A DNA stretch of 25,176 nucleotides, from positions 1 through 25,176 of the IMG/VR virus record IMGVR_UViG_3300042391_001145, one strand, 5' to 3'. Shown here one piece after another: positions 1-25,176 of this stretch (positions are counted from its first letter, which is position 1; the number at the start of each line of letters is the position of its first letter). The position numbers and the translations under genes are program-made. This DNA comes from a virus. The notes under the pieces are model-generated. The model saw only the letters and a program-made list of their open reading frames with translations, was not told the DNA's origin and searched no databases.

Positions 1-1017
1 GGACAGCAGCTCTATGCACGCGGAACCACCGGACTGAAGAGCCTCTACGGAGCAATTCAGTGCACCGGCCAGGTTATGAACCAGGCAAAGACCAACCCGC
101 AGTCGTTCATCGACTACGTCGGTGAGGAAATGACCCGCCTGAAGACTGACCTTGCCAAGGACACGAACCGCCAGATTTACGGCGACGGAACCGGAACCCT
201 TGCAGTTCTCACCGCAGCAGGTAGCGCCGTCACAACCCTTACGGTTGACGACACGATCTACCTCAGCATTGGCGCACGAATCGACGTCCTTCAGGCCTCG
301 ACTCTTTCCAACGCTGTCCCGACTCCTCGCAACACCGCATATGTAACGGTTACGGGAATCAACGAAACCACCAAGGTCATCACCGTCTCGGCAGCAATCG
401 CTACCGTTACCGTTGGCGACGCTCTTGTCCGCTCGTCTCGTACCGCTTCGCAGGGCACGAACTCGTGGAACAAAGAACTTCAGGGTTTCAAGGCTCTCAT
501 TTCCTCGAGCGGTTCGCTCTACGGAATCGACCCCGCGACGTACCCCGACTGGAAGTCCACCGTCAACGCACCTGTTGCCGGCAACGGAGCCCTTACCGAG
601 CTTGACCTCGATAAGGTTGTCCAGGACGTTCGCCGCAAGGGATCGAAGCCCACGCGTATCATCACCACTCCTGGTGTTTACCGCGCATACTGGTCCGCTC
701 TTCAGGGACTTCGTCAGTACGTCAACAAGACGGACCTCAACGGTGGTGTTGGTAGCGCATTGTCGTTCACCACTCCTTACGGCGAGATCCCGATGATGAC
801 GGACTTCGACTGCCCGAAGGGTGTCGCTTGGTTCCCGAACGACTCCGAGATTCAGCTCAACACGAACGTTGGTTGGGAATGGATCGACGAGCAGGGTGCA
901 ACTTGGCAGAAGATCCCCGGCTACGACGGGTTCATTGCTGAAATGCGTAACTACTCGGAGCTCACGACTTACCGTCGCAACGCGCACGGCAAGCTCGCAG
1001 GCATCCTCGAAGTATAA
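1..1017 (+). CDS. major capsid protein (5' end outside window)
   Basis: The reading frame is open from base 1, so the gene starts upstream of the window; 338 residues are visible. The first in-frame ATG (76) has no ribosome site and is internal. The protein should form the icosahedral head shell. The segment FIDYVGEEMTRLKTDLAKD followed by YGDGTG, then a long Thr/Val-rich beta insertion (roughly visible residues 65-165) and a C-terminal half with KVVQDVRRKGSKPTRIITTP and PYGEIPMMTDFDCPKG, is a pattern I associate with HK97-fold capsid proteins of actinobacteriophages. It heads the structural operon and is followed directly by a GC-rich terminator, as is usual for the most abundant late product. 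The assignment rests on pattern recognition, not on a database search. Confidence 0.8.
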   Translation, partial: GQQLYARGTTGLKSLYGAIQCTGQVMNQAKTNPQSFIDYVGEEMTRLKTDLAKDTNRQIYGDGTGTLAVLTAAGSAVTTLTVDDTIYLSIGARIDVLQASTLSNAVPTPRNTAYVTVTGINETTKVITVSAAIATVTVGDALVRSSRTASQGTNSWNKELQGFKALISSSGSLYGIDPATYPDWKSTVNAPVAGNGALTELDLDKVVQDVRRKGSKPTRIITTPGVYRAYWSALQGLRQYVNKTDLNGGVGSALSFTTPYGEIPMMTDFDCPKGVAWFPNDSEIQLNTNVGWEWIDEQGATWQKIPGYDGFIAEMRNYSELTTYRRNAHGKLAGILEV

Positions 1018-1033
1018 GTATCAACACCTTACG

Positions 1034-1062
1034 GCCCCCGGGACATTTCTCGGGGGCTGTTT
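1034..1062 (+). terminator. GC-rich terminator hairpin after capsid gene
   Basis: GCCCCCGGGA (1034-1043) pairs with TCTCGGGGGC (1048-1057) through a CATT loop: ten pairs, one of them G-T. A short T-rich tail (TGTTT) follows. It lies 17 bp after the capsid stop and probably attenuates transcription into the next genes. Confidence 0.75.
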
Positions 1063-1070
1063 GGTATCAT
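1063..1070 (+). promoter_or_regulatory. extended -10 element for a leaderless start
   Basis: TGGTATCAT (1062-1070) fits an extended -10 (TGn plus a TATAAT-like hexamer TATCAT at 1065-1070). Seven bases separate the hexamer from the ATG at 1078, so transcription would begin at or next to the start codon. No Shine-Dalgarno sequence is present. I see no good -35. Confidence 0.45.
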
Positions 1071-1077
1071 TAGACTC

Positions 1078-1461
1078 ATGAGACTAGATCATTTAGATTT
1101 ACCGCATCGTGGGCGAGATATCGCACGCGTATTACAAGACTACGATCACGAACTTTTTCTTGAAAGACTTCCACCTGGACACCCTTATGTGGTTGAACAA
1201 CCGGATAAGCCTTTTGCGGTTATTCATAGGCCCATTGGCGCTCCGGAGTACATTGTTCGCGTATATCCAGAGACCATGCTGGATGAAAGAATCATGGCTG
1301 ATGTGTTTAAGGCTGACGCGGCAAAATCGGGTTTTGACCTTGACAAGTTTGACGCTTTATCTGCAGCTCACTTCATTCTCAATGAGCGCAAACGATCCGA
1401 CGAAATAGCTGAAGGAATGGATCGTTTGGAATGGGAACAAAACAAAAAACGATGGGAATAA
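1078..1461 (+). CDS. unknown structural-operon protein
   Basis: Predicted soluble protein of 127 residues with no motif I recognise. It is rich in charged residues and its C-terminal third (ILNERKRSDEIAEGMDRLEWEQ) looks helical, possibly coiled coil. There is no signal peptide or membrane segment. The ATG has no ribosome-binding site but sits seven bases after a TATCAT box, which suggests a leaderless message. Its place between capsid and neck adaptor suggests a head-assembly or head-completion role, but that is inference from position only. Confidence 0.75.
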   Translation: MRLDHLDLPHRGRDIARVLQDYDHELFLERLPPGHPYVVEQPDKPFAVIHRPIGAPEYIVRVYPETMLDERIMADVFKADAAKSGFDLDKFDALSAAHFILNERKRSDEIAEGMDRLEWEQNKKRWE

Positions 1462-1464
1462 CAG

Positions 1465-2133
1465 ATGGCCGCGGAACTTTATACAAAAACAGGACTTGAT
1501 GTTGCCGCTAACGTAAAGCGTCAATTTGGAGATCCGGATGGTCGTCAAATTACTGATGGCGATATTCTTGAGTGGATCAACCATGTCCAGCAAGATATTG
1601 TCAACATTAATCCAATTCTAAAGGAAACCGCAGTCACTAACGTTGTCAAGGATCAGGACCTGTACGAATACCCTGCGCAGCGCATTCAGTACATCGAAGG
1701 AATCCACTACGACGGGGTTCCTCTAGAGGCGTATTCGTTTCAAGAAGCGGAACTTTACATTCTTGGGCGCGAAAAAAGCATGGACATACTCGCTACGGTT
1801 GATAAAAAACCCAAGATTTGGTACGAACGGCTGGGAAGCGTCTATCTGTACCCTAAGCCAGATGAGTCAATAACCAATGGTCTGCGCATGTTCTACAGCG
1901 CCCAACCAGAGGAGCTGACTACTCTTTCTTCGCTGCTGTCCATTCCGGACCGGTACTTCCCGCGACTCGTAGAGCATGTTTTGGCGCACGCGTACCAACT
2001 AGATGAAAACTGGGAAGCGGCACGGTACAAGCAAGCCGAATACTTTAACGGCATGGAAACCCTAGCCAATCAAGAAAACGTGTCACAAACCAACACGTAC
2101 GGGTCTATCACGGTAAGAATAGAGGACCTTTAA
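1465..2133 (+). CDS. neck / head-to-tail adaptor protein
   Basis: Protein of 222 residues. The N-terminal segment (DPDGRQITDGDILEWINHVQQDI) and the C-terminal helical segment (RYFPRLVEHVLAHAYQLDEN followed by WEAARYKQAEYFNGM) match the layout of short-tailed phage adaptor or tail-tube-A-like proteins, which join the portal ring to the tail. The length is typical of that group. The start lies 3 bp after the previous stop and the stop TAA overlaps the ATG of the next gene (TAATG), so translation is probably coupled to the tail-tube-like protein that follows. No catalytic motif is expected. The exact family (gp4-like versus gp11-like) cannot be decided by eye. Confidence 0.65.
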   Translation: MAAELYTKTGLDVAANVKRQFGDPDGRQITDGDILEWINHVQQDIVNINPILKETAVTNVVKDQDLYEYPAQRIQYIEGIHYDGVPLEAYSFQEAELYILGREKSMDILATVDKKPKIWYERLGSVYLYPKPDESITNGLRMFYSAQPEELTTLSSLLSIPDRYFPRLVEHVLAHAYQLDENWEAARYKQAEYFNGMETLANQENVSQTNTYGSITVRIEDL

Positions 2134-3782
2134 TGCCAAACCGCGAAGGTGGGCGCAGCCAGAGCATCGCACTAAACAACTGGTCCCGCGGACTCAACAA
2201 CGTAAACGATCTGTCAACCATGGCAGACGGCGAACTTGGGCAGCTAGACAACCTTGAAGTTGACATTAACGGAAACCTGACAGCTCGCCCGCCTGTAGTA
2301 AAGATTGGAACTTCCCCTTCGGGCAAAGTGGAGATCCTCGGATACTACACAAAAAGCGGCGTAACCTATGCCGTTGCTGCAGTAACTGGAGATGGAACCT
2401 ATCTATACAATCTTTCGACAAACTCTTGGGGAACCAGGATAACTACGATTGTTGCCTCGGGCTGCGCGCAATACAACGAAGAGTTGTTTATCTGCTCGTC
2501 AACCACAAACGGTGGGTTTTGGAACGGAACAACGTTTACCGTTCTTAACGCCGCCTACTACGCAGCAGACGGCGCATACAAAAAAATGCCCGCAGGAGAA
2601 CAAATAATCCTGCACAAAGAACGACTGTTTATGATCTCTAAAGAAACCGGGAAACAGCCCGGGGCGCGAATATTCTTCTCCCGCGTAACCGATCTTGTTA
2701 ACATAAACGGAATCTACGAATGGGACGTTTGGGGAAAGCCCGACGACGACCTGCTCGAAGGGCGAGATTCTTTTGACGTATCACCTGGAGACGGACAATC
2801 AATTACTGCACTCATTTCTGGATCTGACGAAATTTACGTGTTTCGAAACCGAAGCACCTACTTCTTTAAATATTCGGTAGATATCGTTACTGAGTCCTAC
2901 TTGCAGCAAATAGATGGCACAGTTGGCGCAGACAACCGCCACTGTGTCACAAAATACGAGTTTAGCTACCTGGTGCTGAGTAACGGTAAGTTTTATCGAT
3001 TTGTTTCTTACCTGTACTACCCGCTAAACGAGCAAAACAAACTGGAATTGCGGCCAAAACAACTCTCCGGGTATGACATTTATTCCAGCGTCAGCGTAAT
3101 AGGCAGGCGAGCTATTATCTGGTATGGCGGTCAAATTTACACCGTTTCGCTAGAGCTAGGGACCTGGGCTACATGGACCAGCACGCATCAACCGGCGTAT
3201 TTTAAATTAGCACCTCGATCCGTTGGAGACGTTTCTAGTGATGTTGCGTACGGAATTACCGGCCTTACCGGCGGTGCGTATGGCATTTATCGAATTCGCG
3301 AAAGCCTAAACGCGTCCGATTCGGAGATGATGACGCACACAATTCAGACTAAGGCCCACGATCTTGGTGCGCCGGGGTCCTGGAAGCGTATGTACTATTG
3401 GGAGGCTGACCTTTATGTCGGAGGCGGAAATCGCAGTGGCGGTCTTCCGCAAAACGTAATTACCGGCACGGCTACGCCAATTCAGGCTATTTCTGCTGTT
3501 CCGTCATGGGATTCGCTGGAGGCGTACACGTGGGATCAACTAGCTGCCGGAACTTGGGATCTCCCTGCCGCGCCAAACTCGGATGTCGTAACAGAGGTGC
3601 CCTATGAAAGCAGCACGCCGTACAGGGTTAGCGTTGCGTTTAGGCGCGATCTTCGGTTCCGCCGCTGCGCTTTTAAAGTGCAAACGACGTCAAACGGCAC
3701 TACAGCCGAAGGGCCTGTCCGAATCTCTTCAATTACCATTCATGCCGCAATTAAGCAATCTTTGCCCCAGATGATTCAGTAG
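2133..3782 (+). CDS. tail tube / DNA-stabilisation-like protein
   Basis: Protein of 549 residues, almost entirely beta-rich. The start segment (IALNNWSRGLNN ... GELGQLDNLEVDINGNLTARP) is the typical opening of short-tailed phage tail-tubular-B or packaged-DNA-stabilisation proteins: an 'NNW.RGLN' motif followed by a 'NL..D..G.L..RP' strand. Repeated strand-rich segments (ITALISGSDEIYVFRNRSTYFF and similar) suggest a propeller-like or stacked-beta body. It probably builds the tail tube or nozzle below the adaptor encoded just upstream, whose stop codon overlaps this ATG. No enzyme motif is seen. Confidence 0.65.
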   Translation: MPNREGGRSQSIALNNWSRGLNNVNDLSTMADGELGQLDNLEVDINGNLTARPPVVKIGTSPSGKVEILGYYTKSGVTYAVAAVTGDGTYLYNLSTNSWGTRITTIVASGCAQYNEELFICSSTTNGGFWNGTTFTVLNAAYYAADGAYKKMPAGEQIILHKERLFMISKETGKQPGARIFFSRVTDLVNINGIYEWDVWGKPDDDLLEGRDSFDVSPGDGQSITALISGSDEIYVFRNRSTYFFKYSVDIVTESYLQQIDGTVGADNRHCVTKYEFSYLVLSNGKFYRFVSYLYYPLNEQNKLELRPKQLSGYDIYSSVSVIGRRAIIWYGGQIYTVSLELGTWATWTSTHQPAYFKLAPRSVGDVSSDVAYGITGLTGGAYGIYRIRESLNASDSEMMTHTIQTKAHDLGAPGSWKRMYYWEADLYVGGGNRSGGLPQNVITGTATPIQAISAVPSWDSLEAYTWDQLAAGTWDLPAAPNSDVVTEVPYESSTPYRVSVAFRRDLRFRRCAFKVQTTSNGTTAEGPVRISSITIHAAIKQSLPQMIQ

Positions 3783-3787
3783 TGCTG

Positions 3788-3793
3788 TATCAT
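3788..3793 (+). promoter_or_regulatory. possible -10 box (TATCAT)
   Basis: CTGTATCATTA repeats the GTATCATTA core seen before the gene at 1078. It lies in the 35-bp gap before the Pro-rich gene, 24 bp upstream of its ATG. The match is short and no clear -35 is visible. Confidence 0.3.
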
Positions 3794-3817
3794 TAATTAT
3801 CTGAACTAGGAGAAACA

Positions 3818-4057
3818 ATGCCAGACATGTACAACAAGCCAAAGCCCGTTACTGGCGGCCCCATGCCACTTTACAACAGGCCCAACAAGCCAAAGCCGGT
3901 TACCGGCGGCCCCATGCCACGTCCAAACAAGCCTGGAGAAATGAAGCCTACACGCCCGGGCATGACTAAGCCAATTGGCCCCGGCGGCAAAAAGCCGCAG
4001 GTTCCTGGAATGGTTCAGGCAATGCGCGAAAAGATGAACAAGAGCAAAGGCTACTAA
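3818..4057 (+). CDS. Pro/Gly/Lys-rich repeat protein
   Basis: Small basic protein of 79 residues, predicted to be disordered. It contains two near-identical copies of NKPKPVTGGPMP (residues 6-17 and 23-34), then further Pro-Gly-Lys segments and a short helical tail (MVQAMREKMNKSK). The repeat is also near-identical in DNA (3832-3869 and 3883-3920, two differences in 38 bases), so it is a recent duplication. The ribosome site AGGAG lies seven bases before the ATG. Its place in the virion operon and its charge suggest a DNA-contacting or internal head protein, but function is unknown. Confidence 0.75.
   Translation: MPDMYNKPKPVTGGPMPLYNRPNKPKPVTGGPMPRPNKPGEMKPTRPGMTKPIGPGGKKPQVPGMVQAMREKMNKSKGY
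3832..3920 (+). repeat. 38-bp direct repeat, two copies, inside the Pro-rich gene
   Basis: Copies at 3832-3869 and 3883-3920 are in the same frame, 51 bp apart start to start, and differ at two positions by my reading. They encode the duplicated NKPKPVTGGPMP motif. Confidence 0.85.
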
Positions 4058-4059
4058 AA

Positions 4060-4368
4060 GTGGCTTCGGCGGCCTGGCAGCGCAAAGAGGGTAAGGCCGC
4101 ATCGGGCGGCCTTAACGAGGCTGGGCGACGTTCATACGAGCGTCAAAACCCGGGATCAAACTTGCAGGCGCCCGTCAAGGCCGGAGACAACTCAAGACGA
4201 TCATCATTCCTTGCCCGCATGGGCGGGATGCCAGGACCGGAGCGAAAGCCTAACGGAGACCCAACAAGGCTCCTTTTGTCGCTCCAGGCCTGGGGCGCAT
4301 CATCAAAGGCTGACGCAAAAGCAAAAGCCGCGGCCATGTCGGAACGACTAAAGAATAAAAAGAAGTAA
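4060..4368 (+). CDS. small conserved phage virion-type protein (DUF6321-like)
   Basis: Basic protein of 102 residues starting at GTG, 2 bp after the previous stop, with AAAGG nine bases upstream. The motif series WQRKEGKAASGGLNEAGRRS, YERQNPGSNLQAPV, RRSSFLARMGGMPGP and a C-terminal 'LxxWG' segment is one I know from small proteins of marine and freshwater phages (tentatively the DUF6321 group). Their function is not established to my knowledge. The high content of Arg and Lys and a location among internal virion genes would fit DNA contact inside the head. Family name from memory. Confidence 0.75.
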   Translation: MASAAWQRKEGKAASGGLNEAGRRSYERQNPGSNLQAPVKAGDNSRRSSFLARMGGMPGPERKPNGDPTRLLLSLQAWGASSKADAKAKAAAMSERLKNKKK

Positions 4369-4370
4369 TC

Positions 4371-4598
4371 ATGTGGAAAAACCCTAACCTCGGAACTTAC
4401 TCCCAGAATCAGTATGCTGCTGGGAGCAAAAGGTATGGGCTAAACGCCTCATCTTCACCCAACCGCGGGATTGTGGACCCAATGGGTTACGCGGAACGCG
4501 ACGCAAAAGCTCGCACTAAGAAGGCAATAATGTCTCAGTGGCTAAAGGATCGTGCGCGTGGCGCGTACGGCACTGCTAACTCGATGAGGAGAGGCTAA
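4371..4598 (+). CDS. small basic virion-operon protein, unknown
   Basis: Protein of 75 residues, starting 2 bp after the previous stop and ending in TAATG overlap with the next gene. It contains DPMGYAERDAKARTKKAIMSQWL, a charged helical segment that resembles parts of small phage structural proteins, and a Gly/Ser/Asn-rich N-terminus. There is no strong ribosome site, so translation is probably coupled to upstream genes. Function unknown. Confidence 0.65.
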   Translation: MWKNPNLGTYSQNQYAAGSKRYGLNASSSPNRGIVDPMGYAERDAKARTKKAIMSQWLKDRARGAYGTANSMRRG

Positions 4599-5146
4599 TG
4601 GCCAAGGCTGACGTAAATTATCTTGAAAAAGATGCCATCTATCGTGACGAAAATCGTTCGAATTATATTAACGCGTCGGAGGCTCTTGCTAGGATTTTAG
4701 GCGAGGGGCAGAATAGATATTTAAGCATCGATCAGCAGCGCCAAGCTGATCTGGTAAACAAGCGTAATGCCGGTCAAACGCAGGCTGCAAATGCTGCGGC
4801 GCGTGGACTGGGAACGTCGGGAATCGCTGCAAAGAATGCTGGCCGGGTCTTAACTGACTCAGCAAAACAGCAAAGCGCCACATCGGCGTCTGAAGATCAG
4901 GTTCGTAACGAATATGGTGTTCGCAGTATGGTTCAGGACCAGTCCCAGCAGGCTGCAATGACGTTGGCTCTTGACACTAAAAACTACACTGAGCTTGCAA
5001 AGATCTTCGGTTTGCTTGGCAGCAACCTGGGATCGCAGGGGCTCGGCACTTACAATCAATTTAATATGGCGTCCGGTAAGTCGGAAGCTGATGCAGCAAC
5101 ACGTGCCGCCGAAAAGGCGTTTCAGAACACTGGAAGGTGGAGATAA
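4598..5146 (+). CDS. probable internal virion protein, Gln/Ala-rich
   Basis: Protein of 182 residues, rich in Gln, Ala and Asn and largely helical (YINASEALARILGEGQNRYL; QTQAANAAARGLGTSGIAA). The pattern of an Ala/Gln-rich helical body with a Gly-rich 'ARGLGTSG' turn is common among small internal virion or ejection proteins of short-tailed phages. ATG overlaps the previous stop as TAATG and the gene's own stop overlaps the next ATG the same way, so three genes are translationally linked. No membrane segment or catalytic motif. Confidence 0.6.
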   Translation: MAKADVNYLEKDAIYRDENRSNYINASEALARILGEGQNRYLSIDQQRQADLVNKRNAGQTQAANAAARGLGTSGIAAKNAGRVLTDSAKQQSATSASEDQVRNEYGVRSMVQDQSQQAAMTLALDTKNYTELAKIFGLLGSNLGSQGLGTYNQFNMASGKSEADAATRAAEKAFQNTGRWR

Positions 5147-6207
5147 TGGTAGGCGCAGGCTTCTACGGAGGACGTGGTGTAGGCACCACGCTCTATTCCG
5201 GGTTTAACCCCCCGATGCCTCGCGGCCAGGGAACGCAATCGGGTATTCCTGCGCCGGAACAGGGTAACCCGTATCCGCAGACTGGGGGCGTCCCGCCCGT
5301 CGATCCGGGTGTGGTTTATCCAGACCTATACGTTAACGCCCCAGGATACGACAATTCTGCTGCAATTCGTGACCTCTATAATTCGCTTCAAAGAAAAGGT
5401 CGCAAGATCTACAAGAGCACTAAGGGCGAATTAAAGGGTATTTACTCTGATCTTGAGGCTGCGTACGCGCCGCGACAAGAGAACACTCGCGCAACCTACG
5501 AAGGCGCAATTAACCTGACTAACGCTGAGCGCGACGCGGGGGATGCTGCCGCAGCTATGCGTTCTTCCGCCGAGGATGCTGCCCGTCGTGACATGTTGGC
5601 GCGGATGGGGATTGGCAACGAAGCGGACACTGGTTCCGGTGGCGGATCGGTAGACATGGCTCGCGAACAGGGCGCTTCTACTCGGGGCTCTCTCCAGCAA
5701 AACTGGTCTGGACTTATGGGTGCGCTGAGCACTGCTCAGCAGGGGCGAGACGCTTCTGCGCTGCTCGGAGTCGGGGATCAGCAAACGATGGCCCTTGAAG
5801 AGCTGTCTACTCGCTGGTCTGATTATCGTCAGTCTCTTGCGGAGCGCGAAGCTGAGGCAATGAAGGGCGCCCGTGGTGGCGGTGGTAAGATGCTCAACCC
5901 GGCTTACCAGGGACTTCCTGAGCTCCTTAAGCAGGCACAAATACAAAACTTCGCTAACCAAAACAACATGTCTATTGATGATGTCATTGCTCAAATGGGT
6001 GGCGGTAAAAGCCAGGGCATTGACCCTGGTGTTGCTCAGTTTGGATTAGAGGCCATGGCGAACTGGAGCTTGGGCAACCCGGGCAAGATCCCCAAGGACG
6101 CATACCTGGCTCAACAGTTCCAACAGCAATACGGAGATAATTTTGTACCGTACTACCAAAACTACATGCAGTACGACCCTACGCGCGCAGGTTCGTACAA
6201 TCGTTAG
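5146..6207 (+). CDS. probable internal virion protein, Gly/Pro-rich N-terminus
   Basis: Protein of 353 residues from the ATG at 5146, which overlaps the previous stop (TAATG) and has GGAAGG eight bases upstream. An in-frame GTG at 5137 is the less likely start. Residues 1-70 are Gly/Pro-rich (FYGGRGVGTTLYSGFNPPMP), residues about 75-240 are helical and Ala/Arg-rich (ATYEGAINLTNAERDAGDAA; RSSAEDAARRDMLARMGIG), and the tail is Gln/Tyr-rich. This is the layout of ejection or internal core proteins that accompany a giant virion protein, which is what lies directly downstream. Role inferred from context. Confidence 0.6.
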   Translation: MVGAGFYGGRGVGTTLYSGFNPPMPRGQGTQSGIPAPEQGNPYPQTGGVPPVDPGVVYPDLYVNAPGYDNSAAIRDLYNSLQRKGRKIYKSTKGELKGIYSDLEAAYAPRQENTRATYEGAINLTNAERDAGDAAAAMRSSAEDAARRDMLARMGIGNEADTGSGGGSVDMAREQGASTRGSLQQNWSGLMGALSTAQQGRDASALLGVGDQQTMALEELSTRWSDYRQSLAEREAEAMKGARGGGGKMLNPAYQGLPELLKQAQIQNFANQNNMSIDDVIAQMGGGKSQGIDPGVAQFGLEAMANWSLGNPGKIPKDAYLAQQFQQQYGDNFVPYYQNYMQYDPTRAGSYNR

Positions 6208-6212
6208 TCTCT

Positions 6213-6220
6213 GATAGTAT
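6213..6220 (+). promoter_or_regulatory. extended -10-like element before the giant gene
   Basis: TGATAGTAT (6212-6220) fits TGn followed by a TATAAT-like hexamer. It is in the 55-bp gap before the giant gene, 42 bp upstream of its GTG, leaving room for a short leader with the AGAGG ribosome site. Confidence 0.35.
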
Positions 6221-6262
6221 TTAAGCTGTAAGCCTAGACTCCTTAGTCGAAAGAGGTTATTT

Positions 6263-9200
6263 GTGGGAATTAGGATTGACCCGAAGCTACTAGCTGGGTC
6301 ACGTTCCTCATCTGGCCTTGACCCCGTCGCTTCACTAAACGCTATTGAAGGACAGCGGGCTCGCTTTGCTGGGGCGCAAAACCAAAACTGGGATCCTGTG
6401 TGGCGCCCAATCGAGCACCTTTTTAACGCAATGACTGCGCTAAACTCGGGCGCAAAAAACGCACAGCTTCGTGGACGTGAGGCGGTTCTAAATACAGGAG
6501 TTCGTAGCGATCAGGCCATAAATGAGATTCCGGCCGAAAAATTGCCTGGAGCGGTAGCCGCGAGCGTTGCAGGCAACGTAGGCGGTTTTGTCGACGGCTT
6601 CTTTGCGTCATTTAACAATGACTCCGAGTCTCCAAACTACATGACTGGGGCAAAGTACCTTGAGGCCAGAAAAGACCTTGACAACAGGGACAACCCGAAC
6701 TATGTCGATACTGACAACAACTGGGGAACCGATCAGCAGCTGGCTGCAAGTGGATTTATATTTGACATCGTTGGAGACCCGCTCACGTACCTGCCTGGTG
6801 GAATTTTTCTGGCTGCTGGACGTGGTGCAGTACGTGGCGCGCAGGCTGCTGGACGCGCAGCAAAGGCTGTAAAAGCAGGACAGGAAGCTACAGGCCCGAC
6901 GTCGCGAGTTCTTGGCGCAATGCGCGGCGTGGTTTATGGTGGCGACGAGACCTACAAACTTGGCAAGTTTAGTAAGAGTGTTTACCCGGTCGGGCTTAAG
7001 TCGTGGAAACAGCGACGCGACTATGAGGCGTTTACTCGAATTAAAAACAACGCGGGGCTTAGCGACGAGCAGATGCTGGCTCTTACTGCCGGGAAAACTG
7101 GTTATAAGCGTTTTACCGAGGAGATACTCCCTGGACTGCGGAAGCTTTACGGAGATGACTATCTTAGCGAAGTGACCCCCGCAACCCTTAAGCGTATTGC
7201 CGGCCAGGGCGGGCGATACTCAATCTTTACCCCCGACGCAACAAAGCTTCGTGAGGGCTACGTTAATTTTGCTTCCGGAGGAGAAGGCGCCCGCATCGCG
7301 ACATCCGGCATTGCAAAGGGGGCGGTAACTAGTGCGGTAACCGGAATGCCAATTAGAGCCAAGCGCAGCACTCGTGCACGTGTTGACGCAATGGATAAAC
7401 GATTTGCTGACGAGACCGCGCTCAGCGAAAGCGAAATCTTGCGTTTTGATGTTGAAAAGCGAGGCGAAGCGCTCCGTGTGGAGCTTGCAGATCTCCAGGC
7501 TCAAAAAGCCGAGCGTGTAAGCCAGCTGGGTAGAGCAATTGACGAAACGGCTCCGGCTACGAGGGCGGCAAGTCGCGAGATCATTTCGGAAGAAATGGAT
7601 ATCGCTCGACAGGCAACTATCGACAAAGATCTAGAAATAGATAATAGGATCACCGAACTTGAAGCGGAGCTTCAGACAGTTACGGCAAAGGGTCTGGACT
7701 ACAGGCTTCGCGCAACCGCAATTGCGGCTGAGCTTGGGCGTGGACGTGGCACAACCGAAGAGCTTGCTAGCGAGATTGAGCAGGTAACAAATTATCTTGC
7801 TGAGACCGGCGTAAAGCACGGCGGAATTATTGGAATGACAGGACCGGAGCACGCTGCCCTGCGCGCAATCGACGACGATCTTTCGCTTACCCCTGGCGCA
7901 ACGCAGGTGTTGCTTGGGGCAATTCACGGGGCTTTAGAGAATCAAGACATTGCCAACACTCTTATTGGAAAACTTGAAACGGGCGAGTCGTTTGGCGTTA
8001 AAGAGCTTATTAGCCACTTCTACGGCGTCAAGAAGATTCCAAACTTAAACCTTAGCAAGCCCGAGGTAGAGTTCCTTGTAAACGTAGTTGACTCTATTCT
8101 GTACAAAATGTGGGACATTACCCGCGTCGCCAACTCCTTCCTTGACGAAATGGCTTCCGGAAAAGCAGCCGGGGCTGTGGGCACCATGGACGAACTCGTT
8201 GGAAACGCCGTTTCCGAGCAGGCTGCTCTCATGATCAAGGAAAGCTCAGAGTACCTAGTTCATTACGATTCCAGGCTTTACCGAATGACGCCGGAATACA
8301 TGGATCAAAACCCCGGCGAAGTTCAGCAAATTCGGGACGCTATCGCACAAATCGAAGCGTCAATGCGCTTCCTAGAGCGAGGGGGATCGCCAACAAACAT
8401 TCACCTCGCGCCGTTCCTCCTCATGGGTGGCGCTGAAGCCGCCGCACGCGCAGCCAGGGCGGCAGGTATTGATATCCGCCACGGTGCAGGATACGCCGAA
8501 GTTATTAAAGAAAACACGTCAGATGTACTCAAGGCGGTAGATCGGTACGACGCTACAGACGCTCCTCTTGAAGTAAAAACAAACGCAGTCCGAGACTCAC
8601 TCGGGCAGCTAATTGACGCACACAGCGGCGCTGGCGCTCTAATGGATGAAGCGGCCGCACTTCTCGGCGTGTCTCGCTCGCAAGCCGTAGCAAAACTAAT
8701 CGACGTCGCAACAGGATCATTTAGACCACTAAAAGACGCAATATTTGACGAAACCACGTACGCAAAACTGATCATTATCCTTGCAAAGCTCCCAATGGAT
8801 CTTCCCGGGATTTCCAACGTGGCCAGGGAGCGCGCGTTCGGCCTGTCTGAAATGACGGAACTTGGCGTATACGGTTTAGAGCGAAACTTTGACGAGGAAG
8901 CCCTAAAGCGCTACGGACGCGACATGCTGCGCCTGTTTGAAACCGGTGGTGGCTATACCCCAGAAACAAAGCCGCTTGGAGGAATGGACTCAATAGGCGA
9001 CTCGGTTGGACTGGACGCTATCTCAGACGCACAGCGTGTGGCTGACGACATGGGCGACAACCTTGACGGACCCGTTACCGAAATGCCTTCTAGCGAGGTT
9101 GGCGGTGGGCGTCTCGATCAAATGGGATTTGGCATGGGCGGAGAAATTGACGGCCTTGACACGCAAGGCGGCTATGCTGCGTTTGATATTTTTGGAAACA

Positions 9201-12200
9201 TTGTTGCTCGCGGAAAAACTGAAGACGAACTGCTCGACAACTTTGAGCTTTACCGAGGCGCACAAATTCGCCAGGTCGCAGAAGCAACCGCAACCAGCAT
9301 GAACGCCGCAATTAGCGGGCGACACCCCTCCTACAGTGGCGTCGTTTACGACGACTTTATGGACTATTGGGAGTCCGAGCTAGCCTCCGTGCTTGCCGGC
9401 AATAGAACCGCAAACATCTTTAACCTAGGCGCAGATACAGCGCTTAGGGGCAAGGGCGTCCGAGACGACATAAAGCGGGTTCTGGCAAACACCCCCGCCG
9501 AGCTAGGCGACACAGAAATGCGTCTCTGGGGCGAAACGCTTCTTTTCCCCGGGAAAGACACATCAATTCTGTCCTTTACTCACGAGGCTGCCTTTAAGAT
9601 TGGCGCTACAGAATACCGTACCGGCGCTCACGCTTTTGTTTCAGAACAACTTCCTGCCGGAAGTCCAATGAGGGCAGAAGTTGCTGCACTGCAAACCGCC
9701 GAAGAGGTCATGGATTACTTTAAGGGAGTTAAAGAATCTGATTTAGATCCGAAGTTTGTTGGCGATGGCAGGTGGCGTGAATACGCAAGAGTTGCAGGAC
9801 TGATTGTTTCGGCAAGATCAAAGCTGCCGGGGTTTGACGAAGCAATTGACAAAACCGGATTCTCCAACATTATTGAGTCCATTAACCGAATGCTGGGTGC
9901 GGATCTTAAGCCGATAGGCTACACAACTCGCACAGTTGGCCAGATGAGTGGCGCAAACATTGTAGGCAAAGCGCTGATGCGTTACCGCGCCAAACGCAAG
10001 GGGTACGCTGACACGGTAGCCGGCAAGAGCTTCTTTAAGGCGGGACAACAAGGATCCGGCCTCCCGGCAGTTCCTGGCGGTCCTGAGGGCTTCGCGAGGA
10101 TCGACGAAGAGTTTAAGGCGCTGACTGGACGCGACCCTGAGATCCCAATTTCCGACCACGTGTTGGGCTATGCAAGAGTCCCGCTTCCGCTTGAAGACTG
10201 GATTCGCACGATTCAGGTAGTTGCAAGCTCGGACTCGGTTGTTGGCGGCAGCAAACGTGGCGGCAAATTCTTTGATCAATACCGACTTGTAGCAGAACGC
10301 TTAAAAATTCCAATTCTTAAAGAGCAGGTAAAGCCGGGTGGGCTTAAGCCGGGGCAAATTGCGCCTGCACTGCCAGCTGCGCTTCTAACGTCGCCTGGTG
10401 CAATTTCCGCATACCGCAACTACTTGTACGAGTTCCAGCGCTACGTAAAACTGGATAAAGAGTCGGGCGTGCTTCTGCGCGAAGCTGAGGCAAAAGGCAA
10501 GCTTGGCGAGAGCCTTCCGTTTACTAAGTACCAAATGGGTCTTGCCCGCGGTGAAGCCGGAAACCTCTACGGGGTAGATCCACTTGGGCGAACTTTCCGT
10601 AGCGGAAAAGTCCGTCCGGAAGACGAAATAACCGCTCAATCGGTTGACGCGTTTGATGGACCAACGTATCAAATTGACGGTGAGGGTGAGCGTATTTCAA
10701 TCTACGCACCACTTGCGGCAATTCTTCGAGACGAAAAAGACATAAACACTCTAGACAAAATCATTTCGTGGGCAAACCTAAATGGTGGCGACACCGTCGG
10801 TTTTGAGTCGGCAATAGAAGACGCCTTTGGGCTACCAATGGCCGATCAAATTATTCCAATGATTCGAGCCATCCACGGACAGCACAAAATGTGGGGGCTT
10901 ACGGAAACCAGCGCCAAAGCAATTAACGAAATTCGCAGCGCAATCCTTGGAAACGGAGCTGCCGCTCGCTTGATCCTAGAAGACCTGGCTCCCAGGCTTC
11001 AGGTCGCCAAACTTACGGTAAAAGAAATAAAGAAGCTTATTGAGCAAGCCGACGGAATTCAAACCGACATTAAGGCCGGATCCAGGGCTGCCCTCGCTGA
11101 AGAGGTTATTAACGGCGAAATGATGCTGGAGCTTACTAATCCAGCTTCGTACATTGGCGCCATGATTATGCACGTAGCTCGAAAGATTGACACATCCGTT
11201 GATTACCGATCAGTAGACCCACTGCTTGAACGCCCGTGGGAAAGGTTTATTGGAAATAGGTGGGATCCAAAAACTGAAACTTGGATAGATGACGGATTTG
11301 ACGATCCAGAAGATCTTGCAAGACTCTTTGACACCCCCATGAGCTTTAACCGTCTTAACGAAGTTAGCCTCATGGAGCTGTCAAATCTAACCGGGATTGA
11401 CGTAACCGACCTATTTGCCATCTCCGAAAAAGCTCGCGGTTTCTTGACCGTTGACGAAACTGGCAAGGAAATTCTTAAAGGATCGTTTGACGAATATCGT
11501 GCGCAAATGACGACAATCATTTCCGATATTCTGCGTGCGCCCGTATTCCAAGCTGAAGAAGAACTCTCCAGGGACGCCTTGCTTGCCGCGTTGCGTTCGC
11601 CTGCAATTCGCCTTGAGGCAGAACGATCAATTGTTGCCGCAAATTCGCGCAACAACTGGAAAAAAGTAAAAACTGTCAAAGCCCCGCAGGGGAAGCTTTC
11701 GGACGAAATGCTGCAGTCGATGAACAAAAAGCTAAAAAGCAAGAATCAGCGTTGGGTGCGTTTAAGTCCTCGAGAAATAGTTCTTCAAGAACTGGTTGAC
11801 ATAAACACTGGGTGGGTAAAGTCTGCCGGATACACGTTTGATAAATTCCTTGAACGGGTACAGGCAGTCTTAACTGGCCAACAGATTGGTGGCGTCAAGT
11901 CAGACCAGTTTGACATCGGCGTTGGGCGAGCGGCGGCACGCGCACGAATGCTGCTGAACATTAACGAATCAGGTCAGGGCAACCTGATTGTTGGCCAGAT
12001 CAACAAGCAAAACGTCGAGAAGTTCCTGGACGAATCCGAAATGAATATTGTGCGTCAAACGGCAAGCGTTAGCGACACCCTGGTTCTTGGTGGGGATCGT
12101 CTTGCCGTAGAGCTTTCTTCACTGACGCCCGAGCAGCTCGCCGGCATTCGAACCCAATGGCCCGAAACGGCAAGACAAGAAACTGCTCTTGCAATTGAGG

Positions 12201-15200
12201 CAGTGCGTAAAAACACAAACCCGGCGTACGTACAAATTGCCAAAGCAATCGACTCTCGCCTGCGCCCCATTATTAGAAAGTCAATTGCCGACACGGTACA
12301 AAAGTTGTGGAAAGAAAAGAAGTACACGGCAATTGGGCCCGACGTAGACCGGGTAATAACGTATGCCGTTATGCGCGATCTTGAAGCGGTCGGCAGGCGC
12401 GCAAACTTGGCCCCGCAAGAAATTGCCGACCTAAAGGTTCTAGCCCTAAAGATTGCAGACGAAGTCTACGCCGAGGTTGGGGCCCACCGCGTCGCCGGAC
12501 TTACGCGAAACAACGTTGGTAAGTACAAATTTAGTCTTGACAACCGAGTTGACTGGGCATACCTAAGCTTCTCTGACGTAATTACGTCACTCAGAAACAC
12601 TGGCGACACTCGGGTATACCGAACGCTTCTTGATGAGATTGACAAGGGAATTACAATCCCAAGCAACATAATCGCGGAAATGGGAGCACTCGCAATCAAG
12701 CTCAGCGAGGCGCGCAAAGCTGGAGCGAAAATAACACCGGCCGATGCGTCAGCAATTATCTACCACTCCCTTATTGCGTCAATCAAAGCCGTTCCTGAGG
12801 GAATCTTTACTCGCCCAGGAGCGGTGTACGACAACGTCTTGGCGGGCACTGAGGGCGCGTTGCCAACTACCGAACTGGGAGCGCAAACACTTTCTGAGAT
12901 AGCAATGGCTCTGAGTGATCCTAAGTTTGCCGAAAACCTTTTCGGACGACACATGATCAACGCCGGAAGGGCGCTGTCCGAGGGCGTCGCCGTAGGCGAA
13001 CGCGACCTGGCTGCGTCAGTACTAAAAAAGATACTCGACGCCAAGATGGAGTTTGGCGGAACACTTGACGGGTTCATTGCCAAGATTATTGAGGCAACCC
13101 CCGAGTTGCGCAAAGCAATCGTGGATTCCAGAATCAGCCCGGACTCCCCCGTTGCGCATGCTGCAAAGCTTGCAGTACAGCGAGGAATTGGTCAGGTTTC
13201 TAGCGCTATTGACGTCAATGTTTCACGTGTAACACGACGAATGGATGTTGCCGCAGAAGAGGCGGCGGGTAAGAACCCCGCAACGGTGCGCTCTATCATG
13301 TCAACTGAACGCGCCAGGCTTGCCTCCCAGCGACAGGCGCTCGCCAACAAGCTCGCCGGCCAAAACACAATCATTCGAATTACCCAGCTCGCCGCAGCAG
13401 GAGACCCTGCGTCAGTTCAGGCCGCTTTTCAGCATGGAATTAACCACCTTGAATCAACCATGCAGACCAGCCTTCACCTTGCCGCAGTTCTTAACGGAGG
13501 CAGCAAGTACGCAGAAGTGCTCGCAACGCAACGACAGCTGGCGACAGCACTAGCCGACGAAACCGCAATTGCAGACGGTGCAATGAGGCGCTCGCAGGAG
13601 ATTGACAAGATGATCTCCAAGACACTCCTGGGCAAAAACAACTGGAAAATGCACATCCGCGAACTTGCCAAGAAGAGGATCCGCGAGCGCATCAAGCAGG
13701 GCGACGCAGATATCCAGAAGTCGGCCATGGACCCAGCGCGCCGACGGCGAGCGGCCATGATGCAGTCGCGCCTGAAGAACTACGAGCAAAAGATTGATAG
13801 CGAAATCCAGGAGATTCAATCCGAGATCTCCGCGCTCTACGGAACCGATGTAATGAACGCATTAGCGGGGCGCTTGCCTGCTGATACTGCTCGAGTTGTT
13901 ATGGCTTCATACCGCGATGATGGAGCGGTAAACAAAATTCACCGAATCGTATCCGGCGAAGCGGGCATGCAGGAAATTGCAAGCATCAGGGCTGGTATCG
14001 AAGGCTCAATTGACAACAACTACAATAACTACGAAAAGTTGGTTGAGCGAACATTTATTGATGGAGCGCTGGCGTTTAACGGTGACACTGAAGCGTTTGT
14101 GATTTGGAGCAACGGAATCTTTAACAGGCTGTTTGGGTACGACCTAAATGACCCCAAGCCATTTGCAACCCTGGAGGAAATTCTTTCCGAGATCACAGAA
14201 AAACCCCTCCGCAAATTTATTACTGACATGCACCACTACGCGTCGTACACGGTAGGCAGTGAGTCAAAACTCCTACAACGAACAGGCTTAGATGGCAAAT
14301 GGATTAACGGGCACATTACAAGTGGCCCACTTGGAGTAACAGCTGCAGCGCGTTTTGATGAATTCGGCACAGGACCGCTAACAGCGCGTCAAGTTTCGGT
14401 AAACGTCCACAACATGATCACCGCACCAGCCGGAACTGGTGGCGGTGGTGCGGACTGGATGACAATCGTAAAAGGTTACGGTTGGAGCTTCCACCACGCA
14501 AGCCTGGTCCCCACTTTGGGCGCAGAGTTTTCCGCACGGTTTGGGCACACTGCGCTAGGTTACGACAACGCGGCCGAGGCAATCGCTGACGGATTTGTAG
14601 CAATCAAAAAAGAGGGCACACTAGCGTCGTGGCTTGACCCAAACGAGCTTTACGAGCCTGAATTTCTCCGCCGTATGGCAAACATGGAAAGACTGCTAGA
14701 CACTGACAACCGGCCAACGTTTAAGGGGTCTAAAAACTCCGAGGACTTCTTGAAGTGGATGGGTCGACTTGACAAGGCAACGGGAGCAATTAAAGCCTCA
14801 TTAACTATTTGGCGTGCGGGGCACCACGTTGTAAGCGCAATGGGTGAGGCGCTCATGAACACCCTCGACGGTGTTTTTAATCCTTACCGTTACGCTCAAG
14901 CGGCAAAAGTAATGGGATCAGTTGGGGAGTTCCGTCCGGGCAATGTGTTTGGCCACAACTACGAAATCCCACTAATGGAGTTCTCCGACGGATACAAGTT
15001 TGACGACGTAGCTGATGGGGTTCCTGGAATTAAAATAACAATTGCAGGTAAGCAAAAAGTTATCTCCTTCCAAGAGGTCTACCGAATGCTTAACGACAAG
15101 GGGCTGCTGCTTAACAACAACACTGCAGAAGACCTTTTTGTTGAAGGCTTTAGGGCACTTCCGGGCAGGAACAAGGCGTCGGGGATACTTGGCAATATCA

Positions 15201-16111
15201 TGCGAATGAACGAAGGGCTCGGCGCCTTTTCGGCCCGACGCGACAACATCTTCCGTATTGCCCACGCAGTCGACATTATCCAGCGAAAGTCGCACAAAAG
15301 CCTAGGCGCACTCGTTGACGAACTAAGCAACACAATCCAATCGTTCCACCCAACAATGCAAAGGCTTTCGCCGTCCGAGCGTATCTACGCTCGACGCATC
15401 TTCTTCTTCTACACCTGGCAGAAAATGGCCGCAACAGCAATCGTTAAATCCATGTTCGAGCGTCCCGATATGTTTACGATTCCGGCAAAGGTAATCTACA
15501 ACATGTCTATAGCAATGGGCGGAGACCCACAAAGCATTGGGCAGCCAATGCCTAACGATCCTCGCCTCGCTGGATTTGCTGCGGCAAACGTACTAGGTCC
15601 AAGCTGGTACAACGAAGACGGATCAATCTGGGGCTTCTCTATGAACGCTCCACAAATGGATATTTTCTCCAACCTGGTAGGTTCCCTGTATTACGACCCT
15701 TCGTACAGTGCTGGCGAAAACATTATGAGGAGCGCGGGGGAGTTCCTCGGCGCAAACACTGCCGGACAATACTCGCCAGCCATTAACTACTTCACGGCCG
15801 CAACTACTCAATCGGAATTCCGCCTTGGCCAATGGCGCCCAATTGAAGACGCCGGACAGTACATTGTGGACAGCACCGGACTGGGCAGTTACTCTCGCGC
15901 AACAGGAATCGGCTTGATTAATAACAACGGATTCCTCGGGGCCAGGACCGACGATCGAACTCCAGAAAAGCAATTTCTTAGCGGCGTAAATTCAATTGTC
16001 GGACTTAAGTTTACCGAGTGGTCTGAATGGTACGAGCGAGCCAACAGAGAGCGTACGGAACGCTATAACCGAGAACTCGAAGAATTACAAAAAAGATTAC
16101 TGATGCCGTAA
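6263..16111 (+). CDS. giant virion-associated (internal / ejection) protein, 3282 aa
   Basis: The GTG start has AGAGG about eight bases upstream. Recognisable parts: an N-terminal segment with VWRPIEHLFNAMTALNSG (about residues 45-65); a hydrophobic 'FDIVGDPLTYLPGG' plus Ala-rich helix (about 165-210); a coiled coil rich in Glu/Arg/Leu (about 395-490); a second helical and very basic region (about 2345-2530); a segment WRAGHHVVSAMGEALMNTL (about 2850-2870); and a C-terminal motif YARRIFFFYTWQKMAATAIV near residue 3045, followed by a 'FERPDMF' turn. The first and last motifs resemble those I recall in very large polyvalent or internal proteins of tailed phages, thought to be packaged and ejected with the DNA. 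I found no HExxH, lysozyme or single-subunit RNA polymerase signature. It takes up 39% of the window. Confidence 0.75.
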   Translation: MGIRIDPKLLAGSRSSSGLDPVASLNAIEGQRARFAGAQNQNWDPVWRPIEHLFNAMTALNSGAKNAQLRGREAVLNTGVRSDQAINEIPAEKLPGAVAASVAGNVGGFVDGFFASFNNDSESPNYMTGAKYLEARKDLDNRDNPNYVDTDNNWGTDQQLAASGFIFDIVGDPLTYLPGGIFLAAGRGAVRGAQAAGRAAKAVKAGQEATGPTSRVLGAMRGVVYGGDETYKLGKFSKSVYPVGLKSWKQRRDYEAFTRIKNNAGLSDEQMLALTAGKTGYKRFTEEILPGLRKLYGDDYLSEVTPATLKRIAGQGGRYSIFTPDATKLREGYVNFASGGEGARIATSGIAKGAVTSAVTGMPIRAKRSTRARVDAMDKRFADETALSESEILRFDVEKRGEALRVELADLQAQKAERVSQLGRAIDETAPATRAASREIISEEMDIARQATIDKDLEIDNRITELEAELQTVTAKGLDYRLRATAIAAELGRGRGTTEELASEIEQVTNYLAETGVKHGGIIGMTGPEHAALRAIDDDLSLTPGATQVLLGAIHGALENQDIANTLIGKLETGESFGVKELISHFYGVKKIPNLNLSKPEVEFLVNVVDSILYKMWDITRVANSFLDEMASGKAAGAVGTMDELVGNAVSEQAALMIKESSEYLVHYDSRLYRMTPEYMDQNPGEVQQIRDAIAQIEASMRFLERGGSPTNIHLAPFLLMGGAEAAARAARAAGIDIRHGAGYAEVIKENTSDVLKAVDRYDATDAPLEVKTNAVRDSLGQLIDAHSGAGALMDEAAALLGVSRSQAVAKLIDVATGSFRPLKDAIFDETTYAKLIIILAKLPMDLPGISNVARERAFGLSEMTELGVYGLERNFDEEALKRYGRDMLRLFETGGGYTPETKPLGGMDSIGDSVGLDAISDAQRVADDMGDNLDGPVTEMPSSEVGGGRLDQMGFGMGGEIDGLDTQGGYAAFDIFGNIVARGKTEDELLDNFELYRGAQIRQVAEATATSMNAAISGRHPSYSGVVYDDFMDYWESELASVLAGNRTANIFNLGADTALRGKGVRDDIKRVLANTPAELGDTEMRLWGETLLFPGKDTSILSFTHEAAFKIGATEYRTGAHAFVSEQLPAGSPMRAEVAALQTAEEVMDYFKGVKESDLDPKFVGDGRWREYARVAGLIVSARSKLPGFDEAIDKTGFSNIIESINRMLGADLKPIGYTTRTVGQMSGANIVGKALMRYRAKRKGYADTVAGKSFFKAGQQGSGLPAVPGGPEGFARIDEEFKALTGRDPEIPISDHVLGYARVPLPLEDWIRTIQVVASSDSVVGGSKRGGKFFDQYRLVAERLKIPILKEQVKPGGLKPGQIAPALPAALLTSPGAISAYRNYLYEFQRYVKLDKESGVLLREAEAKGKLGESLPFTKYQMGLARGEAGNLYGVDPLGRTFRSGKVRPEDEITAQSVDAFDGPTYQIDGEGERISIYAPLAAILRDEKDINTLDKIISWANLNGGDTVGFESAIEDAFGLPMADQIIPMIRAIHGQHKMWGLTETSAKAINEIRSAILGNGAAARLILEDLAPRLQVAKLTVKEIKKLIEQADGIQTDIKAGSRAALAEEVINGEMMLELTNPASYIGAMIMHVARKIDTSVDYRSVDPLLERPWERFIGNRWDPKTETWIDDGFDDPEDLARLFDTPMSFNRLNEVSLMELSNLTGIDVTDLFAISEKARGFLTVDETGKEILKGSFDEYRAQMTTIISDILRAPVFQAEEELSRDALLAALRSPAIRLEAERSIVAANSRNNWKKVKTVKAPQGKLSDEMLQSMNKKLKSKNQRWVRLSPREIVLQELVDINTGWVKSAGYTFDKFLERVQAVLTGQQIGGVKSDQFDIGVGRAAARARMLLNINESGQGNLIVGQINKQNVEKFLDESEMNIVRQTASVSDTLVLGGDRLAVELSSLTPEQLAGIRTQWPETARQETALAIEAVRKNTNPAYVQIAKAIDSRLRPIIRKSIADTVQKLWKEKKYTAIGPDVDRVITYAVMRDLEAVGRRANLAPQEIADLKVLALKIADEVYAEVGAHRVAGLTRNNVGKYKFSLDNRVDWAYLSFSDVITSLRNTGDTRVYRTLLDEIDKGITIPSNIIAEMGALAIKLSEARKAGAKITPADASAIIYHSLIASIKAVPEGIFTRPGAVYDNVLAGTEGALPTTELGAQTLSEIAMALSDPKFAENLFGRHMINAGRALSEGVAVGERDLAASVLKKILDAKMEFGGTLDGFIAKIIEATPELRKAIVDSRISPDSPVAHAAKLAVQRGIGQVSSAIDVNVSRVTRRMDVAAEEAAGKNPATVRSIMSTERARLASQRQALANKLAGQNTIIRITQLAAAGDPASVQAAFQHGINHLESTMQTSLHLAAVLNGGSKYAEVLATQRQLATALADETAIADGAMRRSQEIDKMISKTLLGKNNWKMHIRELAKKRIRERIKQGDADIQKSAMDPARRRRAAMMQSRLKNYEQKIDSEIQEIQSEISALYGTDVMNALAGRLPADTARVVMASYRDDGAVNKIHRIVSGEAGMQEIASIRAGIEGSIDNNYNNYEKLVERTFIDGALAFNGDTEAFVIWSNGIFNRLFGYDLNDPKPFATLEEILSEITEKPLRKFITDMHHYASYTVGSESKLLQRTGLDGKWINGHITSGPLGVTAAARFDEFGTGPLTARQVSVNVHNMITAPAGTGGGGADWMTIVKGYGWSFHHASLVPTLGAEFSARFGHTALGYDNAAEAIADGFVAIKKEGTLASWLDPNELYEPEFLRRMANMERLLDTDNRPTFKGSKNSEDFLKWMGRLDKATGAIKASLTIWRAGHHVVSAMGEALMNTLDGVFNPYRYAQAAKVMGSVGEFRPGNVFGHNYEIPLMEFSDGYKFDDVADGVPGIKITIAGKQKVISFQEVYRMLNDKGLLLNNNTAEDLFVEGFRALPGRNKASGILGNIMRMNEGLGAFSARRDNIFRIAHAVDIIQRKSHKSLGALVDELSNTIQSFHPTMQRLSPSERIYARRIFFFYTWQKMAATAIVKSMFERPDMFTIPAKVIYNMSIAMGGDPQSIGQPMPNDPRLAGFAAANVLGPSWYNEDGSIWGFSMNAPQMDIFSNLVGSLYYDPSYSAGENIMRSAGEFLGANTAGQYSPAINYFTAATTQSEFRLGQWRPIEDAGQYIVDSTGLGSYSRATGIGLINNNGFLGARTDDRTPEKQFLSGVNSIVGLKFTEWSEWYERANRERTERYNRELEELQKRLLMP

Positions 16112-16114
16112 ACT
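16109..16114 (+). promoter_or_regulatory. possible -10 box (TAAACT) for a leaderless start
   Basis: TAAACT overlaps the stop codon of the giant gene and is followed by six bases and then the ATG at 16121. No ribosome site is present between the genes. The hexamer matches TATAAT at four of six positions. Confidence 0.3.
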
Positions 16115-16120
16115 AAAATT

Positions 16121-16462
16121 ATGACATGGAATCAATTCTTACTTTTAGCCCAAGAGCAGGGGGGCACGGTAGCCTTAGTTGTTTTTAGCGGCACAGGCAT
16201 CGGACTAATAGTTAGATTTTGGGGTCCAATAATTTCATTCTTTAAAGTAATAGACGCAGTAAAAGATCTCCCGGAAACCATGTCTGAGATCAAAACAGAG
16301 CTTTTGCTTATCAAAAGGGAAGTTTTGCCCAACGGCGGGTCATCATTGCGAGACTCAGTTAATAGGACAGAATCTGAGCTAGCCTACATTAAAGGCGCTC
16401 TGGGCATCACCAACGAAGAGGTGAAACCCAAAGCTCGACAGAAAGTGGGGAGTCGTGGATAG
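16121..16462 (+). CDS. small membrane protein, holin-like or minor virion
   Basis: Protein of 113 residues with one clear hydrophobic segment (VALVVFSGTGIGLIVRFWG, about residues 17-36), then a charged amphipathic region with a heptad-like pattern (MSEIKTELLLIKREVLP) and the motif NGGSSLRDSVNRTE. The latter is a pattern I recall from small actinophage membrane proteins of unknown role. It could be a holin, a spanin-like lysis partner or an ejection-apparatus anchor. No ribosome site precedes the ATG; the gene may be leaderless from TAAACT. Its end overlaps the start of the next gene by 8 bp. A second membrane protein that is a better holin candidate lies beside the M23 gene. Confidence 0.6.
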   Translation: MTWNQFLLLAQEQGGTVALVVFSGTGIGLIVRFWGPIISFFKVIDAVKDLPETMSEIKTELLLIKREVLPNGGSSLRDSVNRTESELAYIKGALGITNEEVKPKARQKVGSRG

Positions 16463-17696
16463 TCAATGCAAAAGCTGCCAGTGGGAACTGGCAAACGGAT
16501 TAAAGATTGATAACAGCAAAACAACTAAAGAATGGGAAACGGAAACGGGATTAATGTCCCGTGCAATTCGCCGTCACCGGAGAAACCACGGAGGGCCTAA
16601 AGAGTCGGCAACAACAGCCGGAACTTACCGATGGGAACTCAGTGATCAAGAGTTTGAGGGAACCAGTCCGGCCTCTAGCGGCAACCCAACGTCTAACGAC
16701 GTAGAAGACTTCCTCCGCGCAAGGGGGCTAGACCCCAGCGAATGGGAGTACTCATTCCGCTTCTCGGAGTGGGAACAGTCGTCAAAAGAAGGCGGCGTAA
16801 GAGTACTCAGTGCGTTTAAGGTCTCAGGACGCCGTAAACGCCTCTCTAGCGGCTTTAAACTAGACGAGACACATATATCCCATATTCGCACATTAAAACT
16901 CGCCGTACCCGGCAAGGAGCCTCGTTCAGAGGCTCTTATCGTAGTTCCAACAGACGCCCAACTTGGAAAAACGGACTGGAACGGTGGGACAAAAGAAACC
17001 GTTGACCAGCTCATCCAATCATTCGTCAACGCTGCGGATGTAGCTAAGCGTACAAGCCCAGCAGAAATTGTAATCATCGACGCAGGTGACATAATCGAAA
17101 ACATCTACAACACCTCGAGTCAACTCGCAACCAATGACCTCTCGCTCCCATGGCAAGTAACTTGCGCCGTAGAAGTTATCCTCAAAGGGATCGAGATACT
17201 CGCACCACATACACCAAAGATAACCTACGTCGCCGTGCCCTCTAACCACGGCTCGCACAGGATCGGAAAGCAGTCGCCGGCAGGAAACACGCACGACGAC
17301 TGGGGGCTTGCCGTCGCCAAACTCGTCAAGATGGCCGCTCCGCAAATTAACCTCGTGCTCCCAGAGGACTATCACGAATCAGTGTTCTACGAAACATGTG
17401 GAACTAAATTAGGAGTAGTACATGGACACCAAGCAGGCAGCCCAGATCGCATTGGAGAATGGTGGAAAGGTCAGTCCCACGGGAACCTACCCACTCAGCA
17501 AGCCCGCATCCTTATCACCGGGCACTGGCACTCATTTCGCGTCCAGCACTCGGGCGATGCACGATGGATATTCGTGGCCCCAGCATCCGATCGAGGATCT
17601 TCATGGTTTACGAATGTCAAGGGCGAACAATCGAGGTCCGGGGTGCTAGTATTTATTACTCAAGACAATAACTGGAGAGACATACAAATCCTGTAG
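16455..17696 (+). CDS. calcineurin-like metallophosphoesterase with N-terminal Cys/HTH-like segment
   Basis: Protein of 413 residues starting at GTG with GGGGAG upstream. The metal-binding blocks of the fold appear in order: D167-A-Q169, GD212 in AGDIIEN, N264-H265 in SNHG, H323-G-H325, and GH357-W-H359. This is a two-metal phosphoesterase core, as in nucleases and phosphatases of the Mre11/calcineurin superfamily. Actinophages often carry such proteins annotated as Mre11-like. The first block has Gln where the canonical D-x-H has His. The N-terminal 60 residues hold CKSCQ and a basic stretch (SRAIRRHRRNHG), possibly for DNA or metal binding. Substrate (DNA end, nucleotide, other) is not visible. 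It sits at the end of the late operon. Confidence 0.8.
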   Translation: MDSQCKSCQWELANGLKIDNSKTTKEWETETGLMSRAIRRHRRNHGGPKESATTAGTYRWELSDQEFEGTSPASSGNPTSNDVEDFLRARGLDPSEWEYSFRFSEWEQSSKEGGVRVLSAFKVSGRRKRLSSGFKLDETHISHIRTLKLAVPGKEPRSEALIVVPTDAQLGKTDWNGGTKETVDQLIQSFVNAADVAKRTSPAEIVIIDAGDIIENIYNTSSQLATNDLSLPWQVTCAVEVILKGIEILAPHTPKITYVAVPSNHGSHRIGKQSPAGNTHDDWGLAVAKLVKMAAPQINLVLPEDYHESVFYETCGTKLGVVHGHQAGSPDRIGEWWKGQSHGNLPTQQARILITGHWHSFRVQHSGDARWIFVAPASDRGSSWFTNVKGEQSRSGVLVFITQDNNWRDIQIL

Positions 17697-17703
17697 GAGA
17701 CCG

Positions 17704-17781
17704 ATGGAGAAAGAAGACATCGGCGGCTACAGCGTTCCACAGGACCCCATGGACCTGTTGCACTGCGAAAGCTGCCAGTAA
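17704..17781 (+). CDS. 25-aa peptide ending in CESCQ
   Basis: A 26-codon frame with ATG four bases after AGGAG, which itself overlaps the stop of the metallophosphoesterase gene, so translation is coupled. The C-terminal two thirds read PQDPMDLLHCESCQ. I believe 'DPMDxLxCxSCQ' ends recur in tiny actinophage proteins, but this is memory, not a search. The CxxC could bind a metal or form a disulfide. The CESCQ end echoes CKSCQ at residues 5-9 of the upstream protein. Too short for function prediction. Confidence 0.6.
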   Translation: MEKEDIGGYSVPQDPMDLLHCESCQ

Positions 17782-17786
17782 AAGCC

Positions 17787-17826
17787 GCTAAACCCCCGAG
17801 TCCCCCACTCTCCTCGGGGGTTTAGC
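17787..17826 (+). terminator. perfect 14-bp hairpin without a U-tract
   Basis: GCTAAACCCCCGAG (17787-17800) is fully complementary to CTCGGGGGTTTAGC (17813-17826) around a 12-base C-rich loop. It closes the rightward operon, 5 bp after the last stop. It lacks a T run on either strand, so it may work as a 3'-end-stabilising or pausing hairpin rather than a classical intrinsic terminator. It directly precedes the tmRNA-like element. Confidence 0.7.
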
Positions 17827-17831
17827 TTACC

Positions 17832-17910
17832 GGGGGTGAAGAGGTTCTTCGACGAAGTAAGACCCGCAAGGGAACTACGACGGACTCGGGTTCGACTCCC
17901 GACACCTCCA
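17832..17910 (+). ncRNA. tmRNA-like tRNA-like domain without a tag ORF (mini-tmRNA)
   Basis: Acceptor strands GGGGGTG (17832-17838) and CACCTCC (17903-17909) pair over seven positions with a G3-U70 wobble; the discriminator is A (17910). These are the alanine identity features of tRNA-Ala and tmRNA. The T arm is perfect: TCGGG (17886-17890), loop TTCGACT, CCCGA (17898-17902). No D stem can form. Instead GG plus TTCGACG (17848-17854) matches the conserved tmRNA D-loop motif, and CGGAC directly before the T stem is also tmRNA-like. In place of the P2 helix, pseudoknots and tag frame there is GTA(17857-17859)/TAC(17876-17878), an internal loop, and CCC-GCAA-GGG (17863-17872). CCA is not encoded. 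A canonical tRNA with 17-nt anticodon arm does not fold here. It could instead be a decayed tmRNA or a recombination site. Confidence 0.6.
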
Positions 17911-17918
17911 CAAACAAG

Positions 17919-17943
17919 AAAGCCGCAGCTTAGCTGCGGCTTT
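17919..17943 (-). terminator. bidirectional terminator between converging operons
   Basis: AAAGCCGCAGC (17919-17929) and GCTGCGGCTTT (17933-17943) form an 11-bp stem with a TTA loop. On the minus strand the stem is followed by CTTGTTTG, a fair T-rich tail, and it lies 16 bp after the holin stop. On the plus strand it would end a transcript that carries the tmRNA-like element. Confidence 0.75.
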
Positions 17944-17959
17944 CGAGTTATACAAACGG

Positions 17960-18151
17960 TTATTCGGTTACGTTGGACGAGGCCAGGATGTTGGTGCCAA
18001 TACCGAGGATAGAGGCAACAAGAGCGAGCCAAACACCACCATCACCGGCGTTAGCAACACCAACAAGCACCAAAACGGGGTACAGGGCGGCGGCAATGTC
18101 ATAAATCCAGCGACGAGTCGCGGGCTTAAAGGCATCTTTTAGAATTTCCAT
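17960..18151 (-). CDS. holin (two membrane segments)
   Basis: Protein of 63 residues from the ATG at 18151. The AGGGGG ribosome site, five bases upstream, overlaps the stop of the endolysin gene; the in-frame GTG at 18157 falls inside that site and is unlikely. Two hydrophobic segments are visible (IYDIAAALYPVLVLVGVANA and VWLALVASILGIGTNILA) separated by a Gly/Asp turn, with a charged N-terminus. That layout and size, directly after a peptidoglycan hydrolase gene, fit a small holin that permeabilises the host membrane to release the endolysin. The family cannot be named by eye. Confidence 0.75.
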   Translation of the reverse strand: MEILKDAFKPATRRWIYDIAAALYPVLVLVGVANAGDGGVWLALVASILGIGTNILASSNVTE

Positions 18152-18160
18152 ATTCACCCC

Positions 18161-18568
18161 CTACTTAACTCGACTTGAAAGGAACTTGTGAGCATCGATA
18201 AGCTTACCCAAGTAACGAAGGCTCAAGTGAAGGTGAGGGCCAGTAGAGGCGCCGGTTGAGCCAACTGCACCCAAAAGGTCCCCAGCGTCCACTCGATCCC
18301 CAGCCTTAACACTGACACTGCTCATGTGGAAGTAATAAGAGTAAAAACCCCTACCGTGCTTAACGGTCACGTTTTTTCCGGCACTTCCTGCGCCAACGGT
18401 GTTTACGTAGGTAACTACACCGCTTGTGATCGACTTAATCTTCGTACCAGTCTTCTTGGCGTAATCGGTACCTGGCGTATTCGACGGCGGTTTGCGCTTC
18501 TTGTGGCACGTAAACGAGCACGTAACCTGCAGTGGTTGCGCAAGCGGCCAAACATATTGTTTACTCAT
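18161..18568 (-). CDS. M23-family endolysin with an altered metal ligand
   Basis: Protein of 135 residues, a nearly bare LytM/M23 peptidase domain with AAGGAG four bases before the ATG. It should cut peptidoglycan cross-bridges during lysis. Visible: D35 in PGTDYA, the strand GTKIKSITSGVVTYV, H81 in YYFHM, GDRVDAGDLLGAVGSTGAST and H112-L-H114 in GPHLHLSLR. The first zinc ligand of the family, the His of HxxxD, would be at residue 31 but is Thr (NTPGTD). There is no signal peptide, so export depends on the holin gene that follows 10 bp downstream. No cell-wall-binding domain is present. It may be active with another ligand, or the domain may have been altered. Confidence 0.85.
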   Translation of the reverse strand: MSKQYVWPLAQPLQVTCSFTCHKKRKPPSNTPGTDYAKKTGTKIKSITSGVVTYVNTVGAGSAGKNVTVKHGRGFYSYYFHMSSVSVKAGDRVDAGDLLGAVGSTGASTGPHLHLSLRYLGKLIDAHKFLSSRVK

Positions 18569-18576
18569 ACATCTCC

Positions 18577-19377
18577 TTAACTAATATCTACCCATGAAGT
18601 TCCATTGTAGCGCCGGAACACTGTGATATCGACCCAGGCGGTGCCGTTGTAGCGGCGTGCTGTTGTCGCTGCCACCCAGGCGGTACCGTTATACCGGCGT
18701 CCCGCCGGTTTAACGTAGATCCCCGCGGAAGAGACGGACCAGGGACCCGATCCTTCTGTCGAAGTGGCGCGGGTCTGAAAAATGTATGTGGCACCTACGG
18801 TGAGCGTGGTTAATTCGTAAACTCGGGAAGTCATCGTAAGCGGGGCGCTAAAGGTGCTGCCGCCATTTGTGCTGAACCGAACTTCATAGGTGTCGGGTAG
18901 CACTGCCGAAGTAGCCGTAGGGGACGTAACTGTGATCTTGCTACGATCAGCAGCCAACACGGCTGTTGGTTGCGCGGGCGCTTCAGGGAGTTTGACAAAG
19001 TCGGTTAAAACAAGTGTCGCGGCAGTCGGCGTCGAGTTACCCAGCAGAACAGAACTCGACGAACAGTCAACAGAAACCGACTTAGATCCGTCAACTTCGT
19101 GAGTAACAGTTCTCGTACCCGACGCAATTGTTTGGCTAGACGAAGTGTTTGTGCGGAAATCAAAGGTGTAATTACCGCTACCAGAAACGCCGTTAATAAC
19201 AACCGTGTAGTCGTTGTTGCTTGCATAGTTGCTCCACGACGTGTAGTTAGACGTCGGATCGACCTTCAAGTTCCATGAAAGAGTCGACGTGTTAGCGTTC
19301 GCATCCGTAGCCGTCTCGGTGACGGTTAAAACAAGATCAAACGGGCGAATCGTAAAGCCCTCGCGAATGCTTACCAT
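18577..19377 (-). CDS. tail-tip / receptor-binding protein with FN3 domain and RRYNGTAWV repeats
   Basis: Protein of 266 residues. Residues about 1-130 are a Ser/Thr/Asn-rich beta domain (TSTLSWNLKVDPTSNYTSWS) resembling siphophage tail components of the DUF859 type. Residues about 132-225 form a fibronectin type III domain (PEAPAQPTAVLAADRSKITV ... YIFQTRATSTEGSGPWS). Residues 227-266 are three 12-14-residue repeats starting RRYNGT(A/S)WV, a pattern found at the ends of actinophage tail fibres. It probably contacts the host surface. The gene has a weak GGTAGG ribosome site and lies 7 bp after the previous stop, upstream of the lysis genes. Confidence 0.7.
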   Translation of the reverse strand: MVSIREGFTIRPFDLVLTVTETATDANANTSTLSWNLKVDPTSNYTSWSNYASNNDYTVVINGVSGSGNYTFDFRTNTSSSQTIASGTRTVTHEVDGSKSVSVDCSSSSVLLGNSTPTAATLVLTDFVKLPEAPAQPTAVLAADRSKITVTSPTATSAVLPDTYEVRFSTNGGSTFSAPLTMTSRVYELTTLTVGATYIFQTRATSTEGSGPWSVSSAGIYVKPAGRRYNGTAWVAATTARRYNGTAWVDITVFRRYNGTSWVDIS

Positions 19378-19384
19378 GCGCTAC

Positions 19385-19660
19385 CTACCAGAATCGCAGA
19401 TCGCCGGTAACCATACCCGAAGTCGGATCGGTTGCCTGCACATAAACCTTAGGGCGCGCTTCGAGCACGTCAAGCCGTCCGTCAAGAGCAATGTCGGCAT
19501 TAGTGCGGTTAGTAACCTCAGTGCTAATTGCACTTGTGGTCGTACCCGCGTAAGTGTCCACCTTCGTAAAATTACTGTTAATTGTTGCAACGGCAAATGG
19601 TTCCGACGTGCCCGGAGTGGGCAAATTGATAGCCAGATTAGGGGTTGTTGTGCTCGCCAT
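19385..19660 (-). CDS. small tail-fibre-type protein
   Basis: Protein of 91 residues. GGAAGGAG lies just upstream of the ATG at 19660, which fixes the start inside a longer open frame; the start overlaps the end of the previous gene by 23 bp. The opening (NLAINLPTPGTSEPFAVATI followed by NSNFTKVDTYAG) is a trimerising or attachment motif seen at the front of phage tail-fibre and spike proteins; a short heptad-like stretch (ISTEVTNRTNADIALDGRLD) and a beta end (VYVQATDPTSGMVTGDLRFW) follow. It may be a short fibre or the N-terminal part of a split fibre whose distal part is the FN3 protein. Confidence 0.7.
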   Translation of the reverse strand: MASTTTPNLAINLPTPGTSEPFAVATINSNFTKVDTYAGTTTSAISTEVTNRTNADIALDGRLDVLEARPKVYVQATDPTSGMVTGDLRFW

Positions 19661-20552
19661 TAGGAACTCCTTCCAACTCATCAAGAATAACAGGTTCTTC
19701 ACCAAAACTACTAACAACAACTCCCTGTGGGCGAGAAGGATCCACCCCGGCAGATAATTGTTCCTGCAGCACGCGGAAATCTGCCGCGAGCGCCATGAGG
19801 GTATCGGTATCAGTAACTCTACGCAACACCACCGACATGACATCGCGAACCATCTGCTGAGCATCCAACTGCTGCTGCTTACCAGGCGTAAAGTACCCAG
19901 TCAACTCATGCACATACTGAATAGCTTTAAGATCACCAGAATCGACGTTCTCCAGCAACTTAGCATTCGCGAGCGCCACCGAGGAACGCAAACCGCGTTC
20001 CGACGACTTAGTCAACGTCTCGCGAAATGGGCCAAAGTTAAGCCAGCCCTGATACTGCTCCCACGTCACCCCAGCCCCACGAAGTCTCTGACGCACTGAC
20101 AGGCCCTCTTCGGGGCCAGTCAGGGCTCGAATACACGCCACCATCTCCGCCGACAACCCATCAGCCACATTACGGCCAGGCTCAATGCCGCGCGACAACA
20201 AGGCCACCCGAAACTTCTCCGACAACACCACCGAATCCAACAAAGGTAGATCAGACACAGAAAACGCATTCGGCAGCGAGGCCTGAATACGAGCAGCCGA
20301 AACAGACTCCCCACGCAAGTGCAACACCCACGCAGCATTAACCGCATTAACAAAAAAATCGCGAGACACCCGAACCGGATGATCCAACTCAGATATCGAA
20401 TTACGCTGCGGCAGTGTCACATCTAACATTTGGGGTAAAAAATCAGCCGGATTAACCGCCTCGACTGCGGCAGCCTCCTCGGCAACAACCTCATCCAAGC
20501 GAGCATTCAACTCAGCCGAATAAGGAGGCTCATCATACAAATCAGCAGACAT
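19638..20552 (-). CDS. small-terminase-like DNA-binding protein
   Basis: Protein of 304 residues. AGGAG lies six bases before the ATG, which overlaps the stop of the regulator gene (TAATG). After an acidic N-terminal 45 residues, the central part contains 'GVTWEQYQGWLNFGPF' (about residues 165-180), a helix-turn-helix-like segment, followed by a helical dimerisation-like segment ending 'GDLKAIQYVHELTGYF'. This combination is typical of phage terminase small subunits and related HTH proteins of the phBC6A51 type, which recognise DNA for packaging. Its place in an operon with tail and lysis genes, away from the capsid gene, is unusual, so it could instead be a regulator with the same fold. Confidence 0.55.
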   Translation of the reverse strand: MSADLYDEPPYSAELNARLDEVVAEEAAAVEAVNPADFLPQMLDVTLPQRNSISELDHPVRVSRDFFVNAVNAAWVLHLRGESVSAARIQASLPNAFSVSDLPLLDSVVLSEKFRVALLSRGIEPGRNVADGLSAEMVACIRALTGPEEGLSVRQRLRGAGVTWEQYQGWLNFGPFRETLTKSSERGLRSSVALANAKLLENVDSGDLKAIQYVHELTGYFTPGKQQQLDAQQMVRDVMSVVLRRVTDTDTLMALAADFRVLQEQLSAGVDPSRPQGVVVSSFGEEPVILDELEGVPNGEHNNP

Positions 20553-21100
20553 TAAAATCTCCTAAAATACTTCGCCGCCGCACCATCCGAGTCAGACGCA
20601 TCCAACACCATCAACGCCTCCACATAATCATCCGACAAACGCAACACACGCTTCAACGCCCGCTGCAACGACTTCGGCATCGAAACCTCGCCCGACTCAA
20701 ACCGCCTCAACGAAGTAGCACCCACACGCAACAACGACGCCAACCCCGATACGGAAGGATAAAAATCTTTACGCCAGGCCACAAAGGATCCGTAACGGCG
20801 AACTATCGCAGGATCCAGCTCGAGCATCGCGCGAGCTCGCGGCGACAAAACTGCTAAAACGTCCGGCGTGAAGTCAGTGCCTCGCAACCACCGGGCATAA
20901 GCGTCACGCAGATACTGAACCTCGACGCCATTCTCCCGAGCCAGCACAATAAACACAGCGTCTTTTGGCCGCTTCACTCGACCCTGCTCTAATGCGTTGA
21001 TCAGTCCGCGGGATACGCCGCACAATGCGCCAAGCTCCTCAGCGGATAGGCCCGCTCGCACTCGAGCAATCCTAAGAGGATGATTCTCAATAACCGGCAT
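20552..21100 (-). CDS. double-XRE-type HTH regulator
   Basis: Protein of 182 residues from the ATG at 21100; a GTG six bases upstream (21106) is the alternative start. Residues about 8-65 form one XRE-type helix-turn-helix (RIARVRAGLSAEELGALCGV, SRGLINALEQGRVKRP) and residues about 110-160 a second one (VSGLASLLRVGATSLRRFESG, starting after a linker). It is likely a DNA-binding repressor or activator. No ribosome site is present, but TACGAT (21107-21112) preceded by TGA forms an extended -10 exactly six bases before the ATG, which suggests a leaderless message. An inverted repeat just upstream could be its own operator. It heads the leftward tail/lysis operon. Confidence 0.75.
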   Translation of the reverse strand: MPVIENHPLRIARVRAGLSAEELGALCGVSRGLINALEQGRVKRPKDAVFIVLARENGVEVQYLRDAYARWLRGTDFTPDVLAVLSPRARAMLELDPAIVRRYGSFVAWRKDFYPSVSGLASLLRVGATSLRRFESGEVSMPKSLQRALKRVLRLSDDYVEALMVLDASDSDGAAAKYFRRF

Positions 21101-21106
21101 AGCCAC

Positions 21107-21137
21107 ATCGTATCACAAATAACCCCAAAACGGTTAT
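21107..21137 (-). promoter_or_regulatory. promoter with inverted-repeat operator for the leftward operon
   Basis: On the minus strand TGATACGAT (21107-21115) is an extended -10 element. Immediately upstream, ATAACC (21119-21124) and GGTTAT (21132-21137) form a perfect inverted repeat separated by seven bases, at the spot where a regulator would block the -35 to -10 region. The adjacent gene product, with two HTH domains, is the natural candidate ligand. Confidence 0.45.
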
Positions 21138-21232
21138 ACAGCACATTTGAGATCCGAAAATTACAGAGAGGCCAACCCCCCGCGCGATTGGTACGTCCGT
21201 GACTAGACAACATCAAAGTCTCTTGCGACCCA

Positions 21233-21263
21233 CCCCCCCACCCCCCCCTGAGGGCAACCCCCC
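21233..21263 (-). other. poly-C/poly-G tract with G-quadruplex potential
   Basis: C7 (21233-21239), C8 (21241-21248) and C6 (21258-21263) lie within 31 bases, with C6 at 21176-21181 nearby. On the minus strand the long runs give at least four separable GGG units within quadruplex spacing. Confidence 0.6.
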
Positions 21264-21283
21264 TTTCGCACATTTGCAAAACC

Positions 21284-21410
21284 ACGGCTCGCTGAGCCGT
21301 GCCGCTAAAGCGGCACGTCTCAGCTTCGCCACACCGCCTCGGCTCACCGCCCAGCCGCACAGCCCCACTGCTAGTCGTGCTCCGCACGACGGCCGTGCTA
21401 CGCACCGGCC
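21284..21410. repeat. two pairs of abutting short hairpins
   Basis: Pair one: ACGGCTC-GCT-GAGCCGT (21284-21300) meets GTGCCGCT-AA-AGCGGCAC (21299-21316). Pair two: GTCGTGC-TCC-GCACGAC (21374-21390) meets GGCCGTGC-TAC-GCAC(C)GGCC (21391-21410, one bulged C). A looser fifth hairpin, ACCCGC...GCGGGT, lies at 21462-21484. Three of the five have three-base loops. None is followed by a T run. Confidence 0.7.
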
Positions 21411-21530
21411 AAGCCCCCGAATGGACACACATAGGCACAGCGACTTCACCACGCAACGCTCACCCGCCGGCGCGATTCGCGGGTCAACTGCTTTGCGTAC
21501 ACGGTTGCAGTACGCACATATAGGCTCATC

Positions 21531-21559
21531 TTACTTTCGTAGTCTTCCGCGAGTATATA
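21531..21559 (+). promoter_or_regulatory. possible promoter for SSB
   Basis: TTACTT (21531-21536), a 17-base spacer, then TATATA (21554-21559) within TATATATATAG. The spacing is standard and the -35 match is weak (three of six). It would give a leader of about 130 bases before the SSB start. Confidence 0.4.
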
Positions 21560-21693
21560 TATAGTGTCACCTTGCGTCGTGCTCACGCCCGGTGGTTGGC
21601 CGTTCCTGCGTGGCCCGTTCTTCGGTTCAAGAGGCGCGAAGGTGTCGTTCGCAGGTCGCGGGCGACGGAGCATCTACCAGAAAGGAGCGAACC

Positions 21694-22134
21694 TTGGCAG
21701 AGCCACTGTTCGTTGCGGAACTTCGAGTCCGCGGTAATGTTTCGTTTGGGAACGGCGAGAAGCGTCTCGTCGCCACCTCAGACGGAACGCCGGCATTCAA
21801 CTTCTCCGTGGGCGTGAACCACACGAAGTTGAACAGCGCCACTGGCGAGTACATCGCTGACGGCGTCACCTGGATCCAGGTTGCGTGCTACGGGAACCTC
21901 GCGAAGAAGGCTTTCGCGAAACTCTCGACCGGCACACTCGTTGAGGTCTCAGGCCCGGTGCGCGAGCGCACCTACACCACGCAAACCGGAGTTTCCGGCA
22001 AAGCGTTCCAGATCACTTCCGCATCGTCCATCGGTCTTTCGATTATGGGCAAGTTGGAAGAGTCCAACGCACAACCCGCATCCGTTGTTTCTCAGGATGC
22101 GGTGGCTCCGGCTCTTGACGAGTTGGCAGTCTAG
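21694..22134 (+). CDS. ssb: single-stranded DNA-binding protein (TTG start)
   Basis: Protein of 146 residues. AAAGGAG seven bases before the TTG at 21694 decides the start; upstream in-frame codons have no such site. The OB-fold of bacterial SSB covers about residues 8-115: VAELRVRGNVSFG, a core strand FNFSVGVNH, then WIQVACYGNLAKKAFAKLSTGTLV and VRERTYTTQTGVSGKAFQIT. It binds single-stranded DNA during phage replication. The C-terminus ends in DELAV and lacks the DDxPF tip through which host SSB recruits partners, which is common for phage forms. It is transcribed alone between a divergent control region and a strong terminator, implying early and independent control. Confidence 0.9.
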   Translation: MAEPLFVAELRVRGNVSFGNGEKRLVATSDGTPAFNFSVGVNHTKLNSATGEYIADGVTWIQVACYGNLAKKAFAKLSTGTLVEVSGPVRERTYTTQTGVSGKAFQITSASSIGLSIMGKLEESNAQPASVVSQDAVAPALDELAV

Positions 22135-22142
22135 TGCCCCAC

Positions 22143-22198
22143 GAACCGGTGGGTGGACCGAGCGTTGCTCGGCTCACCCACTGGTTCTTACTTTTTTT
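22143..22198 (+). terminator. strong intrinsic terminator after SSB
   Basis: GAACCGGTGGGT (22143-22154) pairs with ACCCACTGGTTC (22176-22187), one G-T pair. An inner CCGAGC/GCTCGG stem with a GTT loop extends the hairpin. A run of seven T follows at 22192-22198. Confidence 0.9.
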
Positions 22199-22257
22199 AT
22201 TAGGACCACCGGATAGGACTATGTCTTGTCTTGGTACATATCGGAAAGGATATGATC

Positions 22258-22512
22258 ATGATCGGTTCAATCGTTAGTGATACAGGGCTTGTAATCACAG
22301 TGTTGATTATTGGTGCTCTGAATCTTTATTCCACTTGGATGTGGAGTAGAGCAACAAAAGAATACGAAGTGCTTGCAGATCAGTGGGATCGACTTGTCGA
22401 TGACTACAACGAAATGGTTTGTGACCGGGATTTCTGGTTTGCAACCTATAAAAGAAACGAAAAGCCTAATGCTATCGAAGATAAGGCTGTCGAACAAGAT
22501 CCTTGGCTGTAA
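22258..22512 (+). CDS. single-pass membrane protein with coiled-coil-like tail
   Basis: Protein of 84 residues. GGAAAGGA seven bases upstream favours the ATG at 22258 over the in-frame ATG at 22252 and TTG at 22231. Residues 9-28 form a membrane helix (TGLVITVLIIGALNLYSTWM), followed by an acidic, aromatic helical tail (EVLADQWDRLVDDYNEMVCD). The gene begins a run of small AT-rich-codon genes after the SSB terminator, and its stop overlaps the next ATG (TAATG). Function unknown; a membrane anchor or small accessory protein is plausible. Confidence 0.7.
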   Translation: MIGSIVSDTGLVITVLIIGALNLYSTWMWSRATKEYEVLADQWDRLVDDYNEMVCDRDFWFATYKRNEKPNAIEDKAVEQDPWL

Positions 22513-22763
22513 TGAGGATCGCATCTATCAATAAAATACTTGCTGATACTAACGATTTTGGTAAGTATGAAGTCAAGTCTTATGACTGTGCTTTGTGTCA
22601 ATCAGAGGGTGTGAGTGTTCTTATCGCACCCGAAAAGTTGTATGCGTACAATCAAGGCGCACTAGCAGATGTTGTGCTAGATGTTTACGATCTCGATGTT
22701 AGAGAGCGTTTCGTTTCCGGCACTTGTGAGAGTTGCTGGGATTCAATGTTCAAGGAAGGTTGA
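22512..22763 (+). CDS. small paired-CxxC protein
   Basis: Protein of 83 residues, starting in TAATG overlap with the previous gene. CALC (about residues 26-29) and CESC near the C-terminus could together form a four-Cys zinc site, with a mostly helical stretch between (ADVVLDVYDLDVRERF). It resembles a small zinc-ribbon accessory protein of phage early regions. No known family is evident. Confidence 0.7.
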   Translation: MRIASINKILADTNDFGKYEVKSYDCALCQSEGVSVLIAPEKLYAYNQGALADVVLDVYDLDVRERFVSGTCESCWDSMFKEG

Positions 22764-22765
22764 TC

Positions 22766-23041
22766 ATGTGTATTCGTGGTAGACGGTGTGAATGTACACC
22801 AATGGAAGAGAAGTACATCATAAGTCTGACAGCAAAGGAGTTGACAATGATTGATGAGTTGTTGCTCAAGTCTGCTCGTCAGATGGAATCAGATTTGGCA
22901 TGGCATGCGCCAAATGACTGGCAGGCAGTTCGCGATCAGCGGTTGTCAACTAGTTACCTCCACTTGCGTCACGCATTTCAGTACGCAGTTCTCGACGAGC
23001 ACGCAGGAGATGAGTCAAATGTTTCTGACGAAGAATTCTAA
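22766..23041 (+). CDS. small helical protein, unknown
   Basis: Protein of 91 residues with AAGGAAGG a few bases before the ATG at 22766. The N-terminus has three Cys in MCIRGRRCEC; the rest is helical (LTAKELTMIDELLLKSARQM) with an acidic C-terminal tail. A second ATG at 22802 (MEEKYIIS) would remove the Cys segment but has no better ribosome site. It ends within the start of the next gene. No function assigned. Confidence 0.65.
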   Translation: MCIRGRRCECTPMEEKYIISLTAKELTMIDELLLKSARQMESDLAWHAPNDWQAVRDQRLSTSYLHLRHAFQYAVLDEHAGDESNVSDEEF

Positions 23042-23165
23042 CGATTCGTGGCTCAAGGTTTGTCACCACTGTTGGATAAATAATACGACAGATAAAATCA
23101 AGTCGTTTACCCAACTCATTGGCGGTCACTGTGCTGTTTGTGACCGTGAGTTCTATATTCACTAG
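23019..23165 (+). CDS. 48-aa zinc-ribbon-like protein overlapping the upstream gene
   Basis: The frame opens inside the end of the previous gene (23 bp overlap). AGGAG (23005-23009) is nine bases before the ATG at 23019; an in-frame ATG at 23010 touches that site and is less likely. Two Cys pairs, CHHC and CAVC, about 26 residues apart with a Gly-His turn between (GGHC), are a good zinc-ribbon layout. Probably a small metal-bound accessory protein. Confidence 0.6.
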   Translation: MFLTKNSNDSWLKVCHHCWINNTTDKIKSFTQLIGGHCAVCDREFYIH

Positions 23166-23170
23166 TAAAC

Positions 23171-23204
23171 GGGTGTGCGCCCCCGGCTTGCGCGGGGCGC
23201 ACCC
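23171..23204 (+). terminator. GC-rich hairpin, probable terminator or attenuator
   Basis: GGGT (23171-23174) pairs with ACCC (23201-23204) and GCGCCCC (23177-23183) with GGGGCGC (23194-23200), with a GT bulge. A loose pyrimidine-rich tail with TTTT follows 10 bases later. It sits in the 68-bp gap before the next gene. Confidence 0.55.
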
Positions 23205-23233
23205 CCTTCCTACTTTTAGATAAGGATGTTCTC

Positions 23234-23722
23234 GTGTTTATTAGCGATGATGCATGGGATGAAGATATTCCTTCATTCGTTGAAAATGACTTCCCGGAGT
23301 TTCCAGATACTGGCTTCGAGGAAATGGTTGTTTGTTCTAAGTGTTCTCACATTAGGGCTTCAGTATCTATTGCTTTATCGGCTTTAGAGGAGTTGGTCAT
23401 AGGTAAGTATGTACCTAGGGCTCAATTATCTTTTTTTGGAGACGGACGCTCAGTACTATCTGAGATGATTTTGTCTTTCAAGGCAGCACATAGTCGTATT
23501 GTTCAGTCGAGTTCGTTGTTGTGTTTCGATTGCGCAAAGGAGGATGCGTTGCGTCGGGCGTCTAAGTTCACTGGTATTGAGCGTTCAAGTATCAATGCTG
23601 GTGGCTATGGATTGTCTATGGCAGAGCGTGAGACTTTCAGTCGCTCTGCATGGAATAACTACTACCAATTGATGAATCCACTAAATGAAGGAGATGATGA
23701 AAGTGTCGACGACCCAGAGTAA
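23234..23722 (+). CDS. paired-CxxC protein, unknown
   Basis: Protein of 162 residues with a GTG start seven bases after AAGGA. The N-terminus is acidic (about 30 residues), CSKC lies near residue 34 and CFDC near residue 97, which could make a zinc site across a helical domain (ASVSIALSALEELVIGKYVP). The C-terminal part is polar with an acidic end. Its end overlaps the next gene. I recognise no family; a small DNA- or RNA-associated zinc protein is one possibility. Confidence 0.7.
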   Translation: MFISDDAWDEDIPSFVENDFPEFPDTGFEEMVVCSKCSHIRASVSIALSALEELVIGKYVPRAQLSFFGDGRSVLSEMILSFKAAHSRIVQSSSLLCFDCAKEDALRRASKFTGIERSSINAGGYGLSMAERETFSRSAWNNYYQLMNPLNEGDDESVDDPE

Positions 23723-24383
23723 TGATGTAGTCATGCATTATCCAATTGTTCGTTGTGTTGTTATGGGATCTGATAGTACTGAGAATTTCAGTGATGTTCG
23801 TGATGCTGTAATTTCTACGATCAAAAACATTCAGACTTTTTATGAAGACAAGATTCATATTCAGTTTGTTTTTCCTGCGAACATTACTAGAGAGGGCTGG
23901 TCTCCTCTTCGTGGTGTTCCTCGTGTTGTCAATTCGTTGACGATGGGTTGGGTTGATCAGTGGCATGATTCTAATGCTGAGTACGCTCCGATCATTCACC
24001 CGTTGTATACGATTGTCAATGACGAAGCCGCTCGTCCAGTATCTGCAGAAGAATTGTCTGCAACCAAACTCGACAAGCACGAAACAGAAAGCCTATTCAG
24101 GCTAGAGACATCGTTCGGCACGCCAATGGTTAATTCTTATAACGAGTGGACTAAGCGTGTTTTTTATCCTGATCTTTGGGATATGTTCGCTAATATGTCT
24201 CACGAGTCTGAGTCTTTCGAGGCCGCGCCATTGTATGCCTTGACCATTCACCACAATTCGTTTGATGAGCAGACTTTGATTCTTGAGAACGAGGCTATAC
24301 GAGCCGGTGCTCAGGTGTATAGCTATAGCGTCAGTAAGTCTTCTTTGACAAACGAAACAATCACGCGTTCACGTTTGATCTAA
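23703..24383 (+). CDS. unknown protein, possibly Rossmann-like
   Basis: Protein of 226 residues from the GTG at 23703, nine bases after AAGGAG; in-frame ATGs at 23685, 23694 and 23697 overlap or precede that site. It begins inside the upstream gene. The N-terminal part reads as strand-turn-helix (VRCVVMGSDSTENFSDVRDA) then another strand (IQFVFP), and the C-terminal part ends with a strand-helix-strand (YALTIHHNSFDEQTLILENE ... GAQVYSYSV). This could be a nucleotide-binding alpha/beta fold such as SLOG/DprA-like, but no diagnostic glycine loop or catalytic motif is visible, so I leave function open. Confidence 0.7.
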   Translation: MSTTQSNDVVMHYPIVRCVVMGSDSTENFSDVRDAVISTIKNIQTFYEDKIHIQFVFPANITREGWSPLRGVPRVVNSLTMGWVDQWHDSNAEYAPIIHPLYTIVNDEAARPVSAEELSATKLDKHETESLFRLETSFGTPMVNSYNEWTKRVFYPDLWDMFANMSHESESFEAAPLYALTIHHNSFDEQTLILENEAIRAGAQVYSYSVSKSSLTNETITRSRLI

Positions 24384-24388
24384 CGCTT

Positions 24389-24431
24389 GCCCAGTAGTCA
24401 ACATTGTTTGTTGGCTACTGGGCTTTTTTTT
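24389..24431 (+). terminator. strong intrinsic terminator
   Basis: GCCCAGTAGTCAAC (24389-24402) pairs with GTTGGCTACTGGGC (24410-24423), 14 pairs with one G-T, loop ATTGTTT, followed by eight T (24424-24431). It ends the small-gene operon. Confidence 0.95.
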
Positions 24432-24788
24432 GTTACTTTGGCCAAAGGCATCTATTGGCCTGCGCGTAGACGCGTTGCGCGTGAGATTTGCCACTCAGTT
24501 TTATTTGCAACTTTGTGTACCAAGTTTATTCGTTATATGTAGATGGTTTTTTAGTCGATCTATATATTTATATATTTGCTGTTTCAGATCTCAGCAGAAG
24601 TATGAGCGACCTATAAACAAGGTATAAAATATCGAGATAAAGTGTATTACAAATTTCAAACACAGTAATTACTTAGCAATTCAAGTGACTTGTGTACAGT
24701 GTGTACATGTTATCTCAATATTCCAAGTGTCATGATCATCCAAAATAACTCAATAAATGTACTACACAACCTTCACAAAGGAGTCATA
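24432..24788. other. AT-rich non-coding region
   Basis: No supported gene. The one open frame (24430-24627) lacks a ribosome site, begins in the terminator T run and has an odd Phe/Ile/Cys-rich translation. The stretch holds an alternating TATATATTTATATATTT tract near 24561-24577 and clustered short repeats at 24682-24707. It is probably the control region of the next gene. Confidence 0.6.
24682..24707. promoter_or_regulatory. overlapping palindromes, operator-like
   Basis: CAAGT-G-ACTTG (24682-24692) is followed directly by two copies of the palindrome TGTACA (24693-24698 and 24702-24707), also readable as a direct repeat GTGTACA-GT-GTGTACA. They lie about 80-105 bp before the ATG at 24789, where a promoter is expected. 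A TGTTATC element at 24708-24714 may be a weak extended -10. Confidence 0.45.
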
Positions 24789-25176
24789 ATGACTAGTGCT
24801 AAGAGGCACAAAATAACATCAGTAGCAGTAGGGATCGACGGAAAACTCTTCGGTCAATGTACTGCTTGCGAAGGCATGGGAAGTGTCCGCGTGTATCGCG
24901 TTCGCGAATACACACTCAGTAATGGCGAACGAATCACCCACTACAGGTGCCGTAACCAAATGGCAAAATACACATATCGCCGGGCACACATGAACCCCAA
25001 ACGTAATACAGCCGCACAAAAGCGTGAAGCCATTGAGGCTATCCCATCATCGCTGGCTGGACAAATCAACTTGTGGGAACAACAACAGGGCGGACATTGC
25101 GGCTTATGCGCCGAATATCTGCGTAAAGGCCGTAAAGACGGTAGCCGCGAACTGTTCGTAATCCACGACACGCAAG
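24789..25176 (+). CDS. Cys/His-rich protein, possible HNH-type (3' end outside window)
   Basis: AAAGGAG five bases before the ATG makes the start clear; 129 codons are visible and the frame is open at the window end. CTAC lies near residues 24-27 with a further Cys in HYRCRNQM, and CGLC lies near residue 106 (GGHCGLCAEYLRKGRKDG) followed by FVIHDTQ at the edge. A CxxC followed by a strand and His could be the opening of an HNH nuclease or another treble-clef zinc domain. The decisive C-terminal motif is outside the window. Strong Arg/Lys/Tyr content in the middle (KYTYRRAHMNPKRNTAAQK) fits nucleic-acid binding. Confidence 0.75.
   Translation, partial: MTSAKRHKITSVAVGIDGKLFGQCTACEGMGSVRVYRVREYTLSNGERITHYRCRNQMAKYTYRRAHMNPKRNTAAQKREAIEAIPSSLAGQINLWEQQQGGHCGLCAEYLRKGRKDGSRELFVIHDTQ

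Follow-up and report, generated by a model that had tools for sequence, protein, structure and literature searches.

The window analyzed here is the whole 25,176-nucleotide stretch of viral DNA in IMG/VR record IMGVR_UViG_3300042391_001145. On its positive strand, positions 17832 to 17910 hold a complete tmRNA tRNA-like domain (TLD) of 79 nt from which the mRNA part is absent, as found both by reading the sequence and by comparison with Rfam. The TLD is placed after an operon that ends in a metallophosphoesterase gene and a micro-ORF, and it faces the genes for a holin and an endopeptidase. One terminator-like hairpin lies directly before the TLD and a second lies after it; the surroundings of the element yielded no sigma-70-like promoter. 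The micro-ORF (17704-17781, positive strand) encodes 25 amino acids and ends in DPMDLLHCESCQ. Farther upstream, a 3282-aa ORF occupies positions 6263-16111 of the positive strand; its match to a PHROG of unknown function is confined to the C-terminal part, and its counterpart in the sister phage G055 is 2718 aa long. The features of the locus are as follows.

17704..17781, + strand: micro-ORF MEKEDIGGYSVPQDPMDLLHCESCQ, upstream of the TLD, with an ending shared by about 20 phage loci
17787..17826, + strand: 14-bp terminator-like hairpin just upstream of the TLD, with a weak T run, GTTTAGC (-26.6 kcal/mol, z -4.0)
17832..17910, + strand: TLD-only tmRNA, whole element (Rfam RF00023, 52.8 bits; family model R1, 56.1 bits)
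17832..17838, + strand: 5' strand of the acceptor, GGGGGTG, forming 7 of 7 pairs with 17903-17909, including G3-U70; relatives covary at 4-69, 5-68, and 6-67
17839..17853, + strand: D region without a D stem, with the GG...TTCGAC motif; GG precedes TCGAC in 94 of 97 relatives, independently of the search
17854..17881, + strand: P2 helix with a CCC-GCAA-GGG hairpin cap, occupying the site of the P2, pseudoknots, and tag frame of a full tmRNA (from the sequence, family-wide P2 covariation, and an identical arm in phage L330)
17882..17885, + strand: GGAC, the tmRNA-type junction before the T stem (from the sequence; shared by all relatives, as the search demanded)
17886..17902, + strand: T arm, TCGGG-TTCGACT-CCCGA, 5 of 5 pairs; the two outer pairs covary in relatives
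17903..17910, + strand: 3' strand of the acceptor, CACCTCC (17903-17909), and discriminator A73 (17910); from the sequence, with A73 in 103 of 103 parsed relatives
17918..17944, strand not assigned: 12-bp terminator-like hairpin downstream of the TLD (z -6.5)

The anatomy of the element can be read directly from its letters. All the features of an alanine-type tRNA-like domain are present, namely, G3-U70, A73, the T arm, the TTCGAC motif, and the lack of a D stem. The D region at 17839-17848 is AAGAGGTTCT, which contains the GG and no D stem, and TCGAC follows at 17849-17853. The tag-coding mRNA-like domain (resume codon, tag frame, and stop) and the pseudoknots are absent; their place is taken by a P2/hairpin arm of just 28 nt, with CCC-GCAA-GGG at 17863-17872. 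A73 is directly followed by CAA, and CCA is not encoded. A sequence-only reading of this DNA had described a 79-nt tmRNA TLD without an mRNA part, having a 7-bp acceptor with G3-U70, A73, a perfect T arm, no D stem, the TTCGAC motif, and a GCAA-capped stem, and every one of these elements is borne out by the sequence.

The Rfam tmRNA model, RF00023, scored 52.8 bits over positions 17832-17913 (cut-off, 47 bits; E value, 2.5e-18). The match spans both ends of the model, positions 1 and 374, but skips its middle, for which a short loop is substituted. No other Rfam family reached its own cut-off in the window, and ARAGORN reported nothing at the element. The covariance-model check proposed in the sequence-only reading was thus answered in favor of tmRNA, with tRNA not listed. 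We also used a family model, R1, built from 31 other phage elements. The window element, which was outside the training set, scored 56.1 bits with this model (E value of ~1e-11 in 338 kb). Members of the class scored at least 44 bits, as opposed to at most 37 bits for tRNAs and the ends of full tmRNAs.

Three other assignments were rejected. The element was not classified as a tRNA, given the lack of a D stem and an anticodon arm, the silence of ARAGORN, and tmRNA being the sole Rfam listing (lower-scoring overlaps within a clan are not displayed). It was not classified as a permuted, two-piece tmRNA because its order runs from the 5' to the 3' acceptor strand and RF00023 is listed rather than RF04321. 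A hidden mini-tag was dismissed because a GCN...GCN-stop frame occurs in the arm of only 1 of 97 relatives.

Relatives were collected with several patterns. A 20-base T-arm pattern taken from the window matched 64 IMG/VR contigs, 11 of which contained the same short element; most of the others resemble the ends of full tmRNAs. Patterns joining TCGAC to the T arm across 18 to 48 nt matched 57 contigs in one scan and gave at least 120 rows in another, and parsing of the pattern matches listed yielded 103 distinct elements. One locus, L103, is probably a mis-parsed tRNA. Counted from the pattern scans and from the covariance model applied to fetched loci, at least 164 IMG/VR loci have the TLD-only plan (29, 90, and 45 in three sets, with some contigs being near-duplicates). 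A separate search used only the P2 hairpin and GGAC and was blind to the acceptor, the D loop, and the T arm. It returned 24 distinct matches, and 22 of them have a 7-bp acceptor, the G-U pair, A73, and a full T stem, which argues for selection for charging. When run on eleven TLD loci, ARAGORN did not give a correct call for any of the TLDs. Its tmRNA calls at two loci, L146 and L214, look spurious, as their tags are not of the ssrA type.

G3-U70 is the alanine identity element of tRNAs, and SmpB binds the tRNA-like domain of tmRNA. The alanine identity set named in the sequence-only reading is conserved across the family: G3-U70 was found in 101 and A73 in all of the 103 parsed elements, and neither was imposed by the pattern. 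The compensatory changes that the same reading had called for in relatives were found in the acceptor, the T arm, and the P2/hairpin. Among the 103 parsed elements, acceptor pairs 4-69, 5-68, and 6-67 change in a compensated fashion. In an alignment that was not fitted to the structure, P2 pairs 1 to 5 form in 99, 92, 94, 91, and 84% of the elements, respectively, as opposed to 40 to 47% with shuffled partners. In an alignment of 99 elements that was fitted to the structure, 95% of the pair cells are standard, compared to 67% after shuffling; 19 of the 22 pairs vary on both sides, and the covariation score is 0.67 versus 0.13.

The P2 helix of the window element is itself imperfect (G-C, A.A, A.G, G-C, U-A, A-U), and its two mismatched positions might be taken as a sign of a degenerate tmRNA or a tRNA pseudogene. 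However, an identical imperfect arm is present in phage L330, where compensated changes set the acceptor (GGGGATG/CATCTCC) and the T stem (TCCGG/CCGGA) apart from those of the window element, and compensatory covariation is strong across the family. We consider a pseudogene exceedingly improbable, and both this origin and a chance resemblance were rejected on the basis of the covariation and the hairpin-only search. The single-sequence folding energy of the window element is not significant (z of -0.5), and the case for its structure therefore rests on comparison and not on energy.

We evaluated 50 carrier records. Forty-seven of them had exactly one match above the Rfam tmRNA cut-off, 78 to 83 nt in length, two further records had a TLD below the cut-off, and the last is L103, the probable mis-parsed tRNA. 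No second tmRNA above the Rfam cut-off was found in the 50 records, many of which are fragmentary, and no SmpB gene was found in them either, an absence that is not final in so many fragments. With no SmpB of its own in the carriers, the TLD must depend on the SmpB of the host. Eight isolate phages also carry the element: Streptomyces phages LuckySocke, GiJojo, pSt2308, BRock, Alone3, and Shaeky, Stenotrophomonas phage Jojan60, and Pontimonas phage phiPsal1. GiJojo was included only by virtue of a match to a family sequence, 97.5% identical across 79 bases. In the isolates, the TLD is either unannotated or lies beneath calls for hypothetical proteins. Other phages of the same collection have full or permuted tmRNAs, which the models discriminate from the TLD-only form.

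A comparable pattern was run once over 257 Gb of prokaryote genomes and produced 18 matches, five of which were TLD-only; the other 13 were rejected by the family model, and most of them resemble the ends of full tmRNAs. At least three of the five lie on phage or prophage contigs. The TLD on a Prochlorococcus contig is the same element as that of viral record L160, which is equal to the contig in length, the TLD of a Parafrankia prophage adjoins genes for tRNA-Phe, terminase, and portal, and an Acidimicrobiales contig with a TLD also has head genes. Judged by these comparisons, TLD-only elements form a class of phage-specific RNAs that is widespread, covaries strongly, and conserves its alanine identity. 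A TLD-only element was also seen on a 27-kb actinobacterial (Pseudonocardia) plasmid with a tyrosine recombinase gene (L335:5001-5079).

The sequence-only reading had proposed a search of related phages for the same element, and here its expectation failed. No TLD was found in the sister phages identified through the capsid or the metallophosphoesterase. The capsids of sisters G055 and G061 are 75% and 71% identical to that of the window, and the gene order is common, yet the TLD is missing. At the empty site in G061, just one terminator separates the micro-ORF from the convergent lysis genes. Because these sisters lack it, the TLD of the window, together with its terminator, looks like an accessory insertion rather than a conserved gene of the lineage, and it is probably a horizontally moving element.

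The neighbors of the TLD vary and include genes for terminase, portal, protease, capsid, replication proteins or DnaB, WhiB, and lysis, as well as tRNA arrays; the settings are either tRNA arrays or places among late structural genes. No constant partner gene was found among 1402 clustered neighboring ORFs. This diversity of neighbors suggests that the TLD acts on its own. In rough ORF calls, at loci where both flanks could be called, the flanking genes lie on the strand of the TLD on both sides at 53 loci and on the opposite strand on both sides at 12. A sporadic, accessory spread among unrelated phages may resemble that of counter-defense genes, so that the TLD might decoy or saturate a host defense factor that targets tRNA-like RNAs or charged Ala-tRNA, and not trans-translation. 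However, the features that are kept (TTCGAC, GGAC, and the lack of a D stem) are specific to tmRNA rather than generic to tRNAs, and we regard this explanation as quite improbable.

The micro-ORF in front of the TLD has relatives as well. Its ending, DPM(D/E)xLxC(D/E)SCQ, recurs at some 20 phage loci. A TLD follows at some of them and not at others, and many of these micro-ORFs are directly upstream of a TLD. In L330, the micro-ORF, the terminator hairpin, and the TLD occur in the same order as in the window. In L036 (around position 1814), L328, and L333, the first base of the TLD is also part of the stop codon that ends the preceding micro-ORF; maturation by RNase P would remove the stop at such loci, leaving a non-stop mRNA. 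This overlap in some relatives, along with the location of TLDs next to terminator-like hairpins and inside late operons or tRNA arrays, would suit an RNA-processing or 3'-end element that separates or stabilizes late mRNAs upon cleavage by RNase P and tRNase. Such an element would not need G3-U70, the GG...TTCGAC loop, or a covarying P2, and the position of the TLD relative to genes is not conserved. A role in processing thus appears improbable.

Another explanation is that the TLD is an attachment site (attP) or a captured piece of a host ssrA gene next to an integrase. Cluster K mycobacteriophages, such as Adephagia, do have a sequence like the 3' half of ssrA next to a tyrosine integrase, and these copies share the T arm and the 3' strand of the acceptor with the TLD. 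However, they comprise the 3' half alone, and the Adephagia locus gives no match to the family model or to the Rfam tmRNA model. The sequence-only reading had named this origin as fatal to its proposal; in the window, the record has no tyrosine integrase, and both the 5' and the 3' halves of the element are complete. Across the family, elements are complete on both sides and P2 covaries. Tyrosine integrases are encoded by 8 of the 50 carriers and serine recombinases by three others; 42 lack the former, 47 lack the latter, and 39 have neither, with many of the records being fragmentary. In three of the 50 (L037, L143, and L168), an integrase lies within about 1 to 1.7 kb of the TLD, and the TLD might double as an attachment site there. 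For the class, the attP reading is already largely refuted, and for the window element it is very improbable.

The best explanation, and in our judgment a probable one, is that the TLD functions as an alanylatable, SmpB-binding decoy that blunts trans-translation. Read-through of a late operon during infection would generate a TLD precursor, which RNase P and the enzymes of the tRNA 3' end would mature, with CCA being added. Alanyl-tRNA synthetase (AlaRS) would then charge the TLD through G3-U70 and A73, and SmpB (and EF-Tu) would bind the charged molecule. Because it has no mRNA-like part, such a TLD would be unable to supply a tag. It would compete with the host tmRNA for SmpB and stalled ribosomes, and less tagging and proteolysis would take place in infected cells. 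The transcription, maturation, charging, and SmpB binding of the TLD are predictions, as is the inhibitory effect, which is proposed by analogy with an experiment reported for phage DS6A.

DS6A is listed as "TLD only" in one survey of tmRNAs (PMC4131195). According to a later one (PMC11915505, citing Mao et al. 2009), its TLD-only RNA is said to inhibit the endogenous tmRNA in Escherichia coli. This inhibition is perhaps due to titration of SmpB (PMC4131195, PMC11915505), and it is described as occurring whether or not the molecule is chargeable (PMC4131195). The decoy proposed in the sequence-only reading thus agrees with what these two papers report for DS6A, while the effect of the present element is extrapolated from there. 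A pure titrator of SmpB need not keep G3-U70, and its strict conservation hints at something beyond titration. Furthermore, lambda-immP22 needs trans-translation by its host (PMC2862035). Inhibition of trans-translation is therefore not obviously useful to every phage; this dependence shows that phages do interact with the pathway, though in the opposite sense.

G3-U70 and A73 are retained throughout the family. Titration would not demand so strict a retention of G3-U70, and the TLD might have an active role on the ribosome. In a tagless rescue, the alanylated TLD would enter stalled ribosomes with SmpB, take over the nascent chain, and free it with one or a few alanines and no degradation tag. 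If so, truncated phage proteins would be spared and ribosomes would be recycled. Mitochondrial tmRNAs without a tag frame persist together with SmpB and are thought to be helpful there (PMC11915505). Against this idea, the reported effect of the DS6A RNA was inhibition and not rescue (PMC11915505). We view tagless rescue as possible but unlikely. The more specific version, in which the charged TLD is an active substrate with host SmpB and releases chains on alanine, perhaps repeatedly, as a template-free and tag-free rescue or alanine-tailing RNA, strikes us as rather doubtful. Competition for SmpB remains our preferred reading.

The TLD-only kind of RNA is already known from DS6A (tmID 11587), whose gene, like the present one, amounts to the tRNA-like domain of tmRNA without a tag frame, and in this respect the sequence-only reading had overstated the novelty of its find. 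DS6A, which we compared by its description only, is a single phage, whereas the present class comprises at least 164 metaviral loci and eight isolates with a hairpin-capped P2 and near-invariant G3-U70 and A73. What is new is the breadth of the class, its covariation, the conservation of its alanine identity, and its phage specificity, for which no report was found in the part of the literature searched. The two tmRNA surveys (PMC4131195, PMC11915505) name one TLD-only phage, DS6A. Batch searches in the latest survey followed a main protocol limited to ARAGORN and BLASTN-based matches. ARAGORN misses TLD-only genes, and BLASTN would likewise tend to do so, with the result that they have probably been overlooked.

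One-piece tmRNAs (ssrA; RF00023), including that of Gordonia phage GMA2, have in common with the TLD the acceptor with G3-U70, A73, TTCGAC, GGAC, the T arm, and the start of P2. The window element differs from them in having no mRNA-like domain, tag, or pseudoknots, and in spanning 79 nt as opposed to 374 model positions. The tmRNAs of jakobid mitochondria and Mallomonadaceae plastids also lack a tag frame, and the plastid forms are about 65 bp long (PMC11915505). These are products of organellar reduction thought to serve the cell (PMC11915505), whereas the phage form is a viral accessory RNA. From the breadth of the family and its strong structural conservation, it would seem that decoys acting against ribosome rescue in the host are made by many phages. 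Whether phages generally need to restrain trans-translation can now be tested, as the class is present in culturable Streptomyces phages, and the family supplies many natural minimal molecules predicted to be substrates of SmpB and AlaRS.

Two observations were made at other loci of the collection. The tRNA array of Gordonia phage GMA2 contains a Pistol ribozyme (L237:1854-1910; RF02679, 56.8 bits). In Tunturiibacter phage Tunturi_4, a release-factor-like gene with an RF-1 domain adjoins a permuted tmRNA (L245:1123-1470), and it may be another means by which phages intervene in ribosome rescue.
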